Shown here: piece after piece, positions 1 through 64,000 of the stretch | Numbering within the stretch: the stretch's first letter is position 1 | Layout of the letters: each line of letters opens with the position of its first letter | Source of the DNA: Hallerella succinigenes | GTDB lineage: Bacteria > Fibrobacterota > Fibrobacteria > Fibrobacterales > Fibrobacteraceae | Length of the DNA stretch: 64,000 nucleotides | Assembly: GCF_002797675.1 (NCBI RefSeq) | Contig: NZ_PGEX01000001.1 | Span: forward strand, 2,790,001-2,854,000 | Reading direction: 5' to 3' | Notes under the pieces: model-generated | The model's input: the letters and a program-made list of their open reading frames with translations, nothing else | Databases searched by the model: none | What the model was told of the DNA's origin: nothing | Program-made: the position numbers and the translations under genes

Positions 1-1578
1 GTTTTGCTTGACCAGGGTGTCGCTTTTTTTGATGAGCGTGTCGGCTTCATTTTTAGAGCTGTCGGCAAAGGCGTGGATTTCGTTCAGCTTGCTCGAATCG
101 ATTCCGTGCTTTTCGCGGAACAGGTAATAGTCGTAGTGCAACTTGAGAGCGTTGTACAAGAGGTTGCCCATGTGAGAGGCACCGTTCCGTGTAAAGTGAA
201 TGTAGTCCGGACCGCCGAGCTTTTGCTTGACCCACGAAATCATCGCATTGTGGCTTCCCATGACGCGGTACATGTCCCAATAGGCGCAGCCGTTTCGCAG
301 AGCGATTTCGCGGATCTTATCGATCGTCATCGTGAGAGCGGGGAAGCTCGTCCACTCGCCGTTGATTTTTTTTGACATGTCCGCAGGGCCGATGAAGAGA
401 ATGTCGGCATCCGGTGCAACGGCCTGGAGAGCCTTGATCTGCTTTTCGAGAACGCGTTCGACCCAGTCGAGGTTCGACTTGTTGACGCTCGGTACAAGGT
501 TTCCACCGTATTCCATGATGATGAGCTTAGCGTTCATCGCTTCGAGGGACGCGCCTAAAAGTTCACCGTTCATCTTGGTGAAGATGGTGCCCGAGCTGCC
601 GCGCATGGCGACGTTATCAACGGCGACACCGCTTTCACCGTCTAATGAAATCGTGTACAGGTCCGCGTTTCCGCGCACGGTCAGGTTCACCGATTCCGTC
701 ACATGCTGAAGGTCCCACGTGTAAACGGAAAGCCCGGGGAACGTTTCCACGGCCGGTTCGAGCGCAAGGAACTTTTGGGAACGTTCTTTGTACTCATCGG
801 GCAAGGAATCTTGGCGGATCGTGTCGATGACGGTTGCACTATAGATGAGTTTGGTTTTGAGGTTTGCCTTGTTCGCGAGCAAGCGGACCTTTTGGAATTT
901 TCCGGCGAGCGGATAACCCTTTTGATGCAAGCTCTTTTTAAAGGTGAACGTGGCAGAGCCCCGCAGTTCCGTGACCTGGGCTAGCGGGCCGTATTTGTTG
1001 TGGCGTGCGTGTTCTTCGACAGGCCCAAAAATGCGGTGACGGGAAAGGTTCCCGATGCTGTGACTGTTCAGAACGTAAGAAGGGATGTCCGCGAGGGGAG
1101 AAACCATGCCGGGGCCTGAACCGCCCCAAAGAGCCTGCAAAGGTTCGCGGACAGCCGCCGTGATGCGGTCACCTTCGAGTTGCGAATCTCCGTAGTGCAC
1201 AATGTGAATGACCTTGCCCGAATCCTTCGCTTCTTGGAGACGCTTAAAGAAACGGTCAAACCAGGATGGGTCGTTGGCGGGGAAGTCAAAGCGTGTCGGC
1301 CCTTGGCGGAAGAACTCTTCGTAAAAGTTCAGGGAGTCCGCGTATTTGGTGAATTCCCGTGCGCGCGTTTCGGCGAGCATTTTGCGAATCTGTTCTTCGG
1401 GGTCGATTTGGGCTGTATCCGTTTTATCCGATCGGAATTCTTGAAGGGCTTCAAGAATCGAAGGAAAGCGGAGTGTAGAGTTACCGATTTGAACGCCGTC
1501 CCTCGGAAAAACGAGAGACAGCAGGCCTAGTAACAGGAAAACGGCGGCTATCGAGAGGAACGTGCGACGAGGCGACAT
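1..1578 (-). CDS. SGNH/GDSL-type hydrolase, membrane-anchored (3' end off window)
   Basis: At least 526 residues are visible from the ATG at 1578 and the frame is still open at the window edge, so the C-terminus is missing. The first ~25 residues form a hydrophobic signal anchor (SIAAVFLLLGLLSLVF), so the body should be exported. A GDSQ block at about residue 130 (VHYGDSQLEGDR) is the SGNH nucleophile block, and a DYIHFTRNG stretch near residue 455 fits the Asp-x-x-His catalytic block V. SGNH proteins of this shape are esterases or acetyl-transfer partners for glycans; the substrate is not shown by the sequence. It begins 6 bp after the hisS stop, so it is probably cotranscribed with hisS. 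Family call is good, function is open. Confidence 0.75.
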   Translation of the reverse strand, partial: MSPRRTFLSIAAVFLLLGLLSLVFPRDGVQIGNSTLRFPSILEALQEFRSDKTDTAQIDPEEQIRKMLAETRAREFTKYADSLNFYEEFFRQGPTRFDFPANDPSWFDRFFKRLQEAKDSGKVIHIVHYGDSQLEGDRITAAVREPLQALWGGSGPGMVSPLADIPSYVLNSHSIGNLSRHRIFGPVEEHARHNKYGPLAQVTELRGSATFTFKKSLHQKGYPLAGKFQKVRLLANKANLKTKLIYSATVIDTIRQDSLPDEYKERSQKFLALEPAVETFPGLSVYTWDLQHVTESVNLTVRGNADLYTISLDGESGVAVDNVAMRGSSGTIFTKMNGELLGASLEAMNAKLIIMEYGGNLVPSVNKSNLDWVERVLEKQIKALQAVAPDADILFIGPADMSKKINGEWTSFPALTMTIDKIREIALRNGCAYWDMYRVMGSHNAMISWVKQKLGGPDYIHFTRNGASHMGNLLYNALKLHYDYYLFREKHGIDSSKLNEIHAFADSSKNEADTLIKKSDTLVKQN

Positions 1579-1584
1579 TCGACT

Positions 1585-2874
1585 TTAAGCCTTGATTTGG
1601 GCGATCTCTTCGAGAGAGCCTGCGCCTGGAGTTCCTGTGGTAAGGATCTTGTATTCGAAGCCGCCAGCCGGAGCCTTGTCGCCGTCCACATAGACGACTA
1701 TCTTGGCGCCCTGGGCGTTCGCCTGTTCCATCTGTTTGCCGAGCTTTGCCGGTGCGAGCGGATGGCTCACGTTGAAGCCACGGCTGCGCAGTTCACTTGC
1801 GACCTGGAAAACCTTGTCCATGTCGTTTGCGAAGCTTGCGACAAAGAAGTCAAGAGACTGCTTGGAAGACGGCAAAAGCCCGCGTTCTTCGAGGAGATTT
1901 GCAAGTACGACATCACCCATGCCAAAGCCCACGCCTGGAACCTTCTGGCCGCCGAGCTTTTCGGTGAGGCTGTCGTAACGTCCACCGCCTGCAATCGCGC
2001 GCATGGATTTGCCCTTGTCGTAAACTTCAAAGACAATGCCCGTGTAATAGGCGAGACCGCGCACAATCGAAAGGTCGAGCGCTACGGATTCTGCAACGCC
2101 AGCGGCTTCAAGAGTCTTGAACAGATGACGGATTTCGTCGAGGGCTGCCTTCGATTCTTCGCTCGAAATCTTGGATGCGACTTCGTCGATGCCCTTGGAA
2201 TCCATGAAGTCGTCGAGTTTTTTCGTCTGTTCCGCAGAAAGACCTGCAGCGGCGAGTTCCGCATAAAAATCGTCCTTGCCGATCTTCAAACGGCGGTCGA
2301 GAACCGGGTAAACCTTGGAAGTGTCGGCAACGCCGATTTCAGCGAGAAAGACGTTCAAAAGTTTGCGGCTCGAAACGCCAATGCAGAAGTCGTCAGCCTT
2401 GAGACCGAAGTCCTTGAGCATGGATGCGATTGCGGAAAGAAGGTCCGCTTCGGCGTAAATGCTTTCCGTTCCGATGATGTCCAGGTTCAACTGAAAGAAT
2501 TCGCGGAGACGGCCCTTCTGCGCCTTTTCGTAGCGGAAGAGTCTCGGGAGGCTGAACCACTTGAACGGTTTGCGGAGGGAGTTGCCTTTTTGAATCACGA
2601 GGCGGGCGAGCGTCGGCGTCATTTCCGGGCGGAGTGCAATGTGGCGGTCGCCTTTGTCCATGAAGTCGTAAAGCTGGCTTACGATTTCGTCACCGGATTT
2701 GCCGGTGTAAAGTTCGAGATGTTCGAACATCGGGCCTTCGTATTCTTCGTATCCGAAACGGAGAGCCGCCTTGCGCCAGGTGTCAAAGATGTAGTTCTGA
2801 ATCCGCATGGATTCCGGATAAAAATCACGGGTTCCCTTTGGCAGGGGAGGAGTTTGCATTTTAGAGTTACTCAT
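1585..2874 (-). CDS. hisS: Histidine-tRNA ligase
   Basis: 429-residue class II aminoacyl-tRNA synthetase that charges tRNA-His in the cytoplasm. The N-terminus carries the typical PKGTRDFYPE block, class II motif 2 is seen in RLFRYEKAQKGRLREFFQ, and the histidine-binding block is RGLAYYTGIVFEVY, followed by a C-terminal anticodon-binding domain. The reading frame stays open well upstream of the family's normal N-terminus, so I set the start at the ATG at 2874 (MSNSKMQTP). It has no Shine-Dalgarno sequence, but a TACCTT -10-like box lies 9 nt upstream, as at several other genes here. It is divergent from surE and followed by the SGNH gene. Length is normal for the family. Confidence 0.95.
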   Translation of the reverse strand: MSNSKMQTPPLPKGTRDFYPESMRIQNYIFDTWRKAALRFGYEEYEGPMFEHLELYTGKSGDEIVSQLYDFMDKGDRHIALRPEMTPTLARLVIQKGNSLRKPFKWFSLPRLFRYEKAQKGRLREFFQLNLDIIGTESIYAEADLLSAIASMLKDFGLKADDFCIGVSSRKLLNVFLAEIGVADTSKVYPVLDRRLKIGKDDFYAELAAAGLSAEQTKKLDDFMDSKGIDEVASKISSEESKAALDEIRHLFKTLEAAGVAESVALDLSIVRGLAYYTGIVFEVYDKGKSMRAIAGGGRYDSLTEKLGGQKVPGVGFGMGDVVLANLLEERGLLPSSKQSLDFFVASFANDMDKVFQVASELRSRGFNVSHPLAPAKLGKQMEQANAQGAKIVVYVDGDKAPAGGFEYKILTTGTPGAGSLEEIAQIKA

Positions 2875-2883
2875 ACGCCCGCA

Positions 2884-2889
2884 AAGGTA
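2884..2889 (-). promoter_or_regulatory. -10-like box for hisS (TACCTT)
   Basis: TACCTT read leftward, 9 nt before the hisS ATG, with no ribosome binding site between. The placement puts the transcription start at or next to the start codon. Inferred from the same arrangement at other genes in the window. Confidence 0.45.
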
Positions 2890-2922
2890 GTAAAATGGGC
2901 TCCAAAAACGCTTATAATTTTC

Positions 2923-2928
2923 TATCTT
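2923..2928 (+). promoter_or_regulatory. -10-like box for surE (TATCTT)
   Basis: TATCTT within TTTTCTATCTTTTGGG ends 9 nt before the surE ATG, and no Shine-Dalgarno sequence is visible. A TATAAT at 2913-2918 is an alternative -10. Confidence 0.45.
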
Positions 2929-2937
2929 TTGGGTCAA

Positions 2938-3714
2938 ATGACGGGACAATCTAAACCAGAAATTTTGCTTGTGAACGATGACGGATTTGAAAGTCCGTTT
3001 CTCGTGCACTTGGCGACAGCCCTTTCGGAACTGGCAAACGTCCATGTTGTCGCTCCTGCGACGGAACAGAGCGGTGTTTCGCATTCGTTTCAGGGCTTTC
3101 ACGGTCATGAGCTGAAAAAGGTTCCTGGCGATTTTCCGTTTGAATTCCACACGCTCACAGGCACGCCTTCGGACTGTACCAAGTTCGCTCTCACGTACCT
3201 GTACCGCGATCTTCCGATCGAATGCGTCTTTTCGGGCCCGAACAAGGGCGAAAATGCGGGGGTTTCTTCCCTGTATTCGGGAACGGTCGCTGGCGCCCGT
3301 GAAGCGGCGCTCTGGGGTTTTCCGAGCCTTGCGCTTTCGCTCTGCTACGATGCGACGGAAACGATGGAAAAGGAACTGCTCCGTTTTGCCGTGGAAGTCG
3401 TGGACAAAAAGCTTTATTCCCGGATTCCGGCGCATACATTCTGGAATGTGAACTTTCCGGACGAAAATCAGTCGAAGTTCAAGGGCTTTAAGGCGGCGGG
3501 TCAGGGCATTTCCATGTTCACCGACCATTATGAACTGAAAGATGGCAGGTATTATCTTTCGGGAGCGAAGGTTCCGGAACGTTTTGCGGTGAATTCGGAC
3601 GATTTGCTCCTTTCGCAGGGCTATGCGACTATCTCCCCGATGACTATCGACCAGACTCTCCAAAGCGGGCTCGTTCCAGTACAGCAGGTCGTCAACAAGT
3701 TTTTTATTCGATAA
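2938..3714 (+). CDS. surE: 5'/3'-nucleotidase SurE
   Basis: 258-residue metal-dependent nucleoside monophosphate phosphatase. The hallmark ILLVNDDGFESP opens the protein and supplies the paired metal-binding aspartates; the SGVSHSF and SGPNKGENAG blocks are further SurE active-site signatures. The start is the ATG at 2938 (MTGQSKPEILL), since the open frame to its left is only the antisense shadow of hisS. It is divergent from hisS with 63 bp between and lies 17 bp ahead of gyrA, so surE-gyrA is probably one transcript. SurE is usually tied to stationary-phase survival and nucleotide clean-up; nothing here narrows that. Confidence 0.93.
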   Translation: MTGQSKPEILLVNDDGFESPFLVHLATALSELANVHVVAPATEQSGVSHSFQGFHGHELKKVPGDFPFEFHTLTGTPSDCTKFALTYLYRDLPIECVFSGPNKGENAGVSSLYSGTVAGAREAALWGFPSLALSLCYDATETMEKELLRFAVEVVDKKLYSRIPAHTFWNVNFPDENQSKFKGFKAAGQGISMFTDHYELKDGRYYLSGAKVPERFAVNSDDLLLSQGYATISPMTIDQTLQSGLVPVQQVVNKFFIR

Positions 3715-3731
3715 ACAACTAAGGAAAATAA

Positions 3732-6449
3732 ATGGCTGAAGATAACATCAAATTAACCCCGGGCACACATTACGAGTCCCTCATCGAACGGGATATGCAG
3801 GACTGCTATCTGCGTTACTCGATGAGCGTGATTGTGGCTCGCGCTCTCCCGGACGTGCGTGACGGTATGAAACCCGTTCACCGCCGCGTTCTGTACGCGA
3901 TGCACAAGCTCGGTCTGACATCGGACAAGGCGACGATGAAGTCGGCTCGTATCGTGGGTGAAGTCATCGGTAAATACCATCCGCATGGCGATGCTGCTGC
4001 TTACGATACGCTTGTTCGTATGGCTCAGGACTTCTCGCTCCGCTATCCTCTCGTCCGCGGCCAGGGTAACTTCGGTTCCGTCGACGGCGACAGCGCAGCT
4101 GCAATGCGTTATACGGAAGCCAAGATGAGCCGTTTTGGCGAAATGATGCTCGAAGACCTCGAAAAGGAAACGGTCGATATGGGCAAGAACTACGATGAAA
4201 CTCTCGATGAGCCTCTCGTACTTCCTGCTGCATTCCCGAACCTTCTCGTGAACGGTTCCTCGGGTATTGCCGTCGGTATGGCGACGAACATTCCGCCGCA
4301 CAACCTGGGTGAAGTCGTTCAGGCAATCCACGCCTACTGTGCAAACAATGATATCACTGGTGAAGAACTTTTGAATTACGTGGCAGGCCCGGACTTCCCG
4401 ACAGGTGGAATCATCTGCGGTAAGGCTGGCATCCGTGAAGCTTATCTCACGGGCCACGGCAAGATCCGCGTGCGTGCCCGCGTCGATATCGAAAAGGATG
4501 CGAAGGGACGTGAACGTTTAATCATCAGCGAAATCCCGTACATGGTGAACAAGGCGATGCTCGTGAAGAACATGGCCGACCTTGTCCGCGACAAGAGAAT
4601 CGACGGTATCAGCGATATCCGCGATGAATCTGACCGTGACGGTATGCGTGTTGTCGTCGATATCAAGCGCGATTTCCAGGGCGATATTGTTCTGAACAAT
4701 TTGTACAAGTACACGCAGCTCCAGGATACGTTCAGCATCTACAACCTAGCTCTCGTGAACCGCACGCAGCCGACGCTCCTTACTCTCAAGGACATGATTC
4801 GCCACTATGTGGATCACCGCTTGGAAGTGGTTTTGCGCCGCACCCAGTTTGAACTCCGCAAGGCTCAGGCCCGTATGCACATTTTGGAAGCGCTTCGCAT
4901 CGCTTGCAACAATGTGGACGAAGTCGTCGCCATCATCCGCGGATCGAACAGCACTGACGAAGCGAAGCAGAAACTCTGCGCCCGCTTCTCGTTCGACGAC
5001 ATTCAGGCTCAGGCCATCGTGGATATGCAGCTCAAGCGTCTCACCGGCCTCGAAATCGAAAAACTCGAAGCCGAATACCATCAGCTTGTGGAAACGGTCA
5101 AGGACTTGGAAGACATCATCGCTCGCAAGGAGCGTCGTGTTCAGATCGTTCTCGATTCCCTCGATGCGATTTCAGCGAAGTACGGTGACAAGCGTCGTAC
5201 CTCGATCGAGGCAGCCGTCGCCGATTACGATTCCGAAGATTTGATCCCGGAAGAAGAACAGGTGATTACGCTCAGCCGCGAAGGTTACATTAAGCGCCTT
5301 CCGATCGATACGTTCAAGGCTCAGAACCGCGGCGGTAAGGGCATTATCGGTGCAGGCCTCAAGGATCAGGATAACATCCAGTCGATCTTTACGTCGAGCA
5401 CGCACAGCTTCCTGCTTGTGTTTACGAACAAGGGCCGTGCTTACTGGACAAAGGTTTACCATCTGCCGGAAGGTACTCGCAACGGTAAGGGCCGTCCGAT
5501 TGTGAACTTTGTAAACCTCTCGAACGGCGAAAAGGTTTCGGCGATTGTGCCGGTGCGCAAGTTCGGCGGTTACAACTGCCTCATGTTCGTCACCAAGAAC
5601 GGTGTCGTGAACAAGATGGACTTGAAGCTCTTTGCAAACCCGCGTCGTTCCGGAGTGAATGCGATTACTCTCGATGAAGATGACGAACTCGTAAAGGTCG
5701 TTCTCGTCGGTGTAACCGCGGAACAGATGGAAGCTGCGGCCCGTGGCGAAGAAGTCGAAGTCGAAACCGCAGAAAATGCAGAAGCTCCGGAAACGGAAGA
5801 AACAGACGTCGATGGCTCCGACGAACCGGTCGACAGCTCGAATATGGCGAAGGACTTGATGATGATCGCGACAAAGAAGGGTCAGGCTTTGACCTTCCCG
5901 ATTACCGGTCTCCGCACGATGGGACGTGGCACTCACGGTGTCCGCGGAATCCGTCTTGCCGAAGGCGATGAAGTCATTGGCATGTTCTGGCTCAAGAGCG
6001 ATCGCAAGGTTTTGACCGTGAGCGAAAACGGTTATGCCAAGCGTTCCGAACCGGCTGCTTACCGTATTACGCGCCGTGGCGGTAAGGGCGTTCGCAACTT
6101 GAACATTACCGATAAGACGGGTGAAGTTGTCTATGTGGACAGCGTCGTCGACGATTACGATTTGATCATCACCAGCCGCGAAGGCCAGGTAATCCGTATC
6201 CCGGTCGACAGTATCCGTTTGACGGGTCGTGTTTCCCAGGGCGTAAAGGCGATTACGCTCGCCGAAAAGGATAAGGTCCAGGACGCAACCGCTCTGCCGA
6301 GCGATGACGATTTGGAACAGGAAAGTATCGAAGGCCAGTCCGAAGCGGCTGAAACCGAAGGTACACTCCCGGAAGAACCTTCCGAAGAATCTGAAGCTCA
6401 GGAAAACTCCGAAGCCCAGAACAATTCGGAAGACGCTCCGCAGAACTAA
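3732..6449 (+). CDS. gyrA: DNA gyrase subunit A
   Basis: 905-residue type IIA topoisomerase breakage-reunion subunit, which with GyrB (not in the window) introduces negative supercoils. The winged-helix region reads [10 protein letters not shown] and the catalytic tyrosine is about Y127 in [10 protein letters not shown] GyrA-box (QNRGGKG) near residue 530 and the beta-pinwheel repeats favour GyrA over ParC. The position equal to E. coli Ser83 is Ala88, while the Asp87 equivalent (Asp92) is kept. Two acidic segments stand out: an insert between pinwheel blades at about residues 665-700 and a Glu-rich C-terminal tail of about 45 residues. The Shine-Dalgarno AAGGA at 3720-3724 fits the ATG at 3732. 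Confidence 0.95.
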
Positions 6450-6468
6450 TCCTTTTGAAAAGCTCAGG

Positions 6469-6497
6469 AAAAAGCTCGCAGCGATGCGGGCTTTTTT
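6469..6497 (+). terminator. Intrinsic terminator after gyrA
   Basis: AAAAAGCTCGCA and TGCGGGCTTTTTT pair around a GCGA loop with one wobble and end in a T-run, 20 bp after the gyrA stop. Confidence 0.85.
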
Positions 6498-6577
6498 CGT
6501 TGTAGGGGAATTTTGGTTGAGAACGAAAGGCTTTGCTGCGAAAAATTTGCCGGCGTTGCAGTGAGCTGTTGTAAAAT

Positions 6578-6608
6578 TTGACAACGGCAATTTCTGCACA
6601 AATATCCT
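6578..6608 (+). promoter_or_regulatory. Putative promoter of the GH11 xylanase gene
   Basis: TTGACA at 6578-6583 and TATCCT at 6603-6608 are separated by 19 bp. The TATCCTTTTG context resembles other -10 boxes in this window. It would give a leader of about 45 nt containing the palindrome at 6633-6647. Confidence 0.4.
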
Positions 6609-6632
6609 TTTGAAAATCGCCCAATTTATTTT

Positions 6633-6647
6633 ATTCCAAAATGGAAT
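6633..6647. promoter_or_regulatory. 15-bp palindrome ATTCCAAAATGGAAT, operator candidate
   Basis: The inverted repeat ATTCC/GGAAT with a 5-bp centre sits between the putative promoter and the start of the xylanase gene. It matches the palindrome at 42343-42357 in 14 of 15 bases. A protein-binding role is inference. Confidence 0.35.
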
Positions 6648-6661
6648 CACAAAGGGGTCTT

Positions 6662-8170
6662 ATGAAAAAGAATCTTGGTTTTGGAATGGTTGCGGGCATT
6701 GCTCTCGCCTTTGGGCTTTCAAACAGTTTCGCTGCGGATGCGTGCACAGATGCAATGGGGCATTCGGGAAACGGAACCACGGTCACGAAGAACCAAACGG
6801 GATCGATCAGCGATAGCCCTTGGGGGTATGAACTCTGGGCGGATGGCGGTTCCAATTCGATGACCTATTATCCAAATGGAACGTTTTCGGCAGAATGGTC
6901 GAATAGTAACGACTTTTTGGCACGTGTGGGTTACCGCTATGGCGATAACGGGGAGGGCGTCGATCACAAGACGAAACATTACACGGTAGATTATAAATAT
7001 ACGAAGAATGGACACGGTTCTTACGGCTACATCGGCGTGTACGGCTGGACGGTGAATCCAGAGGTTGAATATTATATTGTTGACGACTGGTACAGTCAGC
7101 CGAATGAAAATTATATCGGTGCAAAGTTCGGTGAAATTACGGTAGACGGTGAGACATATACGATTCACGCTTTCCTTCGCCAGCAAGAACCTTCCAAATC
7201 GGGAACGTCGACTTTTTTGCAAATCTTCAGTGTCCGTAAAACGCCACGTCAATGCGGTCACATCGACATCTCGGCGCATTTCAACAAGTGGGATGAACTC
7301 TTCACCGGTCAAAAGGCAACTTTGAAAGGCTCGAAGGGCGGTGGATCGACGACTCTCAAGTTTGGTCGCGTAACCGAAGTGATGCTCATGAATGAAGCCG
7401 GCGGAAATTCAAGCGGAACCGTGGACTATACGTATTTTAATATGAGCGATAACGGTCAAGGCTCTGTAGTTCAAGAACCGGATCCGATCACGCGCGCCCC
7501 GTTCGGCGGAACCGCCATCGCCATCCCGGGTACGATAGAGGCCGAAAACTTTGACAACGGAAACGAAGGAGATTCTTACGGTGGAACGAACACGCCAGCC
7601 GATGCCGAATACGATGCCGAATACCGCGGCTCGGATTATTCCGTAGCCATTGTGGATGGAGGAACAGGAAAGGCTGTGGGCTATACCGCCGCAGGTGAAT
7701 GGCTTGAATACGCCGTGAATGTTGCACAGGCGGGCGAATATAATATTCAGGCTTCGGTCTCGAACGGTTCCGGGGCTGGCAGCATAAAGCTTTCCATCGA
7801 CGGAACGGAAATCGGATCGCTCCCGTTCACTGGAACTTCGAACGATTGGAACACATACGAAACCACAACAGGAAGCGCCACGCTCCAAGCAGGCGAGCAT
7901 GTTCTCCGCATCACCATTGAAGATGCGAATACAAACGTGGACTATGTTTCGTTCAGCTCGGTTGGTTCAACAGCCCTGTCGGATCGCATCCATTTGAACG
8001 TCTCTTCCGCAAACTATGCCGTCTTCGACTTGCAAGGGCGCTCCCTTGGGCACGTCAAGGTTCCTGCCGGGGCTAACATTTCGGAAATCCTTTCCGCCCA
8101 GTTTAAAAGCGCTGGAGTCTACATGGTGAAGCAGGGAAGTCGTCTGCAAAAGATTCGCATTTCCCATTAA
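6662..8170 (+). CDS. Secreted endo-1,4-beta-xylanase, GH11-CBM6 with C-terminal sorting domain
   Basis: 502 residues. The start is the ATG at 6662, preceded by AAAGGGG, and opens a classic signal peptide ending near AADA; an in-frame ATG at 6641 has no good ribosome site. The GH11 domain (about residues 25-275) shows the nucleophile block VEYYIVDDWY with E136 and the acid/base block RVTEVMLMNE with E239. A CBM6-type beta-sandwich follows (about 290-430, starting PGTIEAENFD). The last ~70 residues (YAVFDLQGRSLGHVKVPAG, then GVYMVKQGSRLQKIRIS) look like a type IX-secretion C-terminal sorting domain. The enzyme should cut xylan outside the cell or at its surface. It stands alone between two terminators. 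Confidence 0.9.
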   Translation: MKKNLGFGMVAGIALAFGLSNSFAADACTDAMGHSGNGTTVTKNQTGSISDSPWGYELWADGGSNSMTYYPNGTFSAEWSNSNDFLARVGYRYGDNGEGVDHKTKHYTVDYKYTKNGHGSYGYIGVYGWTVNPEVEYYIVDDWYSQPNENYIGAKFGEITVDGETYTIHAFLRQQEPSKSGTSTFLQIFSVRKTPRQCGHIDISAHFNKWDELFTGQKATLKGSKGGGSTTLKFGRVTEVMLMNEAGGNSSGTVDYTYFNMSDNGQGSVVQEPDPITRAPFGGTAIAIPGTIEAENFDNGNEGDSYGGTNTPADAEYDAEYRGSDYSVAIVDGGTGKAVGYTAAGEWLEYAVNVAQAGEYNIQASVSNGSGAGSIKLSIDGTEIGSLPFTGTSNDWNTYETTTGSATLQAGEHVLRITIEDANTNVDYVSFSSVGSTALSDRIHLNVSSANYAVFDLQGRSLGHVKVPAGANISEILSAQFKSAGVYMVKQGSRLQKIRISH

Positions 8171-8191
8171 AACAAGAACCTCTCTAAAACG

Positions 8192-8223
8192 AAAAACGCC
8201 CGCTTTTCCGCGAGCGTTTTTTT
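8192..8223 (+). terminator. Intrinsic terminator after the GH11 gene
   Basis: AAAAACGCCCGC and GCGAGCGTTTTT pair around TTTTCC and end in seven T residues. Confidence 0.85.
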
Positions 8224-8247
8224 ACCCCTCTGCCCCCCTGAAAATCC

Positions 8248-8282
8248 GAAGGCCTCCCAGGAACCATCCGCGGAGGCCTTTC
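8248..8282 (+). terminator. Second terminator-like hairpin
   Basis: GAAGGCCTCC pairs with GGAGGCCTTTC over a 14-nt loop. The T-run is short, so this may be a backup terminator or just a stable hairpin. Confidence 0.4.
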
Positions 8283-8432
8283 ATGTAATTGACGTGAAAA
8301 GTGGACACTCAAGCAATAATTCGCAGGGAATCGAAGAACGCGGTGAAGGACCGACTGAGGACCTATGGCGTAGGGCTTCTGCCTGTGGAGCTCGTATTCA
8401 TTCTTTCGAGCCTTTAGAACATTTCCGTGTGT
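8283..8432. other. Gene-free stretch between convergent GH11 and GH51 genes
   Basis: Within the 315-bp gap at 8171-8485, this 150-bp part between the flanking terminators holds no plausible reading frame, promoter or repeat that I can see. Confidence 0.5.
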
Positions 8433-8464
8433 AAAAAAGGCCCCCGCTAAAGCGGGAGCCTTCT
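8433..8464 (-). terminator. Intrinsic terminator after the GH51 gene
   Basis: Read leftward, AAGGCTCCCGC pairs with GCGGGGGCCTT around TTTA and ends in a T-run, 21 bp beyond the GH51 stop. Confidence 0.85.
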
Positions 8465-8485
8465 TGAATTCATGCGAACTCGCGA

Positions 8486-11400
8486 TTATTCGATCGTGAT
8501 GAGCGTAATGGTGCGCTTGCCGACCTTGATCGGCTTAGACACGTCAACACCCTTCTTGGCCTTCTTGGACGGATCGTTTGCCCAACCTTCCTTGAGCTTT
8601 TCGGAGCTCTTGTCAAGAGTCTGGACCGTAGCCTTGCCCTTGAAGCCCGGAATGTTCAGGTTGAGTTCGTAATCGCTGTACGGGCTCTTGTTGATCACGA
8701 GGAGCGACTTCTTCTTGCCGTTTTCGGTGTAGTAAGTCGTGATGAGCGATTCCTTGTCACCGGTGATTTCGGTCTTCAGAAGCTTGCCGCGGAGAGCGTC
8801 GGAAGCCATCTGGAATGCCCAGTAGCTCGGACGCGGGCAGTTCATGCATTCTTCTGCAGAACGGGTCAGGTAACCGTAGTCACCGCCTTCCGGAGTGATA
8901 TCGTTGTGGATATCCCAGTACTGTGCGTTGTCCACATTTTCAGTGGCGAGCATAGCGAGGTAGTCAGCAACGAACAGACCGTTTTCGAGAGCGATGGTCT
9001 GCGGACCCGGGTTGAAGTCCACGGAGTTCCATTCGGTGAGCCAGAGTTCGATCTTTTTGTCCTTCTTGAAGTGGCTTGTCCACTTGTCCACAACCTTATG
9101 GAGACGGCTGTAGATCGGAACGAGGTCCTGTGGAGCAGAGAGCATGGCGAAGTCGTTTTCTTCACCGAAGTGCTGCGGATAGTGGTGAACAATGAGACCG
9201 TCGGCAATGTCGCCGGTTTCCTTGAGCACGTTGTCGTTCCACTGGCCATCGAGCACGCCGAGGACAGCGACCTTGATCGTCGGGTCAACCTTCTTCATGG
9301 CTTCGATGAACTTACGGGCGCGCTTACCATAAATGGTACCGCCGTCCTTACCGTACTTTTCGTAATACGGGTGCCAGTTACCATAGACTTCGTTACCGAT
9401 TTCCCAGTAAACGATGCCGGCCTTCTTGTCGATGTTCGTGTGCTTCACCCAAGCAGCAGCTTCTTCTTCTGTGCCGGAACCGAAGTTCACCGTGAACATG
9501 GCGTTGGAACCGGTCTTCTTGAGCCAGGCGAGGAATTCGTCGGTATCGACCATCCAGTCCTTATTGTCAAGAATTTCCTTCCAGTGGTCGTCATCAGCGC
9601 GGAGACCACCCGGGTAACGGATGATGCCGTGGTTGATGCGCTTAGCATATTCTGCAGTCTGGACCTTGAACTTCTTGTTGTCGAGCATGTCGCCGTCCCA
9701 GAGGGCTGCGTTGATGCCGAAGAGGCCGCCGGAGATGTTCGGGTTGAGCACTTCGTTCGTGCCCTTCACGTTCACCTTCACGAGAGCCGGACGTTCGGCC
9801 TGCTTCACTTCCTTCAGGTTCGTGAGCTTGATGTTATCGATTTCGAAGGAACCGTTAGAACCTTCTCCACCCGGTTTGAAGTCGAGGGAAACGACGCCCT
9901 TGAGGTCGAACTGGCCGTTTTCCTTTGCGTTAGGCGGCTGATAGTACGGGAACTTGGAGAAGTTGCGGAACGGAACGATCACCGTGGTGCGACCGCGAGG
10001 TACACCGGTGTTTGCTACGAAAAGTTCGTTGCCTGCGTCACCGATCTGGACTGTGATGGATTGCCATGCACGTTCCGAGTAAACGTCGAACATGATGCCC
10101 CAGTGCTGAGTCCAGTCGCGGAGCTTTGCACCGTGGTTGGCCGGGTTCTTGGTGAAGTCGAGAACGACGTCAACCCAGTCAGACATTTCGAAGTGCTTCA
10201 CGTTCAAGCTGTTGCCGTCGAGTTTCGAGGACTTGTACGGCATTTCTACTTCCACCTTGGACTTCGGGCCCTTAGACGGTTCCCATTTGTCCTGTGCAAA
10301 CTTGCCTTCGAAGTCGGAAATCACGAGGTCCGGAGTCTTGTTCTTCCAGTTGTCCCACTTGATATCCGGGTCAACCCAGTCGATCGTTTCTGTGAAGGTG
10401 ATTTGGTCGACGAAAATCGTCACAGGAGCCGGCTTGCCCGGTTCGCCCTGGTTTTCGCCCTTGCCCACAGAGAAGCGGATTTCCTGGATTTTATTCCACT
10501 TCACGTCCTTAGCGACTTCGGCCTGCTTGTTTGCGTCCCAAGCCTTACCCTTGTCGTTGAATTTCTTGAGAGGAATCTTCACGAGCTTCCAGTCGGTGCC
10601 GACCTTGGAGCCTTCGATCCAGTCGTTTAGGCTGATCTTCGTCTGGCTCTTGATGTCGTTGCCTTGGTTGTCGAGGATACCGACGTACACCTTTTCGCCA
10701 CCGAGCTTACCCTTGATCCAGAAGTAGAGACCGCCCTTGTTGCGGACCTTGGAAAGGTCAATGAACTTGCCTTCACCGAGCGAGTAGGTCACACCGGACC
10801 AGTCGTTGTTGTCGATGTACATGGCGAGCACATTCGGGTTGCCCTGGGTCTTCGAGTCAGCTTCACGCTGAGCGGTGAGACCGCCGTAAACGTAAGAGAA
10901 GCCCTTGAGCTGGTTATCATAGAATGTTCCGCCAGAAACCGGCTTGACCTTGCCGTCAAGCTTTTCCGGGTTCTTCGGACCGTCGATCACGTCGTTGTTT
11001 TCGTCCCAGTAAACAATCTTCGGCTTTGGTTTGGCCTTCTTGTTGCCCTTGACGATTTCGATATTGTCGATTAAAACTTCGAACTCGGGGTTCACGCCCT
11101 TGTCGATCGAGAAACGGACTTCTGCGATCTTGTCCCAGTCGATGCGAGCCGGGAATTCGGACTTACGGGTGTTATCCCAGTAAAGGCCACGATCCGGGAA
11201 ATCGACGAGAGGAATGGAAACCTTCTTCCAGTCCTTCGTCACGACGCCGCCTTGGATGTACTTGGCCATTGGGAGCGCGACTTGAGTCTTCTTGCCATCG
11301 CCCACTTCGTCGTCGAGGAGGCCGATCTTGAGCTGCTCGCCACCGTTCTTGCCCTTGATCATGAATTCGAGCTTGGAGTCAAGGATGTACTTGCTCAAGT

Positions 11401-11671
11401 CGAAAAATTCGTTGTAAAGGCAGATCGAAGCGCCGGAGTAATCCGTCGGGTCGAGCTTGATGTCGAGAGCTGACTTGGACTTGTAGCCACCTTCCTTCGT
11501 GACAGTCACTGTTCCGCCCTTACCACCGTAGGTGTAGTCGAAACCACCCTGGCGATACTGGTCGTCGAACATCTTATATACGACGATGCGCGGAGGTCTC
11601 TGCGCCATCGCAGCTGTCGTCGCAAGCCCCAAGAAGAGCATGGACGAAGCTTTCAAGAATTGATGCTTCAT
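8486..11671 (-). CDS. celF: Secreted GH51 endoglucanase with three CBM11-like modules (endoglucanase F-like)
   Basis: 1061 residues (about 118 kDa) with a signal peptide cut near AAMAQR. Three similar beta-sandwich segments lie at about residues 30-210, 250-435 and 455-640, each with the pattern of CBM11-type modules (for example a WSGVTYSLGEGKF-like face and an ending such as EVLIDNIEI). The GH51 domain fills about 650-1061, with acid/base Glu in YWEIGNEVYG near residue 757 and nucleophile Glu in LWLTEWNS near residue 878. Size and layout match what I recall of the cellulose-binding endoglucanase F of Fibrobacter succinogenes, hence the symbol. No C-terminal sorting domain like that of the xylanase is obvious. 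A lone gene with its own terminator. Confidence 0.85.
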   Translation of the reverse strand: MKHQFLKASSMLFLGLATTAAMAQRPPRIVVYKMFDDQYRQGGFDYTYGGKGGTVTVTKEGGYKSKSALDIKLDPTDYSGASICLYNEFFDLSKYILDSKLEFMIKGKNGGEQLKIGLLDDEVGDGKKTQVALPMAKYIQGGVVTKDWKKVSIPLVDFPDRGLYWDNTRKSEFPARIDWDKIAEVRFSIDKGVNPEFEVLIDNIEIVKGNKKAKPKPKIVYWDENNDVIDGPKNPEKLDGKVKPVSGGTFYDNQLKGFSYVYGGLTAQREADSKTQGNPNVLAMYIDNNDWSGVTYSLGEGKFIDLSKVRNKGGLYFWIKGKLGGEKVYVGILDNQGNDIKSQTKISLNDWIEGSKVGTDWKLVKIPLKKFNDKGKAWDANKQAEVAKDVKWNKIQEIRFSVGKGENQGEPGKPAPVTIFVDQITFTETIDWVDPDIKWDNWKNKTPDLVISDFEGKFAQDKWEPSKGPKSKVEVEMPYKSSKLDGNSLNVKHFEMSDWVDVVLDFTKNPANHGAKLRDWTQHWGIMFDVYSERAWQSITVQIGDAGNELFVANTGVPRGRTTVIVPFRNFSKFPYYQPPNAKENGQFDLKGVVSLDFKPGGEGSNGSFEIDNIKLTNLKEVKQAERPALVKVNVKGTNEVLNPNISGGLFGINAALWDGDMLDNKKFKVQTAEYAKRINHGIIRYPGGLRADDDHWKEILDNKDWMVDTDEFLAWLKKTGSNAMFTVNFGSGTEEEAAAWVKHTNIDKKAGIVYWEIGNEVYGNWHPYYEKYGKDGGTIYGKRARKFIEAMKKVDPTIKVAVLGVLDGQWNDNVLKETGDIADGLIVHHYPQHFGEENDFAMLSAPQDLVPIYSRLHKVVDKWTSHFKKDKKIELWLTEWNSVDFNPGPQTIALENGLFVADYLAMLATENVDNAQYWDIHNDITPEGGDYGYLTRSAEECMNCPRPSYWAFQMASDALRGKLLKTEITGDKESLITTYYTENGKKKSLLVINKSPYSDYELNLNIPGFKGKATVQTLDKSSEKLKEGWANDPSKKAKKGVDVSKPIKVGKRTITLITIE

Positions 11672-11719
11672 TCGGTATTCCCTCTGTTTAGTTAGGTGTT
11701 AGTCAATTCAATTAATCGA

Positions 11720-12472
11720 TTACTTCTTCTGTTCCTTAGCTTCTTTCAACAGCTTTTCGACGAGATCCGGGCTAAAGCGGTCTTGACGCTTGCCGTTGAT
11801 ATAGAAGTTCGGGGTGCCCTGGACGCCTACCTTGACACCGAGCTGGAAGTCTTCATTGATACGAGCCTGTTTGGCAGAGTCGAGAGCCATGCTCTTTTCG
11901 AACTTTGCCATGTCGAGGCCGATTTCCTTTGCGACTTTCTTAAACGTTTCTGGATTGAGTTCGCGGTTCTTGTCGGCAAGCGCATAGCGGTATTCCCAGA
12001 ACTTGCCCTGTTCCTGAGCGGCCATGGTGGCGGCTGCTGCACCCGGAGCGTCCTTGTGGAAGCTGAGCGGGAAGTGCTTGAATACGAACTTGATTTCGTC
12101 CTTGTGCTTATTCATCAAGTCGTGGATCGTCGGAGCGATACGGGCGCAGTACGGGCATTGGAATTCAGAAAATTCGACGATCGTGAGGAGAGGATCCTTG
12201 GTGTTGCCGAAGACCGGGCTTGTGCCGACCGGGATGTCCCATACCTTGTTATCGGCTTCCATTTCGGCTTTCATCTGTTCAATGGAAAGACCACGCTTTT
12301 CGAGACCATACTTAAGAATTTCGAATTCTTCGTGCATGGTCTTGACTTCGGCGGCAAGACTGTCGAGCTTTGTACCCTTCGAACCGTCTGTTTTGCCACT
12401 TGCCGAAGCTTCGTTGCATGCGGAAAGGGAAATAAGCAGAGCTGCACTGAGTGCCAACGAGAAAGATTTCAT
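11720..12472 (-). CDS. DsbA-like thioredoxin-fold lipoprotein
   Basis: 250 residues. The N-terminus is a lipoprotein signal with lipobox LSAC (Cys about 19). A short helical, charged linker (about 35-75) precedes a DsbA/thioredoxin-fold domain that has the active-site CPYC in EFSEFQCPYCARI and the cis-proline region VQGTPNFYING. It probably forms or shuffles disulfide bonds in the periplasm, anchored to a membrane. It resembles the single-domain DsbA-like proteins of the BdbD/DsbG type rather than E. coli DsbA. It is read leftward ahead of the GH51 gene; whether it helps fold secreted enzymes is a guess. The Shine-Dalgarno AAGGAT lies before the ATG. Confidence 0.85.
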   Translation of the reverse strand: MKSFSLALSAALLISLSACNEASASGKTDGSKGTKLDSLAAEVKTMHEEFEILKYGLEKRGLSIEQMKAEMEADNKVWDIPVGTSPVFGNTKDPLLTIVEFSEFQCPYCARIAPTIHDLMNKHKDEIKFVFKHFPLSFHKDAPGAAAATMAAQEQGKFWEYRYALADKNRELNPETFKKVAKEIGLDMAKFEKSMALDSAKQARINEDFQLGVKVGVQGTPNFYINGKRQDRFSPDLVEKLLKEAKEQKK

Positions 12473-12512
12473 GAAATGATCCTTTTTAAAATTTCGTTTT
12501 TAAAATATATAA

Positions 12513-12568
12513 AAGGCGGTCTGTCGGTACCCGATTTTTGAATATTCGGTTGCCGAATGAACCGTCTT
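12513..12568 (-). terminator. Three-way-junction element between aminotransferase and DsbA genes
   Basis: AAGGCGG (12513-12519) can pair with CCGTCTT (12562-12568, one wobble), enclosing hairpins TCGG/CCGA and ATTCGG/CCGAAT. Read leftward it runs into CCTTTTATATATTTT, so it may end the aminotransferase transcript. The same AT-rich stretch could carry the promoter for the DsbA-like gene. Confidence 0.4.
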
Positions 12569-12598
12569 AGAAAAAGAAAATTTACACAACAATCCGGA

Positions 12599-13906
12599 TT
12601 ACTTTGCACTCGCCACGTAAGCCTTGATTGCGTCGCGAATCTTCGTGAATACGAGACGGAGTTCGTCTTCATCTTCTTCGAGGAGCGTGATGCGGAAGCC
12701 TTCGAGTTCGCTGCAGAAGCTGCTGATCGGAACGACACAGACGCCGGTCGTCGCAAGCAGGTAGTACACAAAGCGGTAGTCTTCGCTCTTGACGTTTGCC
12801 GTCCACTGATTCACAAGCGACTTGATCTTCGGATCTTCGATCGGAAGGGACTGGCGAGAGTTCAAAACGCCCGGCTTGAAGACGATTGTATTGTAGAATG
12901 CGCCGTAGGTCGGGTTGAAGTAAAGTTCCGGAACGTCGGAAAGAATTTCATTGATGACCGCGCTACGGCGTCCAATGCGTTCGTTCAGAGCCTGACGGTG
13001 CGCCGAATAGCGGGAGTCGCCGAGAATCTTTGGAATTGTGAGCTGCGGAATCGTCGTCGAGCAGACTTCGATCATTTTCGCGTTGTCGATCGCACGGCAG
13101 AACGCATCGAACTCAGGGTCCTTGTCGCGGTTGTAGTATTCGACCCAGCCGCAACGAGCGCCCGGCCACGGATACTGCTTGGAAATGCCGTTCATGGAAA
13201 TTCCCGGGACGTCGCCGATGTAAGTAGCGAGCGGATACGCATGGGCTCCGTTGTACGTGATCTTGCTGTAGATTTCGTCGCAGATGATGCAGAGTTTATA
13301 GTCCTTTGCGATCTTCACCATCTTTTCGAGGTATTCAAGAGGATAGACCATGCCGGTCGGATTGTCCGGGTTCAAAATCAAAATGCCGGCCACGTTCGGG
13401 TTGTACTTGACCTTGTTCTCCAGTTCTTCGAGGTCCGGGAGCCAATGGTTTTCTGGACGGAGGTGGTACACGAGCGGGGAAGAGTGCGCATGGGCTGCTT
13501 CCGCGGAACTGTGGGTGCTGTAAGCTGGGGACGGTCCAATGATGCGGGTCGTCATCGACAGCTGGCTGTAGATGGTCGAAATGGCGTCACCGAGGCCGTT
13601 GAAGAAGAGGATGTCTTCCGGCGTGATCTGCACGCCGCCGAGCTTGTTCGTTTCGTTCGCAATGAATTCGCGGGTGGAAAGAAGTCCCTTGGACGGGCAG
13701 TAGGCGTAGCTGTTGTTTTCCTTGGCGAGGTCGCTGACGATTTCTTTGATCCATTCCGGGATCTGGCAATGCTTTTGAATCGGGTCGCCGATGTTTTCCC
13801 AGTGGATCTTGAGACCGAGTGCCTTTAACTGATTGGCCTTCTTGACAATCTCACGGATTTCGTACGAGAGCTCTTTTGCACCTTCAGTTAAAAGTCGTTT
13901 ACGCAT
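12599..13906 (-). CDS. PLP-dependent class I/II aminotransferase
   Basis: 435 residues of fold-type I aminotransferase, cytoplasmic. The PLP-binding lysine is in SMNGISKQYPWPGARCGW, the cofactor-ring block is LILNPDNPTGM and the aspartate block is IICDEIYSKI. The phosphate-binding and C-terminal arginine regions look intact (EDELRLVF). The N-terminal ~40 residues and the GDPIQKH block resemble the alanine/aspartate-type enzymes of this large family, but the substrate cannot be told from sequence alone. Transcribed leftward toward the DsbA-like gene, 126 bp away. Start at the ATG with upstream CGGAGA is sound. Confidence 0.85.
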   Translation of the reverse strand: MRKRLLTEGAKELSYEIREIVKKANQLKALGLKIHWENIGDPIQKHCQIPEWIKEIVSDLAKENNSYAYCPSKGLLSTREFIANETNKLGGVQITPEDILFFNGLGDAISTIYSQLSMTTRIIGPSPAYSTHSSAEAAHAHSSPLVYHLRPENHWLPDLEELENKVKYNPNVAGILILNPDNPTGMVYPLEYLEKMVKIAKDYKLCIICDEIYSKITYNGAHAYPLATYIGDVPGISMNGISKQYPWPGARCGWVEYYNRDKDPEFDAFCRAIDNAKMIEVCSTTIPQLTIPKILGDSRYSAHRQALNERIGRRSAVINEILSDVPELYFNPTYGAFYNTIVFKPGVLNSRQSLPIEDPKIKSLVNQWTANVKSEDYRFVYYLLATTGVCVVPISSFCSELEGFRITLLEEDEDELRLVFTKIRDAIKAYVASAK

Positions 13907-14232
13907 AATTTGTGTCTCCGATAAATTTCGAATTGAATAGACGATTGTAAATCTAATTAAAAGAAATTTTGGTTGTTTGTTTGTTGGGGGTAAAGTGAAT
14001 ATTTTTCCACTGGCATGGAGGGGTTACCGTGGCACGGGCGGCTCGCATGCTCGGCGGGAATCAAGGTAAGGGCCCATTCAGAGTTGCGAACTCCTTCCTC
14101 GCATCCAACCCCGTGGCCATGCTATAGTCCGGGCGTTTGGGCGGTGCGCCTTTTGCCTGTGTGGATGAAAAATGTTTGTGTTTTGCTGTGGAAGAAATCA
14201 TGGAACCTCGGTGGATGAAAAAGCTTAAAATG
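13907..14232. other. Gene-free stretch upstream of the aminotransferase
   Basis: Contains a promoter-like region for the aminotransferase at its left end. A GC-rich patch at about 14015-14160 has no convincing reading frame. Two copies of GTGGATGAAAAA occur near 14161 and 14211. Otherwise nothing is recognised. Confidence 0.4.
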
Positions 14233-14260
14233 AAAAAAGGACAGTCAAAATCGACTGTCC
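14233..14260 (-). terminator. Intrinsic terminator (leftward)
   Basis: GGACAGTC and GACTGTCC form a perfect 8-bp stem around AAAATC. Read leftward it is followed by a run of T residues. It would end a transcript from the small genes at 14286-14678. Confidence 0.75.
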
Positions 14261-14285
14261 TCAAAACTTGGATTCTAAATTCGCA

Positions 14286-14396
14286 CTAGGCGGATTGGAG
14301 TCTCATTTCTGTGGACGGTCGAACACTAGCTCGGGCTGCTGCCGCGCTTGTTGCAATGGCTGCTGCTATGATGTTCTGTCCAAAAGAATGATTCAT
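14286..14396 (-). CDS. Possible 36-residue Ala-rich small protein
   Basis: Short frame from the ATG at 14396, MNHSFGQNIIAAAIAT then SAAAARAS, stop TAG at 14286-14288. It lies between the 85-residue gene and the terminator at 14233-14260, so it would share their transcript. There is no clear ribosome binding site and no family match that I recognise; it may be chance. An alanine-rich helix is all that can be seen. Confidence 0.25.
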   Translation of the reverse strand: MNHSFGQNIIAAAIATSAAAARASVRPSTEMRLQSA

Positions 14397-14420
14397 ACGT
14401 TTTTAATTTAGTACAAGTTC

Positions 14421-14678
14421 TTAGAGATTGCAAGGGCTTTCTTCGCCGAAAATTTCGATGCGCTTGTACTGCTTGATCTTCTTGTCTTCGGTGATGCCGT
14501 TCTCGGCGAGGTACTTGTTCAGCGCTTGTAAGATGAGGTCCTGCGTGTGTTTGGGCACGGGCTTCTTGCCGAGGCGCGCCTTTTGCACCATCTTGTGGTT
14601 TAGGTTGAGGGGGAGCATTTCAACCAAGGCGTGGTTCGGTGCGTTCAGGGATTGGAGAATTTCGTCGAGTTTGGTCAT
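14421..14678 (-). CDS. Small basic protein, possible helix-turn-helix
   Basis: 85 residues, not recognised. The central part (NHKMVQKARLGKKPVPKHTQ, then DLILQALNKYL) has the rhythm of a lambda-repressor-like helix-turn-helix: a helix, a Lys/Gly turn and a second helix ending in a hydrophobic ALNKYL. The tail is charged and ends SPCNL. No signal or membrane segment. It is divergent from the VanZ-like gene with 56 bp between starts and followed by a terminator. DNA binding is inference from pattern only. Confidence 0.6.
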   Translation of the reverse strand: MTKLDEILQSLNAPNHALVEMLPLNLNHKMVQKARLGKKPVPKHTQDLILQALNKYLAENGITEDKKIKQYKRIEIFGEESPCNL

Positions 14679-14722
14679 GATAGTCTTGCCTGTTGAGCGT
14701 TTTGCGAAGCAAATTTAGTTTC

Positions 14723-14728
14723 TATATT
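14723..14728 (+). promoter_or_regulatory. -10-like box TATATT, leaderless VanZ-like gene
   Basis: TATATT in TTTCTATATTGAG ends 6 nt before the ATG at 14735, leaving no room for a ribosome binding site. Confidence 0.55.
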
Positions 14729-14734
14729 GAGACC

Positions 14735-15163
14735 ATGCAAAAATTGGATTCTCTTTTTCAGCGCTATCCGCTGTTCCGCTTTATTCCTGCTGTACTGTTG
14801 CTCGCGATGATATTTCGCACCTCTTCGATCGATGGGGATGGCATGGACTGGCTTGTGCCACCGTTCGATAAATTTTTGCATGCCGGAACATTCGGCGCGT
14901 TGGCGATCTTTTTTGGACTGTGGTTCACGAATGCCCGTTGGGAAAAGAACCGTCTGATCGTGGCGCTTTATTGCGTCGGGCTTTGTCTTTTGGCAGGTGT
15001 CCTTGACGAATACCATCAGAGCTTTGTGCCCGGACGGAGCGTTTCTGTTGGCGACATCATCGCGGACGTATTCGGCGGCACTTGTGGAATCACGCTTTAC
15101 GCTTTGGTAAAACCTTGGAAGCGTTTACGCATTTTTCGGGAAGATTCCAAGCTGCTGGAATAG
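14735..15163 (+). CDS. VanZ-like membrane protein
   Basis: 142 residues with four hydrophobic segments. The DKFLHAGTFGALAIF block and the DEYHQSFVPGRSVSVGD block are typical of the VanZ family, which is found in many bacteria that have no glycopeptide resistance, so a resistance role should not be assumed. The start is the ATG at 14735 (MQKLDSLFQRYP), directly after a TATATT box; a longer frame from 14693 exists but would place the promoter inside the gene. It acts in the cytoplasmic membrane; its substrate is unknown. Confidence 0.8.
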   Translation: MQKLDSLFQRYPLFRFIPAVLLLAMIFRTSSIDGDGMDWLVPPFDKFLHAGTFGALAIFFGLWFTNARWEKNRLIVALYCVGLCLLAGVLDEYHQSFVPGRSVSVGDIIADVFGGTCGITLYALVKPWKRLRIFREDSKLLE

Positions 15164-15164
15164 A

Positions 15165-15317
15165 TTATCCGTGGCAGAAGAGAATCATGCAAACAACAAG
15201 GATCAGGATGATGATGGGGAGAATCTTCAGGAGTAATGTGATTGCGCAAGCATCCTCAATTCTTCCCGATCCGAAAATCATGACCAGGGCAAGTACAATT
15301 AGAAACGTTACTAGCAT
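15165..15317 (-). CDS. 50-residue two-helix membrane protein downstream of TM2 gene
   Basis: A short frame from the ATG at 15317 (MLVTFLIVLALVMIFGSGRI...) to TAA at 15165. It has two hydrophobic segments (residues about 2-14 and 29-47) split by a short polar loop with an acidic pair (RIEDACA). It starts 3 bp after the TM2-protein stop, so the two are almost surely cotranscribed and probably translationally coupled. Its end abuts the VanZ-like stop on the other strand. No family recognised. The tight spacing is the main argument that it is real. Confidence 0.5.
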   Translation of the reverse strand: MLVTFLIVLALVMIFGSGRIEDACAITLLLKILPIIILILVVCMILFCHG

Positions 15318-15320
15318 GAA

Positions 15321-15512
15321 TTAATAATGTTCCGGCTTCATGACGATGAGGATTGCATCGACGATGATTCCCACACCGAGAAGCCCGCCCGTGCACAGCC
15401 AAAGAATTCCCGTCCAGATTTTACCTTCGTAAAAACGGTGCAGTCCCAGATAGCCGAGCAGAATGCAGAGGGCGAGGGCTATCCACTTATTATGTTCTCC
15501 TTCACGAGGCAT
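15321..15512 (-). CDS. TM2-domain membrane protein
   Basis: 63 residues. After a short polar head, one transmembrane helix (WIALALCILLGYLGLHRFY) leads through the TM2 signature GLHRFYEGK to a second helix (LWLCTGGLLGVGIIVDAILI). TM2 proteins are small inner-membrane proteins of unclear role. A GGAG ribosome site precedes the ATG at 15512. Forms a probable two-gene operon with the 50-residue protein. Confidence 0.85.
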   Translation of the reverse strand: MPREGEHNKWIALALCILLGYLGLHRFYEGKIWTGILWLCTGGLLGVGIIVDAILIVMKPEHY

Positions 15513-15599
15513 AGATTCTCCTTTTTTCCTAAATCTACAAAGTTTTGGTCGTTTTGCCTTTTAAGGATGGCTCTGTATAAATTTAGATTGGATTCAAGA

Positions 15600-15899
15600 A
15601 TGCTGAAAGATGAGGTTTATCGGTATTTAACGAGGATTCCCCACGGGAAGGTGGTGACGTATGGTCAGATCGCCGATTCCTTGGGAAATAAAAAACTCGC
15701 ACGGGCGGTGGGAAACGTTTTGCACAATAATCCGGACCCGGTGAAATATCCTTGTTACAAAGTTGTGAATGCAACAGGAGTACTTTCAAGACATTTTGCT
15801 TTCGGCGGAATCGAAGGCCAAAAGGTGCGTCTCCAAGAAGACGGCGTGGAAGTCATCGGAGACCGAGTCGATCTTTTGAAGTTTCAGTTTCGCGAATAA
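15600..15899 (+). CDS. MGMT-like DNA-binding protein (O6-alkylguanine transferase C-terminal domain)
   Basis: 99 residues covering only the DNA-binding, alkyl-acceptor domain of O6-methylguanine-DNA methyltransferases. The helix-turn-helix block (IPHGKVVTYGQIADSLG), the arginine-finger region (ARAVGNVLHNNP) and the acceptor motif PCYKVVNATG are present. The cysteine is kept, whereas alkyltransferase-like proteins usually have Trp there; the usual PCHRV is PCYKV, so His is replaced by Tyr. It may repair O6-alkylguanine or only flag it. The start at 15600 is chosen over the ATG at 15567, because TATAAATTT lies between them and could be the promoter. Confidence 0.75.
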   Translation: MLKDEVYRYLTRIPHGKVVTYGQIADSLGNKKLARAVGNVLHNNPDPVKYPCYKVVNATGVLSRHFAFGGIEGQKVRLQEDGVEVIGDRVDLLKFQFRE

Positions 15900-15905
15900 A
15901 ATAAT

Positions 15906-15938
15906 AAAGCCCTTCATAACGAAGGACTTGATTTTTGT
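15906..15938. terminator. Bidirectional terminator between MGMT-like gene and murB
   Basis: AAGCCCTTC and GAAGGACTT pair around ATAAC with one mismatch, with T-rich flanks on both strands. The genes converge here. Confidence 0.65.
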
Positions 15939-15953
15939 CTTCTATAAAAATGA

Positions 15954-16844
15954 TTAAGGTGCGATCTTTCCAAGCATCACGACTTCGCGTTCCAGTTTGA
16001 ACTTGTGGCCACTGTTTTCGTAAACGCGCTGGATCACGAGTTCGGTCAAATCGTAAACGTCCTTGGCCGTTGCGTTGCCTGTGTTCACGATAAAGCCAGC
16101 GTGCTTGGTCGAAACCTGAGCACCGCCGACGCTCGTGCCCTTGAGGCCTGCTTCATCGATGAGGGTACCAGCGTATCCGCCGACCGGACGCTTGAACATG
16201 GAACCCGCGTTCGGGAGGTCGAGCGGCTGTTTCGTCTTGCGGGATTCCATTACCTTCTTCTGGGCTTCGACGAGTTCGTCTGCGTTGGCCGGAGTCAGCT
16301 TGAAGGTCGCTTCGAGAATGATCTTTTTCGTATTCTGGAATACGGACTTGCGGTAGCCGAACTGGCATTCTTCGAAGGAGTAATCCTTAATGGAACCGTC
16401 TTCTTCAAGAACCTTGATGGAGACGATATGCTGACCGGTTTCCTGGTCGTAGGCGCCTGCGTTCATGTAAAGAGCACCGCCGAGGGTAGCCGGGATGCCC
16501 GCGAGCAAGTGGATGCCTGCAAGTCCAAGCGTTGCGCTCTTGCGAGCGAGGAGTGTCAGCGGGGCGCCAGCCTTGGCAACCAGAGTATCGTTTTCAAACT
16601 TGAAATCGCTGAAACCCTTACCGAGCTTGATGATGAGTCCGTCGTAACCTTCGTCCGAAGCGAGGATGTTCGATCCGCAACCGATGACAAAATATGGAAG
16701 ATTCTTTTCGGCTGCGAACTTTTTTGCGGCGACGAGGTCTTCGAAGGTGTCCGGTTTGTAGAAATAACGGGCTGTACCACCGATTCGGAAGGTAGTAAGC
16801 TTTTTCAATTCAACATTTTCGAGTATATTGTTTAGTAATCCCAT
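15954..16844 (-). CDS. murB: UDP-N-acetylenolpyruvoylglucosamine reductase
   Basis: 296-residue FAD enzyme that reduces UDP-GlcNAc-enolpyruvate to UDP-MurNAc in peptidoglycan synthesis. The FAD-binding region shows NTFRIGGTA-like TTFRIGGTARYF and VIGCGSNIL, the AGIPATLGGALYMNAGAY block is typical, and the catalytic region includes CQFGYRKSVF and the NAGSMFKRP block where Ser is the proton donor. The YxxxxxxGF loop of type I enzymes is hard to see, and the length suits type II. It starts at ATG 16844, only 23 bp from the divergent primase-like gene; a TATTTT box 6 nt before the ATG may make it leaderless. Confidence 0.93.
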   Translation of the reverse strand: MGLLNNILENVELKKLTTFRIGGTARYFYKPDTFEDLVAAKKFAAEKNLPYFVIGCGSNILASDEGYDGLIIKLGKGFSDFKFENDTLVAKAGAPLTLLARKSATLGLAGIHLLAGIPATLGGALYMNAGAYDQETGQHIVSIKVLEEDGSIKDYSFEECQFGYRKSVFQNTKKIILEATFKLTPANADELVEAQKKVMESRKTKQPLDLPNAGSMFKRPVGGYAGTLIDEAGLKGTSVGGAQVSTKHAGFIVNTGNATAKDVYDLTELVIQRVYENSGHKFKLEREVVMLGKIAP

Positions 16845-16867
16845 ATTTTAAAAATACATAATATGAT

Positions 16868-17926
16868 ATGACGGCGGAACGTATCGATTTAGAGGCTTTA
16901 AAAAGCACAATTTCTATCACCCAGGTGGCTGAACGCTTGGGTCATTCGGTCGTACGAGGCAAAATTCGCTGTCCGTATGCGATGCGACATGCCCATGGGG
17001 ACCGTACCCCCAGCGTTTCGATTTCGGAATCCAAGGGGCTTTTTAATTGTTGGGTATGCCCGGATGTGCGTGGCGACGTCATCAAATTGGTGGAAATTTC
17101 CAAAAATTTGGACTTTAAGGGCGCCATCAGCTGGCTGCAGAATGAGTTCGGCATGCCGACGGGGAATTCGAACGAAGCCTTACCCATGCCGATGATCAAA
17201 GTTGTTCACAAGGCTCCTGAACCGGAAATCGATCCGATCCTTCGGGCAAAAATCATCCTCGCTTTTTTTGAAAAGCTCTCGCCGGTGGAAGGTTCTCCTG
17301 CGGCGCCTTGGCTTATAAAGCGCCGAATTTTCAAAAAAACCTGGGAAAAGATGCGCTTGCGCGTGATTACCGACTACGACCGGGTGAACCGTTCCTTGCT
17401 CGATCAGTTCGGACTTGAAGTTTTGCAGAAAGCGGGCCTTTTTAATGATAAGGGAAACCTGCGCTATTATAAACATCGTCTGCTTTTTCCGTATCTCGAT
17501 ACGAAGGTGATTCCGCGTTTTTTTCAGGCGCGGTCCATTGAACCGGATACGCAGCCGAAGGAATTAAACTTGCGCGGTCAGGTGCCGTTCCCGTTTCACG
17601 TTTCGTTGCTCGATGGTGAACCTGGGTGGATTTACCTGTGCGAAGGCTGCGTGGATACGCTCACGATGATCGATCGCGGGTTCCCGGCTGTGGGAATTCC
17701 GGGGGTCAAATCCTTTAAGCCAGAATGGGCTAACCTCTTTAAAAACAAGAACGTTATTGTATGCTTGGACCAGGACGAGGCTGGCAGGGCTATGACTCGT
17801 GTCGTGGTGGATGTTTTGCAAAAGGCGGGCATCAAGGCGTCTCCGCTTGGCGAAGGCATCACGGTCGAAAGTTTTAAAATGGCGGAAGGGCAGGACATCA
17901 ATTCCTGGTTCGGCGGAAAAAAGTAA
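16868..17926 (+). CDS. Short DnaG-like protein: CHC2 zinc finger plus TOPRIM
   Basis: 352 residues. An N-terminal CHC2-type zinc ribbon (RCPYAMRHAHGDRTPSV then GLFNCWVCPDVRGD, residues about 36-75) is followed by a DnaG-like middle (HRLLFPYLDTKVIPRFFQ) and a TOPRIM fold with IYLCEGCVDTLTMI (the Glu) and VIVCLDQDEAGRAM (the DxD). It is far shorter than housekeeping DnaG (about 580-650) and has no helicase-binding tail. The normal dnaG is presumably elsewhere. It may make primers for a special purpose or be a relic of an element, though no other mobile genes sit nearby. It lies divergent to murB and directly ahead of mtgA. Start is the ATG at 16868. Confidence 0.75.
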   Translation: MTAERIDLEALKSTISITQVAERLGHSVVRGKIRCPYAMRHAHGDRTPSVSISESKGLFNCWVCPDVRGDVIKLVEISKNLDFKGAISWLQNEFGMPTGNSNEALPMPMIKVVHKAPEPEIDPILRAKIILAFFEKLSPVEGSPAAPWLIKRRIFKKTWEKMRLRVITDYDRVNRSLLDQFGLEVLQKAGLFNDKGNLRYYKHRLLFPYLDTKVIPRFFQARSIEPDTQPKELNLRGQVPFPFHVSLLDGEPGWIYLCEGCVDTLTMIDRGFPAVGIPGVKSFKPEWANLFKNKNVIVCLDQDEAGRAMTRVVVDVLQKAGIKASPLGEGITVESFKMAEGQDINSWFGGKK

Positions 17927-17938
17927 TCCGCCCTTTAC

Positions 17939-17944
17939 TATATT
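17939..17944 (+). promoter_or_regulatory. -10-like box TATATT for mtgA
   Basis: TATATT ends 7 nt before the GTG at 17952 and 13 bp after the primase-like stop, with no ribosome binding site between box and start. Confidence 0.5.
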
Positions 17945-17951
17945 CGTGCCT

Positions 17952-18863
17952 GTGAAGCCTTCTCAATTAAAACAAAAAATAGTCGACTTCTGGAAGTCGC
18001 TTCCGCAGGGTTTGCGGACGGCTCTTTCGGTCATCGCTTGCGCTTTGAAATGGATTTACCGTATTGTGGACCGTTTGGTGCGGATCGCGCTGCTCGGTTT
18101 GATGTTGTATGCGATTGCATTTACTGTGGTGATGTCCGTCCTTTTGTATAAAGGTTTCGTTTACTGCTACGACATTTACGATAATGTGAAGCAGCTCGAA
18201 TTTACGAACCCGGAAATGAGCCGTTACATGGAGGCTCTGGTCGATTCGAATCCGGCAACGCAGATCAAGCATCGCTTTGTGCCTCTCGACAGCATTAGCC
18301 CGTATTTGCGGAAGGCGGTGATCGCAAGCGAAGACGCGGGCTTCTACTATCATCCGGGCTTCGATGTGCGTGCGATTGCGGAAGCTCTCGATGCGAACCG
18401 CTATTATGGCAAGACCAAGTTCGGCGCTAGTACGATTACCCAACAGCTTGCAAAGAACCTTTTCCTTTCGAGCGAACGTTCGTGGGAACGCAAGTTCAAG
18501 GAGCTCGCCTATGCGCTTCTCATGGAAAAGATTCTCGGCAAGGATCGCATTCTTGAACTGTATTTGAATTACGCCCAATGGGGCCCGAATATTTTTGGCT
18601 GCGAAATGGCGAGCCAGGCATATTTTAAAAAGAGCGCTTACAAGTTGAACCTTGACCAGTCAATCAATATGGCTGCGGTCCTTGCAAGCCCCGGAAAACA
18701 TAATCCGAATGGACGTTACAGCCGCTTTATGGCGAGTCGCCGTTCGGTGATTTACCAGAATATGTTCCCCCGACGCGACAGCTTGAAGGTGGACAGCTTG
18801 AAGGCTTTGAACACACCGCCAGATTCGTCGGCAGCAAGTGGGGAAACAAGCGTTTCGAACTGA
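17952..18863 (+). CDS. mtgA: Monofunctional peptidoglycan glycosyltransferase
   Basis: About 303 residues from a GTG start at 17952 (another GTG lies at 17946); there is no nearby in-frame ATG. The order is a short cytoplasmic head, one transmembrane helix (LLGLMLYAIAFTVVMSVLLY) and a GT51 domain with ASEDAGFYYHPGFD (catalytic Glu), FGASTITQQLAKNLFLS and a KILELYLN-like RILELYLNYAQWG. There is no transpeptidase domain, so it only polymerises lipid II into glycan strands on the outer face of the inner membrane. A Ser-rich tail of about 35 residues follows. The TATATT box just upstream supports the GTG. Confidence 0.88.
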   Translation: MKPSQLKQKIVDFWKSLPQGLRTALSVIACALKWIYRIVDRLVRIALLGLMLYAIAFTVVMSVLLYKGFVYCYDIYDNVKQLEFTNPEMSRYMEALVDSNPATQIKHRFVPLDSISPYLRKAVIASEDAGFYYHPGFDVRAIAEALDANRYYGKTKFGASTITQQLAKNLFLSSERSWERKFKELAYALLMEKILGKDRILELYLNYAQWGPNIFGCEMASQAYFKKSAYKLNLDQSINMAAVLASPGKHNPNGRYSRFMASRRSVIYQNMFPRRDSLKVDSLKALNTPPDSSAASGETSVSN

Positions 18864-18972
18864 TTTTGCGTGAAATCAATCACGTTTAGTAACCCCATGG
18901 CTTGGCGATTATGTAGTGCCGTCGTTCTATGCCTTGTATAACTCCGTTCTGCTGCGGTGGATTTTGATTTTC

Positions 18973-18978
18973 TATATT
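18973..18978 (+). promoter_or_regulatory. -10-like box TATATT for purB
   Basis: TATATT in TTTTCTATATTTATT lies 28 nt before the ATG at 19007. Unlike the leaderless cases, AAAGGA is present ahead of this start. Confidence 0.5.
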
Positions 18979-19006
18979 TATTCTGTAAATCAACAAAGGA
19001 TTTTAT

Positions 19007-20449
19007 ATGCGCAATGAGTTCGAAAGCCCGCTGATCAAGCGTTATGCCTCCAAGGAAATGAGTTTCATCTTCAGTCCGCAGTACAAGTTCGAGACTTGGC
19101 GTAAGCTGTGGATCTATCTCGCCGAATCCGAAATGGAACTTGGTCTTCCGATTACACAGGAACAGGTGGACGAACTCAAGTCACACGCAACGGACATCAA
19201 CTTTGACGTGGCGGAAGCGGAAGAAAAGCGTCGCCGTCATGACGTGATGAGCCACGTTTACGCTTACGGTGTTCAGTGCCCGAAGGCTAAGGGCATTATT
19301 CACCTTGGTGCGACGTCCGCATTCGTCGGTGACAATACCGATTTGATCCAGATGAAGCAGGGCCTTATCCTTGTGCGCAAGCGCCTTTGCCGTGTGATGG
19401 ACAAGCTTTCCAAGTTTGCGATGGAATACAAGGACATGCCGCAGCTCGGTGCAACGCACTTCCAAGCGGCACAACTCACGACTGTGGGCAAGCGCGCTTG
19501 CCTTTGGCTGCAGGACATGCTGATTGACCTCGAAGAATTGAATTTCCTCATTAAGGTCCTTCCGTTCCGCGGCGTGAAGGGTACGACCGGTACGCAGGCA
19601 AGCTTCATGGACCTCTTCAACGGCGACGAAGAAAAGATCATGGAACTCGACCGTCGTGTGACTGAAAAGGCTGGCTTCGAACGCGTTCTCACCATCACCG
19701 GCCAGACCTACACCCGCAAGTGGGATAACCGCGTAAACCAGGTGCTCAGTTCCATCGCTCAGTCTCTGCACAAGTTCGCCACCGACATGCGCCTGATGCA
19801 GGGCGTGAAGGAAGTGGAAGAACCGTTCGAAAAGACGCAGATCGGCTCCAGCGCCATGGCTTACAAGCGTAACCCGATGAGGAGCGAACGCATTTGCTCC
19901 CTCGCTCGTTTCGTGATGGCTCAAGTGAACAGCACCGCCTTCACCCAGGCAACGCAGTGGTTCGAACGCACCCTCGACGATAGCGCAAACAAGCGTCTCG
20001 CCATTCCGGAAGCGTTCCTCGCCATGGATGCCATGCTCATCATCGCCGAGAACGTCACCAACGGCCTCGTCGTTTACCCGAAGGTCATCGAAAAGCGCAT
20101 CATGGCCGAACTTCCGTTCATGGCTACCGAAAACATCATCATGGAAGGAGTCAAGAACGGTGGCGACCGTCAGGAACTCCACGAAGAAATCCGCGTGATG
20201 AGTATGGAAGCGGGCAAGGTCGTGAAGGAACAGGGCAAGGATAACGATCTCCTTGAACGCGTTCTCAAAAATGAAAAGTTCCAGAAGCTCGGTATCACTG
20301 AAGCGAAGCTCAAGGAAATCCTCGACCTCCGCAAGTTCGTGGGCCGCGCTCCGGGGCAGGTGGTGAAGTTTGTCGGCGACGAAGTTCTTCCGGCGATTGA
20401 AGCCGTTCCTGATTGGAATGTTTTGGATGCCGGTGAACTGAAGGTCTAA
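19007..20449 (+). CDS. purB: Adenylosuccinate lyase
   Basis: 480-residue fumarase/aspartase-superfamily enzyme that releases fumarate twice in purine synthesis (SAICAR to AICAR, adenylosuccinate to AMP). The superfamily signature is [14 protein letters not shown], with the flexible-loop serine in GSSAMAY; the N-terminal [12 protein letters not shown] and [14 protein letters not shown] blocks supply the other catalytic residues. The length and N-terminus resemble the long, eukaryote-like lyase group rather than the short Bacillus type. Monocistronic, with its own promoter and a leader with AAAGGA. Confidence 0.94.
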
Positions 20450-20581
20450 GCCATTTTCCCTATAACACGTCGCGATTCGTCGTTGCTCGGGCTTTTACAT
20501 ACGGAAAGTACGCTGCAATCCTTCGTGCCTTGTCTTGCTCGGTTCTAAAAATAGAGTAAGGCTCAGTTTTAAGGAAATGTG

Positions 20582-20613
20582 AAAACGGTGGAATGCAAGT
20601 TTCGCCGTTTTTT
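20582..20613. terminator. Bidirectional terminator between purB and the Xer gene
   Basis: AAAACGG pairs with CCGTTTT over a 16-nt loop and is followed by T residues rightward; leftward it also ends in a short T-run. Confidence 0.55.
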
Positions 20614-20625
20614 GTTTGGGTGGAA

Positions 20626-21519
20626 TTAGCGTTTGCCGATTTCGCGTGGGTGGAAGGTGCGGTGTTCTTCCTGAATCATCTGGTCGCTGATGTGCGTATA
20701 GATCTGCGTGGTGGTCACGTTTGCGTGTCCGAGCAGTTCCTGTAAAACGCGCAGGTCCATACCGGCTTCAAGACAGTGCGTCGCGAAGCTGTGGCGGAAT
20801 GTGTGCGGCGTAACATGCTTGTTCAAGTGCGCGGTGTATTTTTGAATCAGCTTCCACGCTCCCATGCGGGTCATTTTGCCGCCGCGGGAATTTAAGATGA
20901 TGGTATCGGATTTAGGAGAAAGTGCAAGTCGCGGCCCCTGCATCCAGGCCTTTAAATTTTCTTTCGCCTTTTCGCCGAGCGGGACGAGCCTTTGCTTGTT
21001 TCCCTTGCCGATCGGTGTAATCCATTCGTTTTCGAAGTCAATGTCTTGAATGCGAATGGAAAGCGCTTCTGCAATGCGGAGCCCTTCTGAATAAAGTAAT
21101 TCAAGAAGCGCCGTGTCGCGTTCCGGAGCCTTGGAAAGTTCCTGAATTTTTTCAAAGATGCTATCGACTTCTTCTCGGGTCAGGCACTGTGGCAGGTAAT
21201 GGCCGATGCGCGGGGTCGCGAGCAGGCTGTCGGTGGAGTAGGGGAATACCTTTTCACGCAAAAGGAATTTGAGGAATCCGCGAAGGCTCGAAAAGTGCCT
21301 TGCCACGGAAGTCGGACTGTAGTCTTCTCTGCCGGCGATTTGCGTCAAAAATTCGTCTAGGTTTTCGGGCTTGAGATCGCTGATTTTGGACTCGCGTTCG
21401 TCTGCCCAGTACACAAAATGGCGCAGGTCTTCTTCGTAGCTCTGGATTGTAGCTTGGGACAGATTACGTTCTACGCCCAAGAACGAGAGATAAGAATCTA
21501 ACCATTCACCATTTTCCAT
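20626..21519 (-). CDS. Tyrosine recombinase, XerC/XerD type
   Basis: 297 residues. An N-terminal SAM-like core-binding domain (LDSYLSFLGVERNLSQATIQ, residues about 6-90) is followed by the catalytic domain with all expected residues: Arg in SEGLRIAEALSI, Lys in GKGNKQRLVPLG, HTFRHSFATH, LGHANVTTTQIYTH and the tyrosine nucleophile therein. The size and lack of extra domains fit chromosome-dimer resolution at dif with FtsK, whose gene lies 9 kb away. XerC and XerD cannot be told apart here. The start is ATG 21519; an in-frame TTG at 21528 is possible. Confidence 0.88.
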   Translation of the reverse strand: MENGEWLDSYLSFLGVERNLSQATIQSYEEDLRHFVYWADERESKISDLKPENLDEFLTQIAGREDYSPTSVARHFSSLRGFLKFLLREKVFPYSTDSLLATPRIGHYLPQCLTREEVDSIFEKIQELSKAPERDTALLELLYSEGLRIAEALSIRIQDIDFENEWITPIGKGNKQRLVPLGEKAKENLKAWMQGPRLALSPKSDTIILNSRGGKMTRMGAWKLIQKYTAHLNKHVTPHTFRHSFATHCLEAGMDLRVLQELLGHANVTTTQIYTHISDQMIQEEHRTFHPREIGKR

Positions 21520-21528
21520 GATTTCCAA

Positions 21529-21534
21529 AATATA
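21529..21534 (-). promoter_or_regulatory. -10-like box TATATT for the Xer gene
   Basis: Read leftward, TATATT ends 9 nt before the ATG at 21519, with no ribosome binding site. Confidence 0.5.
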
Positions 21535-21631
21535 TTTAACTCTGAATAAGAAAAAATTTGATTATTTCTTGCAAATTCCCCTTGCCACTCGTTTTTGCTT
21601 TTTTTATAATTGTGCGCGTCGATGACGACAT

Positions 21632-21704
<73 letters not shown>

Positions 21705-21764
21705 CGAAACAAATACCAACGTTCGCGTAAGCACCGTCCTTTAGGCTTTGGCTGCAGCGGACAC

Positions 21765-21837
<73 letters not shown>

Positions 21838-21838
21838 T

Positions 21839-21872
21839 AAAGCCCCTTTTTGAACAGAAAAGGGGCTTTTTC
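21839..21872 (+). terminator. Terminator after the tRNA-Lys pair
   Basis: AAAGCCCCTTTT pairs perfectly with AAAAGGGGCTTT around TGAACAG and ends in a T-run. It implies that both tRNAs share one transcript. Confidence 0.9.
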
Positions 21873-22053
21873 TTTGCGTTCAGAAAAATCGGCAGGGACG
21901 GAACGAAGTCCGGAAACGGTAATTTTTAGAATCTGCAAAGTCGGGCTCCGGAGAATGGGACGGCAAGGAACGGATTCTCTTTTTCACCATTAAAAAATTT
22001 GATGTAAGCCAGAGTAAGCTTCATTTATGCAATAGAAATATTAAACGTTTTTC

Positions 22054-22345
22054 ATGGACGGTCGCCCGTTCGACTTTTACACGGGTTTCAAGGCTTCGTA
22101 TTCGAAACCTAGAGCCTGGAAAGCGGTGAACGCCTCGTCCACGAAGCAGTCGAGCACGGATGTATAACCGGCTCCGTCCATTCCATTGAACCGCTCGAGT
22201 TCGAGATCGAGTACGTCGAGAAGAACAAGAAGTATACCACCAGGGAAGTAGCGAAGAAGGCGTACGAGAAGGCGCTCGCGGGCGTCAAGTTCCAGAAGGG
22301 CGTTCGACAAGGCCGAAAAGCGTGCCGCAGAGGTAAACAGTCCCT
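22054..22345 (+). pseudogene. Decayed protein-coding fragment with foreign codon use
   Basis: Coding-like sequence broken across frames. One frame from an ATG at 22054 gives MDGRPFDFYTGFKASYSK before a stop; another over about 22150-22295 gives LEFEIEYVEKNKKYTTREVA and KKAYEKALAGVKF; a third continues as AFDKAEKRAAEVNS after what looks like a one-base slip near 22300. The middle part uses GAG for Glu repeatedly and is GC-rich, unlike the GAA-preferring genes around it. It lies just downstream of the tRNA pair, a common insertion spot. No family recognised. The rest of the 534-bp gap (21838-22371) holds the terminator and nothing else seen. Confidence 0.4.
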
Positions 22346-22371
22346 CGGAACTGTTGGGTAGAGATTCTTTG

Positions 22372-23190
22372 TTATTTATAACTAATGGTAACGGTCCATT
22401 CCAAATCGCAATCTTCTGCTTCGCTGTCGTTTTGCATAATGGGTGTATCGATCTTGTTACCAGCGTCATGAATGATGTAGGAATAGCCCGAAGAATGAAT
22501 CACATTTGCTTCAATAACGTTGCGTTCAAATACAATTGGGCAAATGTAAATCTTATTCACGCCGCCAGAAAAAACTTTTGTGAAATATTGGTGCCCGGTC
22601 CATTTGCCAACATCTTCTCCGATTTTGAACACGTCGGTCTGTACGGAGTCTACCAGTTTGTCGTCTGCATAAGTTTTGATTTGGAATTTAACGCCAGGAT
22701 CGCCATCTGAATAATTTCCTTTGTGAGAGTTGTATTCTTCCCAGTTGTCGGAAACCTGTTTGAATAAGGTGAGATCAATTTCTACTGTAAATTCCTTGTA
22801 CAAGAAAGACTCTTTTTCATCCTTGTATTCGGTTTCCATGGACGAACTATAGTAAACAGTTTGGTCAATCACTGAACTACTTGAGTAAACAGTTTGGTCA
22901 ATCACTGAACTACTGGAGGATTTTACAGCGCTCACCCATGTGTAGTTGCCGTTTTTATTGCTACAGGTGTAATCTTCGCCTTCTTCAGAAACGTATAATG
23001 TTTCGTTTTTGTTTTTGCTAGAACATTCGCCAAGTTCATAAACTGTTTTAACGCTTGTTCTTTCGGCGCTAGAACTGCTTTCTTCGTAGCTTGTTTCTGC
23101 GTTTGTTGAGGAACTGCTGTCATTGCCGCAAGCGGCAATGAACGATAATACGAGAATGCTCGCAAAGCCTGAGATGAATTTTGCTTTCAT
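22372..23190 (-). CDS. Serine-rich lipoprotein with tandem repeat
   Basis: 272 residues. Lipoprotein signal peptide with lipobox IAAC (Cys about 21), then low-complexity Ser-rich linkers (GNDSSSSTN, ESSSSAE) of the kind frequent in Fibrobacter lipoproteins. A small Cys-containing segment (GECSSKNKN to YTCSNKNGNY) is followed by a duplicated SSSSVIDQTVY unit, then an extended beta-rich domain (about 120-272). It is exported and lipid-anchored; function unknown. Base composition is clearly more AT-rich than its neighbours. The ATG is preceded by GGAGA. Its long leader region may include the structured RNA at 23253-23431. Confidence 0.8.
   Translation of the reverse strand: MKAKFISGFASILVLSFIAACGNDSSSSTNAETSYEESSSSAERTSVKTVYELGECSSKNKNETLYVSEEGEDYTCSNKNGNYTWVSAVKSSSSSVIDQTVYSSSSVIDQTVYYSSSMETEYKDEKESFLYKEFTVEIDLTLFKQVSDNWEEYNSHKGNYSDGDPGVKFQIKTYADDKLVDSVQTDVFKIGEDVGKWTGHQYFTKVFSGGVNKIYICPIVFERNVIEANVIHSSGYSYIIHDAGNKIDTPIMQNDSEAEDCDLEWTVTISYK
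22852..22917. repeat. Two tandem 33-bp repeats inside the lipoprotein gene
   Basis: The units at 22852-22884 and 22885-22917 differ at one base (ACTTGA versus ACTGGA). They encode the repeated SSSSVIDQTVY linker, an in-frame unit of 11 codons that could change in copy number. Confidence 0.85.
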
Positions 23191-23252
23191 ATTGTCTCCG
23201 TTTTGAAAAATTCAACTGCGGAGTCCGTCTTGTTCAAGGATGCTGTCCAAAC

Positions 23253-23431
23253 AAAAAAAGTGTGGAATCGCAGGTGCCCTAAACAGCTGAGGTAACGACC
23301 AAGTAAACCTTATCGTCTAATAGGCACAAACGACCCACACCACGAGGTGTGAGTAATCGGCCTTATTCCTAGACGATGAATTTGTGGTCGTTTTTCAGCT
23401 GTCCGAATAAGAGCGAACTCTAAACTATGTC
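23253..23431 (-). ncRNA. Candidate structured RNA, about 180 nt
   Basis: A long imperfect hairpin of nested helices, in plus-strand coordinates: 23283-23290 with 23395-23402; 23294-23301 with 23385-23392; 23312-23319 with 23370-23377; 23320-23325 with 23360-23366 (one bulge); and 23336-23341 with 23346-23351 closing a 4-nt loop. Read leftward, a TATATT box at 23438-23443 lies just upstream and seven T residues follow at 23253-23259, so a separate RNA of about 180 nt, or a leader of the lipoprotein gene, is likely. AACGACC occurs twice (23294-23300 and 23329-23335), so two exclusive pairings with 23385-23392 are possible. The size is like 6S RNA, but I cannot match any known class. Confidence 0.55.
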
Positions 23432-23437
23432 AATGCA

Positions 23438-23443
23438 AATATA
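23438..23443 (-). promoter_or_regulatory. -10-like box for the structured RNA
   Basis: TATATT read leftward, about 7 nt before the proposed RNA start. Confidence 0.4.
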
Positions 23444-23473
23444 ATAAAAAAATGTCGATTTCCAATTTTTGAG

Positions 23474-23487
23474 AACACTTAAGTGTT
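23474..23487. promoter_or_regulatory. Perfect 14-bp palindrome AACACTTAAGTGTT
   Basis: A perfect inverted repeat about 45-55 bp upstream of the proposed RNA start and in no gene. It could be an operator. The remainder of the 370-bp gap (23191-23560) has nothing else recognised. Confidence 0.4.
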
Positions 23488-23560
23488 GACATCCGCATGA
23501 CGACCCGGCGATCATTCCGTTGCTGAAAATGTCAAGGGCCGTCCGTTAGGCGGAAAGACT

Positions 23561-24469
23561 TTACGAGCAGCGGATAATGCGTCCGATGCGCAGAATGGAC
23601 TTTTTGCCAAGGCCGTTCAGTTTGCGAAGACGGCTAACGGTCGTATGGTACTTGCGGGCGATCTTTCCGAGCGTATCGCCTCGGCGCACCTTGTGGTAAC
23701 GGTGTTTGCTCGCTTCTTTTTGCAGAGCGGCGTATTCGCCTTCAAAAACGACCGACGGCAGTTTGATCTTTTCTTGCACGAACGTGTGATTGGCAAAATC
23801 GAAATAGTCGTTCGGGTTTAAAGGAGTATCCCCGACGCGCATTTCAAAATGCAGGTGTGGACCCGTGGAACGACCCGTGCTGCCGCCGAGACCGATGACT
23901 TCGCCCGCTTTGACTATTTGACCAACCTTGACATACTGCTTGGAAAGGTGTGCGTAGACGGTGCGTGTGACACCGCAGCCCGTATGATCCAGTACAATGT
24001 AACGGCCATAGCCGCGGCGTTCGTAACGGACCCGTGCAACGCGTCCCGGAAATGAGGCTCGAATGGTATCGCCGCGGCGAAGTCCAATGTCGATGCCCTT
24101 GTGGATGCGGTAATGTCTAAATCCGAAGGGAGAAGTGATACGGGTGCTTTCAAGCGGAAGGGCTGCCTGCGTCATATCGATTTCGACCGTGTCAATCTGC
24201 GTCGCTTCGGCGATGGAATCGATCATGTTGTCGATGGCGGAGGCTTCGTCCAAAAATTCGTCCGGTTCGCTGCCTTCCGGTCCCGCGTTGAATCCGGGAA
24301 GGAATGGTGCGAATGCGTTCGAGTCAGAATCTTCTACAGGGGATTCGTCTTCGTGAAGAATGAAGCTTACGGACGGGCTGTACGAGACGATTTCTTCACT
24401 CGGATAAGTTCCCGCAGCAAAGGCACTTGCGGCAAAAAAGGCTGTGATAACAGAAATCGTTTTTCTCAT
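23561..24469 (-). CDS. M23 metallopeptidase with C-terminal LysM
   Basis: About 302 residues from the ATG at 24469, which opens a signal peptide (MRKTISVITAFFAASAFAAG). An acidic, unstructured stretch (about 25-105) precedes the M23 (LytM) domain with zinc ligands in HYRIHKGIDIG and HLHFE and the conserved SPFGFR and GSTGRSTGPH blocks. A LysM repeat (HKVRRGDTLGKIARKYHTT) closes the protein. It should cut or regulate the cutting of peptidoglycan cross-bridges in the periplasm. All zinc-binding motifs look intact, so it is probably active rather than an EnvC-type activator. LysM at the C-terminus is the less common order. Confidence 0.9.
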   Translation of the reverse strand: MRKTISVITAFFAASAFAAGTYPSEEIVSYSPSVSFILHEDESPVEDSDSNAFAPFLPGFNAGPEGSEPDEFLDEASAIDNMIDSIAEATQIDTVEIDMTQAALPLESTRITSPFGFRHYRIHKGIDIGLRRGDTIRASFPGRVARVRYERRGYGRYIVLDHTGCGVTRTVYAHLSKQYVKVGQIVKAGEVIGLGGSTGRSTGPHLHFEMRVGDTPLNPNDYFDFANHTFVQEKIKLPSVVFEGEYAALQKEASKHRYHKVRRGDTLGKIARKYHTTVSRLRKLNGLGKKSILRIGRIIRCS

Positions 24470-24562
24470 AGGTAGGTGCAAAATAAAAATTTTAATTGGA
24501 ATGTAAAGTTTACTGGGAGTCCTCGTTTCGAAAAGCGTTGCCATTAGACGCCGTTTTCTTGC

Positions 24563-24568
24563 TATATT
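24563..24568 (+). promoter_or_regulatory. -10-like box TATATT for glyQS
   Basis: TATATT in TTGCTATATTTGG gives a leader of about 68 nt that can form a small CCTATC/GGTAGG hairpin. AAAAGGA sits before the ATG at 24643. Confidence 0.5.
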
Positions 24569-24642
24569 TGGAAAAAGTCAGGGCCTATCATCCAGGTAGG
24601 TTCCTAGTCGCGCCTAAAAAAAGGCTCTAAAAGGATTATATC

Positions 24643-26052
24643 ATGGCAAAGAAAGTCCAGGATGCTCTTAAGGACATCATTTCCCTCTGTAAACGCCGCG
24701 GATTCATTTTCCCGGGTTCCGAAATTTATGACGGCCTCGCCAATACTTGGGACTACGGTCCGTATGGCGTGGAACTCAAGCGTAACATCAAGAACCTTTG
24801 GTGGAAGAAGTTTGTCACCAGCCGTAAAGACGTGCTGGGTCTCGACAGTTCCATTCTTTTGAACCCCCGCGTATGGAAGGCTTCGGGCCACGTGGGCAAC
24901 TTCTCTGACCCGCTCGTGGACTGCCTTGCTTGCCACGAACGTTTCCGCGCTGACCAACTTTTGGAAGACAAGCTCGGCGAAGGCTGCTGCGCCGGTAAGA
25001 ACTTTGACGAAGTCCACCAGATGATGATGGACAACAAGATCGAATGCCCGACCTGCGGCAAGACCGACTGGACCAAGCCCCGCGCATTCAACCTGATGTT
25101 CCAGACCGAAATCGGCGTCATCGAAGGCGAAGGCAACAAGGTATACCTGCGTCCGGAAACCGCCCAAGGTATCTTTGTCGACTTCAAGAACATTGTCGAC
25201 AACGTCCGCCCGAAGATCCCGTTCGGCGTGGGCCAGATCGGTAAGAGCTTCCGTAATGAAATCACTCCGGGTAACTTTATCTTCCGTACCCGTGAATTCG
25301 AACAGATGGAACTGGAATTCTTCTGCGAACCGGGTACCGAACTGGAATGGTACAACTTCTGGCGCAAGTACTGCTTCGACTGGCTCGTGAACGACCTCGG
25401 CGTGAACAAGGAAAAGCTCCGCCTCCGCGAACATGCCAAGGAAGAACTTTCTCACTACAGTAACGGCACCACCGACGTGGAATACGAATTCCCGTTCGGC
25501 TGGGGCGAACTTTGGGGCATTGCAAGCCGCACGAATTACGACTTGACGCAGCACCAGAACGAATCCAAGGTCAAGCAGGAATACATCGACCCGGTGCAGA
25601 ACAAGCGCTACATCCCGTACGTGGTGGAACCGTCCCTCGGTGTGGAACGTCTTCTCCTCGTGCTCCTCTGCGACGCTTACGAAGTTGAAAAGCTCGAAAA
25701 CGACGAACGTATCGTGCTCCACTTTGACCCGAAGATCGCTCCGGTGAAGGTGGCTGTTCTCCCGCTCGTCAAGAAGGGCAAGGTCAAGGAAAAGGCTGAA
25801 GAAATTTACCAGAAGCTTTTGAACCACTGGAATGTGGAATACGACGAAACCCAGTCCATCGGTAAGCGTTACCGCCGTCAGGACGAACTGGGAACTCCGT
25901 TCTGCGTGACGGTCGACTTCGACACCGTGGGCGAAGGCGAATCCGACCCGGCAAAGCTCGGCTACGTGACAGTCCGTGAACGCGACTCCATGAAGCAGGA
26001 ACTGGTGAAGATTGACGAACTCGAAAGCTGGATCGCGGCTCACTTGATTTAA
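24643..26052 (+). CDS. glyQS: Glycine-tRNA ligase, single-chain (alpha2) type
   Basis: 469 residues charging tRNA-Gly. This is the eukaryote/archaea-like single-polypeptide form, not the alpha2-beta2 form. Class II motifs are visible: motif 1 region GPYGVELKRNIKNLWW, motif 2 FRNEITPGNFIFRTREFEQ, motif 3 VVEPSLGVERLLLVLL. A Cys-rich insertion (CLACHERF ... CPTCGKTDW, about residues 88-150) may bind zinc. The C-terminal anticodon-binding domain (about 370-469) is complete. Forms an operon with the small membrane protein and the aminotransferase downstream. Confidence 0.94.
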   Translation: MAKKVQDALKDIISLCKRRGFIFPGSEIYDGLANTWDYGPYGVELKRNIKNLWWKKFVTSRKDVLGLDSSILLNPRVWKASGHVGNFSDPLVDCLACHERFRADQLLEDKLGEGCCAGKNFDEVHQMMMDNKIECPTCGKTDWTKPRAFNLMFQTEIGVIEGEGNKVYLRPETAQGIFVDFKNIVDNVRPKIPFGVGQIGKSFRNEITPGNFIFRTREFEQMELEFFCEPGTELEWYNFWRKYCFDWLVNDLGVNKEKLRLREHAKEELSHYSNGTTDVEYEFPFGWGELWGIASRTNYDLTQHQNESKVKQEYIDPVQNKRYIPYVVEPSLGVERLLLVLLCDAYEVEKLENDERIVLHFDPKIAPVKVAVLPLVKKGKVKEKAEEIYQKLLNHWNVEYDETQSIGKRYRRQDELGTPFCVTVDFDTVGEGESDPAKLGYVTVRERDSMKQELVKIDELESWIAAHLI

Positions 26053-26077
26053 TCAAGTGAACAAGAGGAGGGTTGCA

Positions 26078-26245
26078 ATGGAAAAGATCCGCATGGCAAA
26101 ACAGAAGGTTCAGGACTTTCGCGAAAAGATCCAGGATCTTTCCAAGCCGAAGAAACTGCTGCTCATTATCCTTGTGCTCGCGGTTCCTGCGGGGATCGCC
26201 ATTGCAACTGCACTTCTCGTAATTTGGAAGGGTAAAAAGAAGTAA
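26078..26245 (+). CDS. Small single-span membrane protein
   Basis: 55 residues from ATG 26078, with GAGGAGGG just upstream as ribosome site. A basic amphipathic head (MEKIRMAKQKVQDFREKIQD) leads into one transmembrane helix (LLLIILVLAVPAGIAIATAL) and a Lys-rich end (WKGKKK). Unknown family. It lies 25 bp after glyQS, and its stop overlaps the next start as TAATG, which shows translational coupling to the aminotransferase. Confidence 0.7.
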   Translation: MEKIRMAKQKVQDFREKIQDLSKPKKLLLIILVLAVPAGIAIATALLVIWKGKKK

Positions 26246-27396
26246 TGCGTCTTTCCAAAAGACTTCCGGAGGATCTTTCAGATTCTCCTTTTTTTTCGCA
26301 ACTTTCGAAGTTAAAACGCTCGGTGCAAGGCTATACGGACTTGACGGTTTCAAGCCCTCTCCGTACAGGGCAAGCCTTTGACCTGGATGCTGTTTTACCG
26401 CAGACCTTGAAAAAGTTTTCCACCTGGAATCCGGATGCCTGTGGCTGGGAAGAAGCCCGCAAGGCGGTTTCTAAATACTATGCCGACCGCGGCGGAAATT
26501 TTGATGCGGAAGATATCCAGCTGACCGCAAGCACGAGCGAAGCCTATTCGATTCTTTTCAAGACGCTTTGCAATTCGGGCGATTCGATTTTAACACCGCT
26601 ACCGGGTTATCCGCTTTTGGATTCTTTGGCGGCTCTCGAATTTTTGAAGACAGCACCGTATTTTACGGAACTCGACAGTGGAAATTGGAAGCTCGATTCC
26701 AATTCGCTTTATGCGTTCCCGCCGAACACCAAGATTTTACTCATCGTTTCCCCGAACAATCCTACGGGCCATGTCCTTTCGAAAAAGGAATGGGCAGAGA
26801 CTGTGGAATTTGCGTCCCGTGAAGATTTGGCGATTGTCGTGGACGAAGTCTTTAGCGACTTTATTTATGACGGTTCGGAACGTCCGTGGAACTGGGACTC
26901 AAAAGATGTTCCTGTGTTCTTTCTCGGAGGATTTTCCAAGTCAGTCGGTTCGCCACAGCTGAAGCTTGGCTGGATCGCTTACCGCGCGGGACGATTGGGA
27001 AACGCTTTGAAGCCTGCGCTCGAATATGTGGCAGACGCCTACCTGAGCGTCGCTTCGTCTGCATTTTCGCTAGCCGCTCCGATGCTTGAAAAGTCTCTCG
27101 CTTACGAGATGGCGATCGAAGAGCGCATCCGGAAAAATTTGGAAATTCTCCGCACGCGTTTTCCGTCGACGGACGTGATGCCGAATGTGCAGGGCGGCTG
27201 GTATGCAGCCTTGCATTTCGAAGACGCGGATGACGAAGAACTCACGCTTAGACTTTTGGAAAAGGCGAAGGTCCTTGTGCAACCCGGATTCTTCTTTGAC
27301 TTTGATGAAGACGGCTGGATCGTGGTGAGCCTGCTTTCGGAAAACGAAACATTTGCCGCTGCGGTAGAACGCCTTTATTTGGAAGTCGCGGAGTAG
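26245..27396 (+). CDS. PLP-dependent class I/II aminotransferase
   Basis: 383 residues of fold-type I enzyme. PLP lysine in FFLGGFSKSVGSPQLKLGW, cofactor-ring aspartate in AIVVDEVFSDFIY, and SPNNPTGHVLS for the carboxylate/phosphate region. The N-terminal ~30 residues are less typical (SKRLPEDLSDSPFFSQL). The overall pattern is that of MalY/aspartate-type aminotransferases or C-S lyases; substrate not determinable. It is the third gene of glyQS-small protein-aminotransferase. Its last 22 bp overlap the cyclase gene on the opposite strand. Confidence 0.83.
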   Translation: MRLSKRLPEDLSDSPFFSQLSKLKRSVQGYTDLTVSSPLRTGQAFDLDAVLPQTLKKFSTWNPDACGWEEARKAVSKYYADRGGNFDAEDIQLTASTSEAYSILFKTLCNSGDSILTPLPGYPLLDSLAALEFLKTAPYFTELDSGNWKLDSNSLYAFPPNTKILLIVSPNNPTGHVLSKKEWAETVEFASREDLAIVVDEVFSDFIYDGSERPWNWDSKDVPVFFLGGFSKSVGSPQLKLGWIAYRAGRLGNALKPALEYVADAYLSVASSAFSLAAPMLEKSLAYEMAIEERIRKNLEILRTRFPSTDVMPNVQGGWYAALHFEDADDEELTLRLLEKAKVLVQPGFFFDFDEDGWIVVSLLSENETFAAAVERLYLEVAE

Positions 27397-30245
27397 ATTC
27401 CATCCCAGATTTCACCGGCGGCGACGGGCGGATTCTGCTTATATTCCTTGCAACGTTTGATGAAAACTTCCGACGGGGTTGGACGTGCGCCCGGATCTTT
27501 GATCTGCAGGTGCGGCTCGAGAAGCTTGGATTCTTCAAAGGAGTTTATCGCTTCGTCCCATTTTTGGGCGTAGTAAAGCTGTTGTGCTTTTGCCCAAAGC
27601 GAAACGAGCAGATTCAGCTGTCCCGCATTCGGTTCCGATTTTAATCCTAGGACTTCATAAATCTGCACGGCTTCGCTCTTGCCCACAACTTTTAATCGGT
27701 CAATCGGACGGGTGATGAACTCGTTGCGGTAATCCGTTTTATCTTGCGGGTCGTTCGTTCCGGTGAGTGTTTCTTCTGAGACGAGAATGTAGGTGCCGTA
27801 TTGCTTTCCGATGCTTTCAAGGCGTGAGGCGAGGTTCACGGCGTCGCCCATGATCGTGTAATTCTTGCGAGTTTCGGATCCCATGTTGCCGACGAGGATT
27901 TCGCCCGAGTTGATGCCGACACGCGTGTGCATGTGGTAAACGCTTTCGGGGAAGCTGACGTCTTTTGGCAAGTCCCGGTTTTTGTGATTCTTGTGTCGCT
28001 TCCAGTTTTCGCGCAGGTGTTCCTGCATCCGCTGCATGGATATAGCACTCATCAAAGCGTGACGGCGTTGGCGTTCAATCGGCGTCGGGGCTCCGAAGAA
28101 GGCGATGATCGCATCTCCTTCGTACTTGTCGAGGGTTCCCTGGTTCTGATCCTTGATGATGTCTGTCATCGCGGTCAGGTAATCGTTTAAAAGGTCCACG
28201 AGTTTTTTCGGGTCGCCGATCTGTTCCGAGAAAGTGGAGAAACTTTGAATGTCCGTGAAGAAGGCGCTCAGGTATTTTTTTTCACCGCCGAGCTCAGGCT
28301 CTTTTTCGTTCGTCAGCATTTCGTCAATCAAATCGTCGGAAATATACTGCTTGAAGGATTTGTCGAGGAAGTTCTTGTCTCGGGATTCAAAATAGAAGCG
28401 CACCAAGAATGAACCGAGGAATGCGAGAACGCCTTCGATGATGTACGTGGTACAGCCGATATAAAAGCCGTGCGAGAAAAAGTTGTACGCCGTAAATATA
28501 TCGAAGAGGAACAAAACGATCAAGAAGAGTAGCGCCACATACTGCGAAGTGAAAAGTCCAATCGTAATCGCCACAATCGCCGTGATTAAGAAAAGAATCG
28601 GGTTCGGGAAGGCTTCGCGCATGTAGTCGTCATTTAAAATGTTGTCCACGATCGTCGCCTGCGTAATCACAGCGGGGAAGTGATCTTCATGCGGTGCTGC
28701 ATAAAAGTCGAACATCGCAGGGGCAGCGCTTCCCAAAATAAAGATTTTACCCTGGAAGCTTTCCTTGGGTATTCGCCCTTCGGCGACATCGTAATAGGAA
28801 ATGTGCTGGAAGGCTCTCTGATTCGGCGGAATGTTGTAGGCGCTTTTGAAGGTGATCAAAAAATCGCCGTGTTCATCGATCGGGATGCGCTTCCGTTTTC
28901 CAAAGCGCATTTCTTCACCGGTCTTTAACGCATTGATCGCATTCGTGTCGGCGGCAAAAAGGGAGTCTAAAACGTCGGCGGAAAGAATGGAATAGTTCGA
29001 AAGCCAACGTTTCTTTTTGACGTTGTAGTGAAAGTCGAGAGTGGCTGAAAGCCATAGCGTTTTGCCTTTTGGAAGGTCCTTCAGTTCGCGGGCGAAAGCC
29101 TGAATGCTTTCCTTGTCAAAGTCGGTCAGTTCTTCGTCGTCCATATCGAAATCCCCCTCGTTTGTCATGATGGAGATATTCCCGTTCGTATCCTTGTATG
29201 CTTGGATTTGCGGCGTGATTTCTTGCAGGGAATCCGGGATGCTGTCTTTGTGGTTCGGGCGAGAGAGGAGAGACGCCTTGTTCTTGAAGACTTGGCGGAT
29301 CATCGGGTAAGTGATCTGCGGATAGGTGGTGCGGAGAGTGCCAAGACTATCGCGGTAAATGCCGAAAGGCTTGCCGAGATCGATGTATTCTCCCATCTTG
29401 ATTTGGACTGAATCCGGATGCGTTTTAAAAAGGTGCATGACCGTGACAAGCGATATCGCCGGGTAAATTTGACTGGAATCACGGGGCCAGATTTCTGCAT
29501 TCGGAAAACGGTAAAGCAGGCGCATTTTGCGGAGAACGCCATCTTCATCGGGTGTTGCGTTGACAACGCCAAAGTTTTTTGCCGCATGGGAAAGTTCCGG
29601 GAAGACGTTGTCGAGGAGATCTTTGGATTCCACGTTTTCAAGATTTGTCACCTGTTCCAAGTGGAAGGTCGGTTTGGCGGCGACATCTCTTGCGCGAATA
29701 TTCGTACTCAGGGGCATCCATTGGGATTGATGCTTGTAATCGGTGCGGGAACTGAATGTGCCGCAGACGATGACGTTTGGATTATCGGCAATCGTTCGCA
29801 CGAGAACGGAATCGTAGTCGTAGGCTTGGCGGATCTTGTCGAAGTCGTAGCGCCATTCCTTTTCGGGATAAAGAGCGTACAACATTTGCTGAGCACGGAT
29901 CGCGTTGCGGTTTCCAAAGTCCGCATTCTTAAAAAGAATGTCAAAAGAAATCGATGCGGCACCGCCCTCTTCGAGTTTTTGCACGACTTGAGCGTGCATG
30001 TCTCTTGTCCATTCGTTGTAGGGTCCGTATTTGCTCAAAGAATTTTCGTCGATATCAACGATCAGAATGTCTTCCGGGTGATCTTCATTGATTTCGGAAG
30101 CATGCTTCGAAAAGGCATCGTAAAAGATGTATTCGGTGCGGAGGAGCATGGAATGCGGAATCAATGCGACGAGGTGCGCAAGGAGAATCCCGGCGAATAG
30201 CCCTGCCACCATTCTTTTTATTTTTTTAGGATGCTTGAATTTCAC
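27375..30245 (-). CDS. CHASE2-domain adenylate/guanylate cyclase
   Basis: About 956 residues from a GTG at 30245 (VKFKHPKKIKRM); earlier in-frame TTG codons exist but lie before the TATGTT box at 30252-30257. The order is an N-terminal transmembrane helix (about 12-32), an extracytoplasmic CHASE2 sensor (about 45-440), three transmembrane helices (about 530-620) and a class III nucleotide cyclase domain (about 660-850). The metal aspartates are in FFTDIQSFSTFSEQ and DKYEGDAIIAFFGAP, and the transition-state region is MGDAVNLASRLE. A C-terminal extension of about 90 residues follows. It likely makes cAMP in response to an envelope signal. It is divergent from ftsK. Confidence 0.88.
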   Translation of the reverse strand: MKFKHPKKIKRMVAGLFAGILLAHLVALIPHSMLLRTEYIFYDAFSKHASEINEDHPEDILIVDIDENSLSKYGPYNEWTRDMHAQVVQKLEEGGAASISFDILFKNADFGNRNAIRAQQMLYALYPEKEWRYDFDKIRQAYDYDSVLVRTIADNPNVIVCGTFSSRTDYKHQSQWMPLSTNIRARDVAAKPTFHLEQVTNLENVESKDLLDNVFPELSHAAKNFGVVNATPDEDGVLRKMRLLYRFPNAEIWPRDSSQIYPAISLVTVMHLFKTHPDSVQIKMGEYIDLGKPFGIYRDSLGTLRTTYPQITYPMIRQVFKNKASLLSRPNHKDSIPDSLQEITPQIQAYKDTNGNISIMTNEGDFDMDDEELTDFDKESIQAFARELKDLPKGKTLWLSATLDFHYNVKKKRWLSNYSILSADVLDSLFAADTNAINALKTGEEMRFGKRKRIPIDEHGDFLITFKSAYNIPPNQRAFQHISYYDVAEGRIPKESFQGKIFILGSAAPAMFDFYAAPHEDHFPAVITQATIVDNILNDDYMREAFPNPILFLITAIVAITIGLFTSQYVALLFLIVLFLFDIFTAYNFFSHGFYIGCTTYIIEGVLAFLGSFLVRFYFESRDKNFLDKSFKQYISDDLIDEMLTNEKEPELGGEKKYLSAFFTDIQSFSTFSEQIGDPKKLVDLLNDYLTAMTDIIKDQNQGTLDKYEGDAIIAFFGAPTPIERQRRHALMSAISMQRMQEHLRENWKRHKNHKNRDLPKDVSFPESVYHMHTRVGINSGEILVGNMGSETRKNYTIMGDAVNLASRLESIGKQYGTYILVSEETLTGTNDPQDKTDYRNEFITRPIDRLKVVGKSEAVQIYEVLGLKSEPNAGQLNLLVSLWAKAQQLYYAQKWDEAINSFEESKLLEPHLQIKDPGARPTPSEVFIKRCKEYKQNPPVAAGEIWDGIYSATSK

Positions 30246-30251
30246 ATTCAA

Positions 30252-30257
30252 AACATA
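30252..30257 (-). promoter_or_regulatory. -10-like box TATGTT for the cyclase
   Basis: Read leftward, TATGTT ends 6 nt before the GTG at 30245. It supports a leaderless GTG start. Confidence 0.45.
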
Positions 30258-30298
30258 GAAAAGTAGTGCGATTGTCAAATGTGACAAATGGAAATGGC

Positions 30299-30304
30299 TA
30301 TATT
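30299..30304 (+). promoter_or_regulatory. -10-like box TATATT for ftsK
   Basis: TATATT ends 9 nt before the ATG at 30314 with no ribosome binding site. Divergent from the cyclase promoter, with about 40 bp between the two boxes. Confidence 0.5.
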
Positions 30305-30313
30305 TTATGCACT

Positions 30314-33226
30314 ATGACGGATAGCAAAAAGAAGATGGATAAAGGTTCCAAAAAGACAAAAAAGAAGGGAAAATCGACGGACCCGAAGACCGTGAAGCGC
30401 ATTTTTGGTGTGGCGTTCTTCGCTTTCGGCCTTTTCTTGCTGGTCGCCTTGGTCTCGTTTATCGGCAGTGAAAAGAACTGGCTCGGGCCGATTTTTGGTA
30501 CGCTTTTCCCACAGGCTGTCGTCTATGTGTTTGGAAAGTTCTCGGCAACGGTTCTTTCTGTTTGCGCGATTTGCTGGGGCGTTTGGCTGTTGCTCGCCGG
30601 GGAATTTCCGAAACTTTTGCGCACCTGTATTGGATTTTCGGCGTTGTCCGTGCTTTGCCCTGCGATGCTTGCACTGACTTCAACCCTTTCTGGGACGCTG
30701 TCGTTAAACACGGATGCGCTTTACGGGGCGGGTGGACGCTTTGGCTATTTTTTGGTGCAGAGTCTGATTTGGCCGATCTTTGGGAGGGAAAATTTTGCGT
30801 TCCCGTTTGCGATTTTGTGCGTAATCCTGCTTGCGATTTTTGTGATTTCTTTTGGACTTCGCCCGTCGCATTTTGCCTTTATCAAGATTCCGTTTGATTG
30901 TATCGCGGGCTGGTGGGCAAACCGCCCTTGCAGAGAATCCCTGTCGATTGAAAAGGAAGAAGCCCCGGTCAACAAGTCCCTGGCAAAGGCGAAAGAGAAA
31001 GCTCTCAAGGCAAAGATCCCCGCTCCGGAATGGGACAGCGATTATACGATTTACTCGGGCAAGGCAAAGCCTTTCCGCGGAATCCCTGGAGCATTTGACG
31101 GGACGATTCCCGTGCAGCAGAGCGATACCGTGATCCGCCAATTCTCTCCGTCGAACGAACCGACCGAGATGGACACTCCAAAGCAAAAGGCGCCTGTTGA
31201 AAACGCCTCGCCTGCATACGATACTTTGGGCGGTTATGCGAATGCAGCTGAAAAGGAAATCGAAGAAAAGGAACGTTTCCTGCGTGAAAACGAATGGAAC
31301 ATGGGCGCTATGGAAATTCGCAATCTGCGCGATGAAGTCGCTCGACTGCGTCAGGTTCAGCAGATGAACGACTGGGAAAACAATCGCCACGGTCGTCCGT
31401 CGATCAAGGGTATCGTGGAACGTCAGGATGGTACGGATCCGGACAAGCCTTTGGAAGAACTGAAGACGAATGTCCAGAATGCGGTACCGGTGGATGTTTT
31501 GAATGAAGACGCTCCTTCGGTAGAAGAAACTTCGACTCTTTCGCCGACCGAGGCGGAACTTGCCGCCGCACCTGTTCAAAAATACGATGCCTATGAAATT
31601 CCGAAGGTGCCGGATATTCTCGATGTTCCTCCGGAACAAAAGCCCGATTATACGGCTGAGGAACTCGATGAAATCAGTCATCAGCTGGAAGAACAACTCG
31701 AAAACTTTAAAGTCAAGGGTAAAGTGCTAGGCATTTCGACAGGCCCGATGATTACGCGCTTTGAAGTGGAACCGGGTCCGGGTGTCAAAGTTTCTCGCTT
31801 TGCTTCGTTGCATGAAGATTTGGCGCTAGCACTCAAGGCGAAGTCCATTCGAATTCTTGCGCCGATTCCTGGAAAATCCCTCGTTGGCGTGGAAGTGCCG
31901 AACCGCAAATTGCAAACGGTTTATTGCCGAGATATCTTTGAAAGCCCGCTCTTTAAGCCGCAGCCGGATAAGCTCATTATCGCTCTTGGCAAGGATATTA
32001 CGGGCTATCCGTACACGATGGACCTTTGCCGTGCGCCGCATATTTTGATCGCCGGTCAGACAGGTTCCGGTAAGTCCGTCTGTATCAATACGCTTATGGC
32101 GAGCCTTCTCTTTAGCAAGACTCCGGATGAACTCCGCATGATTCTTGTGGACCCGAAGGTGGTGGAACTCAAACTTTATGAAGCTATTCCGCACCTGCTT
32201 GCGCCTGTCGTGACGCAGCCGGACCAAGCGGTGAGCGCTTTGAAGTGGGCCTGCGTCGAAATGGACCGCCGCTATGAAGAACTCGCCAAGTGGAAGGTGC
32301 GCAACCTGGTCGGTTATAACGCAAAGCGCAAGGAACAGCTCGAACTGATCGAAAGAGCGGAAAAGGCCCGAGCCGAATACGAAGCGGAAAAGATTGTAGC
32401 AGAATCCGCCATCGAAAAGCAAAAGGCGGAACGCGCAGCGAAGATCGCCGCAGGCGAAGATCCGGGAAATGATCCGACAATCCAGATTCCGACTCCTCCG
32501 GCCGATATGCGGATTATGCCGTCTGAACGCATGGAAAATATGCCCTACATCCTGATCGTGATCGATGAACTTGCAGACTTGATGATGGTCGCCGGCAAGG
32601 AAGTGGAAAAGTACATCGCCCGTATCGCTCAAAAGGCCCGTGCGGTAGGTATTCATCTGGTGATTGCGACGCAGCGTCCTTCCGTCAACGTGATTACGGG
32701 TCTTATCAAGGCGAACCTCCCGGCACGTATCAGCTTTAAGGTGGCTTCACAGGTGGACTCCCGTACGGTGATGGACCGCGCCGGTGCTGAAAAGCTTTTA
32801 GGCCGTGGTGACATGCTTTACCGTTCGGGCGAAGATCCGGAACCGTCCCGCGTGCACGGTGGATTCTTGACCGATGAAGAAGTGGAAAAACTCGCGGATG
32901 CCTGCTCCCAGCAGAACGTACATTACGAACGACTCGAAACCTTTGAAATCGACGATCCGTCCGAAATGGGCGAAGACGGCGACGGCGCTCCGGGTTTTGC
33001 GGGCAAAATCGATCCGCTCGCCTTGTCGGTGGCGCGTTACGGCATTGAACGCGGCTCGCTTTCGACGTCGGAAGTGCAGCGCCATTTCTCGGTGGGCTTT
33101 AGCCGTGCCGGTAAGATCGTCGATCAGCTCGAACGTTTGAATATCTGCGGTCCCAAGCGCGGTTCGAAATCGCGTGTGATGCTTGTGACCGATGAAGCTT
33201 CCTTAAGCGAAAGATGGCCGGAATAA
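30314..33226 (+). CDS. ftsK: DNA translocase FtsK
   Basis: 970 residues. A Lys-rich head, four transmembrane helices (about 30-180) that anchor at the septum, a ~270-residue acidic/Pro linker, then the alpha/beta motor with Walker A AGQTGSGKSVCINTL and Walker B YILIVIDELADLMMV. The gamma winged-helix (SLSTSEVQRHFSVGFSRAGK) closes the protein. It pumps the chromosome terminus and activates Xer recombination at dif. Between RNLVGYNAKR and the Walker B strand there is a ~70-residue Glu/Lys/Ala-rich, probably coiled-coil insert, longer than the equivalent loop in E. coli. I start at ATG 30314 because of the box just upstream. Confidence 0.93.
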   Translation: MTDSKKKMDKGSKKTKKKGKSTDPKTVKRIFGVAFFAFGLFLLVALVSFIGSEKNWLGPIFGTLFPQAVVYVFGKFSATVLSVCAICWGVWLLLAGEFPKLLRTCIGFSALSVLCPAMLALTSTLSGTLSLNTDALYGAGGRFGYFLVQSLIWPIFGRENFAFPFAILCVILLAIFVISFGLRPSHFAFIKIPFDCIAGWWANRPCRESLSIEKEEAPVNKSLAKAKEKALKAKIPAPEWDSDYTIYSGKAKPFRGIPGAFDGTIPVQQSDTVIRQFSPSNEPTEMDTPKQKAPVENASPAYDTLGGYANAAEKEIEEKERFLRENEWNMGAMEIRNLRDEVARLRQVQQMNDWENNRHGRPSIKGIVERQDGTDPDKPLEELKTNVQNAVPVDVLNEDAPSVEETSTLSPTEAELAAAPVQKYDAYEIPKVPDILDVPPEQKPDYTAEELDEISHQLEEQLENFKVKGKVLGISTGPMITRFEVEPGPGVKVSRFASLHEDLALALKAKSIRILAPIPGKSLVGVEVPNRKLQTVYCRDIFESPLFKPQPDKLIIALGKDITGYPYTMDLCRAPHILIAGQTGSGKSVCINTLMASLLFSKTPDELRMILVDPKVVELKLYEAIPHLLAPVVTQPDQAVSALKWACVEMDRRYEELAKWKVRNLVGYNAKRKEQLELIERAEKARAEYEAEKIVAESAIEKQKAERAAKIAAGEDPGNDPTIQIPTPPADMRIMPSERMENMPYILIVIDELADLMMVAGKEVEKYIARIAQKARAVGIHLVIATQRPSVNVITGLIKANLPARISFKVASQVDSRTVMDRAGAEKLLGRGDMLYRSGEDPEPSRVHGGFLTDEEVEKLADACSQQNVHYERLETFEIDDPSEMGEDGDGAPGFAGKIDPLALSVARYGIERGSLSTSEVQRHFSVGFSRAGKIVDQLERLNICGPKRGSKSRVMLVTDEASLSERWPE

Positions 33227-34188
33227 AGCCTAAAGTCAGAGCGCCTCGCAACCGGACGATTGCCCTCTCGGAATCGGAACTTTCCCGCTATGCAAAAAAA
33301 CTTTTGAAGGTTTCGTCGAAGCCGTCTGCATTTGCACTCCAGAATCTTCTCGGAAAAACGATTCTCGGCGATACTTTGACCGTGCTTTCTCGGATTCCTG
33401 CTGAAGTTGCAGACTTGATCATCGTCGATCCGCCGTATAATTTGGCGAAGAATTTTAACGGTTCCCGTTTTTCGGCAATGTCCGATGCGGAATATGAAGC
33501 CTATCTGGATTCCTGGATGGGGGAACTTGTTCGTGTGCTCAAGCCGGACGGTTCGCTGTACGTCTGCGGCGATTGGAGGTCTTCCTGTGCCATTCAACGC
33601 TCCCTGCAAAGCAAGCTCTGCGTCTTGAACCGCATTACGTGGGGCCGTGAAAAGGGACGTGGCGCTTCAGCAAACTGGAAAAATGGCATGGAGGACATCT
33701 GGTTTGCCGTCAAGGATCCGCAAAATTACTGCTTTAACTTGGACGCGGTTCGTTTGCGTCGCCGTGTCATCGCTCCGTACAAATTAAACGGTGAACCCAA
33801 GGATTGGAACGATTCCGAATCGGGCAAGTTCCGCGATACCGCTCCGTCGAATTTTTGGGACGATATCAGCATCCCGTTCTGGAGCATGCCCGAAAACACG
33901 GACCATCCGACGCAGAAACCGGAAAAGCTCATAGCAAAGCTCATTCTCGCCTCTTCCAGGCCGGAAAGTATTGTCTTTGACCCGTTCCTCGGCAGCGGCA
34001 CCACGAGTGTTGTTGCCAAAAAGCTCGGACGTCAGTTTTTTGGCATCGAACAGAATCTTGAATACGCATGCCTTTGCGAAAAAAGGCTTGAAATCGCGGG
34101 CGATGACGCTTCGATTCAAGGCTATACCGACGGAGTCTTCTGGGAACGCAATTCCTTAGGCGCTCAAAAGTCCAAAAAGAATCCATAA
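33214..34188 (+). CDS. Beta-class N6-adenine (or N4-cytosine) DNA methyltransferase, no partner nuclease
   Basis: 324 residues. Motif IV DPPY (LIIVDPPYNLAKNF, about residue 71) comes before motif I FDPFLGSGTT (about residue 253), the order of beta-class enzymes such as CcrM and HinfI methylases; the DPPY form favours N6-adenine. The target-recognition region lies between, and GREKGRGASANWKNGMEDIW is typical. The gene starts 13 bp inside the end of ftsK, so it is cotranscribed with it. No restriction gene is adjacent, so it looks like an orphan methylase that might mark the cell cycle or hemimethylated DNA. CcrM's C-terminal DNA-binding extension is not seen. The site cannot be predicted. Confidence 0.87.
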   Translation: MAGIKPKVRAPRNRTIALSESELSRYAKKLLKVSSKPSAFALQNLLGKTILGDTLTVLSRIPAEVADLIIVDPPYNLAKNFNGSRFSAMSDAEYEAYLDSWMGELVRVLKPDGSLYVCGDWRSSCAIQRSLQSKLCVLNRITWGREKGRGASANWKNGMEDIWFAVKDPQNYCFNLDAVRLRRRVIAPYKLNGEPKDWNDSESGKFRDTAPSNFWDDISIPFWSMPENTDHPTQKPEKLIAKLILASSRPESIVFDPFLGSGTTSVVAKKLGRQFFGIEQNLEYACLCEKRLEIAGDDASIQGYTDGVFWERNSLGAQKSKKNP

Positions 34189-34204
34189 CGTCAAAGAAGC
34201 TTTC

Positions 34205-34210
34205 TATATT
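34205..34210 (+). promoter_or_regulatory. -10-like box TATATT, leaderless membrane protein gene
   Basis: TATATT in TTTCTATATTGAG, the same 13 bases as at the VanZ-like gene, ends 8 nt before ATG 34219. Confidence 0.55.
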
Positions 34211-34218
34211 GAGCTCTG

Positions 34219-34632
34219 ATGGTTACCGCTTGTTCCTATATTCTAATCGTTGCGTCTGTTATCGTTTTCGGATACAGCCTTTCGCTGTTGCTCGATAACT
34301 TTGGAGCGATGCAAAAGAAGGTCGCGGATTATCGGGAAATGCTTTCGGAATTCGATGAACCGCTCGGCAATACGCGGTGGGTGAATTCCATTCAGAACGT
34401 CTCCCTTTTGCTCGGTTATGTTTCGGCGGCTTACTTTGCCGGTTTTGCGTATTGGGTACTTTCGTTGGTTACACTCAAGTTCACCCTGTCGTGCCTGCTT
34501 TCCGATCGATTCCACTGCTTGATTTTGAATAACCAGAAAACGGTTTCTAAAAGCATTTACCGGTGGCACAAGTTGGACGCTTTGTCGAATGTTTTGATCT
34601 GTTTCTTTATGCTCCTTGCGATGGTCCTATGA
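34219..34632 (+). CDS. Membrane protein of unknown function
   Basis: 137 residues with an N-terminal helix (YILIVASVIVFGYSLSLLL), a polar stretch (about 27-55) and three further hydrophobic segments, so probably four transmembrane helices. No family recognised. It starts directly after a TATATT box and its stop overlaps the next start as ATGA, placing it first in a tight run: membrane protein, outer-membrane-like protein, nadD, pseudouridine synthase. Confidence 0.65.
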   Translation: MVTACSYILIVASVIVFGYSLSLLLDNFGAMQKKVADYREMLSEFDEPLGNTRWVNSIQNVSLLLGYVSAAYFAGFAYWVLSLVTLKFTLSCLLSDRFHCLILNNQKTVSKSIYRWHKLDALSNVLICFFMLLAMVL

Positions 34633-35165
34633 AACAGATTTTCTGCATCCTCGCCCTTTTGTTTGTGACTTCCGCATTTGCGCAGAAGTTGCCGTTTGTG
34701 GTCGGTGCTGTGGCAGAAACGGGCTATGGCATTTTGAGCGACGGTACGGATGGGGCGGGCCTAAACCGGATGACGCCTTTTATCGGGGCGTGGATCAACG
34801 AAATCGGTTATTGCCGTTTGGGTTATGGCTTGTACAATTATTCGCGGACGGATGCGGACGGGGAACATCTTTCGGTCAAGTCTCGCGCGTTTAATGTGAC
34901 TCTTGGAGCTTCTCTCGGCGGGCCAGGCAGACCTTATTTGATAGGTTCGTTTTCAAGAGCGAAACAGCTTGCCAATATAGGGGATGTGACTTGGAATGAA
35001 TGGGGCGTTGGTGGAGGTGCGACCTTCCAAATGTTACCGACGGCGGCGATTGTCACCGAACTCGAGTATCGTTGGATCCGTTCGCATTACGATCCGGTAA
35101 AGGAACTGCGTGTGGGCGGTACCCGGCTCCAATTCAATGTTGGTTTTGTTGTCTATGTCTACTAA
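34629..35165 (+). CDS. Probable outer-membrane beta-barrel protein
   Basis: 178 residues. Signal peptide MKQIFCILALLFVTSAFAQ, then alternating polar/hydrophobic strands rich in Gly and aromatic residues (GYGLYNYSRT, GVGGGATFQM) and a final strand ending in a tyrosine (FNVGFVVYVY) with C-terminal aromatic, as in beta-barrels. About eight strands would fit an OmpW/OmpA-sized barrel. The role is unknown. It overlaps the preceding gene by 4 nt and nadD by 11 nt. Confidence 0.65.
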   Translation: MKQIFCILALLFVTSAFAQKLPFVVGAVAETGYGILSDGTDGAGLNRMTPFIGAWINEIGYCRLGYGLYNYSRTDADGEHLSVKSRAFNVTLGASLGGPGRPYLIGSFSRAKQLANIGDVTWNEWGVGGGATFQMLPTAAIVTELEYRWIRSHYDPVKELRVGGTRLQFNVGFVVYVY

Positions 35166-35790
35166 AACGGTTGCGATTTTCGGTGGTGCCTTTGATCCGA
35201 TTCATCAGGATCATGTTCGCCTCGCGAAGCTTTGTCTCGATATTCGACTTTGTGATGAACTCTGGTTTATTCCGAGCCCGGACCGCTGGGATAAGAAACT
35301 TTTTGCGTCGGCGGAAGACCGCTTGAACATGCTGGATCTGGTGATCGGGGACGATTCCCGGATTGCGGTTTCCGAAATGGAATTGCAGATGGAGGATTAC
35401 CGCGGCTCTTACGTCACCATGAGCACGCTCCGAGAAAAATACCCGGACTTGAATTTTAGACTTCTCGTCGGTGCTGACAGCTACGTCGGCATTCCGCATT
35501 GGCGCGACCCGCTGCATTTTTACGGCACCGAATTCAACGGTCCGCGGCTCTTGAAAGAATTCGAACTGATCGTCTTCGAGCGCCGCGGAATCCCTATGCC
35601 CGATCCGCAGGAACACAAGGCGAAAGGCTATGCCGATATCTTTCTTGTCGGAAAGGAACAGGGCTTTGACGGCAAGTTTGCAAGCAGCGACATCCGCAAG
35701 GAACTTTTCTTCGGCTCGGGAAAGAACCCCGAAGGCCTCGATTCGAAAGTCTTTGAATACATTCGAAAGAACCATCTTTACCGCTTATGA
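35155..35790 (+). CDS. nadD: Nicotinate-nucleotide adenylyltransferase
   Basis: 211 residues of nucleotidyltransferase alpha/beta phosphodiesterase fold. GGAFDPIHQDHV carries the HxGH-like motif, with Asp in place of the usual Gly (HQDH), and FASSDIRKELF is the ISSTxxR-type motif that binds ATP phosphates. It joins nicotinate mononucleotide to AMP, the second-last step of NAD synthesis. Length is normal. The start ATG 35155 lies inside the end of the previous gene, and its end overlaps the pseudouridine synthase by 4 nt. A related pantetheine-phosphate adenylyltransferase is less likely because of length and motif. Confidence 0.85.
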   Translation: MSTKTVAIFGGAFDPIHQDHVRLAKLCLDIRLCDELWFIPSPDRWDKKLFASAEDRLNMLDLVIGDDSRIAVSEMELQMEDYRGSYVTMSTLREKYPDLNFRLLVGADSYVGIPHWRDPLHFYGTEFNGPRLLKEFELIVFERRGIPMPDPQEHKAKGYADIFLVGKEQGFDGKFASSDIRKELFFGSGKNPEGLDSKVFEYIRKNHLYRL

Positions 35791-36809
35791 GCAGCGTCCC
35801 GCAGACGATGTACTTTGAAAGCGTTGTTCGAAACGAACAGCGGGGCATGACTCTTGCCGATGAACTTTCTGTCCGCTTCACGTACCATTCTAAAGAGGAA
35901 TGGCTGTCGAAGATCGAACAGGGCCTTGTGACATTGAACGGAGTCGTGGCGACTCCCGAAATGATTGTGATGCCCAAAGACAAGGTCGTTTACCGTGTCG
36001 ACAATTACACAGAACCGGAAGTGCCGACAGATTTTGAAACGCTTTACGAAGACGATGATTTTTTGATCGTTTCCAAGCCTGCGGGAATCCCGGTGCATCA
36101 CACGGGGCACATTTTTTACAACACGTTCACCGGCGTGATCCGCCGCGCGTTCAAGAATGAAGAGCTTTCCCCAATGCATCGTCTAGACCGAGATACGGGC
36201 GGCATTATGATTTTTGCGAAGGACAAGGATACGGCGAAACGCTTTGAAAAATCCCTCGACTTGATTCTTCTTCGCAAGGTTTACCTGGCGGTTGTCCGCG
36301 GGGAATTCCCGGAAGGCGAAATCCTTTGTGAAGAACCTCTTCGTGAAGACCCGAACCATTTCATCCGTATTAAGATGTTTCCGTTTGCAAACGGCAAGCC
36401 TTGCAAGACCGTATTTCACAGGGTTGCCGTTTTCCATGAAAAGATCGGCGATATCGAAGCGCCGTTTTCGCTTGTCGAAGCGGAACTCTTTACCGGACGC
36501 AAGCATCAGATCCGGGCGCATCTTTCGCATTTAGGCTATCCCGTCGTCGGCGATAAACTCTATTCCTTTGACGGGGATTATTACAAGAAGCTCGTCAGCG
36601 GAAATGGACCTTTGACGGAAGAAGATTTTCAAAAGCTCGGGGCAAAAACGCAGATGCTCTTTGCGTACCGTGCACAGATCCGGATTCCGGGAAAGGAACC
36701 TCACTGGTTTATTTCACACAAATTTACTTCGGAGATGGAGGCTGTAATTCAACGCCTCCCGCAGCCCTTACCCGACGCTTCAACTCTTGATTCAGAGGCC
36801 AGTAGATAG
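35787..36809 (+). CDS. RluA-family pseudouridine synthase
   Basis: 340 residues. An N-terminal S4-like RNA-binding region (about 15-75) precedes the RluA/RluD catalytic domain with HRLDRDTGGIMIFAK, which holds the catalytic aspartate, and FTGRKHQIRAHLSHLGYPVVGD. It converts one or more uridines in rRNA or tRNA to pseudouridine; RluC/RluD cannot be separated by eye. It begins with an ATGA overlap on nadD. Its last 86 bp overlap, in antisense, the end of the membrane-protein gene at 36724-37512. Confidence 0.88.
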   Translation: MSSVPQTMYFESVVRNEQRGMTLADELSVRFTYHSKEEWLSKIEQGLVTLNGVVATPEMIVMPKDKVVYRVDNYTEPEVPTDFETLYEDDDFLIVSKPAGIPVHHTGHIFYNTFTGVIRRAFKNEELSPMHRLDRDTGGIMIFAKDKDTAKRFEKSLDLILLRKVYLAVVRGEFPEGEILCEEPLREDPNHFIRIKMFPFANGKPCKTVFHRVAVFHEKIGDIEAPFSLVEAELFTGRKHQIRAHLSHLGYPVVGDKLYSFDGDYYKKLVSGNGPLTEEDFQKLGAKTQMLFAYRAQIRIPGKEPHWFISHKFTSEMEAVIQRLPQPLPDASTLDSEASR

Positions 36810-37512
36810 CGGCAAAAAGAACGTATCCGCAAAGCAATACAATCCAATGGTTCCAGCCGAGACGCGTTTCGATGAAATGCATTTCGACGAACATGAACGG
36901 AGCCGCGATCAAAAAAAGCGGAAGCTGTCTGCACTGATCGCCTAAGGAATGACGGCTCTCGTAGCTTACGATGGAATTCATCATGGGGAAGCTTGTGCAG
37001 AATCCTCCCATCCAATTTTTAATCAGCATCAGTCCGCTCACGACAAAGGCGATTGCCGGCGCTTTGATGTAAACCGGGAGCGGCGTCTTGTAACGGACGC
37101 CCGGCTTGTACGTCTGCGTCTGGAAAAGTATGATGCCGAGAATACAGTCGAAAATGCATACACCGATAAAGAAGGCTTCGCTGTCGGGAACGCGCGGCAT
37201 TAAAAAGGTGCCGAGGCAAACGAAAAAGGCGAGCCCTGCGATAATGCTTAAAACGATTGGAACCTTGGCCTTGTAATGCAGGATCCGCACGATGTGCACA
37301 TACAAAAGGCACATGAAGCCCGAGATAGCATTGGACGCTCCCATCGGAAGTCCGACTGCGATATAGGCGAATCCGCAGGGAATGGGAATCGTCGCCGTTA
37401 CCGCTTTCAGTTGCGGGTCCTTCAAATAGGCGCTGATCGTGCCGAGGGCCGAGACGATAATCACGAGCAGCCAATCATAAAAGGCGAAGTGGAAGTTCAA
37501 GGATTCGAGCAT
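36724..37512 (-). CDS. Polytopic membrane protein, unknown
   Basis: About 262 residues from ATG 37512 (MLESLNFHFAFYDWLLVIIV), with about eight hydrophobic helices and short loops, ending in a Pro-rich tail. A longer frame exists upstream but a TACATT box at 37523-37528, 10 nt before this ATG, favours it. No clear family; the pattern suggests a small prenyltransferase- or YwiC-like integral protein, but no catalytic motif is seen. Convergent with the pseudouridine synthase with an 86-bp overlap that is fixed by the two stop codons. Confidence 0.65.
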   Translation of the reverse strand: MLESLNFHFAFYDWLLVIIVSALGTISAYLKDPQLKAVTATIPIPCGFAYIAVGLPMGASNAISGFMCLLYVHIVRILHYKAKVPIVLSIIAGLAFFVCLGTFLMPRVPDSEAFFIGVCIFDCILGIILFQTQTYKPGVRYKTPLPVYIKAPAIAFVVSGLMLIKNWMGGFCTSFPMMNSIVSYESRHSLGDQCRQLPLFLIAAPFMFVEMHFIETRLGWNHWIVLLCGYVLFAAIYWPLNQELKRRVRAAGGVELQPPSPK

Positions 37513-37522
37513 TTTGAGCTCA

Positions 37523-37528
37523 AATGTA
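37523..37528 (-). promoter_or_regulatory. -10-like box TACATT for the membrane protein gene
   Basis: Read leftward, GCTACATTTGAGC ends 10 nt before ATG 37512. Same family as the TATATT boxes. Confidence 0.4.
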
Positions 37529-37751
37529 GCAAATACAGGAAAAAAGTCTTTTTTTACCCTTTTTTGGCCCCGGTTCGCCATTTCGGAGTGCTCACAAAAA
37601 TGTTTTTTACTATGTTTGACTTCACGTACTTGCATTTTATCTTGGTCCTGCACCAGTTGTCGCCAATTCCACTGGGTGCTTGCAGGGAACTCGGATATAA
37701 ACATGTAATAGTTACGTGCATTCACAATCAAAACAAAAGGAATGGACTACA

Positions 37752-38024
37752 ATGGCTACCATTACGCAAGAAAAGATCAAGGAACTCACCTCCAAGTTTG
37801 GTGCAAATGAAAACGACACTGGTAACGTCCGCGTTCAGATTGCAATTCTCACCGAACGCATCAAGAATTTGACCGAACATGCTAAGACCCACAAGAAGGA
37901 TCATCACTCTCTTCGCGGTCTTTCCCAGATGGTTGCTCAGCGTAAGACCCTTGTTAAGTACCTCTCCAACAAGGACATCAACGCCGCTCGTCAGTTGATC
38001 AAGGATCTCGGACTCCGCGGTTAA
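37752..38024 (+). CDS. rpsO: 30S ribosomal protein S15
   Basis: 90 residues, the normal length, with the S15 core HKKDHHSLRGLSQMVAQRKT and LVKYLSNKD near the C-terminus. It binds 16S rRNA in the platform. The start is ATG 37752 after AAAAGGA. It is 16 bp ahead of pnp, the conserved rpsO-pnp order; the leader may carry autoregulation but no specific fold is evident. Confidence 0.96.
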   Translation: MATITQEKIKELTSKFGANENDTGNVRVQIAILTERIKNLTEHAKTHKKDHHSLRGLSQMVAQRKTLVKYLSNKDINAARQLIKDLGLRG

Positions 38025-38040
38025 TCTTTAAGGAAAGCTT

Positions 38041-40248
38041 ATGGAATATAAGATGCTCGCGGCTAAGGAAATGAAGACGCAGCTCCCGGATGGGACTGAA
38101 GTCGTCTTCGAAACCGGCCGCCTCGCCAAGCAGGCTTCGGGCTCTGCCGTCGTCAAGATCGGCGACGCGTTCTTGCTCGCTACGGTCTGCTTTGGCCCTG
38201 AAAAGGAAGGGGATTTCTTCCCTCTGACCGTCGAATATCGCGAAAAGGCCTACGCTGCTGGTCGCCTCCCGGGCGGTTACAACAAGCGTGAAGCCGGTCG
38301 TCCGAGCGACGATGAAATTCTCTCCGCTCGTATCATCGACCGTCCGATTCGCCCGATGTTCCCGGACAACTTCACCCGCGAAGTGCAGGTGATCGTTAAC
38401 GTTCTTTCCGCTGACAAGAAGTTTGCTCCGGACGTCTTCGGCGTTTCCGCAGCTTCTCTCGCGATCGGCCTCTCCGAACTCCCGTTCGAAGAACAGGTTG
38501 CAGCTGTCCGCGTCGCCGTGATCGGTGATGAATATATCGTCAATCCGTCTTATGAACAGGTTTCTGTCGCCGATCTGGACCTCGTGGTCGCCGGTACCGA
38601 AAATTCGGTCTGCATGGTGGAAGGCGGAGCTTACGAAGTTTCTGAAGACACGATGATCAAGGCCATCACGACAGGTCATGAAGCGATCAAGGTTCTTTGC
38701 AAGGCTCAGGCTGAACTCGTCGCTCAGTTCGCCAAGCAGAAGATGGTCCTCACCCCGAAGAACAAGGGTGAAGTTTACGAAAAGCTCGAAGCGACAGTCA
38801 AGGAAGTCATTTTCGACGAATTGAACGAAGCTCTCCATGCCAACATGGTGAAGACTCAGCTCTATCCGAAGATGGCGGAACTCTCGGACAAGGTTTGCGC
38901 AGACCCGAAGATTCTCGCGATCATCGGCGAAGGCGACGAACAGGATCCGGCTCTCCTCGCAGACGCAAAGGCTATCTTCTCGGAACTCGAACGCTCCACG
39001 ATGCGTACAATGATCTTGAACGAAGGTCGTCGTATCGATGGCCGTAAGACCACCGAAGTCCGTCCGATTGAAATTCAGCTCGGCGTTCTTCCGAGTGCTC
39101 ACGGTTCGGGCGTGTTCCAGCGTGGCGAAACCCAGGCTCTCGTGACCTGCACTCTCGGCACCAAGGCCGACGAACAGCGTTACGAAACGCTCCAGGGCGA
39201 AGGCTCCAAGAGCTACATGCTCCATTACAACTTCCCGCCGTTCTGCGTGGGTGAATGCAAGAAGCTCGGTATGTCCCGCCGCGAAATCGGTCACGGTCAC
39301 CTGGCTGAACGTTCCCTCAAGGCTGTGCTTCCGGTGACGGAAGACTTCCCGTACACGATCCGCATCGTGTCTGAAATTCTTGAATCCAACGGCTCCTCTT
39401 CGATGGCTTCCGTCTGTGGCGGTACGCTTTCCTTGATGGACGCTGGTGTTCCTATCAAGGCACCGGTGGCTGGCGTTGCTATGGGTCTCATTTCTGAAAC
39501 CGGCCACGCTGACGACGAAAAAATCAAGATCTTGACCGACATTACGGGTACGGAAGATCACCTTGGCGATATGGACTTCAAGGTCACGGGTACCGAGGAA
39601 GGTATCACCGCGTTCCAGATGGACATCAAGATCAAGGGTATCACTCCGGAACTCATGCGCAAGGCTTTGGATCAGGCTCGTGAAGGCCGTCTACATATCT
39701 TGAGCAAGATCAAGGAAGCTATCCCGGCTCCGCGCGACCACTTGTCTCCGAAGGCTCCGACGATGCTCAAGATGCGCATCCCGACCTCCAAGATCCGTGA
39801 CGTGATCGGCTCCGGTGGCGCTGTGATCAAGGGCATGCAGGCTCAGACCGGCTGCCAGATCAACATCGATGAATCCGGCATGATCGACATCGCTGCTCCG
39901 AACGCTAAGGCTGGTGCAGTCTGCCGTCGCATGATCGAAGAACTCACTGCAGAACCGGAACCGGGCCGCATTTATAAGGGCAAGGTCAAGACGATTCAGC
40001 CGTTTGGCGCATTCGTCGAAATCCTCCCGGGCCGTGACGGTCTCGTGCACATCTCCGAACTCGCCGACTACCGTGTCGAAAAGGTCGAAGACATCGTGCA
40101 TGTCGGTGACGAAGTCACCGTCCTCTGCTTGGGCGTCGATCCGAAGGGCAAGGTGAAGCTTTCGATTAAGGCTTTGCAGCACAAGGATCAGCCGGCAGCT
40201 GAACAGGCTCAGGGCGAAGCTCCTGTTGCTGAACAGCCGCAAGCTTAA
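38041..40248 (+). CDS. pnp: Polyribonucleotide nucleotidyltransferase (PNPase)
   Basis: 735 residues: two RNase PH-like domains (about 5-230 and 320-555) joined by a helical linker, then KH (MRIPTSKIRDVIGSGGAVIK) and S1 (GRIYKGKVKTIQPFGAFVEI) RNA-binding domains and an Ala/Gln-rich tail. The catalytic second domain has GVFQRGETQALV and the metal-binding region SSMASVCGGTLSLMDAGVP. It degrades RNA 3' to 5' with phosphate. AAGGAAAG before the ATG is the ribosome site. A terminator follows. Confidence 0.96.
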   Translation: MEYKMLAAKEMKTQLPDGTEVVFETGRLAKQASGSAVVKIGDAFLLATVCFGPEKEGDFFPLTVEYREKAYAAGRLPGGYNKREAGRPSDDEILSARIIDRPIRPMFPDNFTREVQVIVNVLSADKKFAPDVFGVSAASLAIGLSELPFEEQVAAVRVAVIGDEYIVNPSYEQVSVADLDLVVAGTENSVCMVEGGAYEVSEDTMIKAITTGHEAIKVLCKAQAELVAQFAKQKMVLTPKNKGEVYEKLEATVKEVIFDELNEALHANMVKTQLYPKMAELSDKVCADPKILAIIGEGDEQDPALLADAKAIFSELERSTMRTMILNEGRRIDGRKTTEVRPIEIQLGVLPSAHGSGVFQRGETQALVTCTLGTKADEQRYETLQGEGSKSYMLHYNFPPFCVGECKKLGMSRREIGHGHLAERSLKAVLPVTEDFPYTIRIVSEILESNGSSSMASVCGGTLSLMDAGVPIKAPVAGVAMGLISETGHADDEKIKILTDITGTEDHLGDMDFKVTGTEEGITAFQMDIKIKGITPELMRKALDQAREGRLHILSKIKEAIPAPRDHLSPKAPTMLKMRIPTSKIRDVIGSGGAVIKGMQAQTGCQINIDESGMIDIAAPNAKAGAVCRRMIEELTAEPEPGRIYKGKVKTIQPFGAFVEILPGRDGLVHISELADYRVEKVEDIVHVGDEVTVLCLGVDPKGKVKLSIKALQHKDQPAAEQAQGEAPVAEQPQA

Positions 40249-40267
40249 TCCCATTTCGTAGAAATGA

Positions 40268-40298
40268 AAAGTCCCAGGTGAACGCCTGGGATTTTTTT
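40268..40298 (+). terminator. Intrinsic terminator after pnp
   Basis: TCCCAGG and CCTGGGA form a perfect stem around TGAACG, followed by seven T residues. Confidence 0.9.
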
Positions 40299-40383
40299 GC
40301 TTTAAAATTGATGGATCTTGACTTCTTTTTTCTAGATCGGTTCTTTCAGTTTTCGATTCGGCTTTTACCTTCTCTAAAACTTT

Positions 40384-41394
40384 TTACTTCAACATAAAAT
40401 CGCGGAGCGGCTTGTAATGTTCTCCGGTAAAGCCGAAGTCCATTTCCTTATAGCTCCACAGAGCGTGACCGATGCCGTATTTATCAAAGACCTGATGGAC
40501 ATCGCGGAACCATTTGACCGTTTCAAAAGCGTTCGCCAGTTCAATGACTCCGTATTCGCCACAGTACAGCGGAACGCCGTGTGCCGTGGCCGTTTCGACC
40601 GCTTCCTTCAAAAATTCTTCGAAGAATTCCGGTCCCATTTTTTTGCACTTTGCACGGAAAATGTTTTCGCCCATGTAACCGAGGGCCAGGGACTCCTTGC
40701 GGAAAAAATCCATGTCATCGGTATAAGGGATATCTCTATCGTTGTTCAACGCTTCGACCCAGTAAGCCTTTTGGTGCGTAAAGAGCAGAGGCTCGTACAG
40801 GTGGAAGGTGTAGATGATGTTCTTTGACGGAGGGGGAACAAGGTCCTTTACAAAAGAGGCGCTATTCCAGCAGACGCCGCCGTAAATAATCGGAGTTTCA
40901 GGAGCGTTCTTGCGAATAGTTTCGACCGCTTTCACTATCAGCTTGTTCCACGGATCGATAAATTCTAGGTTCGTCACTTCGTTCAAAAGTTCAAAGACGA
41001 CGTTTTCATCTTGCGAATAACGTTTGGAAACGCGGTCCCAAATGCCGAGGAAGCGTTCCTGAGCCTTGGCGTTGTTGAAAAGATTGTTCTTCTCTTGATT
41101 TCCGAAGTCGTTAAAGTCGTAGCCCGCCGTCTTGTGCAAGTCAAGAATGACGTTCAGACCGTGCTTTTTTCCCCAGGCGACGGCGTTGTCGAGATACTTG
41201 TAATTTTCTTCGAGAAGTTCGCCGTTATCCTTTTCGATGAGGTTGTAATCGAAGGGAATGCGCACATGGTCAAACTTCCAGTTTGCGATCTGCTGAAAGT
41301 CTTTTTCCGTGATGAAAGTTTCATAGCGTTCGAGCGTGTAATTGCACTGCGAAAGCCATCCACCGAGATTGATTCCTTTTTTGAGTGTCAACAT
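40384..41394 (-). CDS. GH5-family glycoside hydrolase without signal peptide
   Basis: 336 residues filling a single GH5 (beta/alpha)8 barrel. The acid/base Glu is in VFELLNEVTN and the nucleophile Glu in PLYCGEYGVI; HVRIPFDYN and YTFHLYEPLLFTH are further GH5 blocks. The N-terminus (MLTLKKGINLGGWLSQ) starts straight into the barrel, and no signal peptide, binding module or sorting tail is present. So it should act on imported oligosaccharides in the cytoplasm, for example cellodextrins or mannooligosaccharides, unless exported by an unusual route. It lies 14 bp after the cvfB-like gene on the same strand, so the two are probably cotranscribed. Confidence 0.85.
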   Translation of the reverse strand: MLTLKKGINLGGWLSQCNYTLERYETFITEKDFQQIANWKFDHVRIPFDYNLIEKDNGELLEENYKYLDNAVAWGKKHGLNVILDLHKTAGYDFNDFGNQEKNNLFNNAKAQERFLGIWDRVSKRYSQDENVVFELLNEVTNLEFIDPWNKLIVKAVETIRKNAPETPIIYGGVCWNSASFVKDLVPPPSKNIIYTFHLYEPLLFTHQKAYWVEALNNDRDIPYTDDMDFFRKESLALGYMGENIFRAKCKKMGPEFFEEFLKEAVETATAHGVPLYCGEYGVIELANAFETVKWFRDVHQVFDKYGIGHALWSYKEMDFGFTGEHYKPLRDFMLK

Positions 41395-41408
41395 GGGAAA
41401 CCTTTGGG

Positions 41409-42299
41409 TTAGCGGGAACGGAAGTTCTTTTTGGAAATGCGGCGCGGGTAACGACGCGGTTCCTTTTTCGGAGCGAGTCGAATGCCGTCGTTGAGGATCA
41501 AGATGCGTCCCTGACGGAAGAGTCCGCCGATGACCTTCTTGAAAGCTTTTTTGGAAAGACCGAATTCCTGCTGGATTTCTTCCGGCGAACTGCTGTCGGA
41601 GAACGGGAGACGTCCACCGGCCGCTTCGAGCTTTTTCATGATGCCGTCTGCGGCATCCATCGTCGCATGGTAGCCGACCGGTTTTAAGCTCAGAGAGATA
41701 CGTCCGTCTTCGCGGATGTTCTGAATGTAGCCTTCGCCACAGTCGCCGATTTCAAACGTATCGGTAATCGTGGAATCCAGATGCAAACGTCCCGAGTAGC
41801 GGTAGTTGACGAGGAAGTCCACGTAATCTTCTGCGACGTCGTACACGACGAGATCGACCTTCTGTGAAATGTGCAGGTCGCGCGTGTTGCGGTCGATAAA
41901 GGCTTTGATTTTTTCCGTCGCTACAATCCGTGCGGTACGTTCATCTTCCAGGATGTACACGACGCAACGGTCGCCCGGTTCCAAAACACCGAGCTGCTGC
42001 TTGTAAGGGAGGAAAAGATCTTTATCGAGACCCCAGTCGAGGAACGCGCCGATGTCATTCACATCTTTGACTTCGAGGACGGCAAATTCGCCGACAGTTG
42101 CGTAAGGCTTCTGGGTCGTCGCAATCGGACGGCCTTCGTTGTCGACGTAAATGAACACTTCCAGTTCGTCGCCTTCGCATAAATCGTTCGGAGCCTTGGA
42201 TCCCGGCAAAAGGACGCGTCCACCGCTTTCTACTTCCAGATAGAAACCTTGCGGTTTGATTTCTTCAACGCGGGCGTATTCAAACTGACCAATATGCAT
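41409..42299 (-). CDS. cvfB: CvfB-like S1 RNA-binding protein
   Basis: 296 residues matching the CvfB/YitL layout: N-terminal OB/S1-like segments (about 1-135), a further S1 domain with HISQKVDLVVYDVAEDYVDF-like strands (about 140-215) and a C-terminal winged helix (FGLSKKAFKKVIGGLFRQGR). A basic tail (RRYPRRISKKNFRSR) follows. The family binds RNA and affects gene expression in Firmicutes; the role here is unknown. AGAGG precedes the ATG. A 15-bp palindrome lies upstream at 42343-42357. Confidence 0.8.
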   Translation of the reverse strand: MHIGQFEYARVEEIKPQGFYLEVESGGRVLLPGSKAPNDLCEGDELEVFIYVDNEGRPIATTQKPYATVGEFAVLEVKDVNDIGAFLDWGLDKDLFLPYKQQLGVLEPGDRCVVYILEDERTARIVATEKIKAFIDRNTRDLHISQKVDLVVYDVAEDYVDFLVNYRYSGRLHLDSTITDTFEIGDCGEGYIQNIREDGRISLSLKPVGYHATMDAADGIMKKLEAAGGRLPFSDSSSPEEIQQEFGLSKKAFKKVIGGLFRQGRILILNDGIRLAPKKEPRRYPRRISKKNFRSR

Positions 42300-42342
42300 A
42301 ATAACCTCTATTCCAAAGGTAGAAATTTATAGGCAAGAAGAA

Positions 42343-42357
42343 ATTCCAAATTGGAAT
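42343..42357. promoter_or_regulatory. 15-bp palindrome ATTCCAAATTGGAAT, operator candidate
   Basis: A perfect inverted repeat (seven-base arms around one central base) 43 bp upstream of the cvfB-like start. It matches the site before the xylanase gene in 14 of 15 bases. Confidence 0.35.
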
Positions 42358-42415
42358 ATGTTGTTTTGGAAGATGCTTGAGAAGGATTTTTGTTGCAATC
42401 TCGAGAATATGGGTG

Positions 42416-42553
42416 TACTTTATAGATGTGACTGGAAAAGAGCTTCGGCGAAAGGTTCGCAGAAGGCAATGCCTTCGGGACTCGTAGATGTTTCCTTCCG
42501 TGGCTCCCGGTTTCTATAAAGCCTGCCTCGCTCGGGGCGGGCTTTATTGTTTT
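42416..42553 (+). ncRNA. Possible rightward small RNA between leftward genes
   Basis: TTGCAA (42393-42398) and TACTTT (42416-42421) are 17 bp apart and would start a transcript near 42429. It would run through small hairpins (CGAA/TTCG and GAAGGC/GCCTTC) to the strong hairpin at 42516-42547. No reading frame fits and both flanking genes point left. No SRP RNA, RNase P or tmRNA signature is seen. Speculative. Confidence 0.3.
42516..42553. terminator. Terminator hairpin beyond rph
   Basis: ATAAAGCCTGCC and GGCGGGCTTTAT make a 12-bp stem (one wobble) around TCGCTCGG. Rightward it is followed by TGTTTT; leftward it lies 17 bp past the rph stop and could end that operon. Confidence 0.7.
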
Positions 42554-42563
42554 AAAATTCCTG

Positions 42564-43289
42564 TTACGGAAGTTCGTCGCTTCCGATAGCCTGCATCTGG
42601 AGCGGGTAAATTTCCTTGCAGGCTTTTTCTCCGAGATCGATGAGCGTGTTCAAGGTGGCACGGTCAAAATCCGAATGTTCGCCGGTTCCTTGGACTTCGA
42701 TAAAGGATTTTGCGTCGCGCATGACGATGTTCATGTCTACGTCTGCTGCAGAATCTTCGACGTAGCACAGGTCGAGCAGAGGTTCGCCCTTGACGACGCC
42801 GACAGAAATCGCGGTGACCGCATGCTTCAAAATTTGAGTTTCGATACCGAGGTTCTTCTTGATTTTTTTGAGTGCGAGCGCAAGGGCGACAAATCCGCCG
42901 ATGATGCTTGCCGTTCGCGTTCCTCCGTCTGCCTGGATTACGTCACAGTCGACGACGATCGCATTTTCTCCGAGAGCGTTCAGGTCGGCGGCTCCGCGGA
43001 GAGAGCGCCCGATCAGGCGTTGGATTTCCTGGGTGCGGCCCGATGCGCCTTTGCGTTCGCGTTCGACGCGCTTGCCCGTACTCTGCGGGAGCAGGGAATA
43101 TTCGGCGGTAATCCAGCCACGGCCTTTTCCGGCAAGCCATGCGGGGACTTCCGGGAGGAGCGTCGCATTGCAGATGACACGCGTGTTTCCCATTTCGATT
43201 AAAACAGAACCGTCTGCAGAAGAAATAAAGCCGGTGGTCATTTTGACCGGGCGAGTTTCGTTGAACTTTCGACTGTCGATGCGTTCCAT
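42564..43289 (-). CDS. rph: Ribonuclease PH
   Basis: 241 residues, normal length. The GRTQEIQRLIGRSLR block and the phosphate-binding and metal residues in CDVIQADGGTRTASI are intact; the C-terminus EVQGTGEHSDFDRATL is typical. It trims the 3' ends of tRNA and other RNAs using phosphate. Since the tRNAs here do not encode CCA, trimming would precede CCA addition. It starts 1 bp after the pheA stop, third in NlpC/P60-pheA-rph. Confidence 0.95.
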   Translation of the reverse strand: MERIDSRKFNETRPVKMTTGFISSADGSVLIEMGNTRVICNATLLPEVPAWLAGKGRGWITAEYSLLPQSTGKRVERERKGASGRTQEIQRLIGRSLRGAADLNALGENAIVVDCDVIQADGGTRTASIIGGFVALALALKKIKKNLGIETQILKHAVTAISVGVVKGEPLLDLCYVEDSAADVDMNIVMRDAKSFIEVQGTGEHSDFDRATLNTLIDLGEKACKEIYPLQMQAIGSDELP

Positions 43290-43290
43290 G

Positions 43291-44151
43291 TTAAGCCTCG
43301 TACTTTAAGCGTTCTGTTTTTCCGCGGACAAAAGAACCCAAGCGGTAGGTGAAATTCGTGTACCGGTTCAGTTCTTCAAAAGCTTCGATTACCTTCGGAT
43401 CTTTGGGGTTTGCGAGAATCGACGCGTAGAAGATGTATCCCCAGGGTTTATCTGGATTCGGGCGGCTTTCGATACGGGTCATGTTGATGCCACGCTTTGC
43501 GAAGGCTCCGAGGGCGCCGTACAGGGCGCCCGGTTTGTCGTCGTTCGCCAGTTCAAAGAGGATGACCGTTTTGATGTTTTCGGAAGCGGAAACATCGACT
43601 GGAGCCTTTTGAATCGCGTAAAAACGGGTGAAGTTCACGCCCTTGATGTTTTCGAGGTTCGTGCGGAGAACGTCTAAGCCGTAGAGCTTGGCTGCATAGG
43701 TGCTTGCAATGCCGCCATCGGTCAGATTTTTGCGTTTGGCGACTTCTTCAGCGGAGCCTGCCGTGTCGAAGAAAATGACCTTTTCAATCGAAGGATTTTC
43801 TTCAAAGAAGTGGCTACACTGGGCGAGTGCCTGCGGATGGCTCATCACGTGCTTCAGCGATTCGATAGAAGCGCCTTTGTTGGCGCAAAGGCAATGTTCG
43901 ATCTGGAGCTGGACTTCTCCGATAATCGGATGACGCCACTTGGCGAGCAGGTCGTAGTTTTCGTAGATTGATCCTGCGGTGGAGTTTTCGATAGGAATCG
44001 CTCCGCCGTCTGCCTTGCCGGTTTCGATCGCCTGGTAGATTTCTTCGAAGGTGTCCATCGGAAGAACGTCGATGTCTTCACCGAAAAGGTAACGGGCGGC
44101 GGATTCGCTGTATGCGCCTCGGCGTCCTTGGAATGCGATTTTCTTTTTCAT
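43291..44151 (-). CDS. pheA: Prephenate dehydratase
   Basis: 286 residues, monofunctional: a periplasmic-binding-like catalytic domain (about 1-185) with IPIENSTAGSI and the catalytic NFTRFYAI (TRF motif), then an ACT domain (about 195-280) with KPGALYGALGAFA and the phenylalanine-binding ESRP. It makes phenylpyruvate for phenylalanine synthesis and is probably feedback-inhibited by phenylalanine through the ACT domain. Overlaps the NlpC/P60 gene by 4 nt (ATGA). Confidence 0.94.
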   Translation of the reverse strand: MKKKIAFQGRRGAYSESAARYLFGEDIDVLPMDTFEEIYQAIETGKADGGAIPIENSTAGSIYENYDLLAKWRHPIIGEVQLQIEHCLCANKGASIESLKHVMSHPQALAQCSHFFEENPSIEKVIFFDTAGSAEEVAKRKNLTDGGIASTYAAKLYGLDVLRTNLENIKGVNFTRFYAIQKAPVDVSASENIKTVILFELANDDKPGALYGALGAFAKRGINMTRIESRPNPDKPWGYIFYASILANPKDPKVIEAFEELNRYTNFTYRLGSFVRGKTERLKYEA

Positions 44152-44666
44152 TGAATTCTCCGCGCGCCCTTGTAACGGGGCTGCCAGTAAGGGTCGGACA
44201 TCGGGCTGATCATAACGCCCTTGGATGTACTGGCGTGGGTAAAGCTTCCTTCTTCTAGGTACACGCCGACGTGGTCAACGCCTGCGCCACCGCCGAAGAA
44301 GACCAGGTCTCCGGTCTTGAGGTCGTCCTTAGCGATTTTTTTTCCCATCTGGTACATTTGGGATGAACTGTGGGGAAGGGAGACGCCTGTTTTTTCCTTG
44401 TAGATATTCATGACGTAGCCCGAACAGTCGGTTCCGTTTCGGGATGCCTTGCCGTATTTGTACGGGGTCCCGATCCACGGCTTGATGATGGTCATCCAGT
44501 CGGCGGTCGTCCCGGAGGCGTTTGCCATCACCTGGTTTGTATGCTGTTCGCCCTTGGAAAGCCTGTAGGAACCGGTGGTTCGATCATAGCTTGGACGAAG
44601 CGGCATCGTGCAGGCTGTAAAAAAGCACACGAGCGAAGCGCATAAAATGGTACAAGAAAGTTTCAT
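44148..44666 (-). CDS. NlpC/P60 peptidoglycan hydrolase lipoprotein
   Basis: 172 residues. Lipoprotein signal with lipobox FTAC (Cys about 19), then an NlpC/P60 domain with the catalytic Cys in GTDCSGYVMNIY and His in GVDHVGVYLEEG, plus the third polar residue in FTHAST. It should cut peptide stems of peptidoglycan (D-Glu-DAP bond) in the periplasm, tethered to a membrane. First gene of a tight operon with pheA and rph, an unexpected pairing of cell-wall and amino-acid genes. Confidence 0.88.
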   Translation of the reverse strand: MKLSCTILCASLVCFFTACTMPLRPSYDRTTGSYRLSKGEQHTNQVMANASGTTADWMTIIKPWIGTPYKYGKASRNGTDCSGYVMNIYKEKTGVSLPHSSSQMYQMGKKIAKDDLKTGDLVFFGGGAGVDHVGVYLEEGSFTHASTSKGVMISPMSDPYWQPRYKGARRIQ

Positions 44667-44701
44667 TGGCGTAAAATCTAAAAAAAAGCCGGTCTGTTTG
44701 T

Positions 44702-44707
44702 TATATT
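44702..44707 (+). promoter_or_regulatory. -10-like box TATATT for hemN
   Basis: TATATT in TTGTTATATTAGG ends 6 nt before ATG 44714. Confidence 0.5.
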
Positions 44708-44713
44708 AGGGTC

Positions 44714-46075
44714 ATGGACAATGGAATGATCGACTTCCTTTTGAAGTATAATACGAATGCTCCCCGTTATACGAGTTATCCTCCGGCGAATCTTTTTCAT
44801 GCCGCAGAAAGTAAGGCTCAGGTGGAACGCATATGGCGTGATTCCAACGTTCTCAAGCCTCAGAATGTGAGTTTCTACTTTCACATTCCATTCTGTAAAA
44901 AACGCTGCCTCTTTTGTGGCTGTACGGCGGAACTCCTTCCGGGCAAACAGGATGAACTCGTCCGCTACTTTAACGCTCTTTTTGCGGAAATGGACGAAAA
45001 GCTCCCGTGGATCGATGCTTCACGTCCGGTGACGCAGGTGCACTTTGGAGGGGGAACGCCTTCTGCTGTTCCGTATTCCTTCCTTGAAAAGATTCTGAAC
45101 AAATTAAGGGAGCGCTTTACGTTCGCCCCGCATGCAGAAATTGCGATCGAATGCAATCCGTCGTTAATCGACGAGCCGCGCCTGCGGGAACTCGCCCAGA
45201 TGGGCTTTAACCGCGTGAGCTACGGAATCCAGGATTTCGACCCGCAGGTTTTAAAGAACGTCGGACGCGATCCTTCGATCTTGCCGGTGAAGGAACTCTT
45301 GACCCTTTCCCGCGAACTGAACTTTACAGGCATCAATCTGGACCTGATTTACGGTTTGCCTTCACAGACCGAAGCCGCTTTCTATAAGAGCGTCGAACTC
45401 GCCGCTGAGGCTCATCCGGACCGCATCGCGCTTTTCAGTTATGCGCACGTCCCTTGGGTCAAAAAGGCGCAGAAGGCGCTCGAAAAGTTCCCGCTGCCGA
45501 CTCCGCACGAAAAGCTCGGCTTTTTCCTCGAAGCGCGCGATATGTTCAAGAAGGCGGGCTTTGTGGACGTGGGAATGGACCATTTCTGCGACCCGAAGGA
45601 TTCCTTGTCGATAGCGCTTTCCGAAGGCCTTTTGCACCGTAACTTCCAAGGCTACTGCACACGTGCGACGACCGGTGAAGTTTACGCTTTTGGTTCGAGC
45701 GCCATTTCGCAGCTCGATAACGCTTACTCGCAGAACATCCACGAAAGCAGAAAGTACGTGGAACTGCAGGAAGCGCACCAGATGACGGAAATTCGCTGCG
45801 AGGAAATTTCATACGAAGAACGGATCATTCGCGACGCCATCGAACATTTGATGTGCAACCGCAAATTGAAAGTCTTAGAAGAAGAAAAACGCGTCCTCGG
45901 TGCGGGCTGGGATCGGCTTCTCGCTCTCGAAGATGACAAGCTTTTGGTCAAAAAGTCCGATTTTGAGGTAGAAGCGACTGAACTAGGGACTTTGGTCATC
46001 CGTTATCTGGCGATGCAGCTCGATCCGCTGATGCAGAAAGTGCAGCGGGAAGGCGTTTTTTCCAAGACGATTTAA
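44714..46075 (+). CDS. hemN: Oxygen-independent coproporphyrinogen III oxidase
   Basis: 453-residue radical SAM enzyme. The 4Fe-4S motif is CKKRCLFCGC (C-x3-C-x2-C, about residues 61-68) with the extra cysteine seen in HemN proper, the SAM-binding GGGTPS block follows, and the C-terminal HemN domain has SYGIQDFDPQV and FSYAHVPWVK. It decarboxylates coproporphyrinogen III to protoporphyrinogen IX without oxygen, in line with an anaerobic lifestyle. Length and the NAPRYTSYPP start match true HemN rather than HemW. Monocistronic with a TATATT box directly before the ATG. Confidence 0.92.
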   Translation: MDNGMIDFLLKYNTNAPRYTSYPPANLFHAAESKAQVERIWRDSNVLKPQNVSFYFHIPFCKKRCLFCGCTAELLPGKQDELVRYFNALFAEMDEKLPWIDASRPVTQVHFGGGTPSAVPYSFLEKILNKLRERFTFAPHAEIAIECNPSLIDEPRLRELAQMGFNRVSYGIQDFDPQVLKNVGRDPSILPVKELLTLSRELNFTGINLDLIYGLPSQTEAAFYKSVELAAEAHPDRIALFSYAHVPWVKKAQKALEKFPLPTPHEKLGFFLEARDMFKKAGFVDVGMDHFCDPKDSLSIALSEGLLHRNFQGYCTRATTGEVYAFGSSAISQLDNAYSQNIHESRKYVELQEAHQMTEIRCEEISYEERIIRDAIEHLMCNRKLKVLEEEKRVLGAGWDRLLALEDDKLLVKKSDFEVEATELGTLVIRYLAMQLDPLMQKVQREGVFSKTI

Positions 46076-46145
46076 GATTCCGGTGGACGGCTTCCCTTTT
46101 TTTTTTATTTTTGGACCACTAAAAACATTTAGAGGTAGTTTCGAT

Positions 46146-46988
46146 ATGAAAAAAGTTTTGCTCCCTATTGCGACTGCGGCTATTGCACTTTCCCTTTTTG
46201 GTTGCGATAAGTCCGGTACGGTTTCTGGCCAGGTTTTGGATGCTTTCACCGGCAAGCCGATTGAAATGCCGACCGTGTGGATGGATTCCACGATCTACGG
46301 TACGCAGAGCCAGAACTACGCATATAAGGATATGCTCAAGGAAGGTAAGTTCAAGTTCGAAGGCGTGTCTGTCGGTTCCTATTTAATCAAGGCCCGCCGT
46401 AGCAAGTACATTCTCGGTCAGCAAAAGTTCACGACCACGAACGATAACCCGAACCTTGAAATCACCCTTTACGAATATCCGGACACTGTGTCCCCGGGTA
46501 TGTACATCGCTGGAGCAGAAGGCGGCACGAAGATTACGAACAACTGGGCTATCTTCTCCACGACTTGCAAGGAATCCGTCGCAGGTCTCCGCACGAGCTT
46601 TGAACAGGATATGAGCGCTTCCGCTCCGTCCCAGAAGGGCAAGAAGGCATCCAAGAAGGATATCAAGGTGAACAAGCTCCCAGAACCGAAGGTGATGGAC
46701 GCTTCCCTTGACGTTCTCTACTGCAACCCGGGTTCTGTGACGGTTGCTGTCGAAGCGGCGGCTTATCCGGCTGTGGCGGCTGCTGTTTCTGCTCACGCAG
46801 ACTGCCAGGGCTTCGACAATGACAAGAAGGGTATTTTCCCGGACGTCTCGAAGAAGACCGAACTCGCTGTCGAATATAAGGCTGAAGGCCTTTTCTCGGT
46901 GAAGGGCAACCTTCCGAAGGGCAAGCAGTTCATCGTGTTTTCTTCCAACGGCAAGACTCTCCAGTCTTACTACGTGGAAGTGAAGTAA
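46146..46988 (+). CDS. Lipoprotein with carboxypeptidase-regulatory-like fold
   Basis: 280 residues. Signal peptide with lipobox LFGC (Cys about 20). The following SGTVSGQVLDAFTGKPIEMP and VSVGSYLIKARRSKY are typical of a carboxypeptidase-regulatory/transthyretin-like beta-sandwich (about 25-115). Then a poorly conserved region, a Lys-rich patch (KGKKASKKDIK) and Ala-rich strands. Exported and lipid-anchored; function unknown. Start ATG 46146 with AGAGG upstream. A terminator follows. Confidence 0.75.
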   Translation: MKKVLLPIATAAIALSLFGCDKSGTVSGQVLDAFTGKPIEMPTVWMDSTIYGTQSQNYAYKDMLKEGKFKFEGVSVGSYLIKARRSKYILGQQKFTTTNDNPNLEITLYEYPDTVSPGMYIAGAEGGTKITNNWAIFSTTCKESVAGLRTSFEQDMSASAPSQKGKKASKKDIKVNKLPEPKVMDASLDVLYCNPGSVTVAVEAAAYPAVAAAVSAHADCQGFDNDKKGIFPDVSKKTELAVEYKAEGLFSVKGNLPKGKQFIVFSSNGKTLQSYYVEVK

Positions 46989-47004
46989 TTCAGATTTAAA
47001 TCTT

Positions 47005-47038
47005 GAAACCCGCGGGCATGGCTTGCGGGTTTCTTTTT
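47005..47038 (+). terminator. Intrinsic terminator after the lipoprotein gene
   Basis: GAAACCCGC pairs with GCGGGTTTC over an 11-nt loop and is followed by five T residues. The next gene starts 14 bp further on. Confidence 0.85.
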
Positions 47039-47052
47039 ATCCTCGGGGAGTT

Positions 47053-49554
47053 ATGAAGCAAGATCAAGTTCCGTTTTCGATTACGCGTAAAGAAGGTTGG
47101 ATCATTGTTTTGACGCTTTTCGTCCTGGTCGCGGCCTTCCTTGTTTTTAACCATCTTTCGGTTCCGTATGCCAGATCCTGGGATATCGAATGGGGCTATT
47201 ATGCGACTCTCGGTACCTTCCTTATCCTTGTTTCGGGACTCGTGGTGAACGCAAAAGAAATCTTTGGCCGTGTCAAGAGCCATGTGCCCTCTACCAAAAG
47301 TTTAATCGTTCTCGCATTCCTTCTTGTGTTCTTTACGCTTTTTTCGGTGAATCACATCGAGAATTCACACCGAGTCCTTTCGGATGAAACGAGCTGGGAA
47401 TCGATGGGCTTGCAGATGTACTTTGAGCATTCGGGGGGCGTTTGCAATGAAGGCATTTGGAACGACGGAACCTTAGACTGTAAAGTCGAGGTGAACAACT
47501 TCAAAGGCAAGACCCTGGCTTTTGTCTATTCCCTCGTATTCCGGTTCGCCGATCCGAACCGCGATACGGCTTTGCTTGTCAATTTCCCGTTCTACCTGCT
47601 AAGCCTTGTGGCATTTTTCCTTGCGCTGTCTATCTGGTTTAAGAATGACTGGCTTGCGCTTGCGGCGACGGTTTTTCTCGGTGGCATGCCGATTTACCTG
47701 TTGCAGTCACGGTCCGCTTCGACGGAAGTCCTTTATATTGCAATCCTTTCGCTTTTGATGGCTTGGTATGCACTTGTGCCGCCGAAAGAGGTGAAGTGGA
47801 AGCATTTTTTGCTGACGGTTCCGCTGCTCGGCCTTTTTTCGGGAACGCGTCAGGAAACGGTCTTTGCCTTTGTGCCGTTTGCGCTGTATTACGTGCGCTA
47901 TTTCCGTGGGGAATTTTACAGACTTCCGCTGTTTGTGCTTTCAACGATTGCGGTGAGCTGGCCTGCGGTGAATACGATGGCTGCGTACCGCGGTTATGAT
48001 TTCCAGGGCGGGACTCATGCTGCGCATTCGCTTTCGAACTTCTGGTTCAACCTCAAGACGGACATTGTGAAGATGATGAACTTCGAAGGCGATCCTTCGC
48101 ACGGGGGAATTCTCCAGAATCCGTTCTATACGACCTTTACGATAATCCTGCTTTTGGCTACGGCCTGGCTCCTGTATCGCATGATTTTCAAGAAGCGTTA
48201 CCGCCGTGGTTTTGTACTTGGAATCTTCTTCTGCATTCAAATTTTTGTGATTCTTTTGAACGTGTCGGGAACCTTTGAAATCGACATCAACCAGCGTTAC
48301 GTGCTGGTTGCCCTTCCGCTGTTTGCGCTGATCATGGCGCTCGGTATCGGGGATTTTGTATCCACCTGTTTCCTAGATGAAAAGCGTTCTGCGATTGTGA
48401 CGGTTCTTGCGGCCATCGTGCTTTCGGTCGGGCTTGCTCTTGTACATGCGCCTAGCTTTGATGCGAACATGCTCTATTACAAGAACAAGCTTTTGGGCGA
48501 AGAGAATTATCTGAATACCTATTTGAAGCAGCTTCCGAAAAAATCGATCTACATCTATTCCCGTCCGTGGCAGATGCTCGCTTCGGGACATTCGAGCTTT
48601 AGTGAACGCTCCTTTATGGGGTGGTCTGCAGATGATTTTGCGAAATACCAGGCGATGAGCGGTGGAAACATTTACCTTGTCCGCGGTCAGGATGGCTATG
48701 GCAAGGTGAACCGCGAATCCCGTGTCGTAGGCTTTAAAACCACGGACCAGATTAACACGATTCTCGAAGGCTATAAAGTGGAAAAAGTCCTTGCGGAAAA
48801 CCGTCTGTTCGGTTATCCGCTCACGATCCACAAAATCCTTGCGAAGCACGGACTTTCGATTTACGCACAGGGACTTTCGGTGAGCGAATTCGACAGCAAC
48901 CGTTTTACGATCACGAAGAATTTCCCGGAATCCGTTGCCTATGATGTTTTTGTGGGCGATTCCTTGCTCGCACATGGAGTCTTGGATTCCGCAACGGATT
49001 CTTTGATAATCGCGGAACAGGCTCCGGGGCTTTCCAGATACAACTTCAACTTCTACGTTCCAGAAGATACGATTCGCCTTTCGAGAGATGCTTTTGTTGC
49101 AGGCGATGCGGTGCAGCTTCTTTCGACGCTCCCGTTTGAAAGCGTTTCGCAGGACTGGGGGGACGCCCAGCGCGATCAGAGCGTGGAACATCACACGCTT
49201 CACGTCGGCGGTGAATTCTACCGTTACGGTTTCGGTTCCCATGCAAATTCTCGCATTGTGCTGGATCTTTGCGCAGACGGTAAGTGCGTTGACGGTTCTC
49301 TTAGCGGGACGCTGCATGCGGTCGTCGGTCTTGATGAAGAAAGCGCTTGCGGTGACGGTGCGGAATTTGCCGTTCACGTTGGAGACCGTGAAATCTGGCA
49401 TTCGAAGCGTTTGTATTCGGGAGATGCGATGAAGCTCCAGATCCCATTGGAAAAGGCTTCGCTTTTGGAACTTCGAGTGATCAAGGGCGACAACATGGAT
49501 TGTGACCACGGCGACTGGGCTAACGCCTGGATTTCGAATATCGGAGACCGTTAG
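47053..49554 (+). CDS. GT-C membrane glycosyltransferase-like protein with C-terminal NPCBM-like domain
   Basis: 833 residues from ATG 47053. About 11-12 transmembrane helices fill residues 15-480, with the first large loop holding an acidic DETSWE block (about 106-111) like the catalytic loop of ArnT/PMT-type GT-C enzymes, which use polyprenyl-phosphate sugars. After a soluble region (about 490-690) comes a segment with FYRYGFGSHANSRIVLDL and WHSKRLYSGD that looks like an NPCBM/CBM51-type beta-sandwich (about 700-833), facing the periplasm. Such a fusion is unusual. The next gene, a MurG-like glycosyltransferase, starts 1 bp after its stop, so they likely act in one glycan pathway. Substrates unknown. 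Confidence 0.72.
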   Translation: MKQDQVPFSITRKEGWIIVLTLFVLVAAFLVFNHLSVPYARSWDIEWGYYATLGTFLILVSGLVVNAKEIFGRVKSHVPSTKSLIVLAFLLVFFTLFSVNHIENSHRVLSDETSWESMGLQMYFEHSGGVCNEGIWNDGTLDCKVEVNNFKGKTLAFVYSLVFRFADPNRDTALLVNFPFYLLSLVAFFLALSIWFKNDWLALAATVFLGGMPIYLLQSRSASTEVLYIAILSLLMAWYALVPPKEVKWKHFLLTVPLLGLFSGTRQETVFAFVPFALYYVRYFRGEFYRLPLFVLSTIAVSWPAVNTMAAYRGYDFQGGTHAAHSLSNFWFNLKTDIVKMMNFEGDPSHGGILQNPFYTTFTIILLLATAWLLYRMIFKKRYRRGFVLGIFFCIQIFVILLNVSGTFEIDINQRYVLVALPLFALIMALGIGDFVSTCFLDEKRSAIVTVLAAIVLSVGLALVHAPSFDANMLYYKNKLLGEENYLNTYLKQLPKKSIYIYSRPWQMLASGHSSFSERSFMGWSADDFAKYQAMSGGNIYLVRGQDGYGKVNRESRVVGFKTTDQINTILEGYKVEKVLAENRLFGYPLTIHKILAKHGLSIYAQGLSVSEFDSNRFTITKNFPESVAYDVFVGDSLLAHGVLDSATDSLIIAEQAPGLSRYNFNFYVPEDTIRLSRDAFVAGDAVQLLSTLPFESVSQDWGDAQRDQSVEHHTLHVGGEFYRYGFGSHANSRIVLDLCADGKCVDGSLSGTLHAVVGLDEESACGDGAEFAVHVGDREIWHSKRLYSGDAMKLQIPLEKASLLELRVIKGDNMDCDHGDWANAWISNIGDR

Positions 49555-49555
49555 C

Positions 49556-50647
49556 ATGAAGATCTTGGTGGCGCCGCTTGATTGGGGCCTTGGACATGCG
49601 ACGCGTACGATTCCGATAATCTATCAGTTTCTTTCGCGCGGTTGGAAGGTCAATCTGGCGGTGTCTGGTCGTGTTGCCGCCTTGTACAAAGGCCAGTTTC
49701 CGAATTTGGAACAGATTCCGGTTCCGGGATATCGGATTGAATATCCGAGGCGCGGTTTTGAAATGCCGCTTTGGCTTTTGAAAAATTCCACACGTTTGAT
49801 GAGCGTGATTCTTCAAGAGCAGAAGGTAGCACAAAAACTGGTGCGGGAACGCGGTTATGACGTAATCTTTTCGGACAACCGTTTTGGATTCCACGCCGAA
49901 GGCGCTTACAATATTTACATGACGCATCAGCTGAGTATCGCTTTTCCGGGACCGTTTAAGGCCTTGGAAAAAATCGGTGTAGCTTGGCACAAACGGGAAA
50001 TGTCCCGCTTTGATACCATCTGGGTTCCGGATTTTTCGGAATATCCTGGAATGGCGGGAAAGCTTTCGCACGTGCCAAAGGCGAAGGCGGAATACGTCGG
50101 AGCGCTTTCACGCTTTGCGGATATGGACTTTTTGAATATGCATTGGGAAAAGAAGTATCGCTTCGTCGCGATCCTCTCAGGCCCAGAACCCATGCGCTCT
50201 TCATTTGAAAAGGCGCTTCTCAAAGCCTTCGAAAAAATCCCTGGCGAACATGTCATCATTCGAGGATTTCCGGGCGACGCCGCGTTGCCGAAGGCTCCGT
50301 CGAATGTCAAACTCTTCAATCATCTAGAAACTGTAGAATTTGCAAGGACCGTGCAGAGCGCGGAATATTGCATTTCCCGTCCGGGCTACAGCACCGTGAT
50401 GGACATGATTTACCTGGGCGCAAACTGTATTTTTGTGCCGACGCCCGGCCAGACGGAACAGCTTTACTTGGGAAAGACTTTGCACAGCGCTCGAAAGGCG
50501 GGACTTTTGAAGCAGGATGAAATCTCTGCCAAGACCTTGACTGCGGCGATGCGTGAAAAGCACAGATCGTGGGACTTTAACGCGTCCGGAAACCAGCTCT
50601 CCCAGGCGATTGACCGCTTGGAATCGAAACTTTCTTCCACTGTTTAA
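49556..50647 (+). CDS. MurG/GT28-like glycosyltransferase
   Basis: 363 residues of GT-B fold. The N-terminal Gly-rich DWGLGHATRTIPI and C-terminal EYCISRPGYSTVMDMIYLGA with PTPGQTEQLYLGKTL match the nucleotide-sugar-binding half of the GT28 family. It is not MurG itself: the HNxxxG-type and GGSLGA signatures are missing. Soluble or membrane-associated, cytoplasmic. It begins 1 bp after the GT-C gene stop and is followed 9 bp later by the next gene. It may build the glycan or lipid-linked sugar used by the GT-C protein; that is inference from adjacency. Confidence 0.78.
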   Translation: MKILVAPLDWGLGHATRTIPIIYQFLSRGWKVNLAVSGRVAALYKGQFPNLEQIPVPGYRIEYPRRGFEMPLWLLKNSTRLMSVILQEQKVAQKLVRERGYDVIFSDNRFGFHAEGAYNIYMTHQLSIAFPGPFKALEKIGVAWHKREMSRFDTIWVPDFSEYPGMAGKLSHVPKAKAEYVGALSRFADMDFLNMHWEKKYRFVAILSGPEPMRSSFEKALLKAFEKIPGEHVIIRGFPGDAALPKAPSNVKLFNHLETVEFARTVQSAEYCISRPGYSTVMDMIYLGANCIFVPTPGQTEQLYLGKTLHSARKAGLLKQDEISAKTLTAAMREKHRSWDFNASGNQLSQAIDRLESKLSSTV

Positions 50648-50656
50648 GAGGATTCA

Positions 50657-51358
50657 ATGAAACCCTTTACCGTTGCATTCCCGCTCCCGTGTACGCTTGA
50701 AGACGCTCCGAAGTTCCTGCTTGAAAAGCTGAACCTCGACACGTCGAAAAAGCAGGTGATGATTCCGGGCTCTTCGATCTTCTATGCGCCGATTCTGCAA
50801 GGTGCTGCGGAAGGCCTTGAAACGATCTTTGCAGAACACGCACCGCTTTCGGATGAAGAATCCAAGGCTCTCGCCGCGCACAAGAGCCTTTTCTTTGTGG
50901 AATTCTTTGTGAAGAATCCAGATGAATTCAAGTCGTTCCTGTTTGCGGCCAAGAAGATTTTGGACGCGGGTGCTCTCGGTGTTTACGTGGAAAATTCGGG
51001 TTGCGCCTGGAGCGCCAAGGCTTTTGCGGACCTTACATCGGGCGAAGTGCCGATGGAAGCTTTTGTGAATGTGATCCAAACTTCGGATTCTCTTTTCACT
51101 CTTGGACTTGAACCTTTCAATTTGCCGGACCTTTGCACGGCGGTAAAGGACCCTTTGTCTGTAGATGAATGCCGCGCCGTTTTGATGGCTGCTGCCGCTT
51201 CGATTTTTGAAGATGGCGCAGAATACGGTTCGGGCGAAAAGTGGAAGGACGAAGATCGTGAATTCGAATTCAAAAAAGAATCCAAGGCTCCGTTCGGCAA
51301 GGACGCTCCGGAATTCAATTCGCAGGGTTACGCAAGACTCGTGCTGCGTTCCAAGTAA
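50657..51358 (+). CDS. Conserved-looking protein of unknown function
   Basis: 233 residues, no signal peptide or membrane helix. The order is an N-terminal strand-rich part (KPFTVAFPLPCTLEDAP), an acidic middle, a Gly/Ala stretch (LDAGALGVYVENSGCAWSAK) that reads like a small-molecule or DUF4261-type domain, and a charged C-terminus (KWKDEDREFEFKKESK). I cannot name the family. AGAGGA precedes the ATG. It is last in the run with the two glycosyltransferases and followed by a terminator. Confidence 0.6.
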   Translation: MKPFTVAFPLPCTLEDAPKFLLEKLNLDTSKKQVMIPGSSIFYAPILQGAAEGLETIFAEHAPLSDEESKALAAHKSLFFVEFFVKNPDEFKSFLFAAKKILDAGALGVYVENSGCAWSAKAFADLTSGEVPMEAFVNVIQTSDSLFTLGLEPFNLPDLCTAVKDPLSVDECRAVLMAAAASIFEDGAEYGSGEKWKDEDREFEFKKESKAPFGKDAPEFNSQGYARLVLRSK

Positions 51359-51372
51359 AAGCTTAAAACCAA

Positions 51373-51407
51373 AAAGAAAGGCTCGCCCATGGACGAGTCT
51401 TTTCTTT
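51373..51407. terminator. Bidirectional terminator
   Basis: AAAGAAAGGCTCG pairs imperfectly with CGAGTCTTTTCTTT around CCCATGGA, between convergent genes. Confidence 0.6.
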
Positions 51408-51422
51408 GGAATTTCGAAAAAA

Positions 51423-52124
51423 CTATTCCGGCAGGGATTCGGCGAGGAGCTGCGCCACGTCTGCTGGATTCGAATGGGTGAGCATCCCCTGGTTGAATTC
51501 GATTTCGAAACCCAGATACTCCGAATCCTTGTACTGCTTGCGAAGTGCGGTCGCGTGTCCGTCGGTCTTGCCAAGGTACGGGTAGTTAAAACGGACGCGC
51601 AGTTCCGGGAAGTAGGTTTCCAGGTTTTTCTTGAGAGCCTTGGCGTAGGCGGCTTCCTTTTTGCGGGAAGGGTCGTACAGAATGCCGATGTCCGCATTGC
51701 GCACCTTACCATCGAGTTCCGGGGTAAAGCTATGGATGGAAAGGTGAATGATTTGGGAAGGATTCTTTTTGGAAAGCTCCGCCTTGACCGCACCGAGAAA
51801 AGCGTCGCGGAAACCGTCCCAGTAGCCTTCCATGCGTTGCTTTTCCACATCGGTCGCCTGTTCGGTGAATTCCGAGTAACGGTGGTTCTTGTTGCTGTTG
51901 CGGTTCAGGTCGATCGCAAGGCGGGTATAGGCGCCCTGGATTGCGTACGAGGTACGGAGGATTTTTGCGAGTTCCCAAAAAACGTCTCCGGCACCGATGT
52001 CGTAACCGCGGTGCGTTTTTAAGACAGCTTTTGCTTCCTTGCTTTTGAAGTGAGCCTTCAAAAATTCTGGAACGGCGTTCGAAGCGTGTTCACTACTCAA
52101 GAAAAGGACGGATTTTTTCTGCAT
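51423..52124 (-). CDS. N-formylglutamate amidohydrolase family protein
   Basis: 233 residues of the FGase fold. The family blocks are [12 protein letters not shown] (Glu-His metal site), [19 protein letters not shown] and [12 protein letters not shown] with [10 protein letters not shown]. Classical members release formate from N-formylglutamate in histidine breakdown, but no other hut genes are near and many relatives have unknown amide substrates. It is divergent from the thi operon; its start and the thi promoter overlap within 20 bp. Confidence 0.83.
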
Positions 52125-52128
52125 AGCC

Positions 52129-52134
52129 TATATT
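52129..52134 (+). promoter_or_regulatory. -10-like box TATATT for the thi operon
   Basis: TATATT in GCCTATATTATAG gives a start near 52141 and a leader of about 130 nt that contains the TPP riboswitch. Confidence 0.5.
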
Positions 52135-52189
52135 ATAGAAATTCGTACGCTTCACTCCAGCGAAATAATATTTATTTTTTAGCTAGATC

Positions 52190-52270
52190 ATACGGGAGCT
52201 GGTGTGTACCGGCTGAGAGGAAGTTTTTAACTTCGACCGCACCTGATTTGGATAATGCCAACGGAGGTAC
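52190..52270 (+). promoter_or_regulatory. TPP riboswitch
   Basis: The thi-box core is plain: CGGCTGAGAGG, then ACCTGATTTGGATAATGCC and AACGGAGGTA. The ribosome site GGAGG (52263-52267) lies inside the 3' edge of the aptamer, so thiamine pyrophosphate probably blocks translation of thiS; no separate terminator hairpin is seen. Confidence 0.95.
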
Positions 52271-52271
52271 T

Positions 52272-52481
52272 ATGATAAAAGTAAACGGTGTCGATATCGA
52301 TACGGATGGAAAATCCTTTGCGGGAAAATCCATCGCCGAATATCTTTCAACCACAAATTTTGATTCGAAACGGATTGCCGTTGAAAAAAACGGTGAAATC
52401 GTTCCTAAGGCAAAGTACGCAGAAACGCTCCTCGCGGATGGCGACACCTTGGAAGTGGTCAGCTTTGTAGGAGGCGGCTGA
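52272..52481 (+). CDS. thiS: Sulfur carrier protein ThiS
   Basis: 69 residues, ubiquitin-like beta-grasp, ending in the required Gly-Gly as FVGGG, with one more Gly than the usual end. The C-terminal glycine is adenylated by ThiF and then carries the sulfur for the thiazole ring. The N-terminal part has a short insert ([16 protein letters not shown]) compared with E. coli ThiS. Directly under the TPP riboswitch; its stop overlaps the thiF start as TGATG. Confidence 0.92.
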
Positions 52482-53152
52482 TGTCGAACCTCCCTTCTAA
52501 AGAAGAAATGTTCCGGGCTCTAGTCGAACGACAGGGCTTAGAAAATGTGCAAAAGTTGCAGGCGGCGACGGTGGCGGTTTGCGGCCTTGGCGGTCTAGGT
52601 TCGAATGTGGCGATTGCGCTTGCTCGCGCTGGAGTGGGGAAGCTCATTTTGGTCGACTGCGATACGGTGGATGTCACGAATTTGCACCGTCAGCAGTATA
52701 AGGCGTGCCAGGTGGGGATGCCCAAAACGGACGCTCTTTCCCAGAATCTGAAAGAGATCGCGCCTTACATTCAAATAGAAACGCATTTTGTCCGCATGAC
52801 CGAAGAAAGCACGCTCGCCCTGGTCGACCGTGCAGATGTTGTCTGCGAAGCCTTTGACAAAGCCGAAGCGAAGGCGATGCTTGTGAACACGGTCCTCGAA
52901 AAAAATCCTGGACAGGTTCTGGTTGCCGCATCGGGAATGGCGGGCTTTGATTCGGCGAATACCATCTTGACCCGAAAGGTCATGAAAAACTTTTACCTGT
53001 GCGGAGACGGCACAAGCGACGTGAATCAGGGCATTGGACTGATAGCCCCGCGCGTGATGGCTTGTGCAGCGCATGAGGCTTTGACAATTATCCGCATTCT
53101 TTGCGGAATGGAAAATAAAATCGCAAAGAAGGAATGTGAAAATGGAAAATGA
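52481..53152 (+). CDS. thiF: ThiS adenylyltransferase ThiF (short type)
   Basis: 223 residues of E1/MoeB fold. The nucleotide-binding [19 protein letters not shown] and [13 protein letters not shown] blocks are intact. The two CxxC zinc pairs of E. coli ThiF are absent, as in the shorter family-2 ThiF proteins of many anaerobes. It adenylates the C-terminus of ThiS. Coupled to thiS by a 1-nt overlap, with its end overlapping thiG by 11 nt. Confidence 0.9.
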
Positions 53153-53912
53153 TAAACTGGTGATTGGCGGTCATGCATTCGGATCCCGCTTTATTCTAGG
53201 TTCCGGCAAATATTCTTTGAAGCTTATCGAAGCGGCGGTGCAGTATGCGGGTGCAGAAATCATCACGTGTGCGGTGCGTCGCGCAAATACCAAGGAACAT
53301 GAAAATATCCTCGATTACATTCCGAAGAGTGCAACTCTTTTGCCGAATACTTCGGGTGCGCGAAATGCGGAAGAAGCGGTGCGTATTGCACGCCTTGCCC
53401 GTGAACTCGGCTGCGGTGATTTTGTAAAAATCGAAATCATGCGCGACTCCAAATATCTTTTGCCGGATAACTATGAAACGGTGAAGGCTACGGAAGTCCT
53501 TGCGAAGGAAGGCTTTGTCGTAATGCCGTACATGTATCCGGATCTGAATGTGGCGCGTGATCTGGTGAATGCAGGCGCTGCTGCTGTGATGCCGCTTGCG
53601 TCGCCGATCGGTTCGAACCGGGGTCTTGCGACGAAGGATTTCATCCAGATTTTGATTGACGAAATTGAACTCCCGATTATTGTGGATGCTGGCATCGGTA
53701 AGCCGTCTGAAGCATGCGCCGCCATGGAAATGGGCGCAGCCGCCATTATGGCGAATACGGCTCTTGCCACAGCGGGCGATTTGCCTCGTATGGCCGCTGC
53801 CTTTAAGTCTGCAATCGAAGCTGGTAGAAACGCTTACCTTGCTGGCCTTGGCCGCGTGCTTTCCCGTGGAGCAAGTTCCAGCGACCCGCTCACAGGATTC
53901 CTCCGCGACTAA
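53142..53912 (+). CDS. thiG: Thiazole synthase
   Basis: 256 residues, TIM barrel. The Schiff-base lysine lies in ITCAVRRAN to [11 protein letters not shown] region, and [32 protein letters not shown] and [10 protein letters not shown] are ThiG blocks. It joins deoxyxylulose phosphate, dehydroglycine and ThiS-thiocarboxylate to make the thiazole phosphate. I prefer ATG 53142 ([10 protein letters not shown]) with AAGGA upstream over the GTG at 53136. Confidence 0.94.
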
Positions 53913-53922
53913 GGACTTTTAT

Positions 53923-54801
53923 ATGAATCGTTTTGCTTCCGCTATTTTCGTTCTTACCGTCGCGGCTGCGGCTTATGCGACTACTTGTCTCGATGCATAT
54001 CGCTACGCTGATATGGGTGTTCATAGTTACATTCAAGTGTACGATGCGTATGTAGATAGCTCGTATCAATATTGGGCCGATGATGACTTCGTAATGTCAA
54101 AATATGAGTACGAGAATGGAGCAATATCTAAGATTACCAGGAATGATTCAGGTAAAGAAGTTGCTCAACAAATCAATATTTTTAATGATGATTCAAAGTT
54201 AAGCGGAACCGGAGAAGAATTCTACTATCAGAAAAGTATCAACGGGGATACGATTTCGGTTTTATTCAAAATATTTGAAGATGGAAAGGAAATCGTTTAC
54301 GACCTGGGAAAATATTTTACTTCGGGTAGTATCAGCTATTCCAAAGAGTATAGGGAAAAGTATTGTGAAGAAGGGTCTTGCTATTCGGAGCTTAATGTTT
54401 ACACGTATATAAGCAACGACACTTTGTATGATATTGTGGTTCAATCTTATGAAGATGGCTATTTGGACACAACACAGCATGAAATTGTGATTCTAGATTC
54501 TCAAGATTCCTTAAAATGTTCTGAGTGGTATTATGATGATGAAGATAGGGAATTCTACGAACACACAAAAATAGAAGTCATTGATGATGAAGGTGGATTT
54601 GTTGTTGTTTCTACGCGATTACACGATGGGTATTTAAGAAAAGATTTTATGCGTTATGTGAATGGTAAAGTTCCTGAAAATGAGGGCGTAACTCATGTTG
54701 GACGTCGCGCCATTGTAAATCCTACACCTAGTAAAATGTTTATGCGAGATCTTAAAGGTCGTAAGCAGAACAAACGCGTACCTTATCACGTTATCTTTTA
54801 A
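53923..54801 (+). CDS. Secreted orphan protein inserted between thiG and thiH
   Basis: 292 residues. A clear signal peptide (MNRFASAIFVLTVAAAAYAT) is followed by an acidic, Tyr/Asp-rich body with many short strands (YEYENGAISKITRND, DTISVLFKIFEDGKEIVYD) that resembles repeat-type beta proteins; a basic tail (RDLKGRKQNKRVPYH) ends it. Not a thiamine enzyme that I know. It is strikingly more AT-rich than thiG and thiH and uses A/T-ending codons, so it looks acquired. AAGGA before the ATG shows that it can be translated from the thi transcript. Gaps to thiG and thiH are 10 and 14 bp, so the operon stays intact around it. Function unknown. Confidence 0.75.
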   Translation: MNRFASAIFVLTVAAAAYATTCLDAYRYADMGVHSYIQVYDAYVDSSYQYWADDDFVMSKYEYENGAISKITRNDSGKEVAQQINIFNDDSKLSGTGEEFYYQKSINGDTISVLFKIFEDGKEIVYDLGKYFTSGSISYSKEYREKYCEEGSCYSELNVYTYISNDTLYDIVVQSYEDGYLDTTQHEIVILDSQDSLKCSEWYYDDEDREFYEHTKIEVIDDEGGFVVVSTRLHDGYLRKDFMRYVNGKVPENEGVTHVGRRAIVNPTPSKMFMRDLKGRKQNKRVPYHVIF

Positions 54802-54815
54802 GTGGTTGAATTTTT

Positions 54816-56162
54816 ATGTCTGAAAAAGAATATCACGACGAACGTTTTTTGATAGATTCCGAAGCCCTGTCTCCAGCTGTGCTCGAACGCAAACATCGTT
54901 TGGAAAAGGACCCGAATTCCCGAACCAATTTTATGGAATACATGAAGGGAATGGAAGTTCTCAAGTCCGATATTTACGGACGTGTGATGGGCCATGTTGA
55001 TACTTATGATTATTCCAAGTACACGGCTGCCGATGTGCGCCGAGCCTTGGAACATGACACTTGCTCGATCGAAGACTTTAAGGCTCTTCTTTCTCCGGCA
55101 GCGGCTCCGTATTTGGAAAAAATGGCGCAGAAGGCAAAACTCGAAACGAGCAAGCACTTTGGCAATACGGTCTATTTCTTTACGCCGCTCTACATCGCCA
55201 ACTACTGCGAAAACTACTGCGTCTATTGCGGCTTCAACTGCTACAACAAAATCAAACGCGTCCAGCTTTCCATGGAGCAGATCGAGCGCGAAATGAAAAT
55301 CATCGCCGACAGCGGCATGGAAGAAGTGCTGATCCTTACCGGCGAAAGCCGTGCCAAGAGCAGCGTGGAATACATCGGCGATGCCTGCAAGATTGCTCAC
55401 AAGTACTTCCGCATGGTTGGCGTTGAAGTCTATCCGATGAACACGGACGAGTACAAGTACCTGCATGAATGCGGCGTTGACTACGTTACCGTTTTCCAGG
55501 AAACTTACGACAAGGTCCGCTACGAACAGCTTCACTTGCTTGGCCACAAGCGCGTGTACCCGTACCGCTTTGACTCTCAGGAACGCGCCCTCATGGGTGG
55601 AATGCGCGGTTGCGGATTCTCCGCTTTGCTCGGCCTTTCCGATTTCAGAAAGGACGCCTTGGCGAGCGCTTTGCACGTTTACTATTTGCAAAAGAAGTAT
55701 CCGCATGCGGAAATGAGCCTTTCCTGCCCAAGACTTCGCCCGATTGTGAACAACGACAAGATCAATCCGTTAGATGTTCACGAACGTGAACTTTGCCAGA
55801 TCCTCTGTGCATACCGTATCTTTTTGCCGTTTGTCGGCATCACCGTTTCGAGTCGCGAAAGCAAGGAATTCCGCAATGGCATCGTCAAAATCTGTGCCAC
55901 GAAGATTTCCGCAGGCGTCTCCACGGGCATCGGCGATCACGAAAGCAAGTACAAGATGGATTCCTGCAATCCGCGTACAACCGAAGAAAACGCCGCGAAG
56001 GCGGCTGCCCAAAAAGGCGAAGCCGTTCCAACAGAATCGGCTAATGATGGGGAAGGCGATGAACAGTTTGAAATCAACGATTCTCGCAGCTTCGGAACGA
56101 TGTATAAGGATATCAGTAACGAAGGCTTGCAGCCGGTTCTCAACGATTACCTTTATGTGTAG
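54816..56162 (+). CDS. thiH: 2-iminoacetate synthase ThiH
   Basis: 448-residue radical SAM enzyme. The cluster motif is CENYCVYC (C-x3-C-x2-C, about residues 131-138). ILTGESRAKSSVEYIGDAC and LSCPRLRPIVNNDK are ThiH-type blocks. It cleaves tyrosine to dehydroglycine and p-cresol, the oxygen-sensitive route to the thiazole. It is longer than E. coli ThiH (about 377), with a low-complexity Ala/Glu/Gly insert at about 395-415 before the conserved end GDEQFEINDSRS. HydG is a close relative, but the thi context and the missing HydG tail cysteines favour ThiH. Confidence 0.9.
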   Translation: MSEKEYHDERFLIDSEALSPAVLERKHRLEKDPNSRTNFMEYMKGMEVLKSDIYGRVMGHVDTYDYSKYTAADVRRALEHDTCSIEDFKALLSPAAAPYLEKMAQKAKLETSKHFGNTVYFFTPLYIANYCENYCVYCGFNCYNKIKRVQLSMEQIEREMKIIADSGMEEVLILTGESRAKSSVEYIGDACKIAHKYFRMVGVEVYPMNTDEYKYLHECGVDYVTVFQETYDKVRYEQLHLLGHKRVYPYRFDSQERALMGGMRGCGFSALLGLSDFRKDALASALHVYYLQKKYPHAEMSLSCPRLRPIVNNDKINPLDVHERELCQILCAYRIFLPFVGITVSSRESKEFRNGIVKICATKISAGVSTGIGDHESKYKMDSCNPRTTEENAAKAAAQKGEAVPTESANDGEGDEQFEINDSRSFGTMYKDISNEGLQPVLNDYLYV

Positions 56163-56278
56163 TGTTCAAGTTGAATTTGGAACCATTGAGTTGCAATATT
56201 GAAAAAGATTTTTTTAGCGTGATGGAAAACGCTCGAGAAATTTTGCTTGGAAAAGACTAAAATTGTTAGTTTTGCACT

Positions 56279-56905
56279 ATGAAAAATCTGGATACGACTC
56301 TTTATTTTGTGACCGACAGCACGGTGGTGCCGGAAGAACTTTTTTTGCCTTCTGTGGAGGCGGCTTGCAAGGGCGGAGTTTCCATGATCCAGCTCCGCGA
56401 AAAAAAATCTTCCACTCGAGAGTATTTGCAGTTGGCGGAAAAGGTCCACGCGATTACCAAACGCTTTCAAATTCCGCTGATTATTGATGACCGTGTCGAT
56501 GTCGCGCTTGCCATCGATGCAGAAGGCGTTCATGTGGGGCAGTCGGATATGCCGGTTGCAATCGCCCGTAAACTGATGGGACCGGATAAAATTGTCGGGG
56601 CAACGACCAAAACGGTTCCGCAGGCTTTGGAAGCTTACCAGGCTGGAGCGGATTACCTCGGAGTCGGAGCGATTTACCCGACGACGACTAAAGTCGTGAC
56701 GATTCTCACGAGCGTCGATACGTTGAAGGAAATTGTAAAAGCGGTTCCGATCCATGTGAATGCAATCGGCGGACTGAACAAGGAAAATATCCAGGTGTTG
56801 CAGGGAACCGGAATTTCGGGCATCTGCGCTGTCTCTGCCATACAAAAAGCAGCCGACCCGGAGGTGGCTGCTCGAGAACTCAAGGCTGCGTTCCTTGCGT
56901 TGTAA
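56279..56905 (+). CDS. thiE: Thiamine-phosphate synthase
   Basis: 208 residues, TIM barrel. QLREKKSSTREYLQ, HVGQSDMP, GATTKTVPQALEA and DYLGVGAIYPTTTK are the ThiE phosphate and pyrophosphate-binding blocks; AIGGLNKENI closes the barrel. It couples HMP-pyrophosphate and thiazole phosphate into thiamine phosphate. It follows thiH by 116 bp, a gap that may hold its own promoter (a TTAGTT box lies 7 nt before the ATG). Its stop abuts the GCS2-type gene stop on the other strand with no spacer. Confidence 0.93.
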   Translation: MKNLDTTLYFVTDSTVVPEELFLPSVEAACKGGVSMIQLREKKSSTREYLQLAEKVHAITKRFQIPLIIDDRVDVALAIDAEGVHVGQSDMPVAIARKLMGPDKIVGATTKTVPQALEAYQAGADYLGVGAIYPTTTKVVTILTSVDTLKEIVKAVPIHVNAIGGLNKENIQVLQGTGISGICAVSAIQKAADPEVAARELKAAFLAL

Positions 56906-58138
56906 TTACATGTAAAGCGTATTTGTCGCAAGCGAGTGGGCGAGTTTCGCATACTCCTGCACAAAGGCTTTTTGGCTCGGCTTTTCGCCGAGCTTTTTCA
57001 CGAGCACAGTCGCGAGCGTTCCGCGGTTCAGAATCTTTTCAAGGACCGTCTGGGATTCTGCGGAAATATCCGAATGCACTTTTTGAAGGATGGCTTTTAA
57101 AAGGTCCTTCGCCTGCATTTCGGAAGTTTCCATTCCAAAGATTTTCAGATAATCGGCATCCTGAATCAGAGCTTCTTCCGCATCCTTGACGGTCGCAAAA
57201 AGAATCTTGACGAGCTTGTCCGTGTCGAATGCTTTTTGCACTTCGAGAGAGGCAAACGTTCCCTTCGCAAATCCCTTGAGAATAGCCATTTCAAATTCCG
57301 CAAGGGCGACGTCCGCCTTGGGGCATTCCTGAATGTCCACCAGTCGAATTTCCACCGCTCCACGGTCAAAGCGTGCAATAGCTCCGCGGCTGTTCAAGAA
57401 GAAATGATTCAGCAGATGATCCGTATCGTACGGCGCAATATCACGTTTGACGACTTCAAAGATTTTTTCGTTGTAATCCGCTTCGGTAAAGATCGCTTCC
57501 GGAATCACCTTGCCGGTAATGCTAGGAATTTTTTCCTGATTGTGACGGTACGTTTCAATGCGAGCATCCTTGTAGCCTGTGTAACGGCTATCGAGATAAG
57601 GACTCGACGCGGCAAATGCCGGAATCAGCGGCAAGAGCAGTCGAATCGCCGCGTGAAGCTTCCCGAATTCTTCATCGCCGCAGAACGAAATATTCAAATG
57701 CGTGGACTGCAAATTGGCCCAGCCGTGACCGCGGCAGTCAAAGATGCGATCGTACGCTTCGTAGATCTCGTTGCAGTCATACGGCCAAAGCGTTGTTTCT
57801 GTCATCGGATCCATAAACGGATGCGCTGCGGTCGGCAAAAGCTCTGCGTCGATCTTTGAAAGCGTTTCGTTCGCCGCAAGGATTTCCTGGTGGAATCGAT
57901 CGCTCCAACCGGCAAAACTGTTCGCCGGTTCTGCACACTTGAATTCAAGAACGTGGGAAACGAGTTCGTTCGAAAGCCCGACGTCACCGTGTTGCAAGTC
58001 CGAACGGTTTTCGCCGTTTTCGTCTTTGCCGAGAACCGCATCGACGCGGGGCAGAACTTTGCCGGTTTCTTTAGAAACGATCATATATTCGAGTTCAAGC
58101 CCGAACCGATCGAAGAGATGCCAAGGAGAATTGCTCAT
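56906..58138 (-). CDS. GCS2-family carboxylate-amine ligase
   Basis: 410 residues of the glutamine-synthetase-fold GCS2 group. The N-terminal FGLELEYMIV carries metal-binding glutamates, and GHGWANLQSTHLNISF and FDRGAVEIRLVDIQECP are further active-site strands. Such enzymes join an amine to a glutamate (or similar) carboxylate with ATP, as in gamma-glutamylcysteine formation; the actual partner is unknown. It overlaps the ATP-grasp gene by 4 nt (ATGA) and is the last gene of the leftward trio. It is not a standard GshA; no glutathione synthetase of the GshB type is seen. Confidence 0.82.
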   Translation of the reverse strand: MSNSPWHLFDRFGLELEYMIVSKETGKVLPRVDAVLGKDENGENRSDLQHGDVGLSNELVSHVLEFKCAEPANSFAGWSDRFHQEILAANETLSKIDAELLPTAAHPFMDPMTETTLWPYDCNEIYEAYDRIFDCRGHGWANLQSTHLNISFCGDEEFGKLHAAIRLLLPLIPAFAASSPYLDSRYTGYKDARIETYRHNQEKIPSITGKVIPEAIFTEADYNEKIFEVVKRDIAPYDTDHLLNHFFLNSRGAIARFDRGAVEIRLVDIQECPKADVALAEFEMAILKGFAKGTFASLEVQKAFDTDKLVKILFATVKDAEEALIQDADYLKIFGMETSEMQAKDLLKAILQKVHSDISAESQTVLEKILNRGTLATVLVKKLGEKPSQKAFVQEYAKLAHSLATNTLYM

Positions 58139-59643
58139 AAGATGTAAGAATCGATTCCGTGATGTTGCAGCAAACGTTGCTGTGCCGAGTTCATGCGTTC
58201 TTCGATGCGGCGGCGCAGGGAGTGCATGATCGTGAGATAGACCTTTTCTCCGCCGATTTGGTCTTCGATGTTGTCATCGATGCTCGGGTTGTCATTGACT
58301 TCAATCACCATCGGTTTGCCGTTGACTTCTTTGAGGTCGACGCCATACAGACCGTTGCCAATGAGGGAGGCAACGCGAAGGGCCGCCTTGATGATGCCGT
58401 GGGGAACTTCGTCAAGAGGCACGCAGTCAAAGAGGCCGCAGATGTCGTCTTCGTTTTTGGAGTTCCAGTTGTAAATCTGCCAATGGTCCTTGGCCATGTA
58501 ATAACGGCAAGCGTAGAACGGTCTGCCGTCGAGAATGCCGATTCTCCAGTCGAATTTCGTCGGGGTGAATTCCTGGGCAATGATCAGGTCGCTGCTTTCG
58601 AACATCTTGTCGAGATTCGCCTGTAGTTCCTTTTCATCCTTGACTTTGACGACGCCCATGGAGAAACTCGAATCCGGAGCTTTCAAAATCATCGGAAAAC
58701 CGATTTGCTTGGAAAGCTCGTGGCGGTTTTCGGAATGGGCGATAATCGTATGTGGCGCGGGAATCTTTCCGACCGTCATCAGTTCCTGCAGGTAAACCTT
58801 GTTCGAACAGCGGAGAATGCTGTCCGGGTCGTCGATTACGGCGATTCCCTGGGACTGTGCACGGCGTGCGAATGCGTACGTGTGATGGTTCACATTGGTC
58901 GTTTCGCGGATAAAGAGTGCATCGAATTCGCCGACGCGGTGGTAATCTTTTTTGGTGATGAGCTCGACGCGGAAACCCGTTTTTTCGGCGGCGGCGATAA
59001 ACTTTTGAATCGCTTTCGCATTGGACGGCGGTTCCTTTTCTTCCGGGTTGACGAGGATTGCGAGGTCGTAGAGATAGTCGTCCGTGTGAGCCGATGAAAA
59101 GCGGTTCTTGTCGAAGTATTCCTTAGCGAACTGGTCCACCATTTCCAAATGGGAATCCGGAATTTCGTTCACGCAGATCGGGCGGATACTCTGAATAAAC
59201 CATTTCTGTTTAAACACAAAGTGCGCACGCAGAAGCGGAGCCTGGAACTGTCGGTAAAGCTCCTGTGAAAGTTCTAGATATTGCGGGCTCACGTTCTGAC
59301 CGAAGTAAATCGACAGGGTGAATTCCGAGCCGGTAAGCTTGTGCAGACTTTTCTGGATCAAGTCGTCGATTTCTTCTGAGATGTTCTTGACAACAGCAGG
59401 TGCTTTGAAATCACGAATGCTTTTGACGTTCGGAATGACTTTGTGACCACGGGCTTCGGCGAGCAGGGATACGTAGTAGCCTTTGCTTTGGTAGCTGTAG
59501 TCTTTGCACAGGTTGAAGACGCGCACGTTTCGCATCTTCGTGAATTCTGTATTTGTCAAGTAATCCTTGGCAGATACGACCTGCACTTCAGAAACGTGAA
59601 ACTTCCAGTTCTTCGGATTGTTGACAACGATGAGTTTTTTCAT
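58135..59643 (-). CDS. RimK-like ATP-grasp ligase with RLAN N-terminal domain
   Basis: 502 residues. The first ~180 (MKKLIVVNNPKNWKFHVSEV, VFNLCKDYSYQSKGYYVSLL) match the RLAN domain that precedes certain RimK-like ligases. The ATP-grasp fold covers about 270-480, with GFPMILKAPDSSFSMGV as the ATP-binding lysine and loop region and VDLKEVNGKPMVIEVNDNP as the Mg-binding strand. It should form an amide or peptide bond by activating a carboxylate. The gene overlaps both neighbours by 4 nt, so all three proteins are made together. The substrate is unknown. Confidence 0.85.
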   Translation of the reverse strand: MKKLIVVNNPKNWKFHVSEVQVVSAKDYLTNTEFTKMRNVRVFNLCKDYSYQSKGYYVSLLAEARGHKVIPNVKSIRDFKAPAVVKNISEEIDDLIQKSLHKLTGSEFTLSIYFGQNVSPQYLELSQELYRQFQAPLLRAHFVFKQKWFIQSIRPICVNEIPDSHLEMVDQFAKEYFDKNRFSSAHTDDYLYDLAILVNPEEKEPPSNAKAIQKFIAAAEKTGFRVELITKKDYHRVGEFDALFIRETTNVNHHTYAFARRAQSQGIAVIDDPDSILRCSNKVYLQELMTVGKIPAPHTIIAHSENRHELSKQIGFPMILKAPDSSFSMGVVKVKDEKELQANLDKMFESSDLIIAQEFTPTKFDWRIGILDGRPFYACRYYMAKDHWQIYNWNSKNEDDICGLFDCVPLDEVPHGIIKAALRVASLIGNGLYGVDLKEVNGKPMVIEVNDNPSIDDNIEDQIGGEKVYLTIMHSLRRRIEERMNSAQQRLLQHHGIDSYIL

Positions 59644-60341
59644 TTCTTTTTTGGTTGTACGGCAAGTATTAAGCTGTCGTAAGTGAGAATACCTAAGAGA
59701 ATACTATGTACGAGTCGATTACGTTCAACTGCGTAATAGTGATCATGGGCAATTGGATTTGTACAGTCCGGATCAGCAATTAAGAATTTCTTCTCTTCGT
59801 TTTCACCGTAGACGACAACAAAGTGACCCATCGGGTCGCCGTGGATATCATCAAAAACGGACATGTTGTCCGAGTTCGTATATTCCCGTTTGCTCTGATA
59901 CAGAAAAGTAGTAGAAACGCCCGCAATCAGGGGAACGTTCTTTTTGAAATAGCGGTCGAAAAGCCCCGGTTTGAAGTCTTTGAGGCTTACGATTCCGCCC
60001 AATTCAATAAATCGGAGATACGCCTTGATGGCGACGCGGAGCTTGGCACGATGCTTGGCCGCATATTCCTGCCGCAGCTTGTCGGCAAGCGCTTCCATAG
60101 ATAAATTAACCCACGTGGGATCAAAGATCTCTAGGTTGACAGAATGGATGGTTGCATCGAATCCGCGCTTTAAGGCGTCGAGGCCGAGAAAGACTCCTAG
60201 GGTTCCGCCTCCTTCGAGCATCTCAATCTCGCTGATCAGCCGATGGAGGGAAATCTGGTAACCGTAGTGATGGTAGATCGCGTGCAGGCTTGTAGGCCCG
60301 CACGTCACGTCATCCGGTTGTGGAAGAATCTTGACATTCAT
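59640..60341 (-). CDS. C39-like papain-fold cysteine peptidase
   Basis: 233 residues, no signal peptide. LPQPDDVTCGPTSLHAIYHH contains the oxyanion Gln8 and nucleophile Cys14, GDPMGHFVVVYGENEE the catalytic His, and FLIADPD the Asp, a full C39-type set. C39 domains trim leader peptides in exporter proteins, but this one stands free and is cytoplasmic. It may process or transfer the product of the adjacent ligases. It starts 26 bp after the dnaJ stop with no terminator between, so it is probably read with the chaperone genes. A GGGTG lies before ATG 60341. Confidence 0.8.
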   Translation of the reverse strand: MNVKILPQPDDVTCGPTSLHAIYHHYGYQISLHRLISEIEMLEGGGTLGVFLGLDALKRGFDATIHSVNLEIFDPTWVNLSMEALADKLRQEYAAKHRAKLRVAIKAYLRFIELGGIVSLKDFKPGLFDRYFKKNVPLIAGVSTTFLYQSKREYTNSDNMSVFDDIHGDPMGHFVVVYGENEEKKFLIADPDCTNPIAHDHYYAVERNRLVHSILLGILTYDSLILAVQPKKK

Positions 60342-60367
60342 GATTCACCCGGATTTTGAATTCTTTT

Positions 60368-61507
60368 TTACGAGAAGAAACCTTTGATCTTTTCAATCAG
60401 GCTTTCGTCCTTCGCATTGTCCTTGTCTTTGCGAAGTTCCGCTAGCTGCTTGTAAAGGTCCTTTTCCTTCGAAGAAAGATCGGTCGGAATGGCCGCATTC
60501 ACTTCGACGAAGAGGTTTCCACGCGCACCACGTCCGTTCAGCGGAGGAAGTCCCTGTTCCTTCAGACGGAACACGGCTCCCGGCTGCGTACCGGCTGAAA
60601 CCTTGATCGAAACTTCGCCACCGTCGAGAGTCGGAATGCGAAGGTTTCCGCCCAAGACGAGCTTGTAAACAGGAACGTCGATGGTGCAGTGCAGGTCATC
60701 GCCTTCACGCGTGTAAAAGTCGTTCTTCTTTTCGGCGATGACGACGAGCAAATCGCCCGCAGCGCCGCCGCGAGGACCGCAATGGCCTTCGCCGCGCAAG
60801 TTCAAATACTGGCCTTCCGAAACGCCGACCGGAATCTTGATCGAAATCGTTTCTTCTTCGAGAACGCGACCTTCGCCGTGGCAAATAGAACACGGCTTGC
60901 CGATCACTTCGCCGAGACCGTTACAGTCCGGGCAAGTCGTTTCGCTCACCATTTGGAAGAACGAACGCGTCACGCGGCGTACACGGCCTGTACCGTGGCA
61001 AGTAGGGCATTCCTTCACATTAGAACCGCCCTTGCCGTTACATTCCGTACAAGGCGCATAACGCTTTAGGCGGACCTTCTTCGTCGTACCGGTGAGAATT
61101 TCTTTATACGAGAGAGCGATCTTGATTTGCAGATCCTGTCCACGCGGAGGACCTTGACGACCACGGGAAGACGAATGGAATCCGCCGAAGCCACCGCCGA
61201 AGATGTCGCCGAACTGGCTGAAGATATCTTCGAAGTTGCTGAAACCGCCGCTGAAGCCGCCTGCGCCTGGACCGCCTGCGCCCGGCATGTTAAAGCCGAA
61301 CTGGTCGTATTGGGCGCGCTTCTTTGAATCGGAGAGCACTTCGTAAGCTTCAGCAGCTTCCTTGAACTTTTCTTCTGCTTCCTTGTTGCCCGGGTTCTTG
61401 TCCGGGTGATATTTAATGGCGAGTTTTTTGTACGCGTGCTTGATGTCGTCGGCGCTTGCATCTTTGGAAACGCCTAGGACTTCGTAGTAATCTCTTTTCT
61501 CTGCCAT
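60368..61507 (-). CDS. dnaJ: Chaperone protein DnaJ
   Basis: 379 residues, full type I architecture: J domain (1-70) with KYHPDKNPG, a Gly/Phe-rich stretch (75-125), four CxxCxGxG zinc repeats ([32 protein letters not shown]) and the C-terminal substrate-binding domain. It delivers unfolded clients to DnaK and stimulates ATP hydrolysis. Third of grpE-dnaK-dnaJ. The 119-bp gap to dnaK holds a terminator-like hairpin, which may lower its expression. Confidence 0.95.
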
Positions 61508-61558
61508 GATCCAAATCTCTCTTAAAAAGTCAGATTAAAATTTCGTGTTCAAAATTAC

Positions 61559-61596
61559 AAAAAAAAGGATTCCCCCCCCGAGGAGGGGAAAATCCT
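61559..61596 (-). terminator. Terminator or attenuator between dnaK and dnaJ
   Basis: Read leftward, AGGATT and CCCC pair with GGGG and AATCCT around a short loop, followed by about eight T residues. A C8 run is part of the stem. It may end most dnaK transcripts. Confidence 0.7.
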
Positions 61597-61626
61597 ATAG
61601 GTTATCTAACCAAGGAGAATACCGGA

Positions 61627-63537
61627 TTACTTCTTGTCGTCGTCGACTACGGTGTAGTCAGCGTCGATTGGACCGTCCTTGCCGTTGTCCTGTTTCGGTT
61701 CGGCGTGCGGTTCTGCAGAAGCACCAGCGTTCGGAGCGCCCTGGGCAGCACCAGCCATGGAGCTGATCATGCTCTGGAGCTTGTTCACGGCGGCGTCAAT
61801 TTCTTCCTTCGAGCCGTTGTCCTTCTTGGACTTGATTTCGTCGATGGCGGCCTGGAGCTGACTCTTCGTGTCAGCCGGAATCTTGTCGCCATTATCCTTC
61901 ATCATCTTTTCGGCCTGATAGACAACCTGTTCAGCCTTGTTCTTGGCTTCTTCGCGTTCGCGGTCAGCCTTATCCTTTTCTGCGTTTGCTTCGGCGTCCT
62001 TCTTCATACGTTCGATTTCGTCTTCGGAAAGGCCACTGGAGGTCGTAATCTTGATGGACTGTTCCTTGCCGGTTTCCTTGTCCTTAGCGCTCACGTGCAC
62101 AATGCCGTTTGCGTCGATGTCGAAGGTGACTTCGATCTGTGGCACGCCACGCGGCTTCGGGCTGATACCCGTCAAGTCGAAGTGGCCGAGGGTGCGGTTG
62201 TCGCGAGCGTAAGTACGTTCACCCTGAAGAACGTGAATCGTCACAGCGGACTGGTTATCTTCTGCGGTCGAGAACACCTGGCTCTTCTTGGTCGGAATCG
62301 TCGTGTTGCGGTCGATGAGCTTCGTCATCACGCCGCCGAGGGTTTCGATACCGAGGGAAAGCGGGGTCACGTCGAGGAGAAGGACGTCCTTCACGGAAGA
62401 GTCACCGGAAAGAACTGCACCTTGGACAGCTGCGCCGATCGCGACAACTTCGTCCGGGTTCACGCCCTTGTTCGGTTCCTTGCCGAAGAATTCCTTCACC
62501 TTCGCCTGGACTGCCGGGATACGGGTAGAACCGCCGACGAGGAGAACTTCGTCGATGTCGGAAAGGCTAAGGCCAGAGTCTGCCAAGCACTTCTTGCACG
62601 GTTCAATCGTACGTTCGACAAGTTCAGCGGTGAGCTGGTCGAACTTGGCGCGGCTGAGGGTCAGGTCCAAATGCTTCGGACCGGTAGCGTCTGCCGTAAT
62701 GAACGGAAGGTTAATGTTCGTGGAAGTGGTGGCGGAAAGGTCGATCTTCGCCTTTTCTGCCGCATCCTTCAAACGTTGGAGAGCCATCTTGTCGCTCTTC
62801 AGGTCGATGGAGGGATTTTCCTTCTTGAATTCGTCGTTGATCCAGTCGATGATGACTTCGTCGAAGTTGTCACCGCCGAGCATGGTATCACCGTTCGTAG
62901 CCTTCACGGAGAACATACCGTCGTCGATTTCGAGGATCGAGATATCGAATGTACCACCGCCGAGATCATACACGGCAACCTTTTCGCTCTTCTTGGAGTC
63001 AAGGCCGTAGGCGAGGGCAGCAGCCGTCGGTTCGTTCACAATGCGGAGAACGTCGAGACCGGCGATCTTGCCTGCATCCTTCGTTGCCTGACGCTGGGAG
63101 TCGCTGAAGTAAGCCGGAACCGTAATCACAGCCTGTGTCACCGGCTGGCCGAGGTAATCTTCAGCGGTCTTTTTCATGGACTGAAGAACCATGGCGGAAA
63201 TTTCCGGAGGTGCGAATTCCTTGTCGCCGATCTTCACGCGGACAAGATCGTTGCCCGAACCGATGAGTTTGTACGGCATGTGCTTTTCTGCATCGGAGCA
63301 TTCGCCGGCATGACGGCCCATGAAACGCTTGATGGAGTAAATCGTGTTTTCAGGATTGGTAATTGCCTGACGCTTTGCGACGTGGCCGACGAGGCGTTCG
63401 CCGTTCTTGCCGAATGCAACGATAGACGGGGTGGTGCGGAAACCTTCCGGGTTTGCGATCACGACCGGCTTACCGCCTTCCATCACGGCGACGCAACTGT
63501 TCGTTGTACCGAGGTCAATACCGATAATCTTGCTCAT
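61627..63537 (-). CDS. dnaK: Chaperone protein DnaK (Hsp70)
   Basis: 636 residues. Nucleotide-binding domain (1-385) with [34 protein letters not shown] and [13 protein letters not shown]; linker with [11 protein letters not shown]; substrate-binding beta domain and helical lid (about 505-610); Ala/Gly-rich tail ending [14 protein letters not shown]. It folds and refolds proteins with GrpE and DnaJ in ATP-driven cycles. AAGGAGA lies ahead of the ATG. No CIRCE (HrcA) element is seen upstream. Confidence 0.96.
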
Positions 63538-63650
63538 AACTGTAATCTCCTTAAACTTTTTTATTTCCGACCTAGTTTTAGCAAAATGCGTGCCAAACTC
63601 GTCAGATGCTTAAATTTGTTGAATTTCGCGGGCTTCTCACACCCTGTGTT

Positions 63651-64000
63651 TCATTTTGAAGCAGAACCGGACGAAACGATTACCTTGGCGGTCTTCAAAA
63701 GCTTGTTCTTGAGCTTGTAACCTTTCTGGAAAACCTGCACCACGTGGGATTCCGGAACGGTATCCGATGGCTGGTTCATCAGGGCTTCTTGTTCGTTCGG
63801 GTCAAATTCCTGGCCGACCGGGTCGATTTGCACGAGGCCAGCGTCCGTGAGGATTTTATAGAACTGGTCGTGGATCATCTGGATGCCCTTGGAGAATGCG
63901 TCAAAGTCTTTCTGTTGGTTGTTTTCCGGAGCCGCGGCGCGTTCGAAGTTGTCGAGTACTTCGGAAAGCTTTTCGAGGAGTTTTCCGTTTGCGGTTTCGA
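63651..64000 (-). CDS. grpE: Nucleotide exchange factor GrpE (5' end off window)
   Basis: The last ~115 codons are visible, and the frame is open to the window edge. KLLEKLSEVLDNFERA and FSKGIQMIHDQFYKIL are the long-helix and four-helix-bundle parts, followed by the beta-wing region LVQIDPVGQEFDPNEQEALM and a GYKLKNKLLKTAKVIVSS end typical of GrpE. It releases ADP from DnaK. It lies 113 bp upstream of dnaK on the same strand. Confidence 0.92.
   Translation of the reverse strand, partial: ETANGKLLEKLSEVLDNFERAAAPENNQQKDFDAFSKGIQMIHDQFYKILTDAGLVQIDPVGQEFDPNEQEALMNQPSDTVPESHVVQVFQKGYKLKNKLLKTAKVIVSSGSASK

Follow-up and report, generated by a model that had tools for sequence, protein, structure and literature searches.

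The three overlapping leftward genes considered here encode a cysteine peptidase and two amide-forming ligases, and together with a displaced amidase gene they make up an operon of four enzyme families, whose catalytic residues, gene order and joint retention are conserved among its relatives. We propose that these enzymes constitute a single cytosolic pathway, in which the two ligases would assemble a gamma-glutamyl-type small peptide and the two amidases would trim it or turn it over. The chemistry of this pathway is deduced from the enzyme families, and we give the proposal about an even chance of being correct.

Organization of the locus

The stretch of DNA analyzed (64,000 nucleotides, hereafter the window) belongs to a genome assembled as a single contig of 3.13 Mb. 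Its relatedness to Fibrobacter is evident in the RLAN protein, which shares 91% identity with its counterpart in F. intestinalis ATCC 43854, a cultured strain, with nearer MAGs reaching up to 98%. All three genes are located on the reverse strand and encode, in order of transcription, a stand-alone C39-like (papain-fold) cysteine peptidase (positions 59640..60341; 233 aa), an RLAN plus RimK-type ATP-grasp ligase (58135..59643; 502 aa) and a carboxylate-amine ligase of the GCS2 type (glutamate-cysteine ligase family 2, YbdK-like; 56906..58138; 410 aa). Both joints are ATGA overlaps of 4 nt, at 59640-59643 between the C39 and RLAN genes and at 58135-58138 between the RLAN and GCS2 genes.

This layout is as described in an earlier note on the same DNA, and the catalytic residues that the note had recognized in all three enzymes proved practically invariant in 55 C39, 81 RLAN and 78 GCS2 proteins. 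The note had also reported that a precursor gene was absent, in agreement with our comparison of 707 short flanking ORFs, none of which was common to Fibrobacter and other taxa. It had further proposed a unit for the synthesis of a small amide or peptide; the grouping of amide-forming ligases with a peptidase in one unit stands, but the unit was incomplete, since a fourth enzyme, an FGase-like amidase, had been overlooked. The order of the trio, for which a search of other genomes had been suggested, is found again in numerous genera from several phyla and is therefore not due to chance.

All four proteins appear to be cytosolic, with neither signal peptides nor transmembrane segments, and no ABC exporter is linked to the operon. 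An Rfam scan of the window detected two tRNAs only, with no riboswitch or other RNA element near the operon or the neighboring thiamine cluster. None of the four operon proteins matched the PADLOC models of anti-phage defence. A phage or defence origin of the operon was considered and rejected, as the searches gave no informative match.

The two ligases

The RLAN protein, encoded by a single-copy gene, matched the Pfam families RLAN (1.1e-48; 165 bits, cut-off 25) and RimK (3.6e-10; 40 bits, cut-off 21). Its ATP- and Mg-binding residues (K282, K321, D365, R367, D436, E448 and N450) were intact in 80 of 81 relatives. The match to the rimK_fam model (1.5e-19), at 70 bits, fell short of the cut-off (143 bits) and thus denotes likeness at the level of the family only, and the score of 25 bits against PRK10446 (cut-off 331) separates the protein from the RimK enzymes of S6 modification. 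On the strength of these matches, it is a putative amino-acid ligase of the RLAN/RimK-like ATP-grasp family. It shares the ATP-grasp half, the ATP/Mg residues and the Asp-x-Arg motif with the amino-acid ligases RimK, LysX, ArgX, MptN and CofF; unlike them, it carries an additional N-terminal RLAN domain, is accompanied by other partner genes and scores far below every equivalog cut-off.

In the predicted model, nearly all of the fold matches of the N-terminal domain were ATP-grasp proteins, including MdnB and PsnB. The RLAN domain may accordingly be a duplicate of the ATP-grasp module, but sequence profiles gave no support to this reading (hhalign 0.2%). In Azospirillum, a gene for a GNAT-C39 (DUF3335) fusion precedes the RLAN gene with an overlap of 1 nt. 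RLAN is thus paired with a C39-type peptidase there as well, but GCS2 is missing and an acetyltransferase takes its place. An RLAN gene on a P. aeruginosa plasmid has none of these partners.

The second ligase exceeded the curated cut-off of Pfam GCS2 (1.8e-21), and its metal-binding glutamates (Glu15, Glu17, Glu65 and Glu263) were kept in 78 of 78 relatives. Core glutamate and arginine motifs are held in common with the GCS2/YbdK carboxylate-amine ligases, among them EgtA and plant-type GshA, although the match to E. coli YbdK (1r8g) was weak (E 0.0016). In contrast to these enzymes, the operon protein possesses an invariant motif of its own, NSRGAIA, and does not reach the cut-off of any named subfamily. 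It does not score as a true glutamate-cysteine ligase of the GshA/EgtA type (42.9 bits versus 332; gshA_cyano, 28 versus 249).

The C39-like peptidase

The peptidase was assigned by Pfam, active site, model and hydropathy. It matched Peptidase_C39 (1.4e-8) and C39_2 (9.9e-7), in both cases above the curated cut-offs, and each position of its active site (Gln8, Cys14, His173 and Asp190) was conserved in 54-55 of the 55 relatives compared, with alignment gaps accounting for the exceptions. The predicted model (pLDDT 88.9) found its fold matches in C39 peptidases (PCAT1 and ComA) and in PeiR. The protein therefore belongs to Peptidase C39 by virtue of its Gln-Cys-His-Asp active site in a papain-like fold, a combination that it shares with ComA, PCAT1 and the GNAT-C39 fusions of DUF3335, and it is distantly related to the Azospirillum fusion (hhalign 92.5%). 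Unlike these proteins, it is a stand-alone enzyme of 233 aa with extra helices and no exporter, for which no leader-peptide substrate was found. The best fold match of the model was the pseudomurein endoisopeptidase PeiR (E 1.4e-5, TM 0.5); at this level, which is that of the fold only, the protein is consistent with a papain-like enzyme, one that may be able to cleave isopeptide bonds.

In ABC exporters, C39 peptidases cleave double-glycine leaders, and the matches to PCAT1 and ComA, along with MdnB and PsnB among those of the RLAN domain, could be taken to indicate a RiPP or graspetide-type pathway, with a ribosomal precursor that is modified by the ATP-grasp enzyme and loses its leader to the C39 enzyme. 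We consider such a pathway highly improbable. The peptidase is neither fused nor linked to an ABC exporter, no double-glycine precursor was found, the abutting genes leave no space for one, and the proteins look cytosolic. No short ORF beside the operon is conserved between Fibrobacter and other taxa, although a precursor gene might lie unlinked at a remote site.

A displaced fourth member

Clustering of the genes that flank 80 related loci revealed one further family, of ∼230 aa, downstream of GCS2 in 47 of them. This family corresponds to FGase (N-formylglutamate amidohydrolase-like amidase), and from locus L047 upward, where almost all loci are non-Fibrobacter, it occupied the same position in 27 of 35. 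In the window the FGase gene is found at 51423..52124, on the same strand as the trio, and is the only copy in the genome; its product matched PF05013 at 4.9e-17 (63.3 bits, cut-off 28.9). Judged by sequence and gene order, it is the fourth member of the same system.

The interval between the GCS2 and FGase genes is occupied by a thiamine cluster on the forward strand (52272..56905), comprising thiS, thiF, thiG, another ORF, thiH and thiE, of which thiE was assigned by TMP-TENI (6.6e-61) and the other thi genes by sequence motifs. The stop codons of thiE, which ends at 56905, and of GCS2 lie immediately next to each other. Within the window's genus, the FGase gene is displaced by ∼5 kb in four genomes (G000, G002, G003 and G004), while it directly follows GCS2 in G001, as it does in F. 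intestinalis (L005 and L147), and is likewise undisplaced in G005. This distribution is most simply explained if the thi cluster was inserted, within this genus, into an ancestral operon of four genes.

The profile of the protein also matches the N-formylglutamate amidohydrolase HutG (PDB 2odf) at 2.4e-30. Given its Pfam family, the gene could in principle serve histidine degradation as HutG and have nothing to do with the trio. We regard this as extremely unlikely. No urocanase of the hut pathway was found in the genome, which argues against a histidine-pathway enzyme, and, unlike HutG, the protein is part of a ligase operon in most relatives and stays beside the C39 gene where that operon is split.

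Distribution and co-retention

Among the loci examined, 45 showed the complete order C39>RLAN>GCS2>FGase; as L147 repeats L005, 44 are distinct. These loci derive from Fibrobacter, Bacteroidota (e.g., Rufibacter, Pontibacter, Geofilum and Imperialibacter), Ignavibacteria and one Desulfobulbaceae MAG, and their joints are mostly 4-nt overlaps or of near-zero spacing. A plasmid record of Legionella adelaidensis carries RLAN-GCS2-FGase.

Co-occurrence was analyzed in 168 Fibrobacterota genomes from 41 genera. RLAN was present in 15 genera, GCS2 in 13 and C39 in 11, and all of the genera with GCS2 and C39 were nested within those with RLAN. FGase was detected in ten genera, nine of them among the 15 with RLAN, the tenth being a weak partial match. 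The hypergeometric values (∼1e-8) ignore phylogeny and are descriptive only, as the counts are inflated by relatedness among the genomes. The distances of the four proteins were also correlated (Spearman 0.58-0.79).

In 17 Fibrobacter genomes of the F. succinogenes type, the operon is split into a C39-FGase pair (with a gap of 8-24 nt) and an RLAN-GCS2 pair, located 25-125 kb apart or on different contigs, and all four genes are kept. The 17 cases may descend from a single event. The hydrolases thus remain with hydrolases and the ligases with ligases, which suggests two functional arms of one pathway. Three genomes (G062, G066 and G121) carry RLAN-GCS2 without the amidases, and FGase is absent from one group (G044-G049); the amidases are therefore not always needed.

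The genome lacks a type-1 glutamate-cysteine ligase, a GSH-S_ATP glutathione synthetase and BshC, the last of which was not detected in any family f1 genome. Absence of these glutathione and bacillithiol genes leaves room for a thiol as the product, a special case of the small-peptide pathway in which GCS2 would act as a gamma-glutamylcysteine ligase, RLAN would replace glutathione synthetase, and the cysteine-containing low-molecular-weight thiol formed would substitute for glutathione. The operon GCS2, however, is distant from true glutamate-cysteine ligases and far below their cut-offs, several Fibrobacteraceae have neither the operon nor BshC, and genomes of family f3 carry both, such that the operon and BshC are not mutually exclusive. 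On balance we find a thiol product improbable. A simple replacement of bacillithiol by the operon was rejected, as the two show no pattern of exclusion.

The dnaJ neighborhood

Upstream of the C39 gene, across a gap of 26 nt, lies dnaJ (60368..61507, reverse strand), identified by its DnaJ domains. A strong intrinsic-terminator-like hairpin on the same strand (61566..61596; a 14-pair stem followed by seven T) is situated between dnaK and dnaJ, and no terminator was found between dnaJ and the C39 gene, so that co-transcription of the latter two, as proposed in the earlier note, is plausible in this strain. The arrangement is not general: a dnaJ gene immediately upstream was seen in each of the six genomes that represent the window's genus (G000-G005) and at no other locus of the set. 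The linkage to dnaJ, which was to be sought in other genomes, is thus not conserved beyond the genus.

The note had connected the trio with protein stress, and an operon that goes with dnaJ and acts on damaged proteins would agree with the short, terminator-free gap in the window and with a DnaJ-domain gene found ∼1 kb downstream of FGase in Pontibacter. The Pontibacter case concerns one genus and lies within chance by a rough estimate, and upstream adjacency is again restricted to a single genus. A stress role is accordingly unsupported, and we hold it to be very unlikely; the proximity of dnaJ is a local accident, uninformative on the general function.

Proposed pathway

ATP-grasp enzymes of the RimK-like kind attach amino acids to carboxylates, and GCS2 enzymes form gamma-glutamyl amides via glutamyl phosphate; characterized relatives of the latter (GshA type 2, EgtA and YbdK) use small amino-acid substrates. 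In the proposed pathway, GCS2 would phosphorylate the gamma-carboxylate of glutamate (or of an analogue) and join it to an amine. The RLAN enzyme would then phosphorylate a carboxylate of the GCS2 product or of its acceptor and add a further amino acid, giving a small peptide resembling glutathione. The C39 enzyme and the FGase-like amidohydrolase may trim this peptide, transfer part of it or degrade it, and the operon would thus consist of a building arm and a turnover arm. We infer a non-ribosomal small peptide from the apparently cytosolic location of the proteins and the lack of a conserved precursor gene next to the operon.

We counted in favor of this pathway the shared gene order, nested occurrence, correlated distances and intact catalytic positions of the four enzymes, the division into two retained pairs, and the pairing of RLAN with another C39-like peptidase, fused to GNAT, in Azospirillum. 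Counted against it were the resemblance of the ligases to characterized enzymes at the family level only, the fact that RimK-type ligases can also modify proteins, the genomes that lack one or both amidases, the inflation of the counts by relatedness and the possible single origin of the split operons.

The same set of enzymes could instead carry out a reversible modification of a protein, to which the ligases add amino acids, as RimK does on ribosomal protein S6, and from which the C39 and FGase-like hydrolases remove them. The match to the RimK family, the combination of writers and erasers, and PeiR, an endoisopeptidase, as the best fold match of the C39 model are all consistent with such a role. 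A precedent is provided by RimK and its protease partner RimB, by which glutamates are taken off RpsF (PMC12239564). To our knowledge, however, the GCS2 and FGase families act on small molecules and not on proteins, and the operon is not accompanied across taxa by any protein that could be proposed as the target. Taken together, protein modification seems to us unlikely, if still worth serious consideration.

Relation to known systems and significance

Operons for peptide synthesis, in which peptidases accompany ATP-grasp or GCS2 ligases, were reportedly predicted in a survey by Iyer et al. in 2009. The conserved neighborhood of amide ligases and peptidases described here agrees with such amidoligase-peptidase operons, a kind that would thus have been predicted already. 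In Pseudomonas, the RimB-RimK and RloA-RloC systems pair an ATP-grasp ligase with an opposing protease (PMC12239564). These systems have in common with the present operon a ligase and an opposing hydrolase but, in contrast to it, employ a retropepsin protease and contain neither GCS2 nor FGase. Our literature search yielded no paper on the four-gene operon and no functional study, and only family-level predictions seem to exist for a pathway of this type.

The product might be a gamma-glutamyl peptide not described before, perhaps a thiol taking the place of glutathione and bacillithiol in the Fibrobacteraceae and parts of the Bacteroidota and served by a dedicated C39/FGase turnover arm, but we advance this as a long shot. 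The recognition of a fourth gene and the separation of ligases from amidases in the split operons provide concrete, testable steps for the pathway, and since the operon is intact in the cultured F. intestinalis, its product can be searched for directly by metabolomics. The occurrence together in one operon, across several phyla, of four enzymes with opposite activities gives good reason to expect that bacteria of the gut and soil contain a small molecule or modification still to be discovered.

Gene arrangement in the window and in related loci

The thiamine gene cluster (window 52272-56905), which separates the gene of the GCS2 carboxylate-amine ligase from that of the FGase amidase, contains an ORF between thiG and thiH (53656-54801, + strand). 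The start of its later part, MNRFASAIFVLTVAAAAYATTC, resembles that of a secreted protein. No TPP riboswitch was found within the 64-kb window.

In some Fibrobacter (loci L027, L028 at 8611-10110, L034 and L038), GCS2 and FGase are separated by a tyrosine-phosphatase-family gene. The four-gene operon of Pontibacter (L053, L060 and L074) is followed by genes for a Pmp3-domain protein and a DnaJ-domain protein. In the Desulfobulbaceae MAG (L079, 247-3286), genes for an amino-acid permease and for a lyase of the aspartase/fumarase type precede the operon and share its strand. A variant RLAN partnership without GCS2 occurs in Azospirillum (L129, 4763-7470), where the RLAN ligase gene is overlapped by a GNAT-C39 (DUF3335) fusion gene. 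An Ignavibacteriales MAG (L057, 8705-9967) encodes a fusion of FGase with an HD-like domain, whose match lies below the Pfam cut-off.

Position 11 of the FGase

Position 11 of the FGase is Ser in the window (51423-52124) and Cys in all 47 operon-linked relatives. The three nearest genomes (G002-G004) also carry Cys, unlike the window, and Ser11 is possibly a strain-specific change of function.

Fold of the RLAN N-terminal region

When the N-terminal region of RLAN (window 59074-59643) was modelled with AlphaFold, nearly all of the top fold matches were LysX, ArgX, synapsin and RimK, the best with an E value of 1.3e-4 and a TM score of about 0.55. Sequence profiles gave no confirmation of this ATP-grasp likeness. 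Because the model matches these proteins, the RLAN domain may be a degenerate ATP-grasp-like module.
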